From contig NZ_JAUSXI010000001.1 in the NCBI RefSeq assembly GCF_030815865.1, forward strand, positions 868,001 through 932,000: a stretch of 64,000 bases of DNA, written 5' to 3'. Position 1 is the first letter of the stretch; each line of letters starts with the position of its first letter. Shown here piece after piece: positions 1-64,000 of this stretch. The notes below the pieces were generated by a model. It was not told the origin of the DNA and made no database searches. It saw nothing but the letters and a program-made list of their open reading frames with translations. Source of the DNA: Arthrobacter globiformis (GTDB lineage Bacteria; Actinomycetota; Actinomycetes; Actinomycetales; Micrococcaceae). The position numbers and the translations under genes were made by a program.

Positions 1-1
1 G

Positions 2-522
<521 letters not shown>

Positions 523-523
<1 letters not shown>

Positions 524-1656
524 TGACTGAACCTGCCCCGAACGGGACGCCCGCAAACCCGGCCGTGCTTGCTGAACAAAAGGTGCCTTCTGAACAAGGC
601 ATGCTCTCTGAACAAGAGGTGCTGTTCGAACAACGGGGCAAACTGGGGGTGGTTACGCTCAACCGGCCCAAGGCGGTCAACGCGCTCACAGCAGGGATGG
701 TCACCGCCGTCCTCGAGCAGCTCACCGCCTGGGCAGATGACGACAGCGTTGCCACCGTGCTGGTCCAGGGTGCCGGCGACCGCGGCCTTTGCGCGGGCGG
801 GGACATCGTGGCCATCTACCGCGACATCCTCGCCGGCGGCGACGAAACGGCCGGCTTCTGGGCAGACGAATACCGGCTGAACTCACTGATCGAGCGGTTC
901 CCCAAACCCTACGTCGCCCTCATGGACGGGCTGGTGCTGGGCGGCGGCGTGGGCATATCCGCGCACGGCTCCCTGCGCATCGTCACGGAGCGCACACGGA
1001 CGGGGATGCCGGAGACCACCATCGGGTTCGTGCCCGACGTCGGCGGGACCCTCCTGCTGTCACGCTCACCGGGGGAGGCGGGTACCCATGCCGCCCTCAC
1101 TGGCGCCCACCTGAGCGGTGCCGATGCGCTGTTCCTGGGGCTCGCCGATTACTTTGTCCCGTCCGGCAGCCTCGCGGACCTCGCGGCGGTGCTGGAAAAC
1201 GAAAGCGCGGAAGCCGCCGTCGCACGCTTCGCCCAAAAGCCGGCCGCCTCGGCGCTGGAGGCGCAGCGGGACTGGATCGACCCCTGCTATTCAGCGGACG
1301 ACGCCGAGGAGATCGTCCGGCGGCTGCGTGCCGCGGGCGGGGAGGCCGCTGCGGCTGCCGACACCATCGAGGCGAAGTCACCCACCGCCGTCAAGGTGAC
1401 CCTGGCCTCGCTGCGCCGGTCGCGCGGGCTGACCCTCGACCAAGCGCTCGCCGAGGAATACCGCGTGGGACTGCGCTGCCTCGCCGGACCGGACTTCCGG
1501 GAGGGGATCCGGGCGCAAGTGGTGGATAAGGACCGCAACCCTCAGTGGCAGCCGGCCACGCTGCAGGAGGTACACGCGGACGACGTCGAGCGGTACTTTG
1601 CGCCGTTGGGGGACCGGGAACTGGTTCTGTGGGAAAGTGAGTCGGACCATGCCTGA
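523..1656 (+). CDS. 3-hydroxyisobutyryl-CoA hydrolase (crotonase superfamily)
   Basis: This 377-residue crotonase-fold protein is longer than plain enoyl-CoA hydratases and matches the HIBCH group, which hydrolyses 3-hydroxyisobutyryl-CoA in valine catabolism. Visible features are LNRPKAVNAL near residue 45, the oxyanion-hole segment GLCAGGDI, and GLVLGGGVGISAHGS followed by MPETTIGFVPDVGG. It sits between mmsA and mmsB, which use the substrates on either side of this step. The first 35 or so residues hold an 18-bp tandem repeat and are not part of the fold, so translation could start later. The start at 523 is favoured by the one-base overlap with mmsA. Confidence 0.85.
573..633 (+). repeat. 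18-bp tandem repeat in the N-terminal coding region
   Basis: The heptamer TGAACAA recurs at 573, 591 and 609, with a one-base variant (CGAACAA) at 627, so there are four units at an exact 18-bp period. The units are in frame and encode a repeated xEQxxL pattern in the N-terminal tail of the 3-hydroxyisobutyryl-CoA hydrolase. The period keeps the frame whatever the copy number. Confidence 0.8.
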
Positions 1657-2605
1657 TGAAGTAGCCATGCCTGAAGAAGCAGCCCGGCCTGATGCTGCAA
1701 AACCGCGCGTTGCCTTCCTCGGGCTCGGCCACATGGGCGGTCCCATGGCGGTCAACCTGGTCAAGGCAGGCTACGAGGTCATCGGCTTCGACGTGGTGCC
1801 AGCCGCGCTGGACGCCGCCCGCGAGCACGGCATCCCCGTTGCCGCGAGTGCCGCTGAAACCATTCCCGGAGCAGAGATCGTGCTCACGATGTTCCCGAGC
1901 GGGCAGCATGTGCTGGACGCCTACCGGGGCAGCGACGGGGAGCCGGGACTGCTGGCCGCCGCGGCGCCGAACACCATGTTCCTGGACTGCTCCACCATCA
2001 ACGTGGACGAGGCACGTGAGGCCGCCCGGCTGGCCCTTGACGCCGGGCACCGCTCCGTGGACGCGCCGGTATCCGGCGGTGTGGTGGGGGCGGAGGCCGG
2101 GACGCTGACGTTCATGGTCGGCGCGCTGCCGGAGGACTTCGAGACAGTGCGGCCGCTGTTCGACGTTATGGGCAAACGCGCAGTGCTCTGCGGAGAGCAC
2201 GGTTCCGGCCAGGCAGCGAAGGTCTGCAACAACCTCATTCTGGGTGTCTCGATGATCGCGGTCAGCGAGGCGTTCGTCCTCGGGGAAAAGCTGGGACTGA
2301 CGCACCAGGCGCTGTTCGATGTCGCGTCCGCGGCATCGGGCCAGTGCTGGGCCCTCACCACCAACTGCCCGGTCCCCGGGCCGGTGCCCACCAGCCCGGC
2401 CAACCGCGACTACCAGCCCGGCTTCGCCGGGGCATTGATGGCCAAGGACCTGCGGTTGGCGCTGAACGCACTCCAGTCCACCGGCGTGGCCGCCCGGATG
2501 GGGCCCCTGGCCTCCGAGATTTACGACGCCTTCGCCGCGGAAGGCGGGGCCGGCCGGGATTTCTCCGGCATCATCACCGATATCCGGGACAAGTCAGGAC
2601 AGTAG
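1649..2605 (+). CDS. mmsB: 3-hydroxyisobutyrate dehydrogenase
   Basis: NAD-dependent oxidation of 3-hydroxyisobutyrate to methylmalonate semialdehyde is the expected role. The 318-residue protein begins with a short tail, then the Rossmann motif VAFLGLGHMGGPMAVNLV. It carries DAPVSGGVVGAEAGTL (substrate-binding signature) and KVCNNLILG with the conserved catalytic lysine. The ATG at 1649 is chosen because it overlaps the upstream stop by 8 bp and has GGGAAAG upstream. A longer frame from 1598 would run deep into the preceding gene. Position between the hydrolase and an enoyl-CoA hydratase fits a valine operon. Confidence 0.9.
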   Translation: MPDEVAMPEEAARPDAAKPRVAFLGLGHMGGPMAVNLVKAGYEVIGFDVVPAALDAAREHGIPVAASAAETIPGAEIVLTMFPSGQHVLDAYRGSDGEPGLLAAAAPNTMFLDCSTINVDEAREAARLALDAGHRSVDAPVSGGVVGAEAGTLTFMVGALPEDFETVRPLFDVMGKRAVLCGEHGSGQAAKVCNNLILGVSMIAVSEAFVLGEKLGLTHQALFDVASAASGQCWALTTNCPVPGPVPTSPANRDYQPGFAGALMAKDLRLALNALQSTGVAARMGPLASEIYDAFAAEGGAGRDFSGIITDIRDKSGQ

Positions 2606-2644
2606 GCTTAGTTTTAGGACGTACCAACCACGTGAGGGGCATGG

Positions 2645-3424
2645 ATGACGCACGAGTACGGGAACATTCTGGTGGAGCACCGCGGGCGCGTTGGCCTCGT
2701 CACCCTGAACAGGCCCGAAGCGCTGAACGCCCTTGACAGGACCACCCTGGAAGAACTCGTGGCGGCGGTTTCGGCCATGGACGCGGATCCGGGCGTTGGC
2801 GCCGTCGTGATTACCGGCTCGGGGAAGGCCTTCGCCGCCGGCGCTGACATCAAGGAGATGGCGGACAAGGGCTACCTGGAGATGTACGACGCCGACTGGT
2901 TCCGCGGGTGGGAGAATCTCACCAGGCTGCGCATTCCGCTGATCGCGGCCGTGTCCGGTTTCGCGCTGGGCGGCGGCTGCGAGCTGGCCATGATGTGTGA
3001 CTTCATCATCGCCGGCGACAACGCCAAGTTCGGCCAGCCCGAGATCAACCTCGGCGTCGTGCCGGGCATGGGCGGGTCTCAGCGGCTCACCCGTGCCGTG
3101 GGCAAGGCCAAGGCGATGGACATGATCCTGACCGGCCGGTTCATCGACGCGGCCGAGGCGGAGCGCTCAGGCCTGGTGGCACGGGTGGTGCCTGCCGCGG
3201 ACACCGTGGAGGAGGCGCTGAAGGCCGCGGAGGTCATCGCGTCCAAGTCGAAACCGGCCGCCATGCTGGCCAAGGAAGCCGTCAACGCGGCCTTCGAGAC
3301 TGGGCTGGCGCAGGGCGTGCTGTTTGAACGGCGCCTGTTCCATTCGCTCTTCGCCTCCGAGGACCAGAAGGAAGGCATGGCTGCTTTCGCGGAGAAGCGC
3401 CAGCCGGAGTTCAGGCACCGGTGA
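2645..3424 (+). CDS. Enoyl-CoA hydratase
   Basis: A 259-residue crotonase-family enzyme of standard length. It hydrates 2-enoyl-CoA; in this operon the likely substrate is methacrylyl-CoA. Motifs seen are [10 protein letters not shown], the oxyanion segment [14 protein letters not shown], then [15 protein letters not shown] with the first catalytic glutamate and [20 protein letters not shown] with the second. A GAGGGG ribosome-binding site lies just before the ATG. Its stop overlaps the following GTG start (GTGA). Exact chain-length specificity cannot be read from sequence. Confidence 0.88.
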
Positions 3425-4242
3425 GCACTCGGCTGACCGGGGAGCGCACAGTGAAGGGGACTTCCCTGCGCGTTGTCCCGGCGGCCATGGTCTCACTGGC
3501 CGGCTTTATCCTGTTCGCGCTGGACCAGAGCCTGTGGGGGTATGCCCTGCTCGCTGCAGCCCTCGTGCTCGCGGCCTTGGTGGACCGGCTGCTGTTCCGC
3601 GACCTCGCGCTGATTGCGGCCGGAGTGGCCATCATCAGTGCCGTTCCCATCACCACGGACGTCAGCACGTCCCACATGCTCGTCATGGGCTCGGCCATGA
3701 TCGCGGCGGTGGGGATCCCCTATGCTGTATCGCGCTTCGTCACCAAGGAGCATGCGGTGGTGTTTCCGGTGCGGACCGGGCAGAAATGGACACGTGCGGA
3801 GAAGTGGTATCTGCCCGCCGTCGTGGTGATCGGCTATGCCCTGTTGCCCGTCTATATGATCCGGACCGGGGTCTATATGAACTGGCCCGCCGTGCACGAC
3901 CCCGAGGGCATCACACGGCTCTTTGTCGGCACCAACGCCCTGGGCATCTGGGATGAGCTGTTCTTCATCTGCACTTGCTTCGCCCTGTTGCGCCGGCACC
4001 TGCCCGACTGGCAGGCCAACCTGCTGCAGGCCGTCCTGTTCACGTCCTTCCTGTGGGAACTGGGGTTCAAGTCCTGGGCGCCGCTTTTCATCTACCCCTT
4101 CGCCCTGCTGCAGGCCCGCATCTTCACTGTGACCAAGTCGCTGTCCTACATCGTGAGCGTGCACCTGCTCTTCGACTTCGTGCTGTTCCTGGTGCTGCTC
4201 CACGCGCACAACCGGGCGTGGATCGACATCTTCCTGTACTGA
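3421..4242 (+). CDS. Multi-pass membrane protein, CPBP (Abi) protease-like
   Basis: The 273-residue product has about eight hydrophobic segments and is surely integral to the membrane. The C-terminal half resembles CPBP-type intramembrane glutamic proteases: a DELFF block near residue 180, a SFLWELGF block near 208 and [10 protein letters not shown] near 248. The first block keeps one acidic glutamate rather than the usual EE pair, so protease activity is uncertain. It starts with GTG overlapping the enoyl-CoA hydratase stop and therefore appears co-translated with the valine operon, but a role in that pathway is not evident. Confidence 0.6.
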
Positions 4243-4324
4243 ATTGCCGCCGCGAATTCACCCGCCGTTAATTGCCGTGCCGTAGGGTTGCACTTCAGGC
4301 AAACGTGCGAAAAGGGGAACGATC

Positions 4325-4588
4325 GTGGCCGACATCGCTGCTGTATTGGGACGGCTCACCGCGGCCGAGCTTGAGGAAATCCACGCCACGGGCCCGCAGG
4401 GGCACTTGAGCCGCAGGATCGTGGAGGCACTGGACCGGGCTGCCGGCGGTCCGGGCGGCGGCCGCGGCTACTACGTGCCTGCCGGAAGTGTCAGCGGAAC
4501 AGGCAGCCCGCACGTTGTGCTGAGGAGCGACGTCGCGGCCTGGCTTTTCGGGCATTCCGCCCCGGCCGCCGTGGCCGACCCCGCCTAG
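4325..4588 (+). CDS. Small hypothetical protein (87 aa)
   Basis: No family is recognised. An AAAAGGGGAAC ribosome-binding site sits just before the GTG start and codon usage matches its neighbours, so it is probably real. The N-terminal half looks helical, with alternating charged and aliphatic residues; a glycine-rich stretch follows near residue 43. It is monocistronic and convergent with the ArsR gene. Confidence 0.55.
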   Translation: MADIAAVLGRLTAAELEEIHATGPQGHLSRRIVEALDRAAGGPGGGRGYYVPAGSVSGTGSPHVVLRSDVAAWLFGHSAPAAVADPA

Positions 4589-4678
4589 CCTGCGGCCTGT
4601 GCTGCCGGCGCCAGAACGGATGGTGGCGCGGCGCCCGGGGTCCGCGTTGGAGCCGTTGCCATTCGCTCCGCCGTTCGG

Positions 4679-4999
4679 CTAACGAAGGACGCCAACGCCG
4701 AGGATGGAGCCCAGCAGGCCACGGGCCGCTTCGAGGACCTCGCGCACTTCGGGTGAAGTCAGTTCATAAAACAGGCGGCCGTCCTTCCGGGACGGAACGA
4801 TCAGCCGCTGGCGCCGCAGGATGCCGAGGTGCTGGGAAAGGTTCGAGGCCTCAAGCCCGGTGCAGTCCCGCAAATTGCTCACGGTCTCGGGGCCGTTGAC
4901 CAGCATCTCCAGAACCAGGATGCGTGCAGGGTGGCCCATGGACTTGAACAGGTCGGCCTTTACCCCGGCGTGGATCACGCCGTCGGGCATGTCGCCCAT
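4679..4999 (-). CDS. ArsR-family winged-helix regulator
   Basis: A 106-residue single-domain regulator. SMGHPARILVLEML begins the fold and the recognition region is CTGLEASNLSQHLGILRRQ, followed by the beta-wing RKDGRLFYEL. No cysteine pair typical of arsenic or cadmium sensing is seen; the single cysteine (DCTGL) lies in the DNA-binding region, so the signal is unknown. A GGAAGGA ribosome-binding site precedes the ATG. The gene is transcribed leftward, away from a 330-bp region with palindromes. Confidence 0.85.
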   Translation of the reverse strand: MGDMPDGVIHAGVKADLFKSMGHPARILVLEMLVNGPETVSNLRDCTGLEASNLSQHLGILRRQRLIVPSRKDGRLFYELTSPEVREVLEAARGLLGSILGVGVLR

Positions 5000-5082
5000 T
5001 CTGGATTCCTTCCACTGTTACTTGCCACGTGCTTCTCGGCCGGATCTTGCCGGCCCGCCAGGCTCGGTGCCCCCAATAGGCG

Positions 5083-5116
5083 TATAGACCCAAGTATAGA
5101 GACAGAACGGTCTGTC
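5083..5116. promoter_or_regulatory. Palindrome and direct repeats upstream of arsR-like gene
   Basis: A perfect inverted repeat GACAGA-ACGG-TCTGTC lies at 5101-5116, beside two TATAGA direct repeats at 5083 and 5095. Read leftward the latter give TATACT/TATACG, which could serve as -10 elements for the ArsR gene. The palindrome has the look of a dimer-bound operator. Which regulator uses it is unknown. Confidence 0.45.
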
Positions 5117-5229
5117 CCCGACGAGCCGGGGGAAACTTTTACTGGAGGACCGGGCGCGCGGGGTTTGCGGCCGCGGACCGCCCTTGCCAAGAGCCCGGAA
5201 CTAGTTCACAATTTCATAAATTCCTCAAT

Positions 5230-5310
5230 TACCGCCCCGGCTCATCCGCGGGAGCGGTAAGGAGAAAAACCTCAGCTGCTTCCGGCGACTACGGCGTCCC
5301 CGGACGCCGT
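5230..5310 (+). promoter_or_regulatory. Two inverted repeats in the leader of the DUF1508 gene
   Basis: TACCGC (5230-5235) is matched by GCGGTA (5254-5259). A 9-bp perfect repeat ACGGCGTCC / GGACGCCGT lies at 5291-5310 with only CC between the arms. The second ends about 12 bp before the AGGAGG ribosome-binding site at 5334, so it could form a stable 5'-leader hairpin or be an operator. The rest of 5000-5333 shows nothing recognisable. Confidence 0.4.
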
Positions 5311-5333
5311 GTTCCCGTATCCAGGAGGGCTAA

Positions 5334-5609
5334 ATGGCTGGCATGTTCGAACTCTTCATCGACGCGGACGATTCCTTCAGATTCCAGCTCACCGCCCCGG
5401 ACGGCACCGTGATGGCGGTATCCCGCCCTTTTGCAAGCAAGGCTGCCGCGGTCGAAGGCATCGCTGCCGTTCGTGAGTACGCCGGGATGGGCCATGTGAA
5501 GGAGCTTGCCACGGCTCCCTTGGACCGCTTCCTCGGTTCCCGCCCCCACGCTGCCGTTCGACCCCTATCCATGCGCATGCCCCTCCAGTTTCAGGGGATG
5601 GCCGGGTAG
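5334..5609 (+). CDS. DUF1508 (YegP-like) domain protein
   Basis: The 91-residue product begins with one DUF1508 repeat: FELFIDADDSFRFQLTAPDG, then AVSRPFASKAAAVEGIAAVR. This small beta-alpha domain occurs in proteins of unknown biochemical role. A short basic, proline-containing tail follows. The AGGAGG ribosome-binding site is strong. It precedes the PAS-ANTAR gene by 16 bp and may be co-transcribed with it. Confidence 0.75.
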   Translation: MAGMFELFIDADDSFRFQLTAPDGTVMAVSRPFASKAAAVEGIAAVREYAGMGHVKELATAPLDRFLGSRPHAAVRPLSMRMPLQFQGMAG

Positions 5610-5625
5610 GGCGGCTGGATCCGCG

Positions 5626-6315
5626 ATGAGCCTTCCGAAAACGGTGCGGGCGTACTCGAGCGCTCTCGGGCCGGCAGATTGTGTTGCCGGCACGTTCCAT
5701 TACGACGCCATGTCGGGGCGGCTTGAATGGTCCGATGAGCTGTACACGCTCCACGGTTACCACCGCGGCGAGATCGTGCCCACCGTGGAGCTTCTCTACG
5801 CCCACAAGCATCCGGACGACAGGGACCGCTGCCATGACACCTTCATGGCGGCCTGTGAAGCGGGCGGATTTTTCTGCAGCTACCACCGCATCCTTGATGC
5901 CCGCATGCGGGAACACCGTGTCCTAACTGCCGGCGAGGCGCTCACGGAGGACGGCAGGCTTATTGCTGTTGAGGGGTTCATTGTTGACTTGACCAGCACG
6001 CTGCACTGGGAAACGGAAACGGCGGCACGGGAGGCGGTTAAAGGTGCCCTTGGCACGCGAAGCACCATAGAACAGGCGAAGGGCATCCTGATGGGCATCC
6101 TGCGGATTGGTTCCGAGGCCGCTTTCGACCTGCTGGCCAAATACAGCCAGGACACCAACATCAAGGTGGCCAGCACGGCTGCCGACCTGGTGCAGCTGGC
6201 CAACAGCCCGCAGCAGGCGGCATTGCTTGACACGTTCGTCCAGGAGCTCCAGCGGGGCCCGGACGGCCGGCCAGTCGGTGAAGCCGGTCAGTCCGTGGAG
6301 CCGGTAAGTCCGTAA
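5626..6315 (+). CDS. PAS-ANTAR regulator, likely RNA-binding antiterminator
   Basis: A 229-residue two-domain protein. Residues about 18-125 form a PAS_3-type sensor (GTFHYDAMSGRLEWSDEL, then HPDDRDRCHDTF). Residues about 145-200 form an ANTAR domain with the family signature IEQAKGILMGILRIGSEAAF. ANTAR proteins bind paired hairpins in nascent RNA and stop termination. The ATG at 5626 is chosen because it starts just before the PAS fold and 16 bp after the upstream stop; the frame extends further upstream only through the DUF1508 gene. The target RNA is not evident here. Confidence 0.85.
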   Translation: MSLPKTVRAYSSALGPADCVAGTFHYDAMSGRLEWSDELYTLHGYHRGEIVPTVELLYAHKHPDDRDRCHDTFMAACEAGGFFCSYHRILDARMREHRVLTAGEALTEDGRLIAVEGFIVDLTSTLHWETETAAREAVKGALGTRSTIEQAKGILMGILRIGSEAAFDLLAKYSQDTNIKVASTAADLVQLANSPQQAALLDTFVQELQRGPDGRPVGEAGQSVEPVSP

Positions 6316-6337
6316 AGTCCGTCAGTCCGTAAAGTCC
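6307..6337. repeat. 9-bp imperfect tandem repeat at convergent gene ends
   Basis: AGTCCGTAA, AGTCCGTC, AGTCCGTAA and a partial AGTCC follow each other at 6307-6337. The stop codons of both the PAS-ANTAR gene (6313-6315) and the convergent MarR gene (6322-6324) lie inside the repeat. Confidence 0.75.
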
Positions 6338-6828
6338 CCGGCGCCACGGCGGAAGTCGCCCAGGATCCGGATGAGCTGGTTCACGTCCTCATCGCCGAAA
6401 CCGGACTGGCCGAAAACCTCGGCGTTGAGCACTGCCGTCGCTCTTTTTGCCAGCGTGCGGCCCTCAGCCGTGAGCTCGATCAGCGTGGTGCGCCCGTCCG
6501 TGGGATGCGGTGAGCGGACCACCAGTCCTGCTGTCTGGAGGCGGTCAACGGCGTTGGTCACCGAGGTGGGGTGGACCTGCAGCAGGGCGCTCGCCTTGTT
6601 CATGGGCAGTGCGCCGCTCCTGGCGAAGCTGAGCAGCGCCAGCAGTTCGTAGCGGGCGAAGGTCAGTCCGAACGGCTTCAGGGCCCCCTCGATGCGGGCC
6701 AGCAGGATCTGCTGGGTGCGCATGATTGCCGTGATGGCAGCCATCGGGGCAGCAACGTCACTCCAGCCGTGGCTCTCCCAGTTGCGCTGTGCATCGGCAA
6801 TCGGGTCACGGGGCAGCGGAGGGCTCAC
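6322..6828 (-). CDS. MarR-family transcriptional regulator
   Basis: A 168-residue winged-helix regulator: RYELLALLSFARSGALPMNK leads to the recognition region LLQVHPTSVTNAVDRLQTAG and the wing PHPTDGRTTLIELT. The start is GTG, 3 bp after the stop of the acyl-CoA synthetase gene, so the two form one leftward operon. That arrangement suggests it controls acyl-CoA synthesis and possibly the divergent acyl-CoA dehydrogenase, with an acid or acyl-CoA as ligand. The operator could be the palindrome at 8646-8683. Confidence 0.88.
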   Translation of the reverse strand: MSPPLPRDPIADAQRNWESHGWSDVAAPMAAITAIMRTQQILLARIEGALKPFGLTFARYELLALLSFARSGALPMNKASALLQVHPTSVTNAVDRLQTAGLVVRSPHPTDGRTTLIELTAEGRTLAKRATAVLNAEVFGQSGFGDEDVNQLIRILGDFRRGAGDFTD

Positions 6829-6831
6829 GGC

Positions 6832-8619
6832 TCAGCCCTGGCTTTTCAGGCCCGGGAAATCCGTTTCAGAGTATTCCGTGCCCAGGCCGGGGGGAACACT
6901 GGCCGCACCGTGTCGGGTGCCGTCCGCGTGGCGGAGCTCCTCGCTGTGCCGCAGCTCGACCCGGCGGATTTTTCCCGAAATGGTTTTCGGCAGCTCGGCG
7001 AACTCAAGCCGGCGGATGCGCTTGAACGGCGCCAGGTGGTCGCGGCAGTAGCGCAGGATCTCCTCGGCGAGCTCGGGTCCCGGTTCGTGGCCGGGCGCCA
7101 GCACCACGAATGCCTTGGGCACGGACAGCTTCAGCGGATCGGGGGAGGGGACGACGGCGGCCTCCGCCACCGCGGGGTGCTCGATGAGTACGCTCTCCAA
7201 CTCGAACGGGGAGAGCCGGTAGTCGGAGGACTTGAAGACGTCGTCGTCCCGGCCCACGTAGGTGATGACGCCGTGCTCGTCCCGGCTGGCCATGTCGCCC
7301 GTGTGGTAGTAGCCGTCGCGGAAAGCCTCGGCCGTCTTCCCCGGGTCGCCGTAGTACGACTTCATCAGCCCGGCGGGGCGGGGATCCAGGCGCAGGCACA
7401 GCTCGCCGTCGTCCGCTTCTTCTCCCGTTGCCGGATCGACGAGGACCACGTCGTACCCCGGCAGGGGCTGGCCCATGGCGCCAATCTTGACGGGCTGGGC
7501 GGGTGTGTTGGCCACCTGCACTGTGGTCTCGGTCTGGCCGAAGCCGTCACGGATGGTCTGGCCCCAGGCGCGCTGGACCTGGCCGATGACCTCCGCATTG
7601 AGCGGCTCGCCGGCGGAAACAACCTTGGTGGGCGGATTTTTGAGGAGGCTCAGGTCGGCTTGGATGAGCATCCGCCACACAGTCGGCGGAGCGCAGAAGC
7701 TGGTGACCTTCTCCCGGTCCATCTGCTCCATCAGGGCCCTGGCATCGAAGCGCTCGTAGTTGTAGACGAACACGCAGGCTTCGGCAATCCACGGGGCGAA
7801 CAGGTTGGACCAGGCGTGTTTTGCCCAGCCCGGAGAGGCCACGTTAAGGTGCACGTCGCCCGGCTCCAGGCCTATCCAGTACATCGTGGACAGGTGGCCC
7901 ACCGGGTAGGACGTGTGCGTGTGTTCCACGAGCTTGGCCTTGGAGGTGGTGCCCGAGGTGAAGTAGAGGAGTAGGGTTTCGTCCGCCAGAGTGGTTGCGT
8001 CGGGGGTGAAGTCGCTGGGGGAGGCCATGGACTCTGCGTACTGTAGCCCCTGCGCAGTGCCGGCACCGCCGCCGGCGCTTGCGCTGCCGACGCTTGCACT
8101 GGTGCCTCCGGAGTCGGGGATTTCGATAAGCCGGTAGCTGCCGGGCACCTCGGCAAACTTGCCGAGGTTTGAACTGCCGACGGCGGCCCAGCCCGCTTCC
8201 CCGCGCTCCACCCGGTCCTTCAGGTCCGCGGGACCCATGAGTGTGGTGGTGGGGATCAGCACGATGCCAAGCTTGATGCCGGCCAGCACGAGTTCCCACA
8301 GTTCCACCTGGTTGCCCAGCATGATGATCATGCGGTCACCGCGTTTCACGCCCTGGATGCGGAGCCAGTTGGCCACCTGGTTGGACCGGGCCGACAGTTC
8401 GGCGAAGCTGCGTCGGGTGGCCGAGCCGTCCTGTTCCACGATCACCAGCGCCGGGTTGGCGCCTCTGGCGGGATCGGCAGCGATGGCGTCAAACCAGTCG
8501 AGTGCGAAGTTGAACTCCGCGGGCCGCGGCCATTCGAAGCTGACCCTCGCCTGGCGGTAGTCCTGGCGCAAAGCGAGCAGCTGGTCGCGTGCGGCACGGA
8601 AGTCGTCGGTGACTGTCAT
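6832..8619 (-). CDS. Acyl-CoA synthetase, medium-chain (AMP-forming)
   Basis: A 595-residue ANL-superfamily ligase that activates a carboxylic acid via an acyl-AMP. The phosphate-binding loop is LLYFTSGTTSKAK and the C-terminal lysine motif is PKTISGKIRRVEL; DGYYHTGDMASRDEHG is the A7/A8 region. Overall it resembles the medium-chain/benzoate-type (MACS) group. The last 25 or so residues are an extra tail. It heads an operon with a MarR regulator and faces an acyl-CoA dehydrogenase, consistent with uptake and beta-oxidation of an aromatic or short/medium-chain acid. Confidence 0.85.
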   Translation of the reverse strand: MTVTDDFRAARDQLLALRQDYRQARVSFEWPRPAEFNFALDWFDAIAADPARGANPALVIVEQDGSATRRSFAELSARSNQVANWLRIQGVKRGDRMIIMLGNQVELWELVLAGIKLGIVLIPTTTLMGPADLKDRVERGEAGWAAVGSSNLGKFAEVPGSYRLIEIPDSGGTSASVGSASAGGGAGTAQGLQYAESMASPSDFTPDATTLADETLLLYFTSGTTSKAKLVEHTHTSYPVGHLSTMYWIGLEPGDVHLNVASPGWAKHAWSNLFAPWIAEACVFVYNYERFDARALMEQMDREKVTSFCAPPTVWRMLIQADLSLLKNPPTKVVSAGEPLNAEVIGQVQRAWGQTIRDGFGQTETTVQVANTPAQPVKIGAMGQPLPGYDVVLVDPATGEEADDGELCLRLDPRPAGLMKSYYGDPGKTAEAFRDGYYHTGDMASRDEHGVITYVGRDDDVFKSSDYRLSPFELESVLIEHPAVAEAAVVPSPDPLKLSVPKAFVVLAPGHEPGPELAEEILRYCRDHLAPFKRIRRLEFAELPKTISGKIRRVELRHSEELRHADGTRHGAASVPPGLGTEYSETDFPGLKSQG

Positions 8620-8645
8620 GGGGCACCTTTCGCCTGGGGATTCAC

Positions 8646-8683
8646 GTCCTAGTGATCCACATCACTGTGCAATATACTAGGAC
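8646..8683. promoter_or_regulatory. Nested palindromes between acyl-CoA synthetase and dehydrogenase
   Basis: An outer perfect repeat GTCCTAGT (8646-8653) / ACTAGGAC (8676-8683) encloses an inner perfect repeat AGTGAT-CCAC-ATCACT (8651-8666). The inner one contains GTGA-N6-TCAC, the core of Crp/Fnr-type (GlxR-like) sites. Both sit in the 94-bp divergent region, so they probably control both genes. One site may belong to the MarR regulator encoded downstream. Confidence 0.65.
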
Positions 8684-8713
8684 ATCCAACGGTTTGGAAG
8701 AGCGAAGGGACCT

Positions 8714-9961
8714 ATGCCCGTGCAGCCACAAGGACGTGACAACGGACAGCCCGCAGAGGCTATGACGGGGAAAGCCGCAGCAGGGGAAACGGGGACTATG
8801 GCGCCGCCGTTTGCCGACGCGGATCTTATGTATGTTGCGGACCTGCTTGCGCCGGTTGAACGGACCCGCTATCTCGAAATCCGGGACTTCCTGCAGTCCA
8901 GGGTCCGGGCCCAGTCCATCGAATACTGGAACCGGGAAGAGTTCCCGTTCGGGCTTCTGGCAGAGCTGGGGAAGCACGGACTCGGCGGGCTGCAGACGGA
9001 CGGGACATCCACGCTCTTCAAGGGCCTCATGTATGTTGAGGTGGCCCGCGCCGACGTGTCGCTGTCAGCCCTGGTGGGCATTCACAATGAACTGATCGTC
9101 GGCATGATCGACGCCCTGGGGTCGGACGAGCAGAAGCAGCGGTGGCTGCCGGGACTGACGGCCTTCACACAGTTGGGGGCCTTCGCGCTGACCGAGCCGG
9201 AGCACGGTTCGGACATTGCCGGCGGGCTGGCCACCACGGCCCGGCTTGAGGACGGCGAGTGGGTCATCGACGGGGCCAAGCGGTGGATAGGAGCCGGAAC
9301 GATCGCCGACTTTGCGCTTGTGTGGGCCCGGGACGCGGCCGACCAGCAGATCAAGGGCTTCATTGTTGAAACGGACCGCCCCGGCTACACGGCGACCAAG
9401 ATCAGCAACAAGATCGGGTTGCGGATCATGCAGAACGCAGATATTCAGCTGGACGGCGTCCGCATCCCGGAGGCCAACCTTCTCCCCGGGGCCACGGATT
9501 TCACCAAGGCCAACGGGCTGCTGAGGGATTCCCGGGCGTGGGTGGGATGGCAGGCTGCGGGAATTCAGCTCGCGGCCTTTGACGTTGCCCGCTCCTATTC
9601 GCTGCAGCGCCGCCAGTTCGGCAAGGAGCTGGCACGCTTCCAGCTCATCCAGCAGCAGCTCTCCGAGATCCTGGGCAACGCATCGGCCTCACTGGCCCTG
9701 ATGGCACAGTTGGCCCGGATCCAGGAGGAGGGCAGGCTGGAGATGGCCCAGGCGGCGATGGCCAAGGCCACCACTACCCGGCTGGCCCGCGCCTCCGTGG
9801 CCTTGGGCCGGTCGCTGCTGGGCGGCAACGGCATCAGCAGCGACTACGAGATGGGAAAACTCTTCGGTGACGCCGAGATCCTTTACACCTACGAGGGCAG
9901 CTACGAGATCAATTCCCTGATTGTGGCCCGGGCCGTGACAGGGAAATCGGCCTTCGTCTAG
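8714..9961 (+). CDS. Acyl-CoA dehydrogenase, glutaryl-CoA dehydrogenase-like
   Basis: A 415-residue FAD enzyme that introduces an alpha-beta double bond in an acyl-CoA. Family signatures are FALTEPEHGSDIAGGLATTA, RRQFGKELARFQLIQQQLS and, at the active site, YTYEGSYEINSLIVAR with the catalytic glutamate. The pattern resembles the glutaryl-CoA dehydrogenase branch. The first 30 or so residues before MAPPFADADL are not part of the fold, so a later start is possible. It is divergent from the acyl-CoA synthetase and shares its palindromic control region. Confidence 0.87.
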   Translation: MPVQPQGRDNGQPAEAMTGKAAAGETGTMAPPFADADLMYVADLLAPVERTRYLEIRDFLQSRVRAQSIEYWNREEFPFGLLAELGKHGLGGLQTDGTSTLFKGLMYVEVARADVSLSALVGIHNELIVGMIDALGSDEQKQRWLPGLTAFTQLGAFALTEPEHGSDIAGGLATTARLEDGEWVIDGAKRWIGAGTIADFALVWARDAADQQIKGFIVETDRPGYTATKISNKIGLRIMQNADIQLDGVRIPEANLLPGATDFTKANGLLRDSRAWVGWQAAGIQLAAFDVARSYSLQRRQFGKELARFQLIQQQLSEILGNASASLALMAQLARIQEEGRLEMAQAAMAKATTTRLARASVALGRSLLGGNGISSDYEMGKLFGDAEILYTYEGSYEINSLIVARAVTGKSAFV

Positions 9962-9967
9962 GGTGTT

Positions 9968-10555
9968 CTACCCGGCCAGCGCGGCAGCCTTCCGCGCTGC
10001 GGCCTCCAGTTGCTCCACGTAGGCGGCCTGCTCCGCGGAGCCCCGCTGAGGGAGGTTGGGGTCGTTGGGGCCCTGCCCGGCGGAGCCGTCGATGAGTTCA
10101 CGGATGATGTCCGCGTGTCCCAGGTGCTGCGCCGTCTCGGCACACATGTGCACCAGCATCTGGTGCAGGGTCACGTGCCTGCGTTCTTCCCGCCACCAGG
10201 GCACGACGCCCGGAGCGTCCAGGGGCAGCGCTTCGATGGTGGCATCGGTGTGCGCCGCCGAGAAGTGGTGTAGCTCGACAATTTCGGCACGCGTCTGCTC
10301 CGGGGTGGCCCACATGTCCGCGTCCGGTTCGGCCCCGTCGGCGAACCAGGGCAGCACCCGGCCACTGGGCCGGCCGAACACCTCGCCGAAATAATCCAGT
10401 TCCACGCTGGCCACGTGCTTGACCAGGCCCAGAAGATTGGTGCCGGTGGGCGTCATCGGCCGGCGCATGTCGTACTCACCCAGGCCGTCGAGCTTGGCGA
10501 GGAGCTGGGCGCGCCGTGTCCGGAGGTAATGGTGCAGGGTCGCTTTTTCATCCAT
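9968..10555 (-). CDS. DinB-like (DUF664) four-helix protein
   Basis: A 195-residue member of the DinB/DUF664 fold, usually metal-binding and found in thiol-dependent enzymes of actinobacteria. The likely metal histidines are in GLVKHVASVELDYFGEVFG, HHFSAAHTDAT and MLVHMCAETAQHLGHADIIREL. The PWWREERRHVTLHQML segment is typical of the family. The exact reaction is unknown. It is convergent with the acyl-CoA dehydrogenase with only 6 bp between stops. Confidence 0.82.
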   Translation of the reverse strand: MDEKATLHHYLRTRRAQLLAKLDGLGEYDMRRPMTPTGTNLLGLVKHVASVELDYFGEVFGRPSGRVLPWFADGAEPDADMWATPEQTRAEIVELHHFSAAHTDATIEALPLDAPGVVPWWREERRHVTLHQMLVHMCAETAQHLGHADIIRELIDGSAGQGPNDPNLPQRGSAEQAAYVEQLEAAARKAAALAG

Positions 10556-10706
10556 GGCGGCACTCTACCGGGCAGCACGGCGAAGTCAGGGGGCATTTCT
10601 GCACCACTTTGCGGCCCCGCCGGACACCTGCTCCTTGGAACGGCTCGCCGCCCGGGCTCCTCAGGCTTGGAAAGCGGTGCAAATATGGCGGGCTGAAAAA
10701 CCAAAA

Positions 10707-10741
10707 ACTCCCCTGTGCGTGCTAGGCACGGACAGGGGAGT
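10707..10741 (-). terminator. Rho-independent terminator of the cold-shock gene
   Basis: ACTCCCCTGT (10707-10716) pairs with ACAGGGGAGT (10732-10741), with an inner CGTGC/GCACG stem and a TAG loop. Read leftward the hairpin is followed by GTTTTTGGTTTTTC, a proper U tract. It lies 14 bp past the cold-shock stop. The remaining 150 bp to the DinB-like gene shows nothing. Confidence 0.9.
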
Positions 10742-10754
10742 CATTGGAATGCCG

Positions 10755-10958
10755 TTACAGCGGGCGAATGTTCTCTGCCTGCGGACCCTTGGGGCCCTGG
10801 GTCACCTCGAACTCGACCTTCTGGTTTTCATCCAGGGAGCGGTAACCGCTGCTGGCAATTGCTGAGTAGTGTGCGAATACATCTGCTGATCCATCATCCG
10901 GAGCGATGAAGCCGAAGCCCTTTTCGGCGTTGAACCATTTAACTGTGCCTGTTGCCAT
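10755..10958 (-). CDS. cspA: Cold-shock protein, CspA family
   Basis: A complete 67-residue cold-shock domain: [20 protein letters not shown] holds RNP1 and DVFAHYSAI holds RNP2. These are single-stranded nucleic acid chaperones. The ribosome-binding site AAAGGAAG is well placed. The gene is a single-gene unit with its own promoter (11036-11064) and terminator, and an untranslated leader of roughly 70 nt as is usual for csp genes. Confidence 0.95.
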
Positions 10959-11035
10959 TGCTACTTCCTTTGTAACCCTTTTTCTGGTCCTGCTCCGACA
11001 GCAGGCAGACGCGGAAATTGTTCTCCGCTGACTCC

Positions 11036-11064
11036 AACCTATGGGCCATCCGCCGGGCGTGCAA
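11036..11064 (-). promoter_or_regulatory. Predicted promoter of the cold-shock gene
   Basis: Read leftward, TTGCAC and TAGGTT are separated by exactly 17 bp (plus-strand GTGCAA 11059-11064 and AACCTA 11036-11041). Transcription would begin near 11029, giving a leader of about 70 nt. Confidence 0.6.
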
Positions 11065-11142
11065 TAGTTGCCGTCATCAGGAGTCCCACCTGTAACGGGA
11101 GATTCCGTCCACGAACGTCACTCGGAGAGGCTGTTTCGCGGT

Positions 11143-11463
11143 CTAGGTTGTGCTGCCCGGCTCCTGGCCGGTGTCCTCCCACTGCACGTCGAGATTGCGG
11201 AAAACCGGGGGTCCGTCACACAGTGCTGCCATCTGCGCGGCGAAGTCGGACGTTTCAGGCCGGTTGGAATTCTCCATCGCCGACTCGTACGAGTCGAATT
11301 CCACGATGGTGAAGTATGTCCCGGGACGGTCGCGGTCCGCAGTGGCGGTGATGCGGCGAAACGTCGGTGTGGTGGTTCCCTCGGTTCTCGACGGACGGCC
11401 CAGCGCTTCGACTTCCTCGATGCGTGAGGTCTGGAATTCAATGATCTGCACAAACCCGGCCAT
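11143..11463 (-). CDS. Small ABM-like dimeric alpha/beta-barrel protein
   Basis: A 106-residue protein starting MAGFVQIIEFQTSR, with a later TYFTIVEFDSYESAMENSNR segment. This alternation fits the antibiotic-biosynthesis-monooxygenase-like ferredoxin fold. No catalytic residues can be assigned. The ATG at 11463 is chosen because AAGGAG lies 6 bp upstream; the frame is open further upstream but without a better signal. Confidence 0.6.
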   Translation of the reverse strand: MAGFVQIIEFQTSRIEEVEALGRPSRTEGTTTPTFRRITATADRDRPGTYFTIVEFDSYESAMENSNRPETSDFAAQMAALCDGPPVFRNLDVQWEDTGQEPGSTT

Positions 11464-11534
11464 GACGGCTCCTTGACGGCGGTGGTGACTGATGCCGATC
11501 ACGGTAGACCCGGCGCCGGGTCCGCGCAACCGTT

Positions 11535-12590
11535 TTATGGCGTGAGCAGCACCTTGATGGCGCGCCGCTCGTCCATCGCCTTATAGGCTTCGGGTGCCTC
11601 CTCCAGGGGCATCTCAACGTCGAACACCCGGCCTGGATTGATGGCGCCGGACAGCACGTCCTTGAGCAGTTCGGGAATGTAGGTCCGTGCCGGAGCCATG
11701 CCGCCGGCCACGGTGATGTTCCTGTCGAACAGGTAGCGCAGCGGGATCTCGGCGCCGCCGGTGGGGACGCCGACGAAGCCCAGGGCGCCGCCGGGCCGGA
11801 CGGAGTGCAGTGCCTGCTCCATGGACTCCTTGGTTCCCACACACTCGAGCACAGAGTCGGCCAGAACACCGCCGAGCAGTTCGCGGACCTTGGAGACGCC
11901 GTCGTCCCCTCGCTCCTCCACTATGTCCGTGGCCCCGAACTCGCGGGCGATGGCTTGCCGGTCGGCGTGGCGGGACATCGCGATGATCCGCTGGGCGCCG
12001 AGGCGCTTTGCCGCCAGGACGCCGCAAAGCCCCACAGCGCCGTCGCCGACCACCACGACGGTCCGGCCGGGGCCCACCTGGGCGCTGACCGCGGCGTGGT
12101 GGCCGGTGGCCATGACGTCCGAGAGGGTCAGCAGGCTGTTGCGTAGCTTTGCATCCGGGTCGCTGACATCCGGCACCTTGACGAGCGTCGATTCGGCGAG
12201 GGGGACGCGCACGGCCTGGCCCTGGCCGCCGTCGACAGCGAATCCGGCGTCGTCCTTTCCGCCCCAGCCGGCGAGGTGGTCGCAGGCCACAGTCACGCCG
12301 TTCAGGCACTGCGGGCACTGCCCGCAGCTGACCACGAAGGGGGCGATCACAAAGTCGCCCGCTTGGAGCGTGGACACGTCTGTACCCGTGCTTTCCACGA
12401 CGCCGACGAATTCGTGGCCGATGGCGGTGGGGTGGCGGACGGGCTTCACACCGCGGTACGGCCAGAGGTCCGAGCCGCAGACGCAGGCGGCCGTCACCCG
12501 GACCACGGCGTCCGTGGGGAGCTGGACGGCAGGGTAGTCGCGGTCCTCCACCCTGATGTCTCCGGGTCCGTGGATGATGGTGGCGCGCAT
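11535..12590 (-). CDS. Zinc-dependent alcohol dehydrogenase (MDR family)
   Basis: A 351-residue medium-chain dehydrogenase. Catalytic zinc ligands C38, H59 and E60 are in VCGSD and AIGHEF; structural-zinc cysteines are C89, C92, C95 and C103. The NAD(P)-binding loop VVVVGDGAVGLCGVLA follows near residue 175. Substrate is not predictable beyond alcohol or polyol. An AGGAG ribosome-binding site precedes the ATG. It is a single leftward gene next to, but not overlapping, the response regulator. Confidence 0.88.
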   Translation of the reverse strand: MRATIIHGPGDIRVEDRDYPAVQLPTDAVVRVTAACVCGSDLWPYRGVKPVRHPTAIGHEFVGVVESTGTDVSTLQAGDFVIAPFVVSCGQCPQCLNGVTVACDHLAGWGGKDDAGFAVDGGQGQAVRVPLAESTLVKVPDVSDPDAKLRNSLLTLSDVMATGHHAAVSAQVGPGRTVVVVGDGAVGLCGVLAAKRLGAQRIIAMSRHADRQAIAREFGATDIVEERGDDGVSKVRELLGGVLADSVLECVGTKESMEQALHSVRPGGALGFVGVPTGGAEIPLRYLFDRNITVAGGMAPARTYIPELLKDVLSGAINPGRVFDVEMPLEEAPEAYKAMDERRAIKVLLTP

Positions 12591-12682
12591 GGTTGCTCCT
12601 CTCGGAAGGGCGGGGCTGGACGTGATCGAGTCTAGCCCCGCTCCAGTGCACTACCGGGCCGTGGTGCAGGGGCCGGCAGCTG

Positions 12683-13309
12683 CTAGCGCATCCCCTCGCG
12701 GCGGATGGCGGTGGCGATGGCCGCGGCCCTGGTTTCCACGCCGAGCTTGGCGTAGATGTGGGCAAGGTGGGTCTTGACGGTGGCCTCCGAAATGAACAGC
12801 CGCTGGCCCAGTTCCCTGTTGCTGAGCCCCTCGGTGAGGAGGCTCAGCAGCTCGGCTTCCCGCGGTGTAAGCACCTCGTCGGGGTTGCGCAGCTGCTGGA
12901 ACAGGCGGGAGGCCACCGGCGGGCTCATGACACTCTTGCCTTGGACGGCGCCCCGGACGGCGGCGAAGATCTCCTCGGGTGCGGCGTCCTTGAGGAGGTA
13001 GCCCATGGCCCCGGCATCTACGGCCCGGACAATGTCGGCGTCGGAATCATAGGTGGTAAAGACCAGCACGGCCTGCCTGCGGTTGCGTTCGCGGAGCTTC
13101 CTGATCGCCTCGATCCCGTCCATGCCCGGGCCCATGGCCAGGTCCATCACCACGACGTCGGGGGCGTGCCCTTCCACTGCTGCCAGGGCTTCCTCGCCCG
13201 AGGAGGCCTCCGCCACCACCTCGATGTCCGGCTGTGTTCCCAGCAGGGCCTTCAATCCGCTGCGGACCACGAGGTGGTCGTCGACGAGGAGCACGGTGAT
13301 GGAGCTCAT
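12683..13309 (-). CDS. NarL/LuxR-type response regulator
   Basis: A 208-residue regulator: receiver domain with acidic pair D10/D11, phosphoacceptor D56 (DVVVMDLAM) and a conserved TTYDSDADIVRAVDAGAMGY segment, then a LuxR helix-turn-helix (LTPREAELLSLLTEGLSNRE, ATVKTHLAHIYAKLG). Its ATG overlaps the stop of the sensor kinase by 4 bp (ATGA), so the two are translationally coupled. By position it may act on the divergent heme-binding-domain gene at 14723. Confidence 0.93.
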   Translation of the reverse strand: MSSITVLLVDDHLVVRSGLKALLGTQPDIEVVAEASSGEEALAAVEGHAPDVVVMDLAMGPGMDGIEAIRKLRERNRRQAVLVFTTYDSDADIVRAVDAGAMGYLLKDAAPEEIFAAVRGAVQGKSVMSPPVASRLFQQLRNPDEVLTPREAELLSLLTEGLSNRELGQRLFISEATVKTHLAHIYAKLGVETRAAAIATAIRREGMR

Positions 13310-14541
13310 TCTTCCCCCTTTAGCGGCAGCTGCGCCGCCACAACTGTTCCCTCGCCCGGGGCGCTTTCCACCGAGAAGGCGCCGCCCAGCTGCTCCACCC
13401 GCTGCCGCATGGCCCGCAGTCCGTATCCACCGGCGTCCGACGGCGGTGCTACCGCCGCCGGATCGAAGCCCGTGCCGTCGTCGTAAATGTCCAGCGTGAC
13501 CGCATCCGGCAGGAAGCCGAGGGTGATGGTGGCGGTCTCCGCGGAGGCGTGCAGCTTGATGTTCGCGGTGGCGCTCTGCACCACCCTGAGGAGGGCATGG
13601 CGGACCTCCCCGGCCACTTCCCGGGGTTCGCCGGTGACCAGCAGCCTGGCGTCCGGCACGTACTGCGAGGCGGCCTGCAGCAGGGCGTCCGGCAGCGGCG
13701 AGGCGTCGAGGCCGGGGGACGCCAGTTCGTGGACCAGGCTGCGGGTGTCGGAGAGGTTCAGGCGCAGCAATTCGCTGGCCTGCCGAAGATCCTGCCGGGA
13801 CGCCGGCTCCGGCCAGGCACGGTTCACGGCCTCGAGCAGGAGCAGGCTGCTGGCGAGGCCCTGGGTCACGGTGTCGTGGATCTCCCGGGAGACGCGCTCA
13901 CGCTCCGCGATGGTGCCCGCCCGGCGCTCGCTGGCCGCCAGTTGCCGCTGGGCGAGCGATACTTCACGGTGCAGGCGCCGCTGCTCGGCGGCGTCGTGCT
14001 CGATGCGGTCATAAATCAGAGTCATCAGGACGCCGACGGCGAGCGGTCCCAGGAGCATCGCCAGATCAGTGCCGTCGCTGAGCCGGAACAAACCCGCGGC
14101 GGTGGCTGCCGCCGTCGCCCCCGCCGCTGCATAGGCGACCGCCCCGGTGAAGGCGATGCGGCAGAGGAAGAACAGCGCAAACGAGCACCAGGCGAAGCTT
14201 GGTGCGGACACCACCAGGACGGCCCAGACGGCGACCAGGACGAACATCCACACTGCCCAGGGGCGCCGGCGCTGGGCGAGCACAGCGATGACGCCGTACA
14301 GGGCGCAGGCGGCGGCCGCCAGCGCGAGGACAAGCAGGTTGTCCTGGGCGCTGTGCCGCATCATGTAGCGCACCACCGAAGCCACGATGAGTACGGCGAA
14401 TCCCAGATGGACCGCGGCGTCGATCCGTCCCAGCCGGCTGCCTGGAATATGGCCAGTGCGTGCGGGAAGTAGTTCCGGTGCGGTGGGGGCGGTGGAGGGC
14501 ATGGCGGGTCCGGTTCCGGTGGGAGGTTTGCTACGAACCAT
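13306..14541 (-). CDS. Sensor histidine kinase, NarL/HisKA_3 type
   Basis: A 411-residue membrane kinase. Five or six hydrophobic segments span about residues 43-178, followed by a coiled linker. H222 lies in the ERERVSREIHDTVTQGLASS dimerisation box, and the HATPase domain ends with GGYGLRAMRQRVEQLGGAFS. The short loops between the membrane segments leave little extracellular sensor, as in SenS-like kinases that depend on a partner protein. An alternative start is the ATG at 14502. The gene is divergent from a secreted HbpS-like protein. Confidence 0.9.
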   Translation of the reverse strand: MVRSKPPTGTGPAMPSTAPTAPELLPARTGHIPGSRLGRIDAAVHLGFAVLIVASVVRYMMRHSAQDNLLVLALAAAACALYGVIAVLAQRRRPWAVWMFVLVAVWAVLVVSAPSFAWCSFALFFLCRIAFTGAVAYAAAGATAAATAAGLFRLSDGTDLAMLLGPLAVGVLMTLIYDRIEHDAAEQRRLHREVSLAQRQLAASERRAGTIAERERVSREIHDTVTQGLASSLLLLEAVNRAWPEPASRQDLRQASELLRLNLSDTRSLVHELASPGLDASPLPDALLQAASQYVPDARLLVTGEPREVAGEVRHALLRVVQSATANIKLHASAETATITLGFLPDAVTLDIYDDGTGFDPAAVAPPSDAGGYGLRAMRQRVEQLGGAFSVESAPGEGTVVAAQLPLKGEE

Positions 14542-14568
14542 GCTATTGCCCGCACCGTTGCTGGTCTC

Positions 14569-14584
14569 TCAGCCTTTTGGCTGA
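14569..14584. promoter_or_regulatory. Small palindrome in the kinase / HbpS-like divergent region
   Basis: TCAGCC-TTTT-GGCTGA is a perfect 6-bp inverted repeat in the 181-bp divergent region. It is a candidate operator for the adjacent LuxR-type regulator. No clear promoter hexamers were identified. Confidence 0.35.
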
Positions 14585-14722
14585 TACCGCAAGCCAGAAG
14601 TACCAGCCGGTCCCACCTGTTGGCCTGATGCGCCCGCGGCGGCACAGGTTCACCATGGAAATGCAGCCGTTTGGCTGCGCCCGCAAACATGGGCTGCGCC
14701 TGCTTATCGAAGGAGAACCATC

Positions 14723-15346
14723 GTGAAGAAGTCCCAGAAGATTTTTTCCGCCGCGGCGGCCGGAACGCTCGCCATAACCGCCGGTGCCACCGCCGTCACT
14801 AATGCGGGATCAGGGTCTTCCCCCACAGCTGCTTCGGTCCAGCCAGCGGCGGCCTCTGTCCAGCCCGCAGCGGCCTCTGTCCAGCCCGCGGCGGCTGTGC
14901 CCGCCGCGGATGTGCAGCCGGGTGCGGACAACGTCGTCGCCCAGAATCGGATCACCGTTGGCGCCTCGGCGAAGGCCGTGGGCACTGCCCTCGCCAAGTG
15001 CCAGGCAGACAAGCTGCCGTTCGTCACGGTGGCGCTCGTGGACCGGTTCGGTACCGTCCAGGCTCTCCTGCGTGGCGACAATGCCGCCGAGCACACCATC
15101 GAGTCGGCCAAGCGCAAGGCGTACACGGCCGCGGCGTTCGGCAGCCCCACCAGCGAACTTGCCAAGCGCATCTCCGGCAACGGGCCGAGCATCGCGGACC
15201 TTCCGGGCACTCTGTTCCTCCCGGGCGGTGTCCCGTTGAAGGTGAACGGCGTCTCCGTGGCGGGCATCGGCGTCGGTGGCGCCCCTGACGGAAAGCTGGA
15301 CGAAGCCTGCGCCGAGGCTGGCGCCGCCGTGATCGCCGCCAAGTAG
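14723..15346 (+). CDS. Secreted heme-binding-domain protein (HbpS/GlcG-like, DUF336)
   Basis: A 207-residue protein with a GTG start behind AAGGAG. Residues 1-29 form an export signal (KKSQKIF, then a hydrophobic alanine-rich core). Residues 37-58 hold three tandem ASVQPAA units encoded by a 21-bp repeat (14831-14893). The rest is a GlcG/HbpS domain: DKLPFVTVALVDRFGTVQAL, HTIESAKRKAYTAAAFGSPT and GGVPLKVNGVSVAGIGVGGA. In Streptomyces HbpS is an extracellular heme protein that modulates the SenS-SenR two-component system; here the protein is divergent from just such a pair. Confidence 0.82.
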   Translation: MKKSQKIFSAAAAGTLAITAGATAVTNAGSGSSPTAASVQPAAASVQPAAASVQPAAAVPAADVQPGADNVVAQNRITVGASAKAVGTALAKCQADKLPFVTVALVDRFGTVQALLRGDNAAEHTIESAKRKAYTAAAFGSPTSELAKRISGNGPSIADLPGTLFLPGGVPLKVNGVSVAGIGVGGAPDGKLDEACAEAGAAVIAAK

Positions 15347-15356
15347 GTTCCGCACT

Positions 15357-16205
15357 GTGGTTGGAGACGGGCACGACGGCGGGCGCAGGGAAAGGCGCAA
15401 GGCCAGAGGCAGGCGCGACGGCGGCCGGCCGGCCGGCGCTCTTCCGCTCGCGGGCCTGGCAGTACTGGTGGGGTCCCTTCTGGCGGGGTGCTCCGGCGCC
15501 CCCTCGGCCGAGGGCCCGGCCCCATTAAGTTCAAGCCCCGGTGGCCCGGCCCCAGCCAGTTCAAGCCCCGGCGGTTCAGCCCAGGGAAGCCCGACGACGG
15601 AGGCCAGCTCGAAAGGCCCGACGGCGGCGGGCGGTTCCGGATCGAGCGGCACTGCGCGTCCGCCGTCGTCCGCTCTCGCCGCCCCACGTCCCTCCCTGTC
15701 CCCGCCTGAGCAGCAGAAGCTGGACCAGCGGCTGGTCCTGGCCGCGAAAGCCAACGACTTGGCGCTCGCAGCCCAGCTGATCCGGGAAGGCGGGAACGTA
15801 AACGCCAAGGACTCGATCCAGGATTCAGCCTTCCTGTACGCGGGCGCCGAGGGCTTCAACGATATTCTGCGGCTGACCCTGGCCCACGGTGCGGACGTCA
15901 GGAGCACCAACCGTTTCGGCGGCACCGCCCTGATCCCGGCCAGCGAGCACGGGCACGTGGAGACCGTCCGGATCCTGATCGCCGCCGGCGTCCCCGTCAA
16001 TCACGTCAACAAGCTCGGCTGGACCGCGATGCAGGAAGCCATCCTCCTGAACAACGGAGGTCCGAGGCAGCAGGACGTGGTGCAGCAACTGCTGGACGCC
16101 GGGGCGGACCCCAACATCCGCGACCCGCAGGGCAGGACGGCTGCGGAGAACGCCGAGCGTCTGGGCTTTGCGGAGATCGCCCGGCTTATCCGGTCGCGGA
16201 GCTGA
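15357..16205 (+). CDS. Ankyrin-repeat lipoprotein
   Basis: A 282-residue predicted lipoprotein. A basic N-terminus leads to a hydrophobic segment and lipobox LLAGC with C45. A long serine/proline/glycine linker (about 46-118) follows, then ankyrin repeats from about residue 125: [60 protein letters not shown] and [20 protein letters not shown]. It probably displays a protein-binding module outside the membrane. It starts 10 bp after the HbpS-like gene and is probably co-expressed. Its end overlaps the convergent scoB gene by 20 bp. Confidence 0.82.
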
Positions 16206-16863
16206 CTCCCCGCTCGAGTGCCACCAGGAATTCGGCGCCGGTTCTCTCACGGATTTCTTCCTCCGTGACGCCGGGGGCGAGGCGGGTGAGGGTGAGCTGC
16301 CGGCCGCCGTCGTCGTTTTTTTGGAGGTCGAAGACCGCCAGGTCGCTGATGATGCGGTCCACGACGCTCACGCCGGTCAGGGGCAGGGTGCAGTCGGTGA
16401 CAATTTTGGGGCTGCCGTCTTTGGCATTGTGTTCGGTGAGGACCACCACGCGCGGTGTCCCGGCCACCAGGTCCATGGCCCCGCCCATGCCCTTGACCAT
16501 CTTGCCGGGGATGGTCCAGTTGGCGAGGTCACCGTTGCCGGAGACCTGCATCGCCCCGAGGATGGCGACCTTGACATGTCCGCCGCGGATCATGCTGAAG
16601 GAGGTGGCGGAGTCAAAGATGCTGCCGCCGGGCAGGATGGTGACGGTCTGTTTGCCGGCGTTGATGAGGTCGGCGTCCTCCTCGCCCTCGTAGGGAAACG
16701 GGCCCATGCCGAGCAGCCCGTTCTCGCTCTGCAACACGACGCGGACGCCGTCGGGCAGGTTGTTGGCCACCAGCGTCGGGATGCCGATGCCCAGGTTGAC
16801 GTAGTCGCCGTCGTTCAGTTCCTCGGCCGCAATCGCGGCCATCTCGTTCCGGGTCCAGGCCAC
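16186..16863 (-). CDS. scoB: 3-oxoacid CoA-transferase subunit B
   Basis: A 225-residue beta subunit of a family I CoA transferase. The catalytic glutamate lies in [34 protein letters not shown] is the N-terminal family block and [14 protein letters not shown] follows. The GTG start has AAGGAG upstream and lies 13 bp after scoA. The sequence resembles succinyl-CoA:3-ketoacid CoA transferases more than 3-oxoadipate CoA transferases, but the substrate (acetoacetate or 3-oxoadipate) is not settled. Confidence 0.86.
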
Positions 16864-16876
16864 GGGAATCTCCTTG

Positions 16877-17608
16877 TTAGTTGGTGACGAGTTCGGGGCT
16901 GATCCGGTCAGCGCGGGGGCGGACGGTGCGCTGTTCGATGTCCTTGACCCTGTTGCCGGCCCGGACCAGGTGCTGGACGTAGACGCCGGGCGTGACGATG
17001 TGGTTTGGGTCCAGCGAGCCGGGTTCGACGATGACCTCCGCCTCGGCGACGGTCACGGCGCCCGCGGTGGCGACCACCGGGTTGAAGTTCCGTGCGGCGT
17101 GCCGGTAGACGAGGTTGCCGTCCGTGTCGGCGGTGTGGGCGTGCACCAGTGCGACGTCGGCGAGGATGGCGCGCTCCTGGACGTACGTTTCGCCGTCGAA
17201 CACCTCGTGCGGTTTGCCCTTGGCCACCAGGGTGCCCACCCCGGTTTTGGTGTAGAAGGCCGGGATCCCGGCGCCGCCGGCGCGCAGCCGTTCCGCCAGG
17301 GTGCCCTGCGGCGTGAACTCCACCTCCAGGACCCCGGCGAGGTACTGCTCCGCGAACAGCCTGTTCTCACCGACGTAGGACGCGATCACCTTGCGGACCT
17401 GCCCAGCCTCGATTAGGATCCCCAGGCCCTTGCCGTCCACGCCCATATTGTTCGACACCACGGTCAGATCCTTCACACCGGACTCGCGCACCGCATCGAT
17501 CAGGTCCGCCGGAATGCCGCTGAGCCCAAACCCGCCCACGGCCAGGGTGAGCCCGTCCCGCAGCACATCGTGCAGGGCCTCTGCAGCACCGGATTTCAGT
17601 TTGGACAT
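16877..17608 (-). CDS. scoA: 3-oxoacid CoA-transferase subunit A
   Basis: A 243-residue alpha subunit with [38 protein letters not shown] and [20 protein letters not shown], all close to the eukaryotic/bacterial SCOT pattern. The ATG at 17608 is chosen for its GAGGAG ribosome-binding site. The upstream 176-bp region is shared with the divergent IclR regulator and carries several matching operator half-sites, so the pair is probably under its control. Confidence 0.87.
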
Positions 17609-17635
17609 CGCATCTCCTCGTTGAGCTGTGCCGCA

Positions 17636-17768
17636 GTCCACTTTATGGACGCTGGTTCTGACTGTGGAGCGTAGGCGGGCCCTTATGGCAGTGTCAAGGT
17701 CTGAAGGTCTCCCTAAGGTCGCGCTTTTACACTGTGGACGATAGGCTGGAGAGTGTCCACAATATGGA
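17636..17768. promoter_or_regulatory. Predicted IclR operators between scoA and its regulator
   Basis: Two 15-bp palindromic sites have the form TCCA-N5-TGGA: GTCCACTTTATGGAC at 17636-17650 and a variant TCCACAATATGGA at 17756-17768. TGTGGAC (17733-17739) and GTCCACA (17755-17761) form a further inverted repeat. One site lies close to scoA and the others next to the IclR start, the usual layout for control of the target and autoregulation. Confidence 0.65.
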
Positions 17769-17784
17769 TTATTAGGGAGAAGTC

Positions 17785-18567
17785 GTGAATCAGGCACCGG
17801 TCCAAGGCGCACAGGTCGTCAGCCGCATCGCGGGCCTCCTGCGCATCGTGGGACGCAAGCCGGAAGGAAGCCCGCTCGTGGAGCTGGTGCGGGACTCGGG
17901 GCTGACCCGTCCAACCGTGCACCGCCTGCTCACGTCACTCGCGGCCGAGGGCCTCCTCGACCACGACCCCCTGAGCGGGAACTGGATGCTCGGCCCCGAG
18001 GCCCTGCTGATGGGCTCGGTTGCTGCCGCGCGGTTTCCGCTGGAGGACCTGGCGAGGCCCAGCCTGCGCCGGCTTGCGGAGGAGACCGGTGAGAGCGCCT
18101 TCTTCTCGATCAGGCGTGGCGCCGAGACTGTGTGCCTGCTGCGCGAGGAGGGCAGCTTCCCCGTCCGCTCCTTCGTGCTTCACGAGGGTGTCCGGTTTCC
18201 GCTGGGCGTGGCGTCGGCCGGAACGGCGATTATGGCGTTCCTCCCTGAGGCAGAGCAGGAGCAGATCCTGGCGGACTGGGCTGCCCATGCAGGCAAGTAC
18301 GGGCAGGGCCACCCGGAGGACGTGGTCCGGGACAACCTGCGCCAGACCCGCCGCCGCGGTTACTCCGTGAACCCCGGACTTGTCCTCGAGGGCAGCTGGG
18401 GAATGGGTGCGGCGGTCTTCGACCAGGCCGGCCGGCCATCATGGGCGCTGTCCCTGACCGGCATCGAACCCCGGTTCCGTGGAGACCGGCGCGAGCTGCT
18501 GGGGCGGCTCCTGCTGGAGGAGGCCCACCGGCTTACCGCCCGGCTCCAGAGGCGGAGCGCCAACTGA
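17785..18567 (+). CDS. IclR-family transcriptional regulator
   Basis: A 260-residue regulator: N-terminal winged helix (VVSRIAGLLRIVG, SGLTRPTVHRLLTSLAAEGL) and a C-terminal effector domain (ETGESAFFSIRRGAETVCLL, GVASAGTAIMAFLPE, RRRGYSVNPGLVLEGSWGMG). GTG start with GGGAGA upstream. Divergent from scoAB; by analogy with PcaR/ScoR-like regulators it probably senses a ring-cleavage or ketoacid intermediate. Confidence 0.9.
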   Translation: MNQAPVQGAQVVSRIAGLLRIVGRKPEGSPLVELVRDSGLTRPTVHRLLTSLAAEGLLDHDPLSGNWMLGPEALLMGSVAAARFPLEDLARPSLRRLAEETGESAFFSIRRGAETVCLLREEGSFPVRSFVLHEGVRFPLGVASAGTAIMAFLPEAEQEQILADWAAHAGKYGQGHPEDVVRDNLRQTRRRGYSVNPGLVLEGSWGMGAAVFDQAGRPSWALSLTGIEPRFRGDRRELLGRLLLEEAHRLTARLQRRSAN

Positions 18568-18588
18568 AAACTCTCCTCGACAAACACA

Positions 18589-18617
18589 TTGACGCGGAGC
18601 ACCATTGGGACTGTATC
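18589..18617 (+). promoter_or_regulatory. Possible promoter in the 348-bp gap before the cupredoxin gene
   Basis: TTGACG (18589-18594) and TGTATC (18612-18617) are separated by 17 bp. This would start transcription about 290 bp before the cupredoxin gene, leaving a long leader. The rest of 18568-18915 holds no convincing gene, only GC-rich sequence with short inverted repeats. Confidence 0.4.
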
Positions 18618-18915
18618 GGTAGTCTCGGGCCGGTCGGCTTCGGCCGCACATCGGTCACGAATCAGGCTCTGACGGCTCAACAGAACCACAACTTGTCCCT
18701 TCGAGAACCGGAAAGTCCCGTGTTGTCGCCTAGTCCGGTGGCGGGTCCGGTTCCGGGGCCTCTTTCCTGCGCTGGGCTGGGCGACAAGGAAAGCAGAAGG
18801 GCCCCGCTGGCCCGTACCGCTCTGGCATCGGTCCGGCGCCGCAATCCGCGGGTCGGCACCTTCCCGGCTGGCCGCACAGCGGCCGCCAACGCCCAGCGTA
18901 AAAGGAATGAGTCGC

Positions 18916-19872
18916 ATGACTCTCAAACCAGCAAACCACCAAAGGCCGCACCTGCTGCGCCTTCTCCTCGCCTCTTTGGCGGCCATGCTTTTGCCGCTCT
19001 CCCTCAGCAGCGCCGCATATGCCGGCGACGAGGACTCACCGAAGACCTGGACTGTCCAGGTCGGCTCAGAGTCCTCAGACCAGGCCATCCAGGGCATGTC
19101 CTTCCTTCCGTCGAACATCTATGTCAACGCCGGAGACAACATCAAGTGGGTAGCAAACTCCGCCGAAATCCACACCGTGACTTTCCTGGCGAAAGGCCAG
19201 TCGCTCAAGCCCTTCAACCCCTTTGACCCGAAGCAGCTGGGCCGACAGGGTGGCACAGGCTATGACGGCCACTCATACTACAACTCCGGAATCATGGCCA
19301 ACGTCTCCAACACCGGCTTCAAAGCGGTCGAGCATTACACGCTGAAGTTCACGCACACTGGCAATTTCACCTACTACTGCGTCGTTCATGGCGTGGCGAT
19401 GAAGGGTACTGTCCATGTCCGGGCCGCCGGAACCGACTACCCCTTCAGCCAGTCACAGTACGACCGCCAGGGCAAGAAGCAGGAACGGAAGATCGTGCGG
19501 GATGGCGAGAAGCAATGGGAGGCTGCCCGCAAGCAGGCCAGTAACCACAAGGTGATCGCCGGAACGGACAACGAAACTGCCATGCTGATGCGGTTCGTCC
19601 ATCACGAGATAGTGGTCCACCTTGGCGAGACTGTGACGTTTGTGAACAGCGGAATGGGTGCACCGCACACCGTGACGTTCGGGCAGGAGCCAGCCAATGT
19701 GTTTGCGCCCGTGGGCAATCCCAAGGACTTTAAGGGCGGGAACCTCAGCTCCGGCCTGATGGAGCCAGGGGACAAATTCACCGTGACGTTCAATAAGGTG
19801 GGAGAGTTCGACTACATCTGCGCCCTGCACGACTACATGGGCATGGTGGGTGAGGTGGAAGTCCGGCGCTGA
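18916..19872 (+). CDS. Secreted protein with two cupredoxin domains
   Basis: A 318-residue exported protein: basic start, hydrophobic core and signal-peptidase site after SSAAYAG. Two plastocyanin/azurin-like domains follow. Domain 1 keeps type-1 copper ligands H86, C155, H158 and M162 (IHTVTF, YYCVVHGVAM). Domain 2 keeps H251, C302, H305 and M308 or M310 (PHTVTF, YICALHDYMGM). It may carry electrons or store copper at the cell surface. The ATG at 18916 is preferred to that at 18907 because AAAGGA (18901-18906) is correctly spaced for it. No electron partner is adjacent. Confidence 0.87.
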   Translation: MTLKPANHQRPHLLRLLLASLAAMLLPLSLSSAAYAGDEDSPKTWTVQVGSESSDQAIQGMSFLPSNIYVNAGDNIKWVANSAEIHTVTFLAKGQSLKPFNPFDPKQLGRQGGTGYDGHSYYNSGIMANVSNTGFKAVEHYTLKFTHTGNFTYYCVVHGVAMKGTVHVRAAGTDYPFSQSQYDRQGKKQERKIVRDGEKQWEAARKQASNHKVIAGTDNETAMLMRFVHHEIVVHLGETVTFVNSGMGAPHTVTFGQEPANVFAPVGNPKDFKGGNLSSGLMEPGDKFTVTFNKVGEFDYICALHDYMGMVGEVEVRR

Positions 19873-19963
19873 CTGGAAGCCCCGGACGTTTCCTTGTGAT
19901 GCCTGCAGTGCCGTGCCTACCCTTGCACTACGGGCGCGGGACTGCAGCAAAGGAGCCGGAGCC

Positions 19964-20878
19964 ATGAGCACCAGGGTCTACTTCGACGAATACGGCGGCC
20001 CCCAGGTCCTGAAGGTGGGTACGGAGCAGCTGGCCGAGCCGGGTGACGGCCTGGTCCGGGTGGAATTCCGGGCGGTCAGCGTCAACCCCGCGGACTGGAA
20101 ACTCGTGGCTGGCTACCTGAAAAAGTGGGTGCCCCTGGACTTTCCGGCGGTGCCCGGCAGCGAAGCGGCCGGCGTCGTGACCGCCGTCGGGCCCGCTTTT
20201 GAGGGGTTCGCGGTGGGTGACGAGGTCATCTGGAACAGAGTTATGGGTGGCTACCGGACAGAGGCCGTGGTGCCGTCCGACCAGCTGACCCCCCTGCCGG
20301 CGGGCGTGGACTTCGAGCAGGCTGCGTGCATTCCGGTGGCAGGGGGCACAGCGTATTCGGCCCTGAAGCAGCTCATGGTGGGAGCCGGGGACACGGTGCT
20401 GATCCATGGAGCCGCGGGCGGGGTTGGCTCGGCCGCGGTCCAGATTGCGCAGGCCTTCGGCGCACGCGTGATCGGCACGGCGTCCGAGGCCAACCAGGAG
20501 TATCTCAGCGAACTGGGCGCCGAACCCGTGACGTACGGCCGCGGCCTGGCCGAACGGGTGCGCTCCCTGGCCGACGATGCCGGCACAGTCACGGCAGTCC
20601 TGGACACCGTGGGGAGCGAGGATTCGCTGGCAGCAACAGCCGAGCTGCTCCAGGGCACCGGCCGGGCGGTGACCACCGTTCCCAGCGAGCAGTCATCAGC
20701 AGCCGGGCTCGCGGCCGTACAGCAGCTGGAAGGCCGGGTGGCGGAAGTGGGGACGCTCGCCGCCGAGGGCCAGATCACCTTCACGATCGCGCACCGGATG
20801 CCGCTGATTGAGGCCGCCGACGCGCTGGAAATCAGCCGCGGCGGCCACGGCCGCGGGAAGATCCTGCTGCTGCCTTAG
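19964..20878 (+). CDS. NADPH:quinone oxidoreductase, zinc-free MDR family
   Basis: A 304-residue medium-chain reductase lacking zinc ligands. VYFDEYGGPQVLKVG opens the fold, then VPGSEAAGVVTAVGP, and the NADPH loop IHGAAGGVGSAAVQIAQAFG. It matches the zeta-crystallin/quinone reductase group. AAAGGAG lies before the ATG at 19964. Convergent with nadE, with 28 bp between the stop codons. Physiological acceptor unknown. Confidence 0.86.
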   Translation: MSTRVYFDEYGGPQVLKVGTEQLAEPGDGLVRVEFRAVSVNPADWKLVAGYLKKWVPLDFPAVPGSEAAGVVTAVGPAFEGFAVGDEVIWNRVMGGYRTEAVVPSDQLTPLPAGVDFEQAACIPVAGGTAYSALKQLMVGAGDTVLIHGAAGGVGSAAVQIAQAFGARVIGTASEANQEYLSELGAEPVTYGRGLAERVRSLADDAGTVTAVLDTVGSEDSLAATAELLQGTGRAVTTVPSEQSSAAGLAAVQQLEGRVAEVGTLAAEGQITFTIAHRMPLIEAADALEISRGGHGRGKILLLP

Positions 20879-20906
20879 AAGCGCCCGGAGGCCAAGCCCA
20901 GCTGGC

Positions 20907-21761
20907 TCAAAGACCCACCCTGCCCTCTTCCGGACCCTCGTGCTTCCACCAGGTGTCGAAGATGCTGACCGGAACTGTGCGCTTGTGCCGGGTCCGCAAG
21001 TACTTCTGCTCGATCAACTCTGCAGCGCTGTCGCCGACGTCGCGGCCCTCGAGGTAATCGTCGATCTGGTCGTAGCTCAGGCCCAGTTCGTCCTCGTCGG
21101 TGCGGCCGGGCCTGCCGTCCAGGAGGTCGGCCGTCGGCACCTTCTTCCACACCCGCTCCGGAGCGCCGAGGTGTTCCAGCAGGGCCCGGTTCTGCCGCTT
21201 GTTGAGGCCGAACAGCGGCAGGATGTCGGCCCCGCCGTCGCCGTATTTGGTGAAGAACCCGGTGACGGATTCAGCTCCGTGGTCCGTGCCGATGACGAGG
21301 TAGTTGTGCTCGCCCGCCAGGGCGTACTGGGCGATCATGCGCGTGCGGGCCTTGGTGTTGCCCTTGTGGAAGTCGGAGATGCCGTTGCCGACCGTCTTTT
21401 CGAACTCGTCCTCGAAGCCGTCCACGGCGGCGGAAATGTTGAACGTCCATTCCTTGGAGGCCTTGATGAAGTCCAGGGCGGCCTGCGCGTCCTCCTCGTC
21501 GTGCTGGGCGCCGTAGGGGAGGCGGACCGCCACAAACTGCGCGTCCACGCCCTCTGACTGCAACTCTTCGACCGCGAGCTGGGCGAGCCGCCCGGCGAGC
21601 GACGAGTCAAGGCCGCCGGAGATGCCCAGGACAAAGCCCTTGGTGCCGGTGGCCTTGAGGTACTCCTTCAGGAAAATGACGCGTTTGCGCACCTCCTCTG
21701 CGGGATCGATCTGGGGCTGGACGCCCATTTCTTCGATGATCTTGGCTTGGAGTGTGCGCAT
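20907..21761 (-). CDS. nadE: Ammonia-dependent NAD synthetase
   Basis: A 284-residue NAD(+) synthetase. The PP-loop [19 protein letters not shown] binds [43 protein letters not shown] and [20 protein letters not shown] are family blocks. It has no glutaminase domain, so it uses ammonia like the E. coli enzyme. The ATG at 21761 aligns with the usual N-terminus; its ribosome-binding site is weak. It converts nicotinate adenine dinucleotide to NAD. Confidence 0.95.
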
Positions 21762-21824
21762 GAGACACAGCCTAGTCAGCGGGCTCCGCAAGGCTCAACT
21801 GTTTCCGCCCGCGTCCCGGAGGCG

Positions 21825-22850
21825 CTACCGTGCATCGGGAGCCGGTCCCGTGGAGCCCCGGACCGTCAGATGTGTCGGCATGACGGAGCGGCTGCGCGCG
21901 ACGCCGCCGGCGAGCGGGTTCAGCTGGGCCAGCAGCATGGATACCGCCACCCGGCCCGCCTGCTCGATCGGGGAGGCCATGGTGGACAGCGGCGGGTTGC
22001 AGAAATCGGCGCCGAAGATGTCATCGCAGCCCACGATACTCATGTCCTGTGGCACCCTGATGCCGCGTTCGCGCAGCCGCTGGAGCATCCCAATGGCAAT
22101 GAGGTCGTTGAACACGATGCACGCGGTCACGCCGCTGTGCACGGCGGCATCTGCAGCAGCAGCACCGGACTGGGTCTTGGGGGCGAAGGGGCCCAGCCTG
22201 CGCACCTCCACGCCGCGCTCTTCGGCGGCCTCGGACAGCGTGTCCCACCGCCGGGTGCTGGACTGCGAGGTTGCCGGGCCGGCGATGTAGGCGACGCTGT
22301 GGTGGCCGAGCGAGATGAGGTGGTCCAAAGCCTGGGTGGTGGCCGACGGCGTGTCGATGAGAACGGCGGGAACACCGGCGACGTCGCGGTTGATGGTGAC
22401 CATCGGCATTTTCGCGGCTGCGGCCAGCAGCGCCTCGTCGGTGAGCCGGGATGCGGCCACCACCACTCCATCCGCACTCTTGCGCAGCTGCTCCACTGCG
22501 CTGGCCTCCACCTCGTCGGATTCCTCCGTGTCCACCAGCAGCTGGGTGTACCCGGCAGCCTTCAGCTGCAGCTGCGTGCCCCTGATGAGGTCGAAGTAGA
22601 ACGGGTTGGTGATGTCCGGCACCAGGACTCCGACGGCGCCGGTCCGGCCGGAGCTCAGCGCCTTGGCCTGGCTGTTGGGCACGTAGTGGAGCTGGGCGGC
22701 CGCTGCTTCGATCCGCTGGCGGGTGCGGATATTGACGCGGTCGGGTGTGGACAGTGCGCGGGAGACGGTGGAGGCCGCCACGCCGCAGAGCGCGGCAATA
22801 TCGTGGATGGTGGCCGGCCGGTCCACTGCCGCTGGTTGCGTCGTAGCCAC
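21825..22850 (-). CDS. LacI-family repressor A
   Basis: A 341-residue LacI protein: helix-turn-helix TIHDIAALCGVAASTVSRAL, then a periplasmic-binding-type effector domain (GVLVPDITNPFYFDLIRGTQ, MSIVGCDDIFGADFCNPPLS). GTG start with GAGGAG upstream. It is divergent from the first isomerase/oxidoreductase module, whose promoter carries a LacI operator. It is clearly paralogous to the LacI gene at 32658 (shared DDIFGADF and SRALS blocks), and either or both could bind the four operators in this region. Confidence 0.92.
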   Translation of the reverse strand: MATTQPAAVDRPATIHDIAALCGVAASTVSRALSTPDRVNIRTRQRIEAAAAQLHYVPNSQAKALSSGRTGAVGVLVPDITNPFYFDLIRGTQLQLKAAGYTQLLVDTEESDEVEASAVEQLRKSADGVVVAASRLTDEALLAAAAKMPMVTINRDVAGVPAVLIDTPSATTQALDHLISLGHHSVAYIAGPATSQSSTRRWDTLSEAAEERGVEVRRLGPFAPKTQSGAAAADAAVHSGVTACIVFNDLIAIGMLQRLRERGIRVPQDMSIVGCDDIFGADFCNPPLSTMASPIEQAGRVAVSMLLAQLNPLAGGVARSRSVMPTHLTVRGSTGPAPDAR

Positions 22851-22983
22851 GGAGCTCCTCTCTGAACGTGCGAGCCACCGGAAGGGGGGCTCTCTAACCG
22901 TGTCCCGCGGGCCCTCGTGGCACGGGTCGAATTGGTAGGTCTGTGACTGACGGCACAGGTCCGTTGCACAAGAATGCCACAGG

Positions 22984-23033
22984 TTGTCAAGGTTGGCAAT
23001 CGGTTGTCATCGGCGTGCCATTTGGCCTAGACT
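22984..23033 (+). promoter_or_regulatory. LacI operator and promoter of the first isomerase/oxidoreductase module
   Basis: Operator TTGGCAATCGGTTGTCAT at 22993-23010, preceded by an extra half-site TTGTCAA at 22984. A promoter TTGTCA (23004-23009), 18-bp spacer, TAGACT (23028-23033) overlaps the operator, so bound repressor would block the -35 element. The rest of the 269-bp divergent region shows nothing. Confidence 0.7.
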
Positions 23034-23119
23034 GGCTCCGACACTGTTGTGAACTGCGTCACCGCGCTCAAGCCGGGAACGGGCTGCCGCGCGGCGGCCG
23101 CGAAAACCAGGAGACCCGC

Positions 23120-23968
23120 GTGAGCAAAACCCCAACCACCGTCTGGCAGCTATCGGGATTCGGCGACGAGATCGACCCGGATCCCGCAGTGCAGGCCGCC
23201 GTACTGCTTGCGCTGGGGGCCAGCCATATCGAGGTCCGCAGCGCCTGGGGCACCAACGTCTCGGAACTGGACTCCGGTCAGGTTGCCCGGCTCAAGGAAA
23301 TTCTTGACGGCAAGGGCCTCAAGGTCTCCGCCGTCGCCAGCCCCATCGGCAAGGTGGACGTCAGCCTGCCGGTGGAACATGAACTGGACAGGCTGCGGCA
23401 GATCATCTCCGTGGCGAAGGGGCTGGACACCAGGTGTATCCGCATCTTCTCCTTCTATCGGGCGGAGGGGCAAAGTCCCGAGGACATCCGCGGGGATGTC
23501 CTGGCGCGCATGGGTGCGCTGGCAGCGCTCGCCGAGGAGTCCGGCGTCGTGCTTCTGCATGAAAACGAAAAGGGAATCTACGGCGATACGCCGGAGCGCG
23601 TCCTGGACATTATGCAGTCGGTGGATTCGCCGGCCCTGCGCATCGCCTGGGACAACGCCAACTTTGTCCAGGTGGGCGTCAAGCCGTACACCGACGGGTA
23701 TGCCATGCTGCGCCCTTACCTGGAGTACTTCCAGGTGAAGGATGCGCTCTCGACCACCGGTGAGGTGGTGCCCGCCGGCGAGGGCGACGGCGAACTCGAC
23801 GCCACCATCGCCGCCCTCAAAGCGGACGGTTTCACCGGCTTTGCCTCGCTGGAACCGCACCTGGCCAGCGCCCACGAACTGGGCGGTTTCTCCGGGCCAG
23901 TGGCCTTCGGAACCGCTGCCCGCGCCTTCGCCGCGCTCGCCGCGAAACATGGAATAGAACTGTCGTGA
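23120..23968 (+). CDS. Sugar phosphate isomerase/epimerase-family TIM barrel (module 1)
   Basis: A 282-residue AP-endonuclease-2/xylose-isomerase-like barrel. Metal-site segments are VLLHENEKGIYGDTPERVLD, AWDNANFVQVGVKP and FQVKDALSTTGEVVPAGEGD, with a late FASLEPHLA. GTG start at 23120 with CAGGAG upstream; the frame further upstream covers the promoter and is not coding. The fold supports isomerases, epimerases, dehydratases and, in 3-ketoglycoside pathways, lyases. Its stop overlaps the next GTG (GTGA), so it works with the oxidoreductase. Confidence 0.82.
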   Translation: MSKTPTTVWQLSGFGDEIDPDPAVQAAVLLALGASHIEVRSAWGTNVSELDSGQVARLKEILDGKGLKVSAVASPIGKVDVSLPVEHELDRLRQIISVAKGLDTRCIRIFSFYRAEGQSPEDIRGDVLARMGALAALAEESGVVLLHENEKGIYGDTPERVLDIMQSVDSPALRIAWDNANFVQVGVKPYTDGYAMLRPYLEYFQVKDALSTTGEVVPAGEGDGELDATIAALKADGFTGFASLEPHLASAHELGGFSGPVAFGTAARAFAALAAKHGIELS

Positions 23969-24975
23969 GTACGACGGCGGCCGTCATCGGCTGCGGCGAT
24001 GTCTCCTCAGTGCACTTCGAGGCAATAGCAAAGCTCGACGGCGCCACCCTGGTGGGCGTCTGCGATCCGGACCCGCAACGGCTGGCTTCCGCGCAGGCCG
24101 CCTACGGCGTCCCCGGCTTCGCAGATCACCTGAGCCTCATCGAAGCGGTCCGCCCGGACGTGGTGCACATCTGCACCCCACATGACCGGCACGCCTCCGT
24201 GGCGGCGGACTGCCTGGAGCGCGGGGTGCACGTCATTGTCGAGAAGCCCCTGGCCCACACGCTCGCGGAGGGGCGGCGGCTGGTCGAAGCTGCTTCTGGC
24301 GGCAGAACCAAGATCGCGGTGTGCTTCCAGAACCGGTACAACGCGACGGCGCAGGCCATGTACTCGCTGCTGTCCACGGGCGGCCTGGGGCGCGTGTTGG
24401 GGGCCTCGGCCACGGTGATGTGGCAGCGCACGGCGGAGTATTACCTCAGCCGCCCGTGGCGGGGGAGCTGGGCCGGCGGCGGGGGAGGCCTGATGATGAA
24501 CCAGGCCATCCACACCGTGGACCTGCTCCAGTGGCTCGTGGGCGACGTAACGGCTGTCAGCGGCAACGCCTCCACCCGCTTCCTGGGCGGAACCATCGAG
24601 GTGGAGGACACCGCGGAATTCGTGGCCGAACATGCCAACGGTGCCCGGAGCGCGTTCTACGCCACGCTGGCTCACGCCGCCAACGCTCCCGTCACCCTTG
24701 AGGTGGTCACGGAGGAGGCGGTGCTGAGCCTCCGTGGCGACCTCACCGTCACCTACGCGGACGGACGAGTGGAAGTTGTTCCGGAGCGCCGCAGTGAGTC
24801 TGGCGGCCGCTCTTACTGGGGCGCCTCGCATGAGCTGCTGATCACCGATTTCTATGCCCGGCTGGATGATGCCGATCCATTCTGGATCAGCCCCGCCGAA
24901 GCCGAAAAGTCCCTGCGCATCGTCAAGGACGTGTACCTCCAGAGCTACCCGGAGTCCGCTGCAACGGTCTCCTAG
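23965..24975 (+). CDS. Gfo/Idh/MocA-family oxidoreductase (module 1)
   Basis: A 336-residue NAD(P)-dependent sugar oxidoreductase. The Rossmann start is AAVIGCGDVSSVHFEAIA, the EKP motif is HVIVEKPLAHTLAEG, and GGLMMNQAIHTVDLLQW is the substrate-domain block with the conserved histidine. Family members oxidise glucosides, inositols or uronates. Coupled to the isomerase-like gene by a 4-bp overlap. A second such pair is at 30450-32513. Confidence 0.88.
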   Translation: MSTTAAVIGCGDVSSVHFEAIAKLDGATLVGVCDPDPQRLASAQAAYGVPGFADHLSLIEAVRPDVVHICTPHDRHASVAADCLERGVHVIVEKPLAHTLAEGRRLVEAASGGRTKIAVCFQNRYNATAQAMYSLLSTGGLGRVLGASATVMWQRTAEYYLSRPWRGSWAGGGGGLMMNQAIHTVDLLQWLVGDVTAVSGNASTRFLGGTIEVEDTAEFVAEHANGARSAFYATLAHAANAPVTLEVVTEEAVLSLRGDLTVTYADGRVEVVPERRSESGGRSYWGASHELLITDFYARLDDADPFWISPAEAEKSLRIVKDVYLQSYPESAATVS

Positions 24976-25060
24976 AAGCGTGCTGTGGCAACGGGCTGCA
25001 TTGACCGCACCATGGCCACTGCCTGACTTGGACCCTCCCCAAGAAAAACGGCAACCATTT

Positions 25061-25100
25061 TTGACAATCGGTTGCCAAGCTTGGCAACAATGCGTACTGT
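25061..25100 (+). promoter_or_regulatory. Composite LacI operator and promoter of the ABC transporter operon
   Basis: Operator TTGACAATCGGTTGCCAA at 25061-25078 overlaps a perfect 16-bp palindrome TTGCCAAGCTTGGCAA at 25072-25087. A promoter TTGCCA (25072-25077), 17-bp spacer, TACTGT (25095-25100) shares the same bases. The overlapping half-sites could hold two repressor dimers. Confidence 0.72.
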
Positions 25101-25196
25101 GAATCCCAGACGGTCGGTGTGGCCCACGCCACACCGACCTCATCCCAAAGCCCACGTTCCACAGACTCCCTTCCAATTCCTTTCAAGGAGCCAACA

Positions 25197-26721
25197 ATGA
25201 AGTTAGGTCCCAAGGCGGCAACGGCCGCCATTATTCTCAGCGCCGGACTGGCGCTGACCGGGTGCGGCGGCACGGCAACCTCCGGTTCTGCCGGTACGGC
25301 TGCCAACGCACTGACCATCGGCACCCTCCAGGACGTACGGTCCTGGGATCCGGCCCAGGCACATGTTGGCCACGTACTGCAGCCCTACCAGGCTGTCTAC
25401 GACACCCTGATCCTGCGCGGGCCGGACGGAAAACTGAGCCCCATGCTGGCCACCGGCTGGAAGTACAACAGCACTAACACCAAGCTCACTGTGGACCTTC
25501 GGACCGATGTCACCTTCAGTGACGGTGCCAAGTTCGACGCCGAGGCCGCCAAAGCCAACATGGACCACTTCAAGACGGCCAACGGCCCGCAGATGGCCCA
25601 GCTCGCCTCCGTCAAGGACGTGAGCGTGGTGGACGCCGACACCATCGACATCAACCTCAGTGCCGCGGAGCCAGCCCTGGAATACTTCCTGAGCCAGGCC
25701 GCCGGACTGATGGGCAGCCCCAAGGCACTCGGCACAGAGGGCATCAAGACCGAACCGGTCGGCTCCGGCCCGTACGTGATGGACAAGGCGGCGTCGGTCA
25801 AGGATTCGCAGACAGTATTCACTGCCCGCAAGGACTACTGGAACAAGGATCTGCAGAAGTACCAGAAGCTGACGTTCAAGATCCTGACCGACCTGACCGC
25901 CCGCACCAACGCCCTGGTCTCCGGGCAGGTGGACGCAACCATCCTGGACCCCAAGAACGGCAAGCAGGCCGAGGGTGCCAAGATGAAGCTGGCGGCCAAC
26001 GAGGGTTGACTGGCAGGGCCTGCTCCTGCTGGACCGCGACGGCGCCAAGAACCCGGCGCTGGCTAACGTCAAAGTTCGCCAGGCCATCAACTACGCCTTC
26101 GACCGCAAAACCATCCTCGACCAGGTCATGCTCGGCCAGGGCACGCCGACGTCGCAGCCGTTCGGCAAGGCCAGCGGTGCCTGGACCGAGGAACTGGAGA
26201 ATTACTACAGTTACGATCCGGCCAAGGCCAAGCAGCTCCTCAAGGAAGCCGGCTACGAAAACGGCGTGACCCTGGAAATCCCCAGCGTCCCCGGCTTTGA
26301 AACCCAGATTTCCGTGGTCCAGCAGCAGCTGGCGGACGTGGGCATCACCCTCAAAGTGGGCGCCGCGCTGACCAACACGTTCACGTCCGATGTCGCCGCG
26401 CAGAAGTTCACCACCATGTACTTCTCCCTCTTCCAAGGCGAGCCGACGGTCGCCGTCAACCAGATCGTCTCCACCAAGGCGCTCTACAATCCGTTCAAGA
26501 ACACCACGCCCGAGCTGCAGGCCAAGATCGACGCCGTTCAGAAGGGCGGCGCGGACGCAGGCAAGCTGGCGCAGGAAGTGAACAAGTACGTGGTGGAGCA
26601 GGCGTGGTTCGCGCCGCTGTTCCGCGTCAACCAGATGTATTACCACAACTCCAAGGTTGCGGTCACGCCGCAGATCCAGCAGGCCGTCCCGTCCATCTAC
26701 AACTACTCACCCGCCAAGTAG
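25197..26721 (+). pseudogene. ABC transporter substrate-binding protein (family 5), frameshifted
   Basis: A solute-binding lipoprotein of the peptide/nickel/glycoside-oligosaccharide type (SBP_bac_5). The lipobox LTGC has C23; early family blocks include VYDTLILRGPDGKLSPMLAT and RTDVTFSDGAKFDAEAAKAN. The first frame stops at TGA 26007-26009. The sequence continues in the next frame as VDWQGLLLLDRDGAKNPALA, VKVRQAINYAFDR and so on to 26721. Removing one G from GGG at 26003-26005 restores a 507-residue protein of normal length. The rest of the transporter operon is intact, so this is either a recent mutation, a sequencing error or, less likely, recoding. Confidence 0.85.
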
Positions 26722-26727
26722 GACGCC

Positions 26728-27669
26728 ATGATCAGGTTCATTGCGAAACGGCTGGGCAGCGGGCTGGTGGTGCTGTTTGTTGTCTCGGCACTTACCTTCT
26801 TCCTGCTCTACATGTCCAGCGGAAGCATCGCCCGGAACATCCTGGGCGACCAGGCCACCGCTGAACAGGTGGCGCTGAAGGAACACGAGCTGGGGCTGGA
26901 CCAGTCCCTCGTGGCCCGATACTTCGCCTGGGTGGCCGATGCCTTGAGCGGGAACCTCGGAGCTTCGTGGTTCACCTCGGAACCCGTGGCCAATTCGCTG
27001 GCCACCCGGATTCCGGTGACCATGACCATGGTTTTCGCCGCAATGATCCTGATCGCCCTCTGCGCTGCACTCATCGGCGTTCTGGCCGCCGTCAAGCGTG
27101 GCTGGGTGGACAGGATGGTCCAGGTCGGCGCCATCATCGGCGACTCCGTGCCGGGGTTCGTCATTGGCGTCGTCCTGGTCACCCTCCTAGCCATCCAGCT
27201 GGGCCTCTTCCCGGCCACCAGCACCATTTCACCGGAAACCGGGCCCGAGGCCTGGGTCTATTCCATGTCCCTTCCGGTGATTGCACTACTGGTCAACGGG
27301 GTCACCGGCGGCGCGCAGCAGATCCGCAGCGCCGTCATTAAGCAGCTCGAGCGGGACTACGTCCGTACGCTGCGCAGCCGCGGCATCGGGGAGCGAGAGA
27401 TTCTGTTCAAGCACGTGCTGCGCAGTGCTGCTCCGGCCGGTCTGACGGTGTTGAGCCTGCAGCTGATCGGCATGCTTGGCGGTGTAGTGATCATCGAGCA
27501 GATTTTTGCCCTGCCGGGCATGGGTCCGCTGGCAGTGGCCGCTACCGGCCAGTCGGATCTTCCGGTGGTGATGGGCGTCGTGATGTACACGGTCGTCGTC
27601 GTCATTGCGGTGAACCTGCTGGTGGACATTCTTAATGGCTGGCTCAACCCGAAGGTGCGTGTGTCATGA
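26728..27669 (+). CDS. ABC transporter permease, DppB type
   Basis: A 313-residue inner-membrane permease with six predicted segments. Family features: N-terminal MIRFIAKRLGSGLVVLFVVS, and the cytoplasmic EAA-like loop KQLERDYVRTLRSRGIGERE that docks to the ATPase. Starts 6 bp after the binding-protein gene and overlaps the next gene by ATGA. Peptide-type permeases also move oligosaccharides and glycosides, which fits the surrounding catabolic genes. Confidence 0.92.
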   Translation: MIRFIAKRLGSGLVVLFVVSALTFFLLYMSSGSIARNILGDQATAEQVALKEHELGLDQSLVARYFAWVADALSGNLGASWFTSEPVANSLATRIPVTMTMVFAAMILIALCAALIGVLAAVKRGWVDRMVQVGAIIGDSVPGFVIGVVLVTLLAIQLGLFPATSTISPETGPEAWVYSMSLPVIALLVNGVTGGAQQIRSAVIKQLERDYVRTLRSRGIGEREILFKHVLRSAAPAGLTVLSLQLIGMLGGVVIIEQIFALPGMGPLAVAATGQSDLPVVMGVVMYTVVVVIAVNLLVDILNGWLNPKVRVS

Positions 27670-29528
27670 GCGATTCCGTTGAAACCGCGGCGGTTGCCGC
27701 TCCCGTGCCTTCGCAAGCCGGGCAGAGCGGCACGGTGGTCCGCTCCACCGTGATCCGGCGCCTGTTCAGAAACCCCCTGGGCATAGCTGCCGTGGCCATT
27801 CTCCTGGCGATCTCGCTCCTGGCCATGCTGGCTCCGGTCTTTGCACCGTTTGACCAGAATTACGCAAACATTGCCAAGACACTGGCTGCTCCTGACTCCG
27901 TGAACATCCTGGGAACCGACAGCGCCGGGCGCGATGTCTGGAGCCGGCTGCTGTTCGGCGCCCAGCTGACACTTCTTTCCGCGTTGCTCTGCGCTGGCGT
28001 TGCCATCGCTATCGGGTTGCCCGCCGGCCTGATCGCCGGGTACTACGCCGGTAAGTTCGAGGCAGTATCCAACTGGATGGTCAGCATCCTCATGAGCCTG
28101 CCGGGCCTGATCGTGCTGCTGACGATCCGGGCGGCCTTCGGCCCCTCCGTATGGATTTCCATGATTGCCTTCGGAATCCTGATCAGCCCGTCCTACTTCC
28201 GGCTCACCCGCACCGCCGTCCAGTCGGTGCGCAACGAGCTGTACGTTGACGCCGCCCGGGTGTCCGGGCTCTCTGACCGGAGCATCATCGCCCGCCACAT
28301 CTTCTCCGTGGTCCGGGCCCCGATCATCATCCAGACTGCTGCCATTGCCGGAGTGGCCATCGCCATCCAGTCCGGACTCGAATTCCTCGGCCTCGGTGAT
28401 CCCACTAAGGCAACCTGGGGCGTCATGCTTTCCGAAGGCTTCAAGAACGTCTACCTGAACCCCACCCTGCTCTTCTGGCCGGCGCTCGCTATGGCCCTGA
28501 CCATCGGCGGCCTGGTCCTGCTGGGCAACGCCATTCGCGACGCCCTGGAAGACGGCGAAAAGATCAAGCACCGCAGGAGGGCGGCTCTGGTTAAGGGCAC
28601 GACGGCGGCATCCGCCGCCGCGCGTTCGGTACGCGCCCCCGGCGGAAAGTCCGTGGCCGCCGTCGACTTCGGAACGGAGCACCACCTCGTGAAGGTGACC
28701 CACCTCGGCGTCGGCTACCCGCAGGCCGACGGTTCCGTCAAAAAAGTGGTGGACGACGTCTCCTTCCACGTGGACCGCGGCGAGATCCTGGGCATTGTGG
28801 GTGAATCCGGTTCGGGCAAGTCCCAGACGGCGTTCTCCATCCTGGGCCTGCTGCCGGACAACGCCCGGATCGTGGCCGGCTCCATCCAGTTCGACGGCAA
28901 CTACACCGTGGCGCCGGGCGAGGACCGGGTCAGCCAGGTGCGACTGTCCAAGCTGCGGGGCAAGCGGATCTCCTACATTCCGCAGGAGCCCATGAGCAAC
29001 CTGGATCCGGCGTTCAGCATCGGCTACCAGCTGGTCACCCCCATGGTCCGGGTTCTCGGGATCTCCAAGGAGGAGGCCCGCAGGCGCGCGCTGAAGCTGC
29101 TGGCCGACGTCGGAATCGACAATCCGGGGCGGACCTTCGGCGCCTACCCGCACGAGGTCTCCGGCGGCATGGCCCAGCGTGTGCTGATTGCCGGCGCCAT
29201 CAGCTGCGAACCCGATCTGGTGATCGCCGACGAACCCACCACGGCTTTGGACGTCACTGTGCAGGCCGACGTCCTGGACCTCCTGCGGGAGCTGCAGCGG
29301 CGGCTGAACATCGGCGTCATCCTGGTGACCCACAACTTCGGCGTGGTGGCCGACCTCTGCGACCGGGTGGCCGTGATGCAGAACGGCCGGCTGGTGGAGG
29401 AAGGGTCCGTCCGCGACATTCTCCGCAATCCAAAGGAGCAGTACACACAGACCCTGCTGGCATCCATGCTGGAAGGCAAAACCCCCATGTCCATGCTTGT
29501 ATCCAGCCAGAAGGAGCCGGTCGCATGA
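27666..29528 (+). CDS. Fused ABC permease (DppC type) and ATP-binding protein (DppD type)
   Basis: A 620-residue fusion. Residues about 30-300 form a DppC permease (FRNPLGIAAVAILL, LGTDSAGRDVWSRLLFGAQL, docking loop VRNELYVDAARVSGLSDRSI). After a basic alanine-rich linker, residues about 345-610 form an ATPase: Walker A GESGSGKSQTAF, signature VSGGMAQRVLIAGA and Walker B LVIADEPTTALD. Such fusions are common in actinobacterial peptide-type importers. It overlaps both neighbours by ATGA and must work with the other permease and ATPase. Confidence 0.92.
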   Translation: MSDSVETAAVAAPVPSQAGQSGTVVRSTVIRRLFRNPLGIAAVAILLAISLLAMLAPVFAPFDQNYANIAKTLAAPDSVNILGTDSAGRDVWSRLLFGAQLTLLSALLCAGVAIAIGLPAGLIAGYYAGKFEAVSNWMVSILMSLPGLIVLLTIRAAFGPSVWISMIAFGILISPSYFRLTRTAVQSVRNELYVDAARVSGLSDRSIIARHIFSVVRAPIIIQTAAIAGVAIAIQSGLEFLGLGDPTKATWGVMLSEGFKNVYLNPTLLFWPALAMALTIGGLVLLGNAIRDALEDGEKIKHRRRAALVKGTTAASAAARSVRAPGGKSVAAVDFGTEHHLVKVTHLGVGYPQADGSVKKVVDDVSFHVDRGEILGIVGESGSGKSQTAFSILGLLPDNARIVAGSIQFDGNYTVAPGEDRVSQVRLSKLRGKRISYIPQEPMSNLDPAFSIGYQLVTPMVRVLGISKEEARRRALKLLADVGIDNPGRTFGAYPHEVSGGMAQRVLIAGAISCEPDLVIADEPTTALDVTVQADVLDLLRELQRRLNIGVILVTHNFGVVADLCDRVAVMQNGRLVEEGSVRDILRNPKEQYTQTLLASMLEGKTPMSMLVSSQKEPVA

Positions 29529-30418
29529 GCACCACGGAAAGCGCACCGCTGCTGCTGACGGCACCCCTTCTGACGGTGGACAACCTGGTGGTCGAGTACC
29601 CGAGTAAGAAGTTTCGCGCCAGGCCCTTCCGCGCTCTGACGGACATCAACATCTCCATCGGCCAGGGCGAGACCCTCGGCCTGGTGGGAGAGTCCGGCTC
29701 CGGCAAGACCACCCTGGGCCGGGCTGTCCTGGGCCTGGCTCCGGTGACCGGCGGCAGGATAACCTTCGAAGGCCAGGACATCAGCCAGGCCACCCGCAAG
29801 CAGCGCCGGATCCTGAGCCGCGACCTGCAGGTGGTCTTCCAGGATCCGTATACCTCCCTGAACCCGGCCCTGGAGATCGGCGACATCCTGGCCGAGCCCC
29901 TCGGTGTCCAAGGCATGGAGCAGAAGGCGGCCAGGACACGCGTCAAGGAACTGCTTGACCAGGTGGGCCTGCCGTCGGACGCCATCCACCGCCTGCCGCG
30001 GGAATTCAGCGGCGGGCAGCGGCAGCGCGTCGCGATCGCCCGGGCGCTGGCGCTCTCGCCGAAGCTGATTGTCTGCGACGAACCCGTCAGCGCACTGGAC
30101 CTGTCCACGCAGGCACGCGTCCTTGACCTGTTCCTGCAGATCCAGAAGGACACCGGCGTATCCTACCTGTTCGTCTCCCATGACCTGGACGTGGTGCGGC
30201 ACATCAGCCACCGGGTGGCCGTGATGTACCACGGTGAAATCGTCGAACAGGGGCCGGCCGAGGTAGTCACCCGTGACCCTGAACACCCCTACACCCAGCG
30301 GCTCCTGCTGGCATCCCCCGTGCCAGACCCGGACCGGCAGGAACTGCGCCGCGCCGACCGGCACCGGCTGCTGGAGATCCAGCGGCAGCAGAACGAACAG
30401 GCCGGCGTCCCCGCCTGA
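29525..30418 (+). CDS. ABC transporter ATP-binding protein, DppF type
   Basis: A 297-residue ATPase: Walker A GESGSGKTTLGRAV, Q-loop VFQDPYTSLNPAL, signature FSGGQRQRVAIARALA, Walker B LIVCDEPVSALD, H-loop SHDLDVVRHIS. The C-terminal EHPYTQRLLLASPVPDP extension is typical of peptide-type ATPases. Last transporter gene of the operon; the second isomerase-like gene begins 31 bp downstream without a terminator, so they are probably co-transcribed. Confidence 0.93.
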   Translation: MSTTESAPLLLTAPLLTVDNLVVEYPSKKFRARPFRALTDINISIGQGETLGLVGESGSGKTTLGRAVLGLAPVTGGRITFEGQDISQATRKQRRILSRDLQVVFQDPYTSLNPALEIGDILAEPLGVQGMEQKAARTRVKELLDQVGLPSDAIHRLPREFSGGQRQRVAIARALALSPKLIVCDEPVSALDLSTQARVLDLFLQIQKDTGVSYLFVSHDLDVVRHISHRVAVMYHGEIVEQGPAEVVTRDPEHPYTQRLLLASPVPDPDRQELRRADRHRLLEIQRQQNEQAGVPA

Positions 30419-30449
30419 GGGACCGCTCGCCAAGAAAGAAGGGACCACC

Positions 30450-31319
30450 ATGGCCAACACAGCCACCATTGGCGTACAAGCGATGATGCTGAAGGACAGC
30501 TTCAGCGAACTCGGGGCATTCGAAACGCTCCGCAAGGTCAGCGCGATCGGCTACAACGCCGTCGAAATTTCCCAGATCCCGATGACGCCGGACAACGTGG
30601 CGGAGCTGAACCGCTCCCGCGCCGAACTCGGCATGGACATCGCGGCGCTGTCCGTCGCGATGGAGACCCCCAAGGGCATGCCCGCCGATTCGCTCAAGGA
30701 CCACTTCGACAAGGTCGTGGACGACGCGAAGCGGCTGGACACCAGGCTCCTGCGCATTGGCATGCTGCCCTTCGCCGCGATGAAGTCGATCGGGGCAGTG
30801 GTTGATTTTGCCAAGCAGGCCAACGAGTACGCGGAGCGCCTGCAGGAGCACGGCATCAGCCTGTACTACCACAACCACCACATCGAGTTCGCGAAGTTCG
30901 ATGGCAAGTACATGCTGGACATCATTGCGGACAACTCCCCGGCCATGGGCATGGAAATCGACGTCCACTGGGTGCAGCGCGGCGGCCTCGACCCGGTCCG
31001 AACCCTGGAAAAGTACGCCGGACGCACCGCCATGGTGCACCTGAAGGACTACCGGATCGGCCAGCTGCCCGAGTCTGCCTTCGGGCTCTTGGAATCGGGG
31101 GACGTGGCTGGATTCATGGCCGAGTTCAAGGATGTGGTGCAGTTCGCCGAAGTGGGGGAGGGCAATCTGGACTTCCCCGCCATCATCCCGGCCGCCCAGT
31201 CTGCCGGCGCCCAGTACCTGCTGGTGGAGCAGGATCAGCTGTATGGCCGGACTGTTTGGGATGCCCTGCAGACCTCGTACGACAACCTCGTGGCCATGGG
31301 CCACTCCGACCTTTTCTAG
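30450..31319 (+). CDS. Sugar phosphate isomerase/epimerase-family TIM barrel (module 2)
   Basis: A 289-residue barrel with GISLYYHNHHIEFAKFDGKY, MGMEIDVHWVQRGGLDPVRT and MVHLKDYRIG as metal-site segments and a VEQDQLYGRTVWDALQTSYD ending. It is a different subgroup from module 1 (IolE/YcjR-like). The ATG at 30450 is preceded by AAGAAGGGA. Members include isomerases and lyases acting on keto sugars. Paired with the Gfo/Idh/MocA gene 27 bp downstream. Confidence 0.85.
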   Translation: MANTATIGVQAMMLKDSFSELGAFETLRKVSAIGYNAVEISQIPMTPDNVAELNRSRAELGMDIAALSVAMETPKGMPADSLKDHFDKVVDDAKRLDTRLLRIGMLPFAAMKSIGAVVDFAKQANEYAERLQEHGISLYYHNHHIEFAKFDGKYMLDIIADNSPAMGMEIDVHWVQRGGLDPVRTLEKYAGRTAMVHLKDYRIGQLPESAFGLLESGDVAGFMAEFKDVVQFAEVGEGNLDFPAIIPAAQSAGAQYLLVEQDQLYGRTVWDALQTSYDNLVAMGHSDLF

Positions 31320-31346
31320 ATTCCAACACGACAGGAAAATCCACCA

Positions 31347-32513
31347 GTGAGCACAAAAGTACGCCTTGGCATCATCGGCCTGGGCCAGCAGGGTGGCGCC
31401 TACGCCAAGTTCATCACCGACGGCCTGGTCCCGAACATGGAGATCGGCGCCATCTGTGACACCGATCCTGCCAAGAAGGAACTCGCAGCTTCCCAGTACC
31501 CTGACGCACCCTTCTACGACGACTACATCGCCATGCTGGAAAGCGGCGACGTGGATGCCGTCGTCACCTGCGTCCCGCACTTCCTGCACCCGGAAATGGG
31601 CATCGAAACGCTCAAGCGCAACATCCATGCGCTCGTGGAGAAGCCCGCCGGCGTGTACACCAAGCAGGTCAAGGAGCTTAACGCGTTCGCGGCGGGCAAG
31701 CCTGAGCTGTCCTTCGCCATTATGTTCAACCAGCGCAACAACCCGCTGTACCAGAAGCTCAAGGAGATCGTCAGCAACGGCGAGATCGGCGCCATCCGCC
31801 GCACCAACTGGATCATCACCAACTGGTGGCGGCCGCAAGGCTATTACAATTCCAGCGAATGGCGGGCCACGTGGGGCGGCGAAGGCGGCGGCGTCCTGGT
31901 GAACCAGGCCCCGCACCAGCTGGACCTGTGGCAGTGGATCTGCGGCGTGCCCAAGTCCGTCTACGCGAAGGTGGCCTACGGCTTCCGCCGCGACATCGCC
32001 GTCGAGGACGAGGTCACGGCAGTGGTGGACTATGGCAACGGCGCCACCGGCGTCTTCGTCACGGCCACGCACGATCTCACCGGCACCGACCGCTTCGAAA
32101 TCCTGGGCGACCAGGGCAAAATCGTCGTCGAAGGCTCCAAGACCGCCACGGTGACCCGCCTGGTTAAGCCAGAGCGCGAACTCAGCGACGGCATGGACAT
32201 GGACGATGTCCGCAGGCTCTTCATGGGCGAGCTGAACCCCGAGCAGTACTACACCACCGAGGTCCTCGAGTTCGAGTCCGCCTGGGGTGCGCAGCACTCC
32301 GGCGTGCTGCAGAACTTCGCGGCCAACATTTTGGACGGCACCCCGCTGCTGGCCCCGGGCTCGGATGGCATCAACGGTGTCCGGCTCGCCAACGCCATCC
32401 ACTTCTCCAGCTGGACCGGCACCGAGGTGGGCCTGGACTTCGACGAGGACGAGTTCCTCAAGGAGCTGAACAAGCGGATCGCGGACGAAGGCAAGTTCCC
32501 CGAACGCTCGTAG
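31347..32513 (+). CDS. Gfo/Idh/MocA-family oxidoreductase (module 2)
   Basis: A 388-residue NAD(P)-dependent oxidoreductase: LGIIGLGQQGGAYAKFIT, then the EKP motif ALVEKPAGVYTKQVKELNAF, and the substrate-domain block GGGVLVNQAPHQLDLWQWIC. NWIITNWWRPQGYYNSSEWR is shared with glycoside or uronate oxidoreductases such as DgpA-like enzymes (family resemblance, from memory). GTG start with AGGA upstream. Last gene before a strong hairpin at 32577. Confidence 0.87.
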   Translation: MSTKVRLGIIGLGQQGGAYAKFITDGLVPNMEIGAICDTDPAKKELAASQYPDAPFYDDYIAMLESGDVDAVVTCVPHFLHPEMGIETLKRNIHALVEKPAGVYTKQVKELNAFAAGKPELSFAIMFNQRNNPLYQKLKEIVSNGEIGAIRRTNWIITNWWRPQGYYNSSEWRATWGGEGGGVLVNQAPHQLDLWQWICGVPKSVYAKVAYGFRRDIAVEDEVTAVVDYGNGATGVFVTATHDLTGTDRFEILGDQGKIVVEGSKTATVTRLVKPERELSDGMDMDDVRRLFMGELNPEQYYTTEVLEFESAWGAQHSGVLQNFAANILDGTPLLAPGSDGINGVRLANAIHFSSWTGTEVGLDFDEDEFLKELNKRIADEGKFPERS

Positions 32514-32576
32514 TACCGCGCAAACAGCCCCGTCCCGCCTGTCCGGCCCCGACGAACCCCGTGCCCGCCCATCTGG

Positions 32577-32624
32577 GTCGCAGCTGTGGGCGTTCCCAAC
32601 ACTGGGAACGCCCACAGCTGCGAC
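32577..32624 (+). terminator. Perfect 22-bp hairpin after the transporter/oxidoreductase operon
   Basis: Arms at 32577-32598 and 32603-32624 are perfect complements around an ACAC loop. There is no U tract, but its position after the operon and before the LacI gene suggests a terminator or transcript-stabilising element. It resembles other long palindromes in this window only in type, not in sequence. Confidence 0.6.
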
Positions 32625-32657
32625 TTACTTGGGCGGGTTCCTCGTTAGGATGGGGCA

Positions 32658-33719
32658 GTGACTGAACCCAAGACGCCGGAAGCTGCCGCACCCCTAGGTC
32701 CGGCCAGGAAGCACGGCCGGGACGGCAAGTCCAACGCCACCATCTACGACATCGCCAAGCTTGCCGGCGTCAATCCGTCGACGGTCTCCCGGGCGCTCAG
32801 CAAGCCGGGCCGGGTCAGTGCCAAGACCCAGAAGCTCATCGAGGACGCCGCCGCGGAACTGAACTACCAGGTGAATCCCTTCGCCCGCGCCCTGCCGACG
32901 GGCCGCACCAACACGTTCGGGCTCATCGTCGCGGACATCACCAACCCGACGTTCTTCGAGATTATCCGCGGCGCCGAAACCACGGCCACCCTCCGCGACT
33001 ACACCTTGGTGCTGGCAGAGTCCGCCGAATCCGCCGTAACCGAACTCACCGCAGCCCGCCGGATGATGGCCACCGTGGACGGCCTCATCCTCGCCAGCCC
33101 GCGCATGGACGACGATGACATCCGCGCCCTCGCCACCGACAAGCCCGTGGTGGTCATCAACCGCGAGGTGGACGGCGTGCCCTGCGTGGTCCCCGACGTC
33201 AACAAGGGCATCAGTGAGGCGGTGCGCAGCCTGGCCGCCAACGGCCACAAGAAGGTGGCCTTCGTCGCCGGGCCGCCGCAGTCCTGGATGTCCGCACGCC
33301 GCTGGGAAGGCGTCCAGTCAGCCTGCGAATGGTCCCGACTCGAGGCTGTGCGCCTGGAATCCGGCAAGCCAACGCTCGACGGCGGCAGGCAAGTGGCGCG
33401 CGACGTCCGGGACAGCGGCGCCACGGCCGTGCTGACCTACAACGACCTCCTGGCCATCGGACTCATGCAGGAACTCCAGGCCGCCGGCGTAGTGGTGCCG
33501 GACCAGATCAGCATCGTCGGCTTCGACGACATCTTCGGTGCCGATTTCACCACGCCGCCGCTCACCACTGTCCGTTCGCCGCTGGAGGAGTGCGGTTCGG
33601 GTGCCACCACGCTCCTGCTGGACCTGCTGCACGGCGACGGCGAACCTGCCGCCATCCTGCGCGTGGAGACGGAACTCGTGCTGCGCGGCTCGAGCGGAAG
33701 GCTGCTTCCAGGGCGGTAA
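32658..33719 (+). CDS. LacI-family repressor B
   Basis: A 353-residue LacI protein: TIYDIAKLAGVNPSTVSRAL, hinge and effector domain (GLIVADITNPTFFEIIRGAE, ISIVGFDDIFGADFTTPPLT). GTG start with AGGA 7 bp upstream. It precedes uxaC-uxuB, whose promoter has the best LacI operator in the window, so it is the leading candidate for their repressor. Paralogue of the LacI gene at 21825; recognition helices differ at AAS versus NPS. Confidence 0.92.
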   Translation: MTEPKTPEAAAPLGPARKHGRDGKSNATIYDIAKLAGVNPSTVSRALSKPGRVSAKTQKLIEDAAAELNYQVNPFARALPTGRTNTFGLIVADITNPTFFEIIRGAETTATLRDYTLVLAESAESAVTELTAARRMMATVDGLILASPRMDDDDIRALATDKPVVVINREVDGVPCVVPDVNKGISEAVRSLAANGHKKVAFVAGPPQSWMSARRWEGVQSACEWSRLEAVRLESGKPTLDGGRQVARDVRDSGATAVLTYNDLLAIGLMQELQAAGVVVPDQISIVGFDDIFGADFTTPPLTTVRSPLEECGSGATTLLLDLLHGDGEPAAILRVETELVLRGSSGRLLPGR

Positions 33720-33740
33720 TTGCAACTCGAAATGGCAATT

Positions 33741-33781
33741 TTGGCAACCGGTTGACAAAAGGCGCGCCCAAGCCGGACCAT
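33741..33781 (+). promoter_or_regulatory. LacI operator and possible leaderless promoter of uxaC
   Basis: TTGGCAACCGGTTGACAA at 33741-33758 is one base from a perfect 18-bp palindrome. It includes TTGACA (33752-33757) as a -35 element; with an 18-bp spacer, GACCAT (33776-33781) would be the -10. Transcription would then start at or next to the uxaC ATG (33788), giving a leaderless or nearly leaderless mRNA. Confidence 0.65.
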
Positions 33782-33787
33782 TGACGT

Positions 33788-35209
33788 ATGTCACAGTCGA
33801 TTGCCGCCAACCCAAACAGGCTCCTGCCCGCGGACCCGGGAACGCGCAGCATTGCGCGCGACCTCCTGCAGCGCGTCCAGGACCTCCCCATCATTTCCCC
33901 GCACGGGCACGTTGACGCCGCCGTCATCGAGCGGAACACGCCCTTCCCGGACCCGGCGGCGCTGCTGGTCAGCCCGGACCACTACGTCACCCGCCTGATC
34001 CACGCCAGCGGCGTTCCCCTGGACCGGCTCCGGCAACCGGCCGCCAGCGAGGCAGGTTCCGAAGGGCCAGATTCCCGCGCCGTCTGGCGGGAATTCTGCA
34101 AGGCCTGGCCGCTGTTCGAGGGCACCGCCTCCGGCTACTGGCTCCGCACCCAGTTCAGCAGCGTCTTCGGCCTCGACCGGGACATCAGCGCCGAGACTGC
34201 CGACGCCAGCTACGACGCGATCTCCGCCAAGCTGCTGGAACCCGGCTTCCGGCCCCGCCAGCTCTTCAAGGACTTCAACATCGAGGTGCTGGCCACCACC
34301 GACGATCCCCTCGACGACCTTGCCAGCCACCGGGCGATCGCCGAGGATCCCACCTTCCACGGCCGCGTGCTGCCCACCTTCCGCCCGGATGCTTACCTGA
34401 ACATTGCGCATCCCGCGTGGTCAGCGAACGTGGACCGGCTTATCGCCGCAGCGGGCGATGGCGGCACCGGCTATGCCGGCTATCTCACCGCCCTGGAAAA
34501 CCGGCGCCGCTACTTCGTGGAGCACGGCGCAGTGTCCGCTGACCACGGCGTCCGGACCCCTGCCACCCTGAAGCTCGATGACGCCGACGCCGCGCGACTG
34601 TTCGACCGTGCCCGCTCCGGCGAGGCCACGGCGCAGGACCGCGACGCGTTCGAAGCGCACATGATGTATCAGATGGCGCGGATGTCCGTGGCGGACGGCC
34701 TGGTGATGACCATCCACCCGGGCTCGTACCGGAATCACCACGAGCAAACGTTCGAGAAGTTCGGCCCTGACACCGGCCACGACATCCCGTTCGCAGTCAA
34801 TTACACCGAGGCGATCCGCCCGCTGCTGCAGGACTTCGGCACGGCCGAGGATTTCCACCTGGTGCTCTTCACCCTGGACGAGACGGTGTTCTCCCGCGAA
34901 CTCGCCCCGCTGGCCGGCTTCTACCCGTCCGTCTACCTCGGTGCCCCGTGGTGGTTCCTCGACGCGCCGGACGCCATGCTCCGCTTCCGTTCCGCCGTCA
35001 CCGAGACCGCCGGATTCTCCCGCTCCTCGGGCTTTATTGACGACACACGTGCCTTCTGCTCGATCCCCGCGCGCCACGACGCGTCCCGCCGTATCGAAGC
35101 TTCCTTCCTCGCCCGGCTGGTAGCCGAACACCGCGTCAGCGAGGAACGTGCCCACGAACTCATCGTGGACATCGTGGACGGATCGCCGCGAAGGGTCTTC
35201 AAGCTGTGA
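33788..35209 (+). CDS. uxaC: Uronate isomerase
   Basis: A 473-residue amidohydrolase-superfamily enzyme that converts D-glucuronate to D-fructuronate (and galacturonate to tagaturonate). The metal motif is LPIISPHGHVDAAVIE; EVLATTDDPLDDL and VMTIHPGSYRNHHEQTFEKF are conserved blocks, and LGAPWWFLDAPDAMLRFR the late aspartate region. Its stop overlaps the uxuB GTG start. The short leader has no strong Shine-Dalgarno sequence. Confidence 0.93.
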   Translation: MSQSIAANPNRLLPADPGTRSIARDLLQRVQDLPIISPHGHVDAAVIERNTPFPDPAALLVSPDHYVTRLIHASGVPLDRLRQPAASEAGSEGPDSRAVWREFCKAWPLFEGTASGYWLRTQFSSVFGLDRDISAETADASYDAISAKLLEPGFRPRQLFKDFNIEVLATTDDPLDDLASHRAIAEDPTFHGRVLPTFRPDAYLNIAHPAWSANVDRLIAAAGDGGTGYAGYLTALENRRRYFVEHGAVSADHGVRTPATLKLDDADAARLFDRARSGEATAQDRDAFEAHMMYQMARMSVADGLVMTIHPGSYRNHHEQTFEKFGPDTGHDIPFAVNYTEAIRPLLQDFGTAEDFHLVLFTLDETVFSRELAPLAGFYPSVYLGAPWWFLDAPDAMLRFRSAVTETAGFSRSSGFIDDTRAFCSIPARHDASRRIEASFLARLVAEHRVSEERAHELIVDIVDGSPRRVFKL

Positions 35210-36639
35210 GCGTCGGAGTGCAGCCCGAAAAGGCTGCGGCCGTGGACCTGCCCAGGCTCGACCGCACCCTCCACCCAGCCGCCAAGGCCCCGATCCGCAT
35301 CGTTCACCTGGGGCTCGGTGCCTTCCACCGCTCGCACCAGGCCTGGTACACCCACCGGGCCGCCGACGCCGCAGACTGGGGGATCGCCGCCTTCACCGGA
35401 CGGCGCCCCGACGCGGCGCTGGCCCTGGCCGAACAGGACGGGCTCTTCACGCTGGTGGAACGTGCGGACGCGGGCGACTCCTTCGAGGTGGTCGGCAGTA
35501 TCGTCGAGGCGGTGGACGGCGCTGACGTGCAGCGGCTGGCGGAGCTGGTCTCGGCCCCGCGGACCGCCGTCGTCACGCTTACCGTCACTGAGGCCGCTTA
35601 CCGCCTTGGCGCCGATGGGCAGCCTGACCGCAGCGCTCCCGACGCCGTGGCCGACCTTGCGCTGCTGGCTTCCGGCAGCGGAAACCCGACGACGCCGCTG
35701 GGCCGGCTGGTGTTTGCCCTCGCCGCCCGCCGGGCGGCCGGGGCCGGTCCGCTCGCCGTCGTCTGCTGCGACAACCTCGCCAACAACGGCACCGTGGCCC
35801 ACAATGCCGTGGCGGGCATCGCCGGGGCATGGGACCCTTTGCTCGCGGCGTGGATTGACGCCAACGTCAGCTTCGTCAGCACCTCGGTGGACCGGATCAC
35901 GCCCCGCACTACGGATGCGGACCTGGCGGCTGTCGCAGAGTCGTGCGGCTACCGCGACACCTCGCCGGTGGTGGCCGAACCCTTCTCCAACTGGGTGCTC
36001 AGCGGGGACTTCCCCGCAGGCCGGCCGCGCTGGGAAGACGCCGGCGCCGTTTTCGTGGCGGACATCGAACAGTATGAGAACCGCAAGCTGTGGCTCCTGA
36101 ACGGGGCGCACTCGCTGCTGGCCTACGCGGGGCGGTTGCGCGGCCACACCACGGTGGCGGAGGCCCTGGCCGATCCGCTGTGCCGGAAAGCCGTGGAAGA
36201 GTTCTGGGACGAAGCGGAAAGCAACCTGCATGGACCGGACCTGCAGATTCCCGCCTACCGGGAGGCCCTCCTGGCGCGCTTTGGCAATGCCCGGATTGCC
36301 CATCACCTGGCGCAGATCGCCATGGACGGCAGCACCAAGCTGCGGATGCGGGCGGTGCCGGTGCTGCAGGCCGAGCGTGCCGCAGGCCGGTCCGGCGCCG
36401 CCGCCGCGCTCATGATTGCCGCCTGGATGGACTTCACTGCCGCGGCGGCAACGGTCCATGACGCCCTGGGTGAGAGCGTGGCCGCAGCCAACCGGCTCCG
36501 CGGGTTGGGCGGGGGCGGCACGGAGCGGACCCGCGCGCTACTGGCCCTGGTGGACCCGGCCCTGGCCGGGGACGCCGTCGTCGTACAGCTGATTGAAGAC
36601 CTGTGCGGAACGTTCTCGGAGCCGGCTGTCTCCGCCTAA
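35206..36639 (+). CDS. uxuB: Fructuronate reductase (mannitol dehydrogenase family)
   Basis: A 477-residue long-chain polyol dehydrogenase. The NAD region is IRIVHLGLGAFHRSHQAWYT, DNLANNGTVAHNAV precedes the linker, and the active-site lysine/asparagine/histidine block is NRKLWLLNGAHSLLAYAG. Directly after uronate isomerase the expected reaction is D-fructuronate to D-mannonate. Tagaturonate reductase is the alternative; the presence of ManD downstream favours fructuronate. Confidence 0.9.
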   Translation: MSVGVQPEKAAAVDLPRLDRTLHPAAKAPIRIVHLGLGAFHRSHQAWYTHRAADAADWGIAAFTGRRPDAALALAEQDGLFTLVERADAGDSFEVVGSIVEAVDGADVQRLAELVSAPRTAVVTLTVTEAAYRLGADGQPDRSAPDAVADLALLASGSGNPTTPLGRLVFALAARRAAGAGPLAVVCCDNLANNGTVAHNAVAGIAGAWDPLLAAWIDANVSFVSTSVDRITPRTTDADLAAVAESCGYRDTSPVVAEPFSNWVLSGDFPAGRPRWEDAGAVFVADIEQYENRKLWLLNGAHSLLAYAGRLRGHTTVAEALADPLCRKAVEEFWDEAESNLHGPDLQIPAYREALLARFGNARIAHHLAQIAMDGSTKLRMRAVPVLQAERAAGRSGAAAALMIAAWMDFTAAAATVHDALGESVAAANRLRGLGGGGTERTRALLALVDPALAGDAVVVQLIEDLCGTFSEPAVSA

Positions 36640-36656
36640 CGTCTTCGTACCTGCGG

Positions 36657-36702
36657 CACTGCCCGGCTTCCGGACCATAGGGAGCCGGGCAGTGGCGTTT
36701 TC
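36657..36702 (+). terminator. Terminator after uxuB
   Basis: CACTGCCCGGCT (36657-36668) pairs with AGCCGGGCAGTG (36683-36694), extended by CC/GG, then GCGTTTT. This separates uxaC-uxuB from the uidA unit, which has its own LacI-controlled promoter. Confidence 0.75.
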
Positions 36703-36748
36703 CGGGCGCCCCTGCGCACCGCCATTTTGTAAAAGTTTCAAGGAATAC

Positions 36749-36788
36749 TTGGCAACCGCTTGCCATTTGATTGCCAAGTGATTAGCAT
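36749..36788 (+). promoter_or_regulatory. LacI operator and promoter of uidA
   Basis: Operator TTGGCAACCGCTTGCCAT at 36749-36766 plus an extra half-site TTGCCAA at 36771. Promoter TTGCCA (36760-36765), 17-bp spacer, TAGCAT (36783-36788). The leader to the uidA ATG is about 95 nt. Confidence 0.72.
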
Positions 36789-36889
36789 TACAACAAGAGC
36801 AAAACCCGGCCCGCCGCCGGAGCAGATATCTTTCCCCGGCTCAGTCCCGCAAGGCTCAGCCCGCAAAGACGCGATAGGACCCCAACACC

Positions 36890-38713
36890 ATGCTTAAGCC
36901 ACAGGCAAATGAAACCCGAGAGCTGATCAACCTCGACGGCCTCTTCCACTTCAAGGTGGACTTTGACCGGGCCGGGCACCGGGAGGAATGGTTCAAGGCC
37001 CCGCTGGCCACGGATCTCGAAATGGGCGTTCCCGCGAGCTACAACGATGTCTTCCCGGACAAAGCCATCCGCGACCACGTGGGCTACGTCTGGTACCAGC
37101 GTGAGGTGCGCGTGCCGCGCGGCTGGGCAGGGGAGCGGATCCACGTGCGCCTGGATTCCGCCACCCACGAAGGCATGGTCTGGGTCAACGACGTCCTGGT
37201 GGCCGAGCACACCGGTGGCTACATGCCGTTCAGCGCAGACATCACCGACCACGTCGAGGCCGGAAAGGCGTTCCGCCTCACGATCGCCGTGAACAACGAA
37301 CTCACCCAGGCCACCATCCCGCCGGGCAGCATCACGGTCACGGAGGACGGACGCCGCCAGCAAAGCTACCTGCACGACTTCTACAACTACGCCGGCCTGC
37401 ACCGCAGTGTGTGGCTTTACAGCACGCCTGCCGCCACCGTCGACGACATCACCGTGGTAACCGGCTTCGAAGGTACTGCCGGCACCGTCGACTACACCAT
37501 CGCCACAGCGGGCGGCGCGGGCAGCGAAACGGTGACTGTTTCGCTCAAGGATGCCGACGGCGTCACGGTAGCCACCGCGGACGGCGCCACGGGCACCCTG
37601 GCGATTGACGGCGTCGTACTTTGGAAGCCAGGGGCCGCCCACCTCTACAGCCTGACCACTGAAATCCACGACGGCGGCCGGCTGGTCGACACGTACACCC
37701 TGCCGGTGGGCGTCCGGACCGTTGAGGTCAGCGGCAAGGAATTCCTCATCAACGGCGAACCGTTCTACTTCACCGGCTTCGGCATGCACGAGGACCATGT
37801 GGCCATCGGCAAGGGCCACAGCAACGCCCAGATGGTCAACGACTTCCAGCTCCTGGACTGGGTGGGTGCCAATTCGTTCCGCACGTCGCACTACCCCTAC
37901 GCCGAAGAGGTCATGGACTTCGCCGACCGGCACGGCATCGTGGTGATCGACGAGACCGCCGCAGTGGGGCTGCACCTCGGCTTCGGCGCCGTGTTCGGCG
38001 GCATCGCCAAGAAGACCTACGTGGACGGCGGCGTGGACGCCAACACAGCGGCAAACCACCGCCAGGCCATCACGGAGCTCGTGGCCCGGGACAAGAACCA
38101 CCCGTCCGTGGTGATCTGGTCCATCGCCAACGAACCCAACGGCTCCGAGGAAGGCGCCCGCGAGTACTTCCAGCCGCTGGCGGAACTCACCCGCCAGCTG
38201 GACCCTACCCGTCCCGTCGGCTACGTCAACGTCATGTTCGACACCCCGGACAAGGAACTGCTGGGCGACCTCTTCGACGTCATCATGCTCAACCGCTACT
38301 ACGGCTGGTACCTGAACAACGGCGACCTCGAAACCGCCGAGCAGGTCCTGGAAAAGGAACTGCGCGAATGGGAAGCCAAGTACGGCAAGCCCATGATCAT
38401 GACCGAGTACGGACCGGACACGATGCCCGGCTTCCACTCCATTTACGAGCAGCCCTGGAGCGAGGAATACCAGGCCGCCTTCCTGGCCATGTACCACCGG
38501 GTCTTCGACCGCGTGGACGCCATGGTGGGCGAGCAGGTCTGGAACTTCGCAGACTTCCAGACCTCCAACGGCATCATGCGCGTGGACGGCAACAAGAAGG
38601 GTGTGTTCACCCGGGATCGCCGGCCCAAACCCGCCGCCTTCGCCCTGCGCCAGCGCTGGACCGCACTTGCGGGCAGCAAGAACGTCAGCGGCGAGACCCT
38701 CAGCAACCCCTAG
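36890..38713 (+). CDS. uidA: Beta-glucuronidase, GH2
   Basis: A 607-residue GH2 enzyme close in length and layout to E. coli GusA: sugar-binding jelly roll (about 1-180), immunoglobulin-like domain (about 180-275) and TIM barrel. The acid/base is E415 in WSIANEPNGSEEGAREYF and the nucleophile is E506 in IMTEYGPDTMPGFHS. The GVRTVEVSGKEFLINGEPFY block opens the barrel. It has no signal peptide, so it acts on imported glucuronides. It is followed by a glucuronide symporter gene. Confidence 0.94.
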   Translation: MLKPQANETRELINLDGLFHFKVDFDRAGHREEWFKAPLATDLEMGVPASYNDVFPDKAIRDHVGYVWYQREVRVPRGWAGERIHVRLDSATHEGMVWVNDVLVAEHTGGYMPFSADITDHVEAGKAFRLTIAVNNELTQATIPPGSITVTEDGRRQQSYLHDFYNYAGLHRSVWLYSTPAATVDDITVVTGFEGTAGTVDYTIATAGGAGSETVTVSLKDADGVTVATADGATGTLAIDGVVLWKPGAAHLYSLTTEIHDGGRLVDTYTLPVGVRTVEVSGKEFLINGEPFYFTGFGMHEDHVAIGKGHSNAQMVNDFQLLDWVGANSFRTSHYPYAEEVMDFADRHGIVVIDETAAVGLHLGFGAVFGGIAKKTYVDGGVDANTAANHRQAITELVARDKNHPSVVIWSIANEPNGSEEGAREYFQPLAELTRQLDPTRPVGYVNVMFDTPDKELLGDLFDVIMLNRYYGWYLNNGDLETAEQVLEKELREWEAKYGKPMIMTEYGPDTMPGFHSIYEQPWSEEYQAAFLAMYHRVFDRVDAMVGEQVWNFADFQTSNGIMRVDGNKKGVFTRDRRPKPAAFALRQRWTALAGSKNVSGETLSNP

Positions 38714-38730
38714 CGCTTTTCACATTTTGC

Positions 38731-38747
38731 GCCGGCCTCGGGCCGGC
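38731..38747 (+). other. Small hairpin between uidA and the symporter gene
   Basis: GCCGGCC-TCG-GGCCGGC lies between the uidA stop and the AAAGGAG of the next gene. With no U tract it is more likely an mRNA-processing or expression-balancing hairpin than a full terminator. Confidence 0.45.
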
Positions 38748-38768
38748 ACCGGGTAAAGGAGCCCATTC

Positions 38769-40208
38769 ATGAAAAAGCTGAACAAGCTCAGCATCATCGG
38801 CTACGGAGCCGGGGATGCCGCCAACAACCTCGCTTTCACCACGGCCACCATGTTCCTGCTGGTGTACTACACGGACGTCGCCGGCATTTCTGCGGCAGCA
38901 GCAGGTACGCTGCTGCTGGTCGTCAGGATCTTCGATGCGTTCGCCGATGTCTTTGCCGGCCGCATGGTGGACCGCAACTACAGCAAGCGCTTCGGGAAGT
39001 TCCGTCCGTTCATCATGTTCGGCTCGATCCCGCTGCTGCTCCTGAGCGTGGCAACCTTCTCCGTCCCGCAGCTGGGCGAGTCCGGAACCCTGATCTACGC
39101 CTACGTCACCTACGCCGCCCTTGGCCTGGCCTACAGCCTGGTCAACATCCCCTACGGCTCGCTCGCCGGCGCCATGACCCAGGACCCGGGCGACCGTGCC
39201 AAGCTGGGATCGGCCCGGATGGTTGGCGGTCTGCTGGTGGGTTCGGCCCTCGGCATTTTCGTGGCACCCCTCATCAAGCCTGGCGCTGACCTGCAGGCAA
39301 CCTTCACCACCATCACCCTGGTGTTCGTCGGGATCGGCACGGTCCTATACTTCTTCACCGTCCTCACCGCCAAGGAACGCGTCCACCGCGCCGTTCCGAA
39401 CGTCTCGCTCAAGCAGAGCATGGAAACCCTAAAGGGCAACAAGCCCCTCCTGATGCTGTGCATCAGCTCCTTCTTGTTCCTCTCCGGCTACCTGGCACTT
39501 ACCTCCGTGCAGCTGTACTACCTGCGGGACGTCCTCGGCCGCCTGGACTTGTACCCGGTGCTGTCCATCATCCAGCTCGTCCTGACCTTCGTTCTGGCCG
39601 CGTTTATGCCCAAGTTGGTCCGCAACATCGGCAAGAAACACATCTACATTTACTCCTCCCTGATCACTGTCGTCGGCGGTGTGGTTATTTTCTTCACGCC
39701 GGCAAGCCAGGTCATGATCGGCTTTGCCGGCCTGGTGCTCAGCCTCGTAGGCGTCCTCGCAATGAGCATCGTGGTGTGGGCCCTCGAAGCCGACACCGTG
39801 GAATACGGCGAATGGAAGACCGGCGTCCGCACCGAGGGCATCACCTACGCCTTGTTCTCCTTCACCCGCAAGACCGGCCAGGCCGTGGGCGGAGCCCTTG
39901 CCGCGTACGCACTCGCGTTGGGCGGCTACAAGTCCGGTGGGGTCGCCCAGACCCCGGACGCGGTGTTCGGCATTCAGGTCGCAGCGGGTGCACTACCTGC
40001 CGTACTGACAATCCTCGCGGTATTGGTCATGACCAAGTACACGCTGACCGATGCCAAGCACGCCGAGATCCTCACGGAGATCCGGGCCCGCCGCGAAAGC
40101 GGCGATGCCCCCAAAAAGGCCGGTGCCGCCGTCGAACCCTCCACTGACGACACAGACGGCACCGAAACAGCCACGTCCACGAAGCCGCTCGCGGCGCCCA
40201 CCAACTGA
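38769..40208 (+). CDS. GPH-family glucuronide:cation symporter (UidB-like)
   Basis: A 479-residue transporter with about twelve membrane segments of the glycoside-pentoside-hexuronide family. Signatures are [20 protein letters not shown], the [20 protein letters not shown] loop and [20 protein letters not shown] before segment 10. The soluble tail is rich in threonine and acidic residues. Next to beta-glucuronidase the substrate is most likely a glucuronide, taken up with a proton or sodium. Confidence 0.9.
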
Positions 40209-40240
40209 CCCCTGAACCTGTCCATCCGAAAGGACCTGTT

Positions 40241-41470
40241 GTGAAAATCATTGCCGCGGAAGTCTTCGTGACGAGCCCCTCCCGTAACTTCGTGACCCTT
40301 CGTATTACTACGGAGGACGGTGTGACCGGCATCGGTGATGCCACGCTGAACGGCCGCGAACTCGCGGTGGCGGCGTACCTGAAGGAACACGTCGCGCAGC
40401 TGCTGATCGGGAAGGACCCGCACCGGATCGAGGACACCTGGCAGTTCCTGTACCGGTCCTCGTACTGGCGCCGCGGCCCGGTCACGATGGCCGCGATCGC
40501 CGCCGTGGACATGGCTTTGTGGGACATCAAGGGCAAGCTGGCCGGCATGCCGGTCTACCAGCTGCTCGGCGGGGCGTCCCGCAACGGGCTGCGCGCCTAC
40601 GGCCACGCGTCCGGTTCGGACATCCCGTCCCTGTTCGACTCCGTCCGGGAGCACCTGGAACTCGGGTACAAGTCGGTCCGGATTCAGACCGCCGTGCCCG
40701 GCATCAAGGCCGTGTACGGGGTGGCCGCGCAGGCGCAGGCATCGGGGGAGCGGTACGACTACGAACCGGCCGGGCGCGGTGCGTTCCCGGTGGAGGAGGA
40801 CTGGGACACCCGCGCCTACCTGCGCCACCTGCCAGCCGTGTTCGAGGCGGTCCGGAACGAGTTCGGCCCGGAACTGCCGCTGCTGCACGACGGCCACCAC
40901 CGCATGACGCCGATCCAGGCCGCGAAGCTGGGCAAGGCGCTGGAACCGTATGACCTGTTCTGGCTCGAGGACTGCACCCCGGCCGAAAACCAGGAGGCAC
41001 TGCGCCTGGTCCGCCAGCACACCACCACGCCGCTGGCCATCGGTGAAATTTTCAACACCGTGTACGACTACCAGAGCATCATCAAGGAACAGCTGATCGA
41101 CTACGTCCGGGCAGCCTCCACCCACTTCGGCGGCATCAGCCCACTGAAGAAGGTGATGGACTTCGCCGCGCAGTACCAGATCAAGTCCGGCTTCCACGGC
41201 CCCACCGACATTTCCCCGGTCGGGTTCGCCGCGCAGCTGCACGTGGGCCTGGCGATCCACAACTACGGCATCCAGGAATACATGCAGCACTCGGCCGCCA
41301 CGAACGAGGTGTTCGAGCAGTCCATGACGTTCACGGACGGTTACCTGCACCCGGGCGACAAACCCGGCATCGGCGTCGAATTCAACGAGGAAGCCGCAGC
41401 CGCCTACCCGTACCAGCAGGCCTACCTGCCCTACAACCGCCTCGTCGACGGAACGGTCCACGACTGGTGA
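40241..41470 (+). CDS. manD: D-mannonate dehydratase, ManD (enolase superfamily)
   Basis: A 409-residue enolase-superfamily dehydratase. [40 protein letters not shown] and [20 protein letters not shown] match the ManD group; [20 protein letters not shown] carries the late histidine. It turns D-mannonate into 2-keto-3-deoxygluconate, the step after UxuB. GTG start with GAAAGGACC upstream. Some relatives are slow on gluconate instead, but pathway context supports mannonate. Stop overlaps the gluconokinase GTG. Confidence 0.9.
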
Positions 41471-42003
41471 GCGGGCACTCCCCGGCCAGCGGCCTCCGTG
41501 TGATTGTCATGGGCGTGTCCGGCTGCGGCAAGACCACCATCGGCGACCTCCTGGCACGCGAGCTAGGGGTTCCTTTCCTCGACGGCGACTCGCTGCACCC
41601 GGTGGAGAACGTCACAAAGATGGCCGCCGGCACGCCGCTGACAGACGAGGACCGCTGGCCCTGGCTTGCGATCGTGGGCCGGGAACTGGCGGCTGCCGGC
41701 CCGGACGGGCTGGTCCTCGCCTGCTCGGCGCTGAGGCGCAGCTACCGGGATGCGATCCGGGAACAGGCTCCGGACACCCTGTTCCTGCACTTGCACGGCA
41801 GCAAAGAGGTCCTGACCGCCCGCACCGAGGGACGGACCGGCCACTTCATGCCGCCAGCCCTCCTCGAGTCGCAACTGGCCACGCTCGAACCGCTTCAGGC
41901 CGATGAGGCGGGCGTGTTGGTGGACATTGCCGCACCGGTTAACGCCGTCGTCCAACAGGCGATGTCCGGCCTCAACCGCCTGGGCTGCCGCGCAGCCAGC
42001 TAG
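41467..42003 (+). CDS. gntK: Gluconokinase
   Basis: A 178-residue P-loop kinase: [19 protein letters not shown], then [20 protein letters not shown] and [18 protein letters not shown], all standard for gluconokinase. It phosphorylates D-gluconate to 6-phosphogluconate. In the operon it occupies the place where a 2-keto-3-deoxygluconate kinase would be expected. Its stop codon lies inside a 19-bp tandem repeat. Confidence 0.9.
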
Positions 42004-42066
42004 CCACCGCGCAGCCAGCTAGCCACCGCGCAGCAAGCTGACCACCGCGCAGCAAGTTGGCCACGG
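41991..42066 (+). repeat. 19-bp tandem repeat across the gluconokinase stop
   Basis: CGCAGC recurs at 41991, 42010, 42029 and 42048, with flanking sequence of the form CCGCGCAGCCAGCTAGCCA. Four units at a 19-bp period. Because 19 is not a multiple of three, a copy-number change leaves the stop in the first unit unaffected. Confidence 0.8.
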
Positions 42067-42075
42067 CGCGTCAAC

Positions 42076-42131
42076 AGCGCGAACGGACACTTGAGGACCC
42101 GCGATCCGGGGCTTAAGTGTCTGTTCGCGCT
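42076..42131 (+). terminator. Long hairpin after gluconokinase
   Basis: A 20-bp stem (42076-42095 with 42112-42131) is complete in plus-strand RNA if two G-U pairs are allowed; on the other strand these are mismatches. Additional CCC/GGG pairs extend it. No U tract. It probably ends or protects the glucuronate operon transcript. Confidence 0.55.
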
Positions 42132-42169
42132 CTGTGCTCGCGTGCACCGGGAGGCGTACCGTATGGCTC

Positions 42170-43432
42170 ATGGAGAGTACAGGGTGCGCGGTGGTGGGCG
42201 GCGGGCCGGCCGGCATGATGCTGGGCCTCTTGCTGGCGCGGGCCGGCGTCGAGGTCACCGTCCTCGAAAAGCATGGCGACTTCCTCCGGGACTTCCGCGG
42301 CGACACCGTCCATGCCTCCACCATCCGGCTCATCGACGAACTCGGACTCGGGGCCGAGTTCCGCGAACTGCCGCAAAGCCGGCTGCGCAATGTCGCCTTC
42401 CCGGTGCCCGGCGGCGGCCTCGTCACGCTGGGCAATTTCGCCGCGCTCCGGCCGCCGTACAACTACATCGCCATGATGCCGCAGTGGGACTTCCTGAACT
42501 TCCTGGCCCGCGCCGCCGAGCATGAGCCGACGTTCACGCTCCTGATGGAGCACAAGGCTACGTCCCTGATGTCCGACGGCGGACGGGTCACCGGTGTCCG
42601 GTACCTCACCCCGGACGGCACCGAAGGTGCCCTCCGCGCAGACCTCGTGGTGGCCACGGACGGCAGGCATTCGGTGCTGCGCCAGGCGGCCGGCCTGAAA
42701 TCGAAGGACTACCCGGTGCCGTTCGACACCTGGTGGTTCAAGCTGCCGCGGGCCGGGTCCGAACAGGGGGAGGTGGCCGGGATCGTTCCGGCCTTCGGCG
42801 ACCGCGCCGGCGTCATCGCCCTGTTCCGGGACACCTATTACCAGATGGGCTACTTCGCCCCGAAAGGCTCCGGCGCCCGTATTCAGCGTGAGGGGGTGGA
42901 ACGGTTCCGGGAGCGAATCGCCGCGCTGCGCCCTGACCTTGCCGACAGGGTGGATGCGATCGGTTCGCTGGACGACCTTCACTGGCTTGATGTCCGGCTG
43001 GACCGCCTGCGGCGCTGGTATGTCGACGGGCTGCTGTGCATCGGCGATGCCGCGCATGCGATGTCCCCGGCCGGCGGGGTGGGGATTAACCTGGCTATCC
43101 AGGACGCCGTGGCCGCGGCCGCCCGGCTTGCCCCCGCGTTGCTGCGCGGCAATGTCACAGTGAAGGATCTTGCGGCCGTGCAGCGGCGGCGGCTGCTGCC
43201 CACCGTGATCATCCAGTCTGTCCAGCGCTTCATGCACCGCGGCGTCTTTGTCCCGCTCTTCACCGGCAAGAGGTCGGGAGCGCCGCCGGTGATGATGTAC
43301 CTCGCCCAGCACGTGCCCGTCCTGATGCGGCTGCTGCCCCGGATGATCGCGATAGGACCGTTGCCCGAGCACGCGCCCGCCTTTGCCAGGCGGGTGGACG
43401 CGGGGCCCGGCAAGGCACCCGGCACCGACTAA
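42170..43432 (+). CDS. FAD-dependent monooxygenase-like oxidoreductase
   Basis: A 420-residue PHBH/UbiH-fold flavoprotein: GCAVVGGGPAGMMLGLLLAR binds FAD, DLVVATDGRHSVLRQAAG is the DG motif and LLCIGDAAHAMSPAGGVGIN the GD motif. Substrate unknown; this group includes hydroxylases and halogenase relatives. The ATG at 42170 is just ahead of the FAD motif. It is preceded by the repeat/hairpin region and followed 10 bp later by pyrE. Confidence 0.82.
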   Translation: MESTGCAVVGGGPAGMMLGLLLARAGVEVTVLEKHGDFLRDFRGDTVHASTIRLIDELGLGAEFRELPQSRLRNVAFPVPGGGLVTLGNFAALRPPYNYIAMMPQWDFLNFLARAAEHEPTFTLLMEHKATSLMSDGGRVTGVRYLTPDGTEGALRADLVVATDGRHSVLRQAAGLKSKDYPVPFDTWWFKLPRAGSEQGEVAGIVPAFGDRAGVIALFRDTYYQMGYFAPKGSGARIQREGVERFRERIAALRPDLADRVDAIGSLDDLHWLDVRLDRLRRWYVDGLLCIGDAAHAMSPAGGVGINLAIQDAVAAAARLAPALLRGNVTVKDLAAVQRRRLLPTVIIQSVQRFMHRGVFVPLFTGKRSGAPPVMMYLAQHVPVLMRLLPRMIAIGPLPEHAPAFARRVDAGPGKAPGTD

Positions 43433-43442
43433 ACTGGAGCCC

Positions 43443-44024
43443 ATGACTGCCACCCCGGACTCGCTTTCCGACACCGCTGCCCGTGCCCGACTTCTGGAAC
43501 TGATCAAGGAGCTCGCGGTTGTCCGCGGCAAGGTCATTCTGTCCAGCGGTGCCGAGGCCGACTACTACATCGACCTGCGCCGCATCACCCTGCACCACGA
43601 GGCCTCCAAGCTGGTTGGCCAGGTCATGCTGTCCCTGATCGACGACGCCGGCATCGGTTTTGAGTGCGCCGGCGGCCTCACGATGGGGGCAGACCCGGTG
43701 GGCACCGCCGTCATGCACGCCGCCACCGACGCCGGCCGGGCGGTCGACGCGTTCGTGGTCCGCAAGGCGCAGAAGTCGTACGGTATGGGCCGCCAGGTGG
43801 AGGGTCCGTCCGTCGAGGGCCGCAAGGTCCTGGTGCTTGAGGACACCTCCACCACCGGCGGCTCGGCCCTGACCGCCGTCGAGGGCGTTCGCAACGCCGG
43901 CGGCAACGTCGTGGCTGTCGCCGTCATTGTCGACCGCGACACGGGAGCCAAGGAAAAGATCGAAGCCGAAGCCGGCGTGCCGTACCTGTACGCCTTCAGC
44001 AAGGACGAGCTCGGCCTGAGCTGA
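43443..44024 (+). CDS. pyrE: Orotate phosphoribosyltransferase
   Basis: A 193-residue enzyme of de novo UMP synthesis. GKVILSSGAEADYYIDLRR is the N-terminal block, FVVRKAQKSYGMGRQVEG the flexible loop and VLVLEDTSTTGGSALTAVEG the PRPP-binding motif. TGGAG precedes the ATG at 43443. A strong terminator follows. Confidence 0.95.
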   Translation: MTATPDSLSDTAARARLLELIKELAVVRGKVILSSGAEADYYIDLRRITLHHEASKLVGQVMLSLIDDAGIGFECAGGLTMGADPVGTAVMHAATDAGRAVDAFVVRKAQKSYGMGRQVEGPSVEGRKVLVLEDTSTTGGSALTAVEGVRNAGGNVVAVAVIVDRDTGAKEKIEAEAGVPYLYAFSKDELGLS

Positions 44025-44088
44025 TCTTCGCCTGAGCTGCGCTGGCAGCGGAGCGGACGCCTGGAGCGGACCGTTGGAGCGGACCGTT

Positions 44089-44136
44089 GGAGCGGACGAC
44101 GGCGGGACCTCCCGCCGTCGTCCGCTCCGCTTTTTT
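44089..44136 (+). terminator. Rho-independent terminator after pyrE
   Basis: An 18-bp perfect stem (44089-44106 with 44111-44128) with ACCT loop, then GC and six T. Upstream, GGAGCGGACCGTT occurs twice in tandem (44063-44088), repeating part of the left arm. Confidence 0.93.
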
Positions 44137-44206
44137 GGCCTAAGCCTTTGGGCCGAAGGCCCAGCCCGCTTGTGCTGCCCCGCTGGGCTGTGCCTAGGGT
44201 AGTCCA

Positions 44207-45256
44207 GTGCCATACGAAGGGGCCGCGGGCCAGACCGGCCAGCAGAAGCCGCCGGGCGCAGACGCTGCCCGGCTTCTCCGGCGTGCCGCGAACCTCAAAC
44301 GCTTCTCCCGCCGGACCTTCCTGACTGGCGCCGGCGCCTCCACTGTCCTCGCCGCAGACATGCTGTTCACGAAGCGCGTGCAGGAGGAGCGGCAGGTCCA
44401 TAAGATCCTCATGGTCGAGGACGGCTTCGCGCAGAGCTACTTTCCGAACGCCAGCTGGATCCTGTTCCCCGGCTACAAGACAAGCTGGGAAGAGGCCCAG
44501 TGGATCCTCAACTCGCTCCGCGGAAGCCTCCGGCTGCGCGGCCAGCTCGCGGCGGCCGGGTATTCGAACCTCGGACTGGACATCGACCAGCTGGTCATCG
44601 CGGTGATTGAGCACGTACGGGCACACAACCTCACCACGCTCTACTTCTACGGCCACAGCTTCGGCGGGATGGTGGCGACGCAGGTGGCAGCCCGGCTGCT
44701 GGAGCTGCATGGCGTCAAGGTTGAGCTGATCGTGCTCGACTGCAGCCCCTACAGCAAGTTCGACGTCCTGGACCAGAGCTGGTTCGACGGCGTGGTGTTC
44801 CTCTACGAAAGCGGCTTCCGGATCCCCTCCGTGCTGCGCGGGGGCTACGAGCTGGGGGAGCGGGTGGTCCACAAGGACGAGCGCTCGTGGCGGCAGATCC
44901 TCGACCAGACGCTGGAGCAGCTGTCCCCGATCGCACCCTCCAGCGTGCTGGTCCAGACAGAATCCGCCTACATCTACCACTTCGATGCCACGCGCTTTGC
45001 GGGCCAGATCGGCGATACCCGCATGGCCTACATCGGAAATCCCCGGGACCAGACCGTCAACTACCGGACGGCCCGTGATTCCTGGGCGCACACGTTCGCC
45101 GCCAACATGGTCGCAGCCGACCGGCAGACCACGGGCGCACTGCCGGCACACGCGAGCCCGGGCTGGAACCCGTTCGTGTACCGGCCCATCCTCGAGGACC
45201 TGGAGAACGAGATCTTCCCGCTGCCCGGAGGCGGCGGGAAGATGACCCCGTTCTAG
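44207..45256 (+). CDS. Tat-exported alpha/beta-hydrolase-like protein
   Basis: A 349-residue protein. A twin-arginine signal (RFSRRTFLTGAGAS) starts near residue 32 behind a polar tail. YFYGHSFGGMVATQVAARLL is a classic nucleophile elbow with serine in GHSFG, and a late HTFAANMVAAD could supply the histidine. Substrate unknown; no lid domain is recognised. GTG start. Its stop shares three bases with the convergent HAD gene (CTAG). Confidence 0.7.
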   Translation: MPYEGAAGQTGQQKPPGADAARLLRRAANLKRFSRRTFLTGAGASTVLAADMLFTKRVQEERQVHKILMVEDGFAQSYFPNASWILFPGYKTSWEEAQWILNSLRGSLRLRGQLAAAGYSNLGLDIDQLVIAVIEHVRAHNLTTLYFYGHSFGGMVATQVAARLLELHGVKVELIVLDCSPYSKFDVLDQSWFDGVVFLYESGFRIPSVLRGGYELGERVVHKDERSWRQILDQTLEQLSPIAPSSVLVQTESAYIYHFDATRFAGQIGDTRMAYIGNPRDQTVNYRTARDSWAHTFAANMVAADRQTTGALPAHASPGWNPFVYRPILEDLENEIFPLPGGGGKMTPF

Positions 45257-46083
45257 ATCTGGCTCTTGAGGTCCGCCACGGAGTTCAGCACCTGGTTGGG
45301 CCGGAACGGGTAGGCGGCGATTTCGTCGCGCTGCGTGATGCCGCTGAGCACCAGCACGGTGTGCAGCCCGGCCTCCATGCCCGCGATGATGTCGGTGTCC
45401 ATGCGGTCGCCGATCATCGCGGTGGTCTCTGAGTGTGCATCGATCTGGTTCATGGCCGAGCGGAACATCATGGGGTTCGGCTTGCCCACAACGTACGGTT
45501 CCCGGCCTGTCGCCTTGGTGATCAGTGCGGCGATGGCGCCCGTTGCGGGCATCGGACCGTCTTTGGAGGGGCCGGTGGCGTCCGGGTTGGTGGCGATGAA
45601 ACGCGCCCCGGCGAGGATCAGCCGGATCGCCATGGTGATTGCCTCGAAGGAGTACGTGCGGGTTTCTCCGAGCACCACAAAGTCGGGGTTCTGGTCGGTG
45701 AGGATGAAGCCGGCCTCGTGGAGCGCCGTCGTCAGTCCTGCCTCGCCGATGGTGTACGCGCGGTTGCCGGAATCCGAGCCCTGCACCTGGTCCTTCAGGA
45801 ACTGGGCAGTGGCCAGGGCCGACGTCCAGATGTTCTCCTCCGGGATTTCCAGGCCGGAGGCCCGCAGCCGGGCGGCGAGGTCGCGCGGTGTGAAGATGGA
45901 GTTGTTGGTCAGGACCAGGAAGCGCTTTGAGGTGTCCACCCAGCGCTGGACCAGCTCCGCGGCCCCGGGAACGGCCTGATTCTCATGCACCAGGACGCCG
46001 TCCATGTCGGTGAGCCAGCACTCAATGTCCTGGCCGCTGCGGTACACCGCCGCCGATGTCTTTACCTTGTCCGCTTCTGCCAT
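45253..46083 (-). CDS. HAD-IIA phosphatase, NagD-like
   Basis: A 276-residue HAD hydrolase: WLTDMDGVLVHENQAVPGAA (nucleophile aspartate), LVLTNNSIFTPRDLA (motif II), VVGKPNPMMFRSAMNQ (lysine) and MIGDRMDTDIIAGMEAG (motif III). NagD-type enzymes dephosphorylate small phosphometabolites such as UMP or p-nitrophenyl phosphate-like compounds. Divergent from the RNA methyltransferase gene. Confidence 0.9.
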   Translation of the reverse strand: MAEADKVKTSAAVYRSGQDIECWLTDMDGVLVHENQAVPGAAELVQRWVDTSKRFLVLTNNSIFTPRDLAARLRASGLEIPEENIWTSALATAQFLKDQVQGSDSGNRAYTIGEAGLTTALHEAGFILTDQNPDFVVLGETRTYSFEAITMAIRLILAGARFIATNPDATGPSKDGPMPATGAIAALITKATGREPYVVGKPNPMMFRSAMNQIDAHSETTAMIGDRMDTDIIAGMEAGLHTVLVLSGITQRDEIAAYPFRPNQVLNSVADLKSQI

Positions 46084-46135
46084 GTCATTCCTTCACCGAG
46101 ATGTTTGCCTTCGGAGCCCAGTCTAGTGTTGAGGG

Positions 46136-46822
46136 GTGACGCAAACGCCCGGGACACCCGAACCCCAACCAGAACCAACCCAGCCAGAACAGAACGGGAC
46201 GCCGGAGCCAAAGCCTGAGGTCGGCGTCGGGCCCTGGGAGGGTGAATGGCCGGAGGGCGACCACTGGGATCCGGACCTCCTGACCGACGGCGACCGGCGC
46301 AACGTCGTGGACAAGTACCGGTACTGGAAGCACGAGGCGATCGTCGCGGACCTGGACGCCAAACGGCACGACTTCCACATCGCCATCGAGAACTGGCAGC
46401 ACGACCTCAACATAGGCACCGTGGTGCGCACCGCCAACGCGTTCCTCGCCAAGGAGGTCCACATCATCGGACGACGGCGGTGGAACCGCCGCGGGGCGAT
46501 GGTCACCGACCGCTACCAGCACGTCCGCCACCACCCCACCGTGGAGGACTTCGTGGCCTGGGCGCAGGGGGAGGGGCTGGCCATCATCGGGATCGACATC
46601 TTCCCTGACTCCGTTCCCCTGGAGACCTACGAAATGCCGCAGAAATGCGTGCTGGTCTTCGGGCAGGAAGGCCCGGGGCTGACCCCCGAGGTGCATGAGG
46701 TGGCGGAGGCCACGCTGTCGATCGAGCAGTTCGGATCCACGCGTTCCATCAACGCAGGCTCGGCCGCGGCGATCGCCATGCACGCCTGGGTGCGCCGGCA
46801 CGTGTTCGGCCAGCACGTCTGA
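46136..46822 (+). CDS. SpoU/TrmH-family RNA methyltransferase
   Basis: A 228-residue SPOUT enzyme using S-adenosylmethionine for 2'-O-methylation of tRNA or rRNA. Motif 1 is NIGTVVRTANAFLA, motif 2 VLVFGQEGPGLTPEV, motif 3 EQFGSTRSINAGSAAAIAMH. The first 30 residues are proline- and glutamate-rich. The GTG is only 6 bp beyond a TAGTGT -10-like element (46124-46129) and has no spaced Shine-Dalgarno sequence, so the mRNA may be leaderless. Confidence 0.88.
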   Translation: MTQTPGTPEPQPEPTQPEQNGTPEPKPEVGVGPWEGEWPEGDHWDPDLLTDGDRRNVVDKYRYWKHEAIVADLDAKRHDFHIAIENWQHDLNIGTVVRTANAFLAKEVHIIGRRRWNRRGAMVTDRYQHVRHHPTVEDFVAWAQGEGLAIIGIDIFPDSVPLETYEMPQKCVLVFGQEGPGLTPEVHEVAEATLSIEQFGSTRSINAGSAAAIAMHAWVRRHVFGQHV

Positions 46823-46834
46823 CTCCCGCCGGGA

Positions 46835-46881
46835 TGGCACTTCGCGGCAGTGTTTGCCGCGCGGACTGCCGTGAAGTGCCA
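46835..46881 (+). repeat. Palindromic repeat, copy 1
   Basis: TGGCACTTCGCGGCAGT (46835-46851) pairs with ACTGCCGTGAAGTGCCA (46865-46881), one G-U pair, 13-nt loop starting GTTTGC. A near-identical copy is at 47885-47939, on the other side of the frameshifted nuclease-like gene. Confidence 0.8.
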
Positions 46882-46953
46882 ACTCGACGCGGGTACGGCA
46901 GCTTTCCCTGTGGATAACCCCGGTGGCCGCTGACTGGGCGGCAACAATTGAGC

Positions 46954-47893
46954 ATGCGCAAGGCACCGCTTCCCGAACACCTGAGGAAAGGTTCCTTCTC
47001 CCTCCGCGCCGCGGACAAGGCAGGGGTCAGCAGAACCCGCACCGAGGCCAAGGACCTTGCCACCGTTTCGCGGGGAATCCGGATGCACCTCGACTCGGAG
47101 GCTTCCGGAGCCGCCGCGCTGCGCGCGTACACCGAGATTGACGACGCCTCGGTGCTCGCCTTCGGCTCCGCAGCCCGGGTCCTGCAGGCCGGCCTGCCAG
47201 CATGGCTTGAGGCGGACTGGCGCATCCACGTGGCCCGACGCCGTGGTTTCAGCACGCCCCGAAGGGCAAACGTGGTGGGTCACCTCCTCACGCTGCTCCC
47301 CGGCGAGGTCATTGAGTACGACGGCGTCCGGCTCACCTCGCCTGCCCGAACTTGGCTGGACCTGGCCTCGGTCCTGAACGTAGATGAACTCGTCGTGGCC
47401 GGCGACTCACTTGTGTGCTCGCATGGCCCTGACTTTCCGAAACCGCGCGAGCCGCTGTGTAATGTTGGGGACCTTCGCGAGATCATCGGCCGGCATCCGG
47501 CATCCGGGAACGCGTGGCGTACGCACGGCCAGAGCCGCCGTGGAACTCGTCCGCGTTGGCTCTGACTCCCAGCCCGAAACGAGGATGCGCCTTTACCTGG
47601 TCAGGGGAGGGCTGCCCGAACCCGTCTTGAACCATGTGGTGACGAGCGTCTATGGAAGCCCGGCGCTTTGGCCCGATGCCGCGTATCCAGTCCAGCGGGT
47701 GGCAGTCCAGTATGAGGGCTCGCACCACAACGCGGCCGACCAGTACCTGCGGGATATCCGGCGGGCGGACATTGCGGCAGAACGTGGCTGGCTTGAGGTC
47801 CGGGTGTCGAAGTTCGACCTCGCCGGAGACCGTCCCGCCGTCGTCGGCAAGGTCAGGGCGGCGTTGCAGAGCCGAGGCTGGCGCGCGAGATGA
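46954..47893 (+). pseudogene. AbiEi-like / DUF559 nuclease-fold protein, frameshifted
   Basis: The first frame (46954 to about 47508) encodes KAPLPEHLRKGSFSLRAADK, a RRRGFSTPRRANVVGH block and RLTSPARTWLDLASVLNVDE, as in the N-terminal part of many actinobacterial proteins. The next frame then gives RTARAAVELVRVGSDSQPET, RVAVQYEGSHHNAADQYLRD and GWLEVRVSKFDLAG, the DUF559/Vsr-like nuclease end. Deleting one G from GGG at 47506-47508 rejoins them as a 312-residue protein. Activity is unknown; members are common, variable accessory genes. Flanked by two copies of a palindromic repeat. Confidence 0.78.
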
Positions 47894-47939
47894 CACTTCG
47901 CGGCAGTGTTTGCGCCTGAGACTGCCGTGAAGTGCCATC
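47885..47939 (+). repeat. Palindromic repeat, copy 2
   Basis: A 21-bp stem (47885-47905 with 47919-47939; one A-C mismatch, one G-U pair) and a loop again starting GTTTGC. The left arm overlaps the stop codon (47889-47891) of the frameshifted gene. Confidence 0.8.
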
Positions 47940-48014
47940 TCAGTGGCGGCACCGGCTCTCAGTGGCAAGTGTTACCCGGCCGGGTGACGCGAACCACGGC
48001 CCGTGGAAAGAAAT

Positions 48015-48034
48015 GGCTAGGATGGTTCCTAGCC
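48015..48034. promoter_or_regulatory. Palindrome upstream of fbaA
   Basis: GGCTAGGA-TGGT-TCCTAGCC is a perfect 8-bp inverted repeat, 60 bp before the fbaA start. It contains TAGGAT (48018-48023), a plausible -10 element, so it may be an operator; a matching -35 was not found. Confidence 0.4.
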
Positions 48035-48093
48035 GACGAGGTTCACTCCAGGGTCAACCCAACCCGCAGACGAAATTCGATTTAGGAGTCAGC

Positions 48094-49113
48094 ATGCCCA
48101 TTGCAACCCCAGATATCTATGCCGACATGATCGACCGCGCCAAGAAGGGCGGCTTCGCGTTCCCGGCCGTCAACGTCACCTCTTCCCAGACCCTGAACGC
48201 GGCCCTGCGCGGTTTCGCCGAGGCCGAGTCTGACGGCATCGTCCAGGTCTCCACCGGTGGTGCTGCGTACTGGTCCGGAGCCTCCACCAAGGACATGGTT
48301 GCCGGTTCGCTGGGCTTCGCCGCTTTCGCCCGCGAGGTGGCCAAGAACTACAACGTGAACATTGCGCTGCACACGGACCACTGCCCCAAGGACAAGCTGG
48401 ACGGTTTCGTCCTGCCTCTGCTGGCTGCTTCCGAGGCCGAGGTCAAGGCCGGACGCAACCCGCTGTTCAACTCGCACATGTGGGACGGCTCCGCCGAGAC
48501 CCTGGACGAGAACCTGCGCATCGCCCGCGAACTGCTTGAGCGCACTGCGGCCGCCAAGATGATCCTCGAGGTTGAGATCGGCACCGTCGGCGGCGAGGAG
48601 GACGGCGTCGAGAACGAGATCAACGAGAAGCTTTACACCACGGTCGACGACGCCCTCGCCACCATCGAGGCCCTCGGCGCCGGCGAGAACGGCCGCTACA
48701 TCACCGCACTGACCTTCGGCAACGTGCATGGCGTGTACAAGCCGGGCGGGGTGAAGCTGCGCCCGGAGATCCTGAAGGACATCCAGGCCCAGGTCGGTGC
48801 CCGGATCGGCAAGGAGAACCCGTTTGACCTGGTGTTCCACGGCGGCTCCGGCTCCTCCGACCAGGAAATCGCGGACGCCGTGTCCTACGGCACCATCAAG
48901 ATGAACATCGACACGGACACCCAGTACGCGTACACCCGTCCAGTGGTAGACCACATGTTCCGCAACTACGACGGTGTCCTGAAGGTGGACGGCGAAGTGG
49001 GCAACAAGAAGACCTACGACCCCCGCGTCTGGGGAGCCTCCGCCGAGGCCGGCCTCGCCGCCCGGGTTGTCGAAGCAACCCAGCAGCTGGGCTCCGCGGG
49101 CAAGACCTTCTAG
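48094..49113 (+). CDS. fbaA: Fructose-bisphosphate aldolase, class II
   Basis: A 339-residue zinc aldolase of glycolysis and gluconeogenesis. IALHTDHCPKDKLDGFVLPL holds metal histidine and catalytic aspartate, LTFGNVHGVYKPG the second zinc histidine and LVFHGGSGSSDQEIADAVSY the third. TTAGGAG precedes the ATG at 48094. The DUF3151 gene follows by 2 bp, the usual actinobacterial arrangement. Confidence 0.96.
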   Translation: MPIATPDIYADMIDRAKKGGFAFPAVNVTSSQTLNAALRGFAEAESDGIVQVSTGGAAYWSGASTKDMVAGSLGFAAFAREVAKNYNVNIALHTDHCPKDKLDGFVLPLLAASEAEVKAGRNPLFNSHMWDGSAETLDENLRIARELLERTAAAKMILEVEIGTVGGEEDGVENEINEKLYTTVDDALATIEALGAGENGRYITALTFGNVHGVYKPGGVKLRPEILKDIQAQVGARIGKENPFDLVFHGGSGSSDQEIADAVSYGTIKMNIDTDTQYAYTRPVVDHMFRNYDGVLKVDGEVGNKKTYDPRVWGASAEAGLAARVVEATQQLGSAGKTF

Positions 49114-49115
49114 TC

Positions 49116-49538
49116 ATGTCCGACGAGTTCCGTAAGAACCTCATGGGTCCTGAGCCCACGCTTCTGCCCGCCGAGACTGAGGTCTACGCGCAGCTGGAGT
49201 CGGGCCAGGAGGCACTGGACCTCGTGGAAAAGCACCCCACGTCGTCGCTGTTGTGGGCCGTGCTGGCCGAGGAGGCGTGGTCGGAAGGCCGCACCATCGA
49301 TTCCTATGCCTATGCGCGGGTCGGCTACCACCGTGGCCTGGACTCGCTCCGCCGCAACGGCTGGCGGGGCGTCGGGCCCATCCCGTGGGAGCACGAGCCC
49401 AACCGCGGCTTCCTGCGGGCGCTTTACTCGCTGGGCCGCGCCTCCGCCGCCATCAACGAGGCGGAGGAGCCCCAGCGCATCGAGAAGTTCCTCAACGACT
49501 CGGACCCCGTGGCCAAAGCTGCCATCGAGGGCAAGTAA
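49116..49538 (+). CDS. DUF3151 family protein
   Basis: A 140-residue soluble protein typical of the gene after class II aldolase in actinobacteria. TSSLLWAVLAEEAWSEGRTI and YAYARVGYHRGLDSLRRNGW look like paired helices of a TPR-like fold. Function unknown. It begins 2 bp after the fbaA stop, so it is translationally coupled, and ends in a strong hairpin. Confidence 0.88.
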   Translation: MSDEFRKNLMGPEPTLLPAETEVYAQLESGQEALDLVEKHPTSSLLWAVLAEEAWSEGRTIDSYAYARVGYHRGLDSLRRNGWRGVGPIPWEHEPNRGFLRALYSLGRASAAINEAEEPQRIEKFLNDSDPVAKAAIEGK

Positions 49539-49554
49539 TACAACTGAGTTAAAT

Positions 49555-49603
49555 ACGACGGCGGGCGGTCACCTTCTCCTGGAAGGTGACCGCCCGCCGT
49601 CGT
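49555..49603 (+). terminator. 22-bp hairpin after the fbaA operon
   Basis: Perfect arms at 49555-49576 and 49582-49603 around TCCTG. No U tract follows. Probably terminator or 3'-end protection; could also serve the convergent frameshifted gene. Confidence 0.75.
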
Positions 49604-49640
49604 TGATGGGGCCGAACCGCTGCTCAAGCCGGTCCGCTGG

Positions 49641-49656
49641 CGAGCTTGTCGAGACC
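49641..49656. repeat. Degenerate copy of a dispersed GAGCTTGTCGA repeat
   Basis: CGAGCTTGTCGAGACC matches the core of GGTTGAGCTTGTCGAAACC, a repeat often seen in Arthrobacter and related genomes (from memory). Better copies occur at 60335 and 61788. Confidence 0.55.
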
Positions 49657-49714
49657 CGGATGTGGGGCCTGATATCGGCAAGCTCAATCAGCGGAGGTTA
49701 TGCTTCACCGACGC

Positions 49715-50351
49715 TTAGCTGGCGGCCTTCGCCAGGCCGGTGCGGGCCATCGCGTCGGCGTAGGCAACCTGCATCTCGTCGAGGTACTGCTTCTGCCGCT
49801 CGGGGCTTCCTGCGAAGGAGCGGCCGCTCAGCGAACGGACCTTGTAGGTCTTGAGCCCCCGGCGCCAGAGCAGCGGAACCTCGGTCTTGAGCAGCAGGCC
49901 GGCGAGGCGGTTGGCCTCGGTGCCGTGGGCCACGATGACCGAGGCGCGGGGGACCAGTGCCAGAAATTTCAGCAGCGGCTTGAGGCCGGCCTGAATCTGG
50001 TCGGGGGGTGAACTTGCCGTTCGGCTCATCCCCCGTGTGCCACGGGTGGACGTTCCACGGCATGATGTACTCCGGCCGCAGGCCCAGCTTCCACTGGAGG
50101 CCCAGCATGCGGGTGGCAGCATCGTCGTCGCCCGGCATGATGAAGCCGGTGGGCGATGCCGCGCCGATGTTGGAGAAGAGGCTAATGATGCGGCATTCGT
50201 CGACGTCGTGCGCGGGGTCGACGTACGGCACCTGGGTGCCCGGCTTGGTGCTCTGCAATGTATCGCAGAGCTCATTGACAGCGGCAACGTTGGGCTCGTA
50301 ACGGCGCCTCAGAAGCTGTTCATGGAAAGATTCGGTAGCCAGGGCTGTCAT
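49715..50351 (-). pseudogene. Uracil-DNA glycosylase-like protein, frameshifted
   Basis: The N-terminal frame gives ISLFSNIGAASPTGFIMPGD and MPWNVHPWHTGDEPNGKFT, a UDG-fold pattern. The other frame then gives PDQIQAGLKPLLKFLALVPR, SVIVAHGTEANRLAGLLLKT and so on to the stop at 49715. One extra base in a run of six (plus-strand G 50003-50008) separates them; five would give a continuous 211-residue protein. The start is the ATG at 50351. The family includes UDG-fold proteins without proven glycosylase activity. Confidence 0.78.
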
Positions 50352-50571
50352 GTGGTGGTGTGTCTCCTGCAGGTGGGTCGCGCTGCCGCGCCGCAGGGCC
50401 GGCACGCCGCAGGCATGCCGAGTGCGGCGTGATTTGAAATAAGGTGTGGACCGGTAGCTGACCGGTTCACTCCAGTTTAGCAAGGCGACACAACCGAGAA
50501 CCCCGCCCCCGCGCGCCGCCGTGGCCGACACGCGGGGGGAAGGGCCTGCAGGGCAGCAAATGCGGGCTAAA

Positions 50572-51783
50572 TCACTTCCAGAGCCGTTTGGTGGCGAGGC
50601 GTGCGCCTTCTCCGAGAGCCTCAAGTTTCGCGACGGCGATCTGCGGGTGGACGCGGCCGCCGAGGCCGCAGTCGGTGGAGGCGATAACGTTCTCGCGTCC
50701 CACGAGCCTGGCGAAGCGTTCGATCCTGTCCGCCACCAGTTCCGGATGCTCCACGACGTTGGTGGCGTGCGAGACAACGCCAGGAATGATGACCTTGCCC
50801 TCGGGAAGCTTGGTGTCTTCCCACACCCGCCATTCGTGCTCGTGCCGGACGTTGGCTGCCTCAAACGAGTAGCCGCCTGCATTGATCTGCAGGACGGAGC
50901 TGATGATGTCGGCAAAGGGGATGTCAGTGGTGTGGGGGCCGTGCCAGGATCCCCAGCAGACGTGCAGCCGGATCTGGTCCTGGGGCAGGTCGCGCAGGGC
51001 CCAGTTGGTGGCCTCGACCCGGAGCTGGATGAAGTTGAGGTAGTCCTCGAGGCTGGGCTCGGGGTTGATCTGGTCCCAGCTTTCCGCCAGCGACGGGTCA
51101 TCGAGCTGCACGGTCAGCCCGGCGTCGATGATTGCCTTGTATTCCTCCCGCATGGCGTCGGCGCAAGCGTAGACCAGTTCCTCTTCGGTCTTGTAGTAGT
51201 CGTTGGCAACCCGTGCGCAGGAACCGGGCGAAAGCGACGCGACGAAACCCTCGGTGAGGCCGGCTGCCTGCATGCCGGTCTTGAGGTTGGCGACGTCCGA
51301 GGCCACGAGGTCCTGCCCGGTGTAGGTCAGCGGACCGGCGATCTTGGGCTGCGCGACGCTCTTGCGGTGGGCGAGGATCCCGGACGAGGGATCGCTGTAG
51401 GCGTCGTTGAACTTCTGCCTGTCCCGGCGGTCCGGGAAGGAGGTCAGGACGATGTTGCCCGGCCCGGAACGGTGCACCTCGGCATCGGCCCAGCGGTCCA
51501 CGTTGGTGGGTTCGAGGCCGCCGAGGCGCGCGAACGAGTAGTTCCACCAGGCGCCGTAGTCAACGCTGCTGGACATCGCGTGCCCGTATTCGCCGTCGTT
51601 GGGGATGTGGATGCCCAGGTCCTTTTGGCGCTGGACGATGTCCACCACGGAGGTTTCCAGGAGGTCCAGGAACTCGGGCGTGATGCCGTCGGCTTCCTTG
51701 GCAGCGTTGGCGGCGATGAGCTCCGGGGTGCGGGGCAGGGATCCGGCGTGGGTGACGCGGATGTGGTCGGTGTTCAGTGACAA
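50572..51783 (-). CDS. MetE C-terminal-like cobalamin-independent methyltransferase
   Basis: A 403-residue protein corresponding to the catalytic half of methionine synthase MetE. Zinc-type ligands are visible in RLHVCWGSWHGPH and STDCGLGGRVHPQ; ITPEFLDLLETSVVDIVQRQ and IHIPNDGEYGHAMSSSVDYG are family blocks. It lacks the MetE N-terminal barrel. Start is TTG at 51783 with GGAAAGG upstream. A SAM riboswitch in its leader strongly supports a methionine-related function. Confidence 0.87.
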   Translation of the reverse strand: MSLNTDHIRVTHAGSLPRTPELIAANAAKEADGITPEFLDLLETSVVDIVQRQKDLGIHIPNDGEYGHAMSSSVDYGAWWNYSFARLGGLEPTNVDRWADAEVHRSGPGNIVLTSFPDRRDRQKFNDAYSDPSSGILAHRKSVAQPKIAGPLTYTGQDLVASDVANLKTGMQAAGLTEGFVASLSPGSCARVANDYYKTEEELVYACADAMREEYKAIIDAGLTVQLDDPSLAESWDQINPEPSLEDYLNFIQLRVEATNWALRDLPQDQIRLHVCWGSWHGPHTTDIPFADIISSVLQINAGGYSFEAANVRHEHEWRVWEDTKLPEGKVIIPGVVSHATNVVEHPELVADRIERFARLVGRENVIASTDCGLGGRVHPQIAVAKLEALGEGARLATKRLWK

Positions 51784-51798
51784 GGCAGGGTTTCCTTT

Positions 51799-51908
51799 CC
51801 ATCGGTCCTGGCGGTAGCACCTTTACGGACGGCAGGCGCAGGGGCGCTGCCTTCGGTGCAAGGTTGCTGCGGCGTCAGCGATCCAGGTCTCTCGGCCGCT
51901 CCGGATGG
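51799..51908 (-). ncRNA. SAM riboswitch (S-box clan) in the MetE-like leader
   Basis: Leftward RNA contains GAGCGGCCGAGAGACCTGG, then GCAGCAACC (plus 51862-51870) and AAGGTGCTACCGCCAGGACC, the conserved core of SAM-I-type aptamers. CCATC (51904-51908) and GATGG (51799-51803) form the closing P1 helix. The ribosome-binding site GGAAAGG directly abuts the P1 3' strand, suggesting translational control. Whether it is SAM-I or the related SAM-IV or SAM-I/IV type is not settled. Confidence 0.87.
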
Positions 51909-51917
51909 TTCACTCTC

Positions 51918-51947
51918 ACTTAAGTCTCCGGATGGAGACAGTGGCAA
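51918..51947 (-). promoter_or_regulatory. Predicted promoter with operator in its spacer
   Basis: Read leftward, TTGCCA (plus 51942-51947) and TTAAGT (plus 51918-51923) are 18 bp apart. A perfect palindrome GTCTCC-GGAT-GGAGAC (51924-51939) fills that spacer. The remaining region to purA (51948-52187) shows only TAAACT at 52024-52029 as a possible purA -10. Confidence 0.5.
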
Positions 51948-52187
51948 ATCGCAGGCGGAATGTGTCGCCGGAGTCTCCGTCACGGGCGAAACACCAAAAG
52001 CCATACTTTTGCCCCTCATCCGCTAAACTTGGGTGGTAAGAGCCCCGGAACTCTTGCGTCCCTTCCCCCGTCAACGCCGCGGGTTCGGGCGACGAATTCG
52101 GGGCATTCTCATGAACGGCGCCGACCTCCGGTTGAAGCACCTCGGTGATCCATCCGGACCAGGCCCGAACGAATGGGGGAGGATCCC

Positions 52188-53477
52188 ATGCCAGCAATCG
52201 TGATCGTCGGAGCCCAGTGGGGCGACGAAGGAAAAGGTAAGGCCACCGACCTGCTTGGCGGCCGCGTCGACTACGTAGTGAAGCCGAACGGCGGCAACAA
52301 CGCCGGGCACACCGTCGTCGTAGGCGGCGAGAAGTATGAGCTCAAGCTCCTTCCGGCCGGTATCCTCAGCCCCAACGCCGTCCCCATCATCGGCAACGGC
52401 TGCGTCGTCAACCTCGAGGCACTTTTCCAGGAGATCGAGGGCCTCGAAGCCCGCGGCGCGGACACCTCCAAGCTGCGTGTCTCCGCCAACGCCCACCTTG
52501 TGGCCCCGTACCACCAGGTGCTGGACAAGGTCACCGAACGCTTCCTCGGCAGCCGCGCCATCGGCACCACCGGCCGCGGCATCGGGCCTACGTACATGGA
52601 CAAGGTTGCCCGCCTGGGGATCCGCGTCCAGGACGTCTTCGACGAGTCGATCCTGCGCCAGAAGGTGGAAGGGTCGCTGCGCCAGAAGAACGAGCTTCTG
52701 GTCAAGATCTACAACCGCCGCAGCATCGAGGTGGATGAAGTGGTCAATTACTTCCTCTCCTTCGCCGACCGGCTACGCCCCCTGGTCATCGACAGCACCC
52801 TCGTGCTGAACACCGCCCTGGACGAGGGCAAGGTGGTGCTCATGGAGGGCGGCCAGGCCACGTTCCTCGACGTCGACCACGGCACTTACCCGTTCGTCAC
52901 CTCCTCCAATCCCACCGCCGGCGGCGCCTCTGTAGGCTCGGGCATCGGCCCCACCCGCATCTCGCGGTCCATCGGCATCATCAAGGCGTACACCACGCGC
53001 GTCGGCGCGGGCCCGTTCCCTACGGAGCTCTTCGACGAGATGGGCATGTACCTGCAGAAGACCGGCGGCGAATTCGGCGTCAACACCGGACGCCCGCGCC
53101 GCTGCGGCTGGTACGACGCCGTCCTGGCCCGCCACGCCTCCCGCGTTAACGGCTTCACCGACTACTTCGTCACCAAGCTGGACGTCCTCACGGGCATCGA
53201 ACAGATCCCGGTGTGCGTGGCTTACGACGTCGACGGCGTCCGGCACGACGAGATGCCCATGACCCAGACGGAATTCCACCACGCCGCGCCCATCTTCGAA
53301 TACTTCGAAGGCTGGACCGAGGACATCACCGGCGCCCGCACGCTGGCTGACCTGCCCGAGAACGCCCGCAACTACGTGCTGGCCCTCGAGAAGCTGTCCG
53401 GCACGCGCTTCTCCGCGATCGGCGTCGGACCGGACCGCGACCAGACCATCGTGGTCAACGATCTGATCAACGACTGA
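52188..53477 (+). CDS. purA: Adenylosuccinate synthetase
   Basis: A 429-residue GTP-dependent enzyme of AMP synthesis. [18 protein letters not shown] is the phosphate loop, [20 protein letters not shown] follows, then [20 protein letters not shown] and [20 protein letters not shown]. The ATG at 52188 has GGGGGAGGA before it. A hairpin terminator follows at 53521. Confidence 0.97.
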
Positions 53478-53520
53478 CGCCGGAAGCGTCCGGCAGCAAC
53501 AGCTCAAGCAAGCAGTTCCC

Positions 53521-53558
53521 GACGGCGGCGGGTCACCTCACGGTGGCCCGCCGCCGTC
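53521..53558 (+). terminator. Terminator after purA
   Basis: GACGGCGGCGGG (53521-53532) pairs with CCCGCCGCCGTC (53547-53558), with CACC/GGTG inside. Only a short CTTTC follows, so it is a strong hairpin with a weak U tract. Confidence 0.8.
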
Positions 53559-53608
53559 GTGCTTTCAAGGGAGAAAACATCCCGTCAGAAAAAAGTTTTC
53601 GGAACCGC

Positions 53609-53636
53609 GTAACCTGCTGGCCCGCCGCTGCGATTA
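53609..53636 (+). promoter_or_regulatory. ECF-type promoter of the secreted-protein gene, copy 1
   Basis: GTAACC (53609-53614), 16-bp spacer, CGATTA (53631-53636), preceded by AAAAGTTTTCGGAACC. The same elements with identical spacing occur at 58356-58383. The pattern resembles the CGTAAC-N16-CGTTGA promoters of Streptomyces BldN (from memory). The adjacent sigma factor at 54357 is the obvious candidate user. Confidence 0.75.
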
Positions 53637-53649
53637 CGTATATGTAAGC

Positions 53650-53689
53650 GCCGGGCAGGAGGTTGTCCCCCATCGGCCTCCGGCCCGGC
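53650..53689 (+). ncRNA. C-rich-loop hairpin in the 5' leader, copy 1
   Basis: GCCGGGC (53650-53656) pairs with GCCCGGC (53683-53689), and GGAGG (53658-53662) with CCTCC (53677-53681), enclosing TTGTCCCCCATCGG. The loop core is identical to that of the hairpin at 58397, while the stem differs with compensating changes. It begins about 7 nt from the predicted transcription start and 29 bp before the start codon of the next gene. Confidence 0.7.
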
Positions 53690-53717
53690 CTTCAATCAAC
53701 CAAAGGATTTTTTTCTG

Positions 53718-54254
53718 ATGAAGAGTGTTAGCAAGACCACCAAGATTGCTGTCGGCGCCGCCATCCTCGCTGTTGGAGGTTTCTCCAGCATCGGACTGGC
53801 CAACGCTGCCCAGGTGTCCAGCTCGCAGCATGCAGAGGTGACCCCCGCTACGCCCGCCACGCCGGCCGTTCCTACCACCCCCGAGGTTCCGGCAGCCCCC
53901 GCCGTACCGGCCACGCCGGCCACCCCGACGGTTCCTGCCGCCCCGGCCGCCAAGGCCAAGGCTGCCGGCGAAGCTGCGGACGCAGCCGACGCCGCAGTGG
54001 AAGCTGACAAGGACAACGCTGCCGCCAACGCCAACGCCAACGTCTCCGCCGGGGACAAGGCTGCAGGCGCCAACGTGAACGCCGCCACCCCTGCTGTTCC
54101 CGGTGGCGCCGGCGTTCCGGCCACCCCGGCCGTTCCCGCCACCCCGGCTGTGCCGAACGTTGCGGACCACGTGGCCAAGCCGGCCGCACCGTCCGTCGCT
54201 GCAGACGCTGACGTCAAGGCTGACGCTGCTGCCGACCTGCCCACCGGCAAGTAG
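53718..54254 (+). CDS. Secreted Ala/Pro-rich repeat protein
   Basis: A 178-residue low-complexity exported protein. Residues 1-31 are a signal peptide (KSVSKTTK, hydrophobic core, GLANAAQ). The mature part has many A-T-P and A-V-P units (for example ATPATPAVPTTPEVPAAPAV), then an alanine/aspartate/asparagine-rich middle and a further PATPAVP block. No catalytic domain. AAAGGA precedes the ATG at 53718. It follows an ECF-type promoter and a leader hairpin and precedes the sigma operon, so it is probably a cell-envelope target of that system. Confidence 0.8.
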   Translation: MKSVSKTTKIAVGAAILAVGGFSSIGLANAAQVSSSQHAEVTPATPATPAVPTTPEVPAAPAVPATPATPTVPAAPAAKAKAAGEAADAADAAVEADKDNAAANANANVSAGDKAAGANVNAATPAVPGGAGVPATPAVPATPAVPNVADHVAKPAAPSVAADADVKADAAADLPTGK

Positions 54255-54295
54255 TCCGCAGCAAGCGAACAGGGCGTTCCCCGAATAGGGGCGTG

Positions 54296-54333
54296 AGGTG
54301 TGCGGCGGCTAGGCTTACTACCGCCGCACACCT
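54296..54333 (+). other. 13-bp perfect hairpin before the sigma gene
   Basis: AGGTGTGCGGCGG (54296-54308) pairs with CCGCCGCACACCT (54321-54333), 12-nt loop, no U tract. It ends 8 bp before the sigma-factor ribosome-binding site and could attenuate transcription from the secreted-protein gene or act as an operator. Confidence 0.55.
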
Positions 54334-54356
54334 GCAGTAAAGGGAAGGACAGCTCC

Positions 54357-54905
54357 TTGGCAGCTCAGCTGACCGACGACGAATTGTCAGCAGCCCTTTC
54401 TGGCGACCCCTCCGGCTTCACCGCCGTCTACAGCATCATTTCGCCCGCAGTCCTCGGCTATTTCCGCGCCCGCGGGGTGGACGACGCCGAAGCCCTCACG
54501 CAGGACGTCTTCGTGGATGTCCTGCCCAAGCTCAGCAATGTCAGGGGCGGCCACTCCGGGTTGCGGACATTCATCTTTTCCGTGGCTCATGCCCGGCTCG
54601 TGGACTATCACCGCCGGTCCGCGAGAACGCCGCAGCTTACCGAATTCGACCCGCTCTTGGATGAACGTCGGTCGAGTTCCGCCGAGGACGAGGTGCTCGG
54701 TTCGCTGGGCGGAATCACTTCATCACTTGCCATGCTCAACGACGACCAGCGGGAAGTGCTGGTCCTGCGGATCGTGGCGGACCTTTCGGTCGAACAGGTG
54801 GCCGGCATCATGGACAAGACCCCCGGGGCCATCAAACAGCTCCAGCGCCGCGGGCTGATAGCCCTGCGCGAACTCGTCAAGGAAAAGGACCACGCAGCAT
54901 CATGA
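54357..54905 (+). CDS. ECF-type RNA polymerase sigma factor
   Basis: A 182-residue sigma factor with region 2 (AVYSIISPAVLGYFRARGVD, DAEALTQDVFVDVLPKL) and region 4 (LNDDQREVLVLRIVADLSVE, GAIKQLQRRGLIALRE). No region 1 or 3. TTG at 54357 is chosen as start: AGGGAAGGA lies 7 bp upstream and it precedes the conserved region; an earlier frame extension crosses the hairpin. Its stop overlaps the next gene (ATGA), the usual link between ECF sigma and anti-sigma. Confidence 0.85.
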   Translation: MAAQLTDDELSAALSGDPSGFTAVYSIISPAVLGYFRARGVDDAEALTQDVFVDVLPKLSNVRGGHSGLRTFIFSVAHARLVDYHRRSARTPQLTEFDPLLDERRSSSAEDEVLGSLGGITSSLAMLNDDQREVLVLRIVADLSVEQVAGIMDKTPGAIKQLQRRGLIALRELVKEKDHAAS

Positions 54906-55678
54906 GTGTCACGCCGGCAGGCCGCGAAGAAGGAGAGATCCAGGCGATCCTCCTGGATTCCGGGCTCGAAGACGACGCCGATCTCCGCAGGTCCCTCGAA
55001 GAACTGCGCGGGCTCGCCCAGGACTCCGCACCCCAACCGCGGGCCGATCTCGCCGCGATGCTCGCACACGGGGCATCCGCTTCAGGCGTATCCGCGTCAG
55101 TCTTGCCTGCCCAGGGCCCAGCCATGCGACGCGCCGCCTCCAACGTAGACAGCCTCCAACTGCACCGCCGCAACCGGCAGCGGCGCATGGGCTTTGTGGT
55201 GGGCGCCGCAGTGGTCGGTGCCATGGGGCTTGGGGCTGGCGCTGTCGCAGCCTCCAGCGAGGACTTCCGCAACAGCGTAAGCCATACCGTGGTTCGAATC
55301 TTCCAGCCGACCAGCGAGACAACCGCGCCGACGCCGGTGCCCACGTCGCCCGCCGGCATTCCGGCGGCTCCGGGGCCAACTGTTGCTGCACCCAAGCCAT
55401 CGGTTACCGGGACGGCTGCTTCGCCGTCGGCACCTGTGACGCCCGCCCAGACGGATCCGGCTCCCTCGAACGGTTCATCGAACTCTTCGGCGGCGGACGG
55501 TTCATCCCACGGGGCGGCGAAGGGCCAGACGCCGTCGCCCGGCCGGCCCAGCCAGCTGCCCACAGTCCCAGGAACCGGCGTGGCTCCCAAGCTTCCGGCC
55601 AAGCCGTTGCCGGCAGTGCCTACGCTGCCGGGAGGCATGCCGACCGTCCCGGCCAAGCCGGTCCCCGGCACGCCTTAA
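54902..55678 (+). CDS. Membrane protein, probable anti-sigma factor
   Basis: A 258-residue protein with a charged N-terminal domain of about 95 residues, one membrane helix (about 97-117: MGFVVGAAVVGAMGLGAGAV) and a long Pro/Ser/Thr/Ala-rich outer part. The zinc-binding HxxxCxxC motif of many anti-sigma factors is absent. Coupling to the sigma gene and single-pass topology are the reasons for the call; no anti-sigma domain is recognised by motif. Confidence 0.65.
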   Translation: MSVTPAGREEGEIQAILLDSGLEDDADLRRSLEELRGLAQDSAPQPRADLAAMLAHGASASGVSASVLPAQGPAMRRAASNVDSLQLHRRNRQRRMGFVVGAAVVGAMGLGAGAVAASSEDFRNSVSHTVVRIFQPTSETTAPTPVPTSPAGIPAAPGPTVAAPKPSVTGTAASPSAPVTPAQTDPAPSNGSSNSSAADGSSHGAAKGQTPSPGRPSQLPTVPGTGVAPKLPAKPLPAVPTLPGGMPTVPAKPVPGTP

Positions 55679-55756
55679 ACCGAGCAACCCGAGTTTTTGT
55701 ACACTTGTTGTCAATTTCAGAAGTTGACTGCGCAAACCTTCCTGTAGTTCGGGGGT

Positions 55757-56062
55757 GTGCAGATGATTTGTGAGCACTGGCCGGGCGGTACTCCTCTGCA
55801 CGAGGGTCGCTGCTGTTCGGTACTCCTGTTCCCAAAGGAGCAAGGCAAGGACGCCGATCCGTTTCGCATTGCTGCTCGGGGACAGCTGACGATGTCGGAT
55901 GCCGCGTGTGAACAGGCCCGGAGCCGGGCTGCGGTGATCGGGGCGTTGGTGGCGCGGGGCACCGTAGGGATTGCGGCCGCCGACAGGGCCGCGGTGGAGC
56001 TCGGCGCCCAGAAGATTAGCCTGCTGCCGGTCCGTGGACTGCTGCCGCGTCGAACACGTTAG
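55757..56062 (+). pseudogene. Transposase/integrase N-terminal remnant
   Basis: The segment QLTMSDAACEQARSRAAVIG followed by ALVARGTVGIAAADRAAVEL matches the helix-turn-helix start of actinobacterial DDE integrases (Mu/IS481-like proteins). After about 85 residues the match is lost and no DDE domain follows. The upstream bases 55695-55730 hold TTGTCAA and TTGAC inverted half-repeats that could be an element end. It marks the left edge of an atypical region. Confidence 0.6.
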
Positions 56063-56104
56063 CGCTGAAGCACGATCCAGTGAGGCGACCTATAGAGTGG
56101 GCGC

Positions 56105-56506
56105 ATGGCGACCCTTCAGCCCTATGTCATTTTTCCCGGAACGGCTCGGGCAGCGCTCACCTTTTACAGGGACGTTTTCGGCGGTGAGCTTTCTTTACAT
56201 ACGTACGAGGACTTTGGCAGGAGCGACGGCGCGTTAAGCGCGATAGCTCACGGTGAGCTCCACGGCTTAGTTGCTTTGGCCGGAGCCGATGCAGCAGCCG
56301 GCGAGAAATCGGTCCAGGTCGAAGGCCTCATGCTCTCGGTGCTGGGAACCGCTGAACCGGAAGTTCTCCATGAATGGTTCGACAAACTCTCTGTTGGTGG
56401 TTCGGTGGTCGATCCCCTGGCGCCGAAGCCCTGGGGAGCGTCAGATGGCCAAGTTATCGATCGTCACGGACTTCACTGGCTCGTTGGATATGAGCACGGG
56501 GCGTGA
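56105..56506 (+). CDS. VOC family protein, PhnB-like
   Basis: A 133-residue glyoxalase/bleomycin-resistance-fold protein: QPYVIFPGTARAALTFYRDV, then SDGQVIDRHGLHWLVGYE. The fold supports metal enzymes and drug-binding proteins; here only the general family can be given. It stands alone in a region of lower GC and atypical codon use. Confidence 0.8.
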   Translation: MATLQPYVIFPGTARAALTFYRDVFGGELSLHTYEDFGRSDGALSAIAHGELHGLVALAGADAAAGEKSVQVEGLMLSVLGTAEPEVLHEWFDKLSVGGSVVDPLAPKPWGASDGQVIDRHGLHWLVGYEHGA

Positions 56507-56555
56507 ACGGAGAGGGTGTCTCGGTTCCAAGGAACTGGAACACCCTCCGTCGTGG

Positions 56556-56699
56556 ATGCCTCCGATTAGGTGTTCCGGGGTAGGAAAGACGAGTGTGGCC
56601 TACGAACTGCACTCGGAATTGACCGCCAAGGACCTGGCGCATTGCCTGATCGAGGGCGACAACCTGGATATGACCCATCCTGCGGCGAAACTGCCCTAA
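56556..56699 (+). pseudogene. Truncated P-loop kinase/ATPase fragment
   Basis: From the ATG at 56556 only 47 residues are read, with a Walker A motif (CSGVGKTSVAYELHSEL) and LIEGDNLDMTHPA, as at the start of AAA-type nucleoside or antibiotic kinases. The stop TAA overlaps the GNAT start (TAATG). The rest of the kinase is missing, probably through a deletion that joined it to the acetyltransferase gene. Confidence 0.6.
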
Positions 56700-57124
56700 T
56701 GGCTTCCAACGGTTCAAAACTGGTCGTTCGATTCAACGTGGACGACGCTTCACTTTCTCAACTCCATGCAGATGCCTTCGGCGCACCATTCCGCATGACT
56801 CCCTGGAGGGAACGCCTCGAACTGCATAGCGTCAGCTGGGTAGGCGCTTTCGAAGGAGAGCAACTAGTGGGCTTCGTTCACGCCGCATGGGACGGCGGTT
56901 CACACGCCTTTCTTCTCGACACGGCAGTAGCTCCCGATTACCAAAGTCAGGGCATCGGAACCGCAATCGTTAAATCCTTGATAGCGGACATCGCCAACCG
57001 AGGTTGTCAGTGGGTGCATGTGGACTATGAGCCGCACCTCGCTACGTTTTATCGCCAGGCTTGTGGATTCACACACACAGAAGCCGGCCTACTCGAACTG
57101 GCTCATAACACTCCTGGCACATAG
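56699..57124 (+). CDS. GNAT-family N-acetyltransferase
   Basis: A 141-residue acetyltransferase. LLDTAVAPDYQSQGIGTAIV is motif A with the acetyl-CoA loop, and HVDYEPHLATFYRQACGFTH motif B. Substrate unknown. The ATG at 56699 overlaps the stop of the kinase fragment. Codon use differs from the core genes, in line with horizontal acquisition. Confidence 0.82.
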   Translation: MASNGSKLVVRFNVDDASLSQLHADAFGAPFRMTPWRERLELHSVSWVGAFEGEQLVGFVHAAWDGGSHAFLLDTAVAPDYQSQGIGTAIVKSLIADIANRGCQWVHVDYEPHLATFYRQACGFTHTEAGLLELAHNTPGT

Positions 57125-57219
57125 AGGAGTTAAGAAAACCTTTAAAGTCCCAGTTGGAAGAACCTGGGACGGCCCCTGCGGCTTCGGGAAGTTCTAGGAG
57201 TAACTGGAAGAATCGTTGG

Positions 57220-58023
57220 ATGACTCTAATCAGCGCTGACGTCCCAGCTCGGCTGCGACCGGCCCTCCTTCAACTGCTCGCAGCGTGCAGTGACGACGGT
57301 CGAGTGCGTGCTGCATGGCTGGAGGGCTCGTTTGCGCGCGGCGAGGCCGATGCATGGAGCGACATCGATTTGCACCTCATCGTTGAGGAACCTGACACGT
57401 TCGGCGCTGTTGAATGGCTGGGCTCGCTGATGCCTTTGGTGCTGGCGGATGCCATCCCGGGTATAGCCCGGGCCTTCATCTGTCTTACTCCTGACTGGGT
57501 CCACGTCGACCTGAACCTCCATTCACTGGAAGATGAGCTGCGCCAGGGCACCATGCGGCAAGTACTTGTGGATAAAGACGCACTGGTGGCCAGCGAATAT
57601 GCGGCGGGGGTCTCCTCTGCAGAGCCCTTCTTTCCGGGGCAGCAGGCCCAAATCTTCCTCTACCTGATGGGTAGCACCGTCACGGCCCTCCACCGGAACG
57701 ACCTCCTTGCACTCTCACAAACAACAGTGATGATGCGCGACGGTCTGTTGATCCCGCTGATGCTGGCTGAGAACGGGATCGTGATCGGGACCGGTGCCAA
57801 ACGAATTGCGCGTCATCTGACCAGGGAGCAACAGGACTGTCTGGCGCGGCTGCCAGCCATCGGGCTCACCGAGACTGGCCTGCGGGAGGCGCAACGAGCC
57901 TTGGCTGCGGAGTACTTGGTCAGAGCCCGCCAACTCGCGGACGTATGTCACGCCGCTTGGCCGGCCGAGCTGGAACGGGCTGCCAAACGGTTGTGGCGGC
58001 ACGAACTCGAGATCGACTTATAG
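57220..58023 (+). CDS. Nucleotidyltransferase-domain protein (aminoglycoside ANT-like)
   Basis: A 267-residue protein with the polymerase-beta nucleotidyltransferase motif AAWLEGSFARGEADAWSDID (GS...DxD) and a later WVHVDLNLHSLED carrying the third acidic residue. A helical C-terminal half follows. This layout resembles aminoglycoside or lincosamide nucleotidyltransferases, but the drug target cannot be told. ATG at 57220; nearby GGAAG. Part of the acquired patch. Confidence 0.75.
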   Translation: MTLISADVPARLRPALLQLLAACSDDGRVRAAWLEGSFARGEADAWSDIDLHLIVEEPDTFGAVEWLGSLMPLVLADAIPGIARAFICLTPDWVHVDLNLHSLEDELRQGTMRQVLVDKDALVASEYAAGVSSAEPFFPGQQAQIFLYLMGSTVTALHRNDLLALSQTTVMMRDGLLIPLMLAENGIVIGTGAKRIARHLTREQQDCLARLPAIGLTETGLREAQRALAAEYLVRARQLADVCHAAWPAELERAAKRLWRHELEIDL

Positions 58024-58121
58024 GGAGTCCCCCTTTACAGCAGCCTGCCCGGTGGAGCCGGCAGGCCGCTGGGCGAGGAGTTCTGCCAGGTCGAGCGCAG
58101 TGCAGATCACTTCTGAAATGA

Positions 58122-58289
58122 ACCGCGGGAACAGCTCGTACTACGATCGCTACGGGTACAAGGGCTCCAAGAATCGTGTGCATCGACTGCAAGCAGGACG
58201 GCCGCGACGTTCCGGAACGGAAGAACTGGGACTGGCGCTTGTTGGCCCCAAACGGCCTGAAGTCGCGGTACGTGTACAAAAACTCCTAG
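58122..58289 (+). pseudogene. Small zinc-ribbon-like protein remnant
   Basis: The frame ending at TAG 58287-58289 reads VCIDCKQDGRDVPERKNWDW and RLLAPNGLKSRYVYKNS, which looks like a real protein end with a CxxC pair. No in-frame start is present; the frame is closed by TGA at 58119-58121 and an ATG at 58118 is one base out of frame. It may be a broken gene. An alternative overlapping frame from 58118 lacks protein-like character. Confidence 0.35.
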
Positions 58290-58355
58290 CGAGCCCGGAC
58301 GCTGAGGGGGGTAACCGGGCGGAAAATAAGTTTTTGAAAAAGTTTTGGAATCGGC

Positions 58356-58383
58356 GTAACCCTTTCGGGTTCCCCGTCGATTA
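58356..58383 (+). promoter_or_regulatory. ECF-type promoter, copy 2
   Basis: GTAACC (58356-58361), 16-bp spacer, CGATTA (58378-58383), preceded by AAAAGTTTTGGAATCG. Same elements and spacing as at 53609-53636. No protein-coding gene follows on this strand, only the hairpin RNA. Confidence 0.72.
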
Positions 58384-58389
58384 CCGAAG

Positions 58390-58441
58390 TGAGAGTGCCG
58401 GGCTGGAAGTTGTCCCCCATCAAATTCCAGCCCGGCATTTT
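58390..58441 (+). ncRNA. Predicted small RNA with C-rich-loop hairpin
   Basis: Transcription from the ECF-type promoter would begin near 58390. A perfect 12-bp stem (58397-58408 with 58425-58436) encloses GTTGTCCCCCATCAAA and is followed by ATTTTAATG, so the RNA could end within about 55 nt. The loop sequence GTTGTCCCCCATC is identical to copy 1; the C run could pair with Shine-Dalgarno-like G runs. The rest of 58290-58468 holds no gene. Confidence 0.6.
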
Positions 58442-58468
58442 AATGTCTTCGGTCTTACCGGCCTGTTT

Positions 58469-58963
58469 TTAAGCCAGGACCTGCCGCTTCGAGGAGATCA
58501 CTCCCGTATCGAACCCGGCCAGGTGAAGCCCGCCGTGGAAGCGTGCGTGCTCGATCTTGACGCAGCGGTCCATCACCACGTTCAGTCCCGCGGCCTCGGC
58601 ATCCTGCGCAACGCCCTCGTGCCACGAGCCGAGCTGCAGCCAGAGGGTCTTGGCACCCGCGGCCACGGCCTCGTCGAGCACGCCCGGCAGGTCATCGTGC
58701 TTGCGGAACACGTCCACGATGTCCGGGCTCTCCGGCAGGTCCGCCAGTGAGGCGTACGTCGGCTGGCCGAGGATCTCCTTGACCACGGGGTTGACGAAGT
58801 ACACCTTGTACCGCGTCGAGGACTGCAGATAGGTGGCCACGAAGTAGCTCGCCCGGGAGGGCTTGTCCGATGCGCCCACGATGGCAATGGACTTCGCCTC
58901 ACGCAGGAGGCCTAAACGCTCCGGCGCAGAGGGACCTGCCCAAGTTCTCTCAGTGGTGCTCAT
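58469..58963 (-). CDS. CoA-binding protein (YccU-like)
   Basis: A 164-residue Rossmann-type CoA_binding_2 protein: SIAIVGASDKPSRASYFVAT is the nucleotide loop and PDIVDVFRKHDDLPGVLDEA and TLWLQLGSWHEGVAQDAEAA are family blocks. Such proteins bind CoA or acyl-CoA with no known catalysis. Start overlaps the metY stop by ATGA, so it belongs to the acs-sfnG-metY operon, where a CoA ligand would make sense. Confidence 0.86.
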   Translation of the reverse strand: MSTTERTWAGPSAPERLGLLREAKSIAIVGASDKPSRASYFVATYLQSSTRYKVYFVNPVVKEILGQPTYASLADLPESPDIVDVFRKHDDLPGVLDEAVAAGAKTLWLQLGSWHEGVAQDAEAAGLNVVMDRCVKIEHARFHGGLHLAGFDTGVISSKRQVLA

Positions 58964-60315
58964 GCCCGTGCTCCAATCGTGCAGGAATCAGCTGCCGCGT
59001 CGTCAACAACGACGGCGTCTTCCGCCGTTGCGTTCTGCGCCTCGGTGAGGGCCTGGTCCAGGTCCCACAGGATGTCGTCGATGTCTTCCAGGCCAACCGA
59101 GATGCGAACCAGGTCCTCCGGAACGCCGGCGGATTCGAGCTGGGCCGGGCTCAGCTGCTGGTGGGTCGTGGACCCGGGGTGGATGACCAGCGTGCGGGCG
59201 TCGCCCACGTTGGCCAAGTGCGAGGCGAGTTGCAGGGATTCAATGAACTTTTGCCCCGCTGCCCGGCCGCCCTTCACGCCGAAGGAGAACACGGAGCCCG
59301 GTCCCAGGGGCAGGTACTTCCGCGCCCGCTCGAAGTGCCGATGGGAGGGCAGTCCGGAGAAGTTCACGTAGGCCACGCGTTCGTCGGCCTCGAGCCACTC
59401 GGCCACGGCCTGGGCGTTCTTCAGGTGCTCGTCCAGGCGCTGGGGGAGGGTTTCAACTCCCTGCAGCAACTGGAATGCGGACTGCGGGGAGAGGGCGGGC
59501 CCGATGTCTCGCAGCTGTTCGCAGCGCAGCTTGGTGAGGAACCCGTATTCGCCGAAGTTGCCCCACCAGGATACGTTGCCGTACGAGGCCACGGGCTCGG
59601 TCATGGTGGGGAACTTGCCGTTGCCCCAGTTGAACCGGCCGCTCTCCACGATGACGCCGCCCAGGGTGGTGCCGTGGCCTCCGATGAACTTCGTGGCGGA
59701 GTGGATCACGATGTCCGCGCCGTGCTCGATCGGCCGCACGAGGTATGGCGTGCTCAAGGTGGCGTCGACGACGAGGGGGATGCCGGCGTCGTGCGCCACC
59801 TTTGCCAGGGCCGCCAGGTCCTGGACCTCCGACGACGGGTTGGCCACCACCTCGACGAAGATTGCCTTCGTGTTCTCGCGGACGGCGGCCGCGTAGTCGG
59901 CGGGGTCGGTGCCGGGGACGAACGTGGTGTCCACACCGAAGCGGCGCAGGGTGACATCCAACTGGGTGACGGTGCCGCCGTAGAGCTGGGATGCCGCCAC
60001 GATGTGGTCGCCGGCCTGGGTGAGGGCGGCGAAGGTGATGAATTCAGCGGCCATGCCCGACGACGTCGCGACAGCTCCTATGCCGCCCTCGAGGGACGCG
60101 ATGCGCTCCTCAAACGCCGCCACGGTCGGGTTGCCGATGCGGGAGTAGATGTTGCCGTACTTCTGCAGGGCGAACAGGTTGGCGGCGTCCTGGGTGTCCT
60201 TGAACACGAACGACGTGGTCTGGTAGATGGGGACGGCACGGGCGCCGTGCTCGGCGTCGGGCGTGCCGCCGGCGTGCAGGGCGCGGGTGCGGAACCCGAA
60301 TTTGCGGTCAGCCAC
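58960..60315 (-). CDS. metY: O-acetylhomoserine sulfhydrylase
   Basis: A 451-residue PLP enzyme of the Cys/Met metabolism family. K209 in IVIHSATKFIGGHGTTLGG is the PLP lysine; YGNIYSRIGNPTVAAFEERI and LEGGIGAVATSSGMAAEF are typical of MetY. It makes homocysteine from O-acetylhomoserine and sulfide, releasing acetate. GTG start shares one base with the sfnG stop. Operon position behind a SAM riboswitch supports the methionine role. Confidence 0.93.
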   Translation of the reverse strand: MADRKFGFRTRALHAGGTPDAEHGARAVPIYQTTSFVFKDTQDAANLFALQKYGNIYSRIGNPTVAAFEERIASLEGGIGAVATSSGMAAEFITFAALTQAGDHIVAASQLYGGTVTQLDVTLRRFGVDTTFVPGTDPADYAAAVRENTKAIFVEVVANPSSEVQDLAALAKVAHDAGIPLVVDATLSTPYLVRPIEHGADIVIHSATKFIGGHGTTLGGVIVESGRFNWGNGKFPTMTEPVASYGNVSWWGNFGEYGFLTKLRCEQLRDIGPALSPQSAFQLLQGVETLPQRLDEHLKNAQAVAEWLEADERVAYVNFSGLPSHRHFERARKYLPLGPGSVFSFGVKGGRAAGQKFIESLQLASHLANVGDARTLVIHPGSTTHQQLSPAQLESAGVPEDLVRISVGLEDIDDILWDLDQALTEAQNATAEDAVVVDDAAADSCTIGARA

Positions 60316-61523
60316 TAGACGTTCACCAGCCCACTGGTTGAGCTTGCCGAAGCCACCGGCGTCTGGGACAAGTCCAGCTCGGTGCCGTTCTTGCGGGCGA
60401 GGTCCGCCTCGAGTTCGCGCACCATCGGCAGGATGTCCTGGCCGAAGGCAGCGACTTCCTCCTGGAAGTGCAGGTAGCCGGTGAGGAACAGGTTCACGCC
60501 GATCTTCTTGTACTCAACGATCCGCTCGGCGATCTGCTCGGGGGTGCCGATCAGCTGCGTCTTGAAGCCGTCGTTGTACTGGACCAGATCCTCGAACGTG
60601 GAGTCCGCCCACATGCCCTTGCCGTCCTTGGTGGACGCGCCGGCTTCCTGGACGGCGTCGCGGAAGCCCTGCACAGCGGGCTTGTGTGCCTTCTCGACGA
60701 TTTCGCGGAGGGTGTCGCGGGCTTCCTTCTCGGAGTCGCGGGCGATGACGAAGCCGTTGAGGCCAAACCGGGGTGCGGCCAGCGCGCCCTCGGTGCCGCG
60801 CCGGGTCTCGCCGGACGCCGAGACCACGCCTGCGATGTTCTCCTTGAATCCCTCCAGGTCCTTGCCGTTGGAGAAGTACCAGTCGGCGACGCGGCCCGCG
60901 GTGGCCTGGGCCGCCGTCGAGTTTCCGCCGAAGAAGATCTCCGGGTGCGCGCGCCCCGGAACGTCCACGGGGGCGGGGTTCAGGGTGAAGTCGGTGATGT
61001 TGTAGTACTTGCCGGCCTGGCTGTAGTCCTTCTCCGTCCACAGCCCGCGCAGCACCCTGATGAATTCCTCGGTGCGGACGTAGCGTTCGTCGTGCTCCAG
61101 CCATTCGAGGCCAAAGTTGGTGAACTCGTTCTTGAGCCAGCCGGAGACGATGTTGACGGCGGCGCGGCCGTTCGAAATGTGGTCGGCGGTGATGATGTAC
61201 TTGGCCAGCACACCGGGGTGCCACATGCCGGGGTGGACGGCCGAGATGACCTTAAGCCGCTCCGTGGCCGCCAGCAGGGCGAGACTGAAGGACGTCGCCT
61301 CGTGCTGCTTGTCGGCGCCGTAGGATGCGGCATAGCGGGTCTGCGTCAGGGCGTATTCGAAGCCGGATTCCTCCGCGATGCGGGCCAGCTTCTTGTTGTA
61401 GTCGAAGTCCCAGCTGGTGCGCTGCTCAATGGTGGAGACCACCAGGCCGCCGGACACGTTCGGCACCCAGTAGGCGAACTTCAGGGGTTCGGAAAGACGG
61501 GCTACGTTGCTGATGTCGTTCAT
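60315..61523 (-). CDS. sfnG: FMNH2-dependent dimethylsulfone monooxygenase, SfnG-like
   Basis: A 402-residue bacterial-luciferase-like flavin monooxygenase. KFAYWVPNVSGGLVVSTIEQ, NIVSGWLKNEFTNFGLEWLE and RAHPEIFFGGNSTAAQATAG agree with SfnG, which oxidises dimethylsulfone to methanesulfinate for sulfur supply. The ATG at 61523 has AAAGGAACG upstream. The C-terminal VASASSTSGLVNV is encoded by a dispersed repeat (60335-60352). No flavin reductase is adjacent. Confidence 0.88.
   Translation of the reverse strand: MNDISNVARLSEPLKFAYWVPNVSGGLVVSTIEQRTSWDFDYNKKLARIAEESGFEYALTQTRYAASYGADKQHEATSFSLALLAATERLKVISAVHPGMWHPGVLAKYIITADHISNGRAAVNIVSGWLKNEFTNFGLEWLEHDERYVRTEEFIRVLRGLWTEKDYSQAGKYYNITDFTLNPAPVDVPGRAHPEIFFGGNSTAAQATAGRVADWYFSNGKDLEGFKENIAGVVSASGETRRGTEGALAAPRFGLNGFVIARDSEKEARDTLREIVEKAHKPAVQGFRDAVQEAGASTKDGKGMWADSTFEDLVQYNDGFKTQLIGTPEQIAERIVEYKKIGVNLFLTGYLHFQEEVAAFGQDILPMVRELEADLARKNGTELDLSQTPVASASSTSGLVNV
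60335..60352. repeat. Dispersed GGTTGAGCTTG repeat in the sfnG C-terminus
   Basis: TGGTTGAGCTTGCCGAAG lies inside the last codons of sfnG (leftward), adding a serine/alanine-rich tail. It is related to the copies at 49641 and 61788. Confidence 0.65.
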
Positions 61524-61533
61524 GATCGTTCCT

Positions 61534-63753
61534 TTACTTCTGTCCGGAGTTGGGGTTTCCGGGGACGGCGGTAGCGCATCGGTGCAGCGCATCCTGGATA
61601 CCGGCAATGGCCGGTTCGTTCTGTAGCGACGTGGTGTCGCCGAGGGTGGTTCCCTCGTAAAGCTGGGTCAGCAGCCGGCGCATGATCTTGCCGCTGCGGG
61701 TCTTGGGTACGTCCGGGACAACGACGACGTCGCGCGGCTTGGCGATCGGGCCGATCTCCTTGGCAACGTGGTTGCGGAGGGCTTCGCTGGTTGAGCTCGT
61801 CGAAACCAAGCCCGCCGAAACCCCGCCCTTCAAAACCACAAACGCGACGACGGCGTGGCCCGTCTTGGGGTCGGCGACCGGACAGACGCCCGCTTCCACC
61901 ACGTCCGGGTGGGTGACGAGGGCGGACTCGATCTCGATCGTGGAGAGCAGGTGGCCTGAGACGTTGAGTGTGTCGTCAACCCGACCGAGGATCCAGATGT
62001 CGCCGTCGACGTCGTACTTGGCGCCGTCGCCGGCAAGGAACCAGCCCTGCTCCGCATACTGGCTCCAGTAGGAGTCGAAGTAGCGGCGCGGGTTGCCCCA
62101 GACGGTCCGGGCGATTGCCGGGCCCGGCTGGTCCACGACGATGAAGCCCTGCACACCGGGGTCGGTGCGGTTCCCTGCCTCGTCCACCACCCGGGTGCTG
62201 ACGCCGGGGAGCGGGCGGGCAGCGCAGCCGGGCTTGAATTCGGTGTCCGTGGGCGCGGGGGACATGATGGTGGCCCCGGTTTCGGACTGCCACCAGGTAT
62301 CCACCATGGGCGCGGTGCCTGCACCGAGGTTGTCGCGCAGCCAGCGCCAGGCCTCCGGGTTCACGGCCTCTCCCACGGTGCCGAGCATCCGGATCGAGGA
62401 GAAGTCGTAGCTGTCAGGCACGCCGTCCGGGAACCAGCCCATGAGCGAGCGGACCAGGGTGGGCGCCGTGTAGTACTGGGTGACGCCGTAGCGTTCGATG
62501 ATCTCGAAGTGCCTGCCGGGATGCGGGGTGTTGGGCGTGCCCTCGAAGATCACCTGCGTCACGCCGTTGGAGAGCGGGCCGTATATCTCATAGGTGTGCG
62601 CGGTGACCCAGGCGAGGTCGGCCGTGCACCAGTGCACGTCCTGGTCCCGGAGCGCCGGATCGGGGTTGCTGAACAGGTGCTCGAAGCTCCAGGAGGCCTG
62701 GGTCAGGTAGCCGCCGGAGGTGTGGACCAGTCCCTTGGGCTTACCCGTGGTGCCGGAGGTGTACATGATGAACAGGGGAGTCTCGGCGTCGAACGCCTCC
62801 GGTTCGTGCACGTCGGAGGCGGGCCCGACGACGTCATGCCACCAGACGTCGCGGCCTGCGGTCATTGGGACTGCAGGGAGGTCTGCGGGGGCGGTGGTGC
62901 GGTTGATGACCAGGACGCGCTCGATGGCGTTGTCGCCGGCGACGGCGGCATCGGCGTTGTCCTTGACCGGGACCGCGACGCCGCGGCGGAACTGGCCGTC
63001 GGTGGTCACCAGCAGCTTCGCGCCGGTGTCAACGACGCGGAACCGGAGTGCCTCGGCGGAGAACCCGCCGAACACCAGGGAGTGCACGGCTCCGATCCGG
63101 GCCACCGCGAGCGTGATAATGACGGTTTCCGGGATCACGGGCAGGTAGATGACCACGCGGTCACCCTTGGTGATGCCGAGGGCCAGCAGGGCATTGGCGG
63201 CCTTGGAGACTTCACGCTGCAGTTCGGCGTAGGTGATGGTGCGGCGGTCGCCCGGTTCGCCCTCGAAGAACAGCGCCACCTTGTCCCCGCGGCCGGCGGC
63301 GACATGGCGGTCCACGCAGTTGTACGCGACGTTCAGCCTGCCGCCGTCGAACCACTTGATCTCGGGTCCACGGCCGGCTTCGACGTCGGCGGGCAGCCAG
63401 CTGTGCGCCGTGTGCCAAGGCCTTTGGGTGCCACGTTGCTGGTTGACGGGGCGCTCGGCCCAGTCCAACCGGAGGGCCTGTTCCTCCCAGAAGGCCACGT
63501 TGCCGGGATCGACAATGGTGCTGGGATCGACAGTGGGGGTGGTGCCGCTGTGACGCGCCGGCCCGTCGGTGGGGACGCCGTGCACTGCGCCGTCCGTTGG
63601 CTCGGTCGAGGACCATCCCGAAGAGCCGCTGAAGGAGCCGGGCGCGTCACGCAGCCCTGCTTCGTTCGCCGTCGCGTCCGAAGTGGTTTGTGGGGTTGCC
63701 TCAGATGGAATCCGGGCAAGGTTGGGCAGGGCAGAAGCATTCTTTGGGGTCAT
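61534..63753 (-). CDS. acs: Acetyl-CoA synthetase with N-terminal extension
   Basis: A 739-residue AMP-forming acetate:CoA ligase. FWEEQALRLDW opens the normal fold at about residue 89, so about 80 disordered Ser/Thr/Pro-rich residues are extra. The phosphate loop is YTSGTTGKPKGLVHTSGG (331-348), and K689 lies in PKTRSGKIMRRLL, the catalytic and acetylation lysine. Residues 649-655 are encoded by an inserted dispersed repeat. The ATG at 63753 is supported by GGAG overlapping the riboswitch. It heads an operon with sfnG and metY. Confidence 0.92.
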   Translation of the reverse strand: MTPKNASALPNLARIPSEATPQTTSDATANEAGLRDAPGSFSGSSGWSSTEPTDGAVHGVPTDGPARHSGTTPTVDPSTIVDPGNVAFWEEQALRLDWAERPVNQQRGTQRPWHTAHSWLPADVEAGRGPEIKWFDGGRLNVAYNCVDRHVAAGRGDKVALFFEGEPGDRRTITYAELQREVSKAANALLALGITKGDRVVIYLPVIPETVIITLAVARIGAVHSLVFGGFSAEALRFRVVDTGAKLLVTTDGQFRRGVAVPVKDNADAAVAGDNAIERVLVINRTTAPADLPAVPMTAGRDVWWHDVVGPASDVHEPEAFDAETPLFIMYTSGTTGKPKGLVHTSGGYLTQASWSFEHLFSNPDPALRDQDVHWCTADLAWVTAHTYEIYGPLSNGVTQVIFEGTPNTPHPGRHFEIIERYGVTQYYTAPTLVRSLMGWFPDGVPDSYDFSSIRMLGTVGEAVNPEAWRWLRDNLGAGTAPMVDTWWQSETGATIMSPAPTDTEFKPGCAARPLPGVSTRVVDEAGNRTDPGVQGFIVVDQPGPAIARTVWGNPRRYFDSYWSQYAEQGWFLAGDGAKYDVDGDIWILGRVDDTLNVSGHLLSTIEIESALVTHPDVVEAGVCPVADPKTGHAVVAFVVLKGGVSAGLVSTSSTSEALRNHVAKEIGPIAKPRDVVVVPDVPKTRSGKIMRRLLTQLYEGTTLGDTTSLQNEPAIAGIQDALHRCATAVPGNPNSGQK
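61788..61807. repeat. Dispersed GGTTGAGCTCGTCGAAACC repeat inside acs
   Basis: TGGTTGAGCTCGTCGAAACC lies within the acs coding sequence and, read leftward, encodes GLVSTSSTS in a surface loop before the C-terminal domain block HVAKEIGPIAKPRD. Frame is kept. Confidence 0.7.
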
Positions 63754-63762
63754 TGCAGCACT

Positions 63763-63893
63763 CCATCGGTCCTGGCAGTAGCACCCCTAGCCCGCCGCCG
63801 GGACGGAAGAACAGTGACGTGGGAATGGTCGTCTCACGTCACCGGGGGTTGCTGCGGCTTCATCGATCCAGGTCTCTCGGCCGCTCGGGATGG
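63763..63893 (-). ncRNA. SAM riboswitch (S-box clan) heading the acs-sfnG-metY operon
   Basis: Leftward RNA has GAGCGGCCGAGAGACCTGG, GATCGATGAAGCCGCAGCAACC-type core (GCAGCAACC at plus 63847-63855) and GGGGTGCTACTGCCAGGACC, closely matching the aptamer at 51799. P1 is CCATC (63889-63893) with GATGG (63763-63767). The acs ribosome-binding site GGAG shares bases with the P1 3' strand, so ligand binding should block translation start. Bases 63894-64000 upstream hold only a weak TTGAGA/TAGTAG promoter candidate. Confidence 0.85.
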
Positions 63894-64000
63894 TCACTAC
63901 CTACTAGAGCCGACTTGCAGGATTTCTCAAAATTGGCACCTTTGGAGCTGTAATATTCGTTCATCACGGTCGGGATCACTGCCTGCCATCCACATATTCG

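Follow-up and report, generated by a model that had tools for sequence, protein, structure and literature searches.

An S-box-led operon that joins an acetate-CoA ligase paralog to O-acetylhomoserine sulfhydrylase in Arthrobacter globiformis and related Micrococcaceae

The 64,000-nucleotide stretch of Arthrobacter globiformis DNA analysed here (the window) carries on its minus strand an operon in the order S-box, acs, sfnG, metY, coaB. The S-box, a SAM-I aptamer at 63760-63896, is followed by acs (61534-63753, with its ATG at 63753), which encodes a 739-residue acetate-CoA ligase paralog that we call operon-type. Next come sfnG (60315-61523, 402 residues counted from its ATG), encoding a flavin monooxygenase of the dimethylsulfone-monooxygenase family, metY (58960-60315, 451 residues from a GTG start), encoding an O-acetylhomoserine sulfhydrylase, and a gene for a 164-residue CoA-binding-domain protein (58469-58963), for which we coined the label coaB. 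A 10-nt gap separates acs from sfnG, sfnG and metY overlap by 1 nt, and metY and coaB overlap by 4 nt. The first-pass annotation had read these genes as one leftward run behind the S-box, and the gene coordinates, junctions and aptamer bear this out. A separate promoter or terminator between acs and sfnG, which would speak against that reading, was looked for and not found: across 6.1 kb there were no promoter-like sites (0.3 expected from shuffles) and three terminator-like sites (3.7 expected), none of the latter in the acs/sfnG gap. A match to RgsA at 58295-58367 was rejected as chance (25.7 versus 88.4 bits).

At Rfam gathering thresholds the whole window returned no match, and in a permissive scan of 51000-64000 the aptamer scored 40.1 bits with RF00162 (E 2.6e-6) against a gathering score of 44.4, which is a curation cut-off and not a structural trait. 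In the RF00162 alignment, the shortfall coincides with a P3 region that is larger than usual and with non-standard pairs at three outer positions of P1. With R1, a covariance model made from 38 S-boxes of relatives with the window's own two excluded, the same element reached 90.5 bits (E 2.4e-22, R1 E-values being rough), so that the aptamer proposed earlier for 63750-63900 stands, below threshold in one model and high in the other. It shares with known SAM-I elements the P1, P2 and P3 helices, the GCAACC/GGTGC core and the L2-J3/4 pseudoknot; in P1, CCATC (63889-63893) pairs with GATGG (63763-63767), and the pseudoknot joins CTGG of L2 (63868-63871) to CCAG (63772-63775). Unlike them, it precedes an acetate-CoA ligase gene, scores under the Rfam gathering threshold and has a large P3 insertion. 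In the named helices and pseudoknot, 99.5% of cells pair across the 38 relatives, against 25.6 to 58.8% when the pairing is slid and a mean of 99.3% in letter shuffles, 8 of 500 of which reach 99.5. Covariation support is thin because 18 of the 22 pairs never vary and only 2 change on both sides. Free folding of the leader fails to recover the aptamer (z 0.60), and the case for it therefore rests on conservation of sequence and structure.

A Shine-Dalgarno-like GGAG, read from the sequence at 63761-63764 on the minus strand, lies 7 nt before the acs ATG. Its GG falls within the 3' strand of P1, with a similar layout in relatives, and PMC2258182 describes a ribosome-binding site on the 3' side of P1 as a SAM-I layout. 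Because the Shine-Dalgarno overlaps P1, control of the operon is probably translational; SAM binding and control of expression by the window aptamer are predicted. The only other RF00162 match genome-wide at E ≤ 0.001 also lies in the window and also scores under the cut-off (51796-51911, minus strand, 41.0 bits, below 44.4; 91.7 bits with R1); it precedes a MetE-like gene on the same strand (50572-51783, Meth_synt_2 47.4 bits). Across the bacterial family, RF00162 matches above the gathering threshold occur in 218 of 295 genomes.

The products of the operon exceed the curated cut-offs of their models. MetY scores 599 bits against TIGR01326 (cut-off 495.1), and its assignment follows this subfamily model, from which an acetyl substrate is predicted. 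CoaB scores 139.7 bits with PF13380 (CoA_binding_2, cut-off 22.8), which predicts CoA binding. SfnG scores 619.3 bits against TIGR04021 (cut-off 382.95) and 445 bits against PDB 8t0u. The proposal in the first-pass annotation that SfnG frees sulfur from dimethylsulfone is not supported: according to PMC8234197, the product is methanesulfinate, and sulfite requires MsuC and MsuD. No SsuD/MsuD above the cut-off of 518.2 was found in the window's genome, where SfnG itself scores highest, at 140.3 bits, followed by a match of 46.5, leaving the MsuD/SsuD step of sulfite release without an over-cut-off enzyme; moreover, operon-type acs also occurs without an over-cut-off sfnG, in genomes G002 and G012. 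The operon has an SfnG family protein in common with the Pseudomonas sfn/msu genes (SfnG, MsuC, MsuD, MsuE); unlike them it is riboswitch-led, is linked to acs and metY, and lies in a genome devoid of over-cut-off SsuD/MsuD. Among 52 other actinobacterial SfnG loci fetched, acs, metY and coaB were seen in 3.

We surveyed 32 Micrococcaceae genomes, one per genus. The operon types of acs, metY and coaB (59-95%, 72-97% and 63-99% identical to the window's proteins) occur together in the same 23 genomes and are all absent from the same 9, giving a Fisher p of 3.6e-8 for acs with metY over the 32 genomes, uncorrected for phylogeny. In every one of the 23 genera with this metY type, coaB lies directly downstream of it. 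Upstream distances were counted from where the homology match starts, and 18 rows at 37-41% identity (other acyl-CoA synthetases) were excluded from both acs classes. On this count, 22 of 23 operon-type acs genes have an S-box on the same strand at most 7 kb upstream (15 of them within 350 nt), G026 being the exception, compared with 0 of 34 housekeeping acs and 0 of 32 metX genes. In three genomes acs has its S-box no more than 350 nt away while metY is distant, at 97 kb in G001, 17 kb in G016 and 20 kb in G021. For the seven S-boxes at 351-7000 nt, the intervening genes were read in G012, which has a flavin reductase, and G031, which has ssuBAC. Six genomes of genus g12, a non-random set chosen from high-ranking S-box matches among 22 listed, have the order S-box, flavin reductase, acs, metY, coaB. 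Of the acs-sfnG-metY order whose conservation had been in question, acs and metY recur together, with coaB, in 23 of 32 genomes, and in the six g12 genomes no sfnG stands between them. On sequence comparison, acs is a recurrent SAM-riboswitch gene with metY and coaB as its constant partners, which is what recycling of acetate predicts.

Operon Acs scores 763.4 bits against TIGR02188 (cut-off 724.95), and acetate is its predicted substrate; the genome also encodes a canonical acs (974 bits). In a tree the operon-type proteins form a single clade apart from housekeeping Acs (support 100/100), L255 and L080, apparently from one organism, having been relabelled operon-type there and L080 dropped. 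The separate clade could mean that the paralog acts on a different, perhaps sulfur-containing, carboxylic acid, and the 35 rows classed as operon-type all have Ala rather than Gly next to the pocket, with one member narrowly under the acetate equivalog cut-off (709.9 bits). However, the four acetate-pocket residues, V, T, V and W at 310, 311, 386 and 414 of S. enterica Acs, mapped by alignment, are invariant in these 35 rows, the window's protein and two others exceed the equivalog cut-off, and scores with the models for propionate and acetoacetate fall well short of those models' cut-offs, making a different acid improbable. In this pocket comparison the housekeeping column holds nine housekeeping rows together with L255 and L080, filed there by an identity cut, to which its two Ala and two Thr presumably belong. 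As candidate roles for Acs, a DmdB-like ligase and a sulfoacetate ligase were set aside, the acetate pocket being kept. It is also improbable that acs is a passenger or general acetate scavenger within a starvation regulon, with no specific partner: acs and metY do lie in separate transcription units with their own S-boxes in several genera, but the exact co-presence and co-absence of acs with metY and coaB over 32 genera, and an S-box before acs even where it is apart from metY, argue against this.

The main rival is a role for Acs in organosulfur catabolism, because a sulfonate importer lies between the S-box and acs in many relatives. Acs would then activate acetate or another small acid from flavin-monooxygenase cleavage of an imported sulfonate or sulfone, its link to MetY being shared sulfur-starvation control only. 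SsuABC-type importer genes stand between S-box and acs in 28 of 80 related SfnG loci, an arrangement missed by the first-pass annotation; in two of these, from Tersicoccus, sfnG-metY-coaB and the S-box-importer-acs unit lie on different strands. Importer genes also precede acs in eight Brachybacterium or Georgenia loci in which the cluster is present and no S-box was found. In L037 the binding protein reaches 217.8 with the SsuA family (cut-off 163.5), the flavin reductase of the six g12 genomes fits the same account, and other S-boxes of the bacterial family head luciferase-type and acyl-CoA-dehydrogenase-type proteins. Sulfonate operons have the gene order ssuEADCB, and the relatives' versions share their importer genes; the window's operon, unlike these, has no importer, includes Acs and MetY, and has an SfnG-type rather than SsuD-type monooxygenase. 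Yet the window's genome keeps acs without an SsuA ortholog (best match 29% over part) or the SsuD/MsuD noted above, the acs type persists without an over-cut-off sfnG in G002 and G012, and its partners in 23 of 23 genomes are metY and coaB, and we regard the organosulfur role as unlikely.

We consider it reasonably probable that a dedicated Acs recycles the acetate of MetY in an acetyl cycle set, together with homocysteine synthesis, by a SAM riboswitch. When SAM is plentiful, the riboswitch would lock the acs Shine-Dalgarno into P1 and turn the operon off, a switch that we infer from the observed layout; a shortage of SAM would let all four proteins (Acs, SfnG, MetY, CoaB) be made together. 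MetY converts O-acetylhomoserine and sulfide to homocysteine and acetate. The dedicated Acs would return this acetate to acetyl-CoA, and MetX, whose gene lies elsewhere and has no S-box, would use that acetyl-CoA to form new O-acetylhomoserine, the inferred flux amounting to an ATP-driven acetyl cycle turned on jointly with homocysteine synthesis. SfnG would be a lineage-specific organosulfur add-on, and CoaB a constant partner of MetY, possibly CoA-sensing.

We counted in favor of recycling that an S-box stays near acs where metY is far off, with canonical acs also present, and that, as reported in PMC8922893, acetate feeding increased the O-acetylhomoserine titre in Corynebacterium glutamicum. 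Counted against it were the finding, from the same study, that added acetyl-CoA-forming enzymes left that titre unraised, the lack of S-box control over metX, the acetyl-CoA user, the travelling of acs with an importer, including in Tersicoccus, and the loci with no S-box found (those of Brachybacterium and Georgenia, and G026). Also counted against it, metX lies beside another MetY type in 28 of 32 genomes, most such metY genes having no S-box. Since this other type should also give off acetate, a dedicated Acs needs some explanation beyond acetate release. The window's MetY has the O-acetylhomoserine sulfhydrylase family in common with metX-metY direct sulfhydrylation; it differs in being tied to acs and coaB, in often being S-box led and in not adjoining metX.

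A more speculative and rather doubtful extension is that acs-metY-coaB forms a three-protein acetyl-cycle module, in which Acs would recycle MetY acetate on the spot and CoaB would sense CoA or acetyl-CoA or bridge the enzymes, matching sulfhydrylation to acetyl-CoA supply under the SAM riboswitch; a known pathway would then operate as a closed, regulated cycle that was previously unrecognised. The recurrence of the acs/metY S-box pairing across the bacterial family suggests deliberate recycling of the acetate from methionine synthesis. Such recycling would bring acetate activation into the SAM-riboswitch regulon, would offer a reason for the duplicate acs genes of Micrococcaceae and would give the MetY-linked CoA-binding proteins a setting in which their role can be tested. 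A further prediction is that recycling of acetate has a cost for, or sets a limit on, the flux of methionine synthesis by direct sulfhydrylation, which bears on the engineering of methionine strains.

The leftward run of acs, sfnG, metY and a CoA-binding-domain gene (here coaB) claimed by the first-pass annotation, with 10-, 1- and 4-nt junctions, is present as stated on the minus strand. Each gene lies over the cut-off of its family model, with acs (61534-63753) matching TIGR02188 at 763.4 bits (cut-off 724.95), sfnG (60315-61523) TIGR04021 at 619.3 bits (382.95), metY (58960-60315) TIGR01326 at 599 bits (495.1) and coaB (58469-58963) PF13380 at 139.7 bits (22.8), and the first junction in this order is a gap of 10 nt, followed by overlaps of 1 and 4 nt. 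The SAM-I (S-box) aptamer said to precede acs, at 63760-63896, stood only in part with the Rfam models: at 40.1 bits against RF00162 it falls below the gathering score of 44.4 and is unlisted in a scan at that score, but its E-value is 2.6e-6, and it reaches 90.5 bits with R1, a covariance model built on 38 S-boxes of relatives with the window's own two left out. Over these 38, pairing holds in 99.5% of cells for the named helices together with the L2-J3/4 pseudoknot, compared with 25.6 to 58.8% in slid controls. As 18 of the 22 aptamer pairs are invariant and two are changed on both sides, conservation weighs more than covariation here. Free folding of the acs leader did not recover the aptamer (z 0.60).

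The P1 helix is CCATC/GATGG, and its 3' side continues into the acs Shine-Dalgarno sequence (GATGGAG), the GGAG of which ends 7 nt upstream of the ATG. An ATG, GTG or TTG follows GATGG by 7-10 nt in 69 of 101 relatives' S-boxes (matches >60 nt), counting the first in-range triplet, which in some cases is perhaps not the true start. PMC2258182 describes SAM-I riboswitches with the ribosome-binding site within the 3' side of P1; PMC1262725 describes riboswitch base stems overlapping the translation start in Actinobacteria and, for its earlier genome set, no conserved RNA structure upstream of methionine operons. Judged by this layout, S-box control of acs would most likely be translational. The switch would work in a way already known, sharing the placement of the ribosome-binding site with described SAM-I riboswitches; it is the target, acs, that is unusual.

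Among the best 80 of 578 confirmed SfnG loci, 70 keep acs, sfnG, metY and coaB in order on one strand, although not always adjacent (68 plainly, plus L017, where metY aligns as two pieces, and L012, where an overlapping acs match hides the sfnG label), and in 51 acs ends <400 nt upstream of sfnG. An S-box lies directly ahead of acs in 26 of the 73 loci with acs and ahead via ssu importer genes in 28; four are cut at a contig edge and 15 have no S-box seen. These 15 comprise eight from Georgenia or Brachybacterium, L041, which is not assessable because it begins within ssuA, and six others. By eye, three of the six (L009, L019, L020) carry seemingly decayed aptamers ahead of acs that match no model, an apparent S-box loss in some lineages. 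The importer binding protein, taken from L037, is over the SsuA-family cut-off and has no ortholog in the window's genome (best 29% over part), so loss of the importer seems to have produced the form of the operon found there. Two Tersicoccus loci (L066, L071) have two divergent units, S-box-ssuBAC-acs and S-box-sfnG-metY-coaB.

A second S-box (41.0 bits) and, behind it, a short MetE-like gene (Meth_synt_2) occupy 50572-51911 on the minus strand; such a gene occurs at 17 of the best 80 SfnG loci (14 with an S-box within 250 nt), and in those where it is found past coaB the distance is 1.9-6.0 kb, mostly about 4 kb. A minus-strand ORF at about 49715-50400, presumably of uracil-DNA-glycosylase type, is apparently broken over two frames by a frameshift or sequencing error. 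Immediately to the right of the window, another gene of the CoA_binding_2 family (L113:6041-6466, plus strand) points away from the S-box, and a relative of it lies divergently within 1 kb of an S-box, ssuB or acs at 47 of the 80 loci.

Of 394 genomes surveyed across the class, 52, counting that of the window, have a match to TIGR04021 over its cut-off. All 52 over-cut-off loci besides the window's own were examined, five of them shortened by contig ends so that neighbors were possibly missed, and acs, metY and coaB were found at three (two Micrococcaceae and one that is apparently the Brachybacterium genome of L075), making the linkage a Micrococcales feature rather than one general to SfnG. 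The claim that SfnG frees sulfur from dimethylsulfone is not supported, since its product, according to PMC8234197, is methanesulfinate, and sulfite needs MsuC and MsuD besides. No SsuD/MsuD is over cut-off in the window's genome (best match after sfnG itself, 46.5 bits against 518.2), so one cannot confidently predict that the strain grows with dimethylsulfone supplying its sulfur. At six further Micrococcaceae loci (L211, L214, L215, L218, L219, L221) S-boxes stand ahead of luciferase-type and acyl-CoA-dehydrogenase-type proteins, ABC transporters with NlpA-type lipoproteins, and ssuBAC, pointing to a large organosulfur SAM regulon.

Among 32 Micrococcaceae genomes, one per genus, relatives of the window's acs, metY and coaB (operon-type) occur in an identical 23 and are all three missing from the other nine (acs with metY, Fisher p 3.6e-8, taking no account of descent), and in all 23 coaB is the gene immediately after metY. 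With same-strand distance upstream counted from where the homology match begins, an S-box lies within 350 nt of operon-type acs in 15 genomes, at 351-7000 nt in seven and at neither distance in one (G026); for operon-type metY the numbers are nine, seven and seven. Two of 39 other MetY-like rows have one within 350 nt and three at 351-7000 nt, and housekeeping acs has none (0 of 34). Within genus g20, G020 lacks all three genes and G072 (L229) has them, so at least one joint gain or loss of the trio has taken place over a short evolutionary distance. Six g12 genomes, from 22 listed and not a random draw, have the order S-box, flavin reductase, acs, metY, coaB; in L224 to L227 the frames called for acs and metY share 4 nt. 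The S-box is directly ahead of acs in G072, G027, G034 and G005 (L229-L232).

The operon acs is a paralog, and the window's genome has a second, stronger acs elsewhere (974 bits). In a tree of 45 rows one branch (100/100) parts 36 operon-type from nine housekeeping rows. The 35 rows filed as operon-type retain the acetate-pocket residues, at positions numbered after S. enterica Acs, with an adjacent Gly replaced by Ala; acetate is the likeliest predicted substrate. MetY releases one acetate per homocysteine made, and a SAM-controlled Acs, present only alongside operon-type MetY, is consistent with a return of that acetate to the donor pool of MetX. We regard such recycling as somewhat probable, with three observations against it: metX has no same-strand S-box upstream (0 of 32), 28 of 32 metX adjoin another MetY type, and acs is tied to ssu importer genes in relatives. 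This last linkage would suit an organosulfur role for Acs, which we consider rather unlikely.

Upstream of metX at L264:5924-7246, a decayed stretch (L264:5623-5807) resembles the MetY C-terminus, with short pieces aligning at 42-60%, and in G009, of the window's genus, only one MetY match reaches E <= 1e-60. The metX-linked MetY seems to have been lost in this genus, so that the S-box MetY would probably be its main homocysteine synthase. Searches of the open-licence PMC literature brought up no acs under a SAM riboswitch, and one for a SAM riboswitch together with acetyl-CoA synthetase matched no paper. The riboswitch class and the enzyme families are already known; their regulatory pairing, for which these searches gave no earlier description, recurs over the Micrococcaceae.
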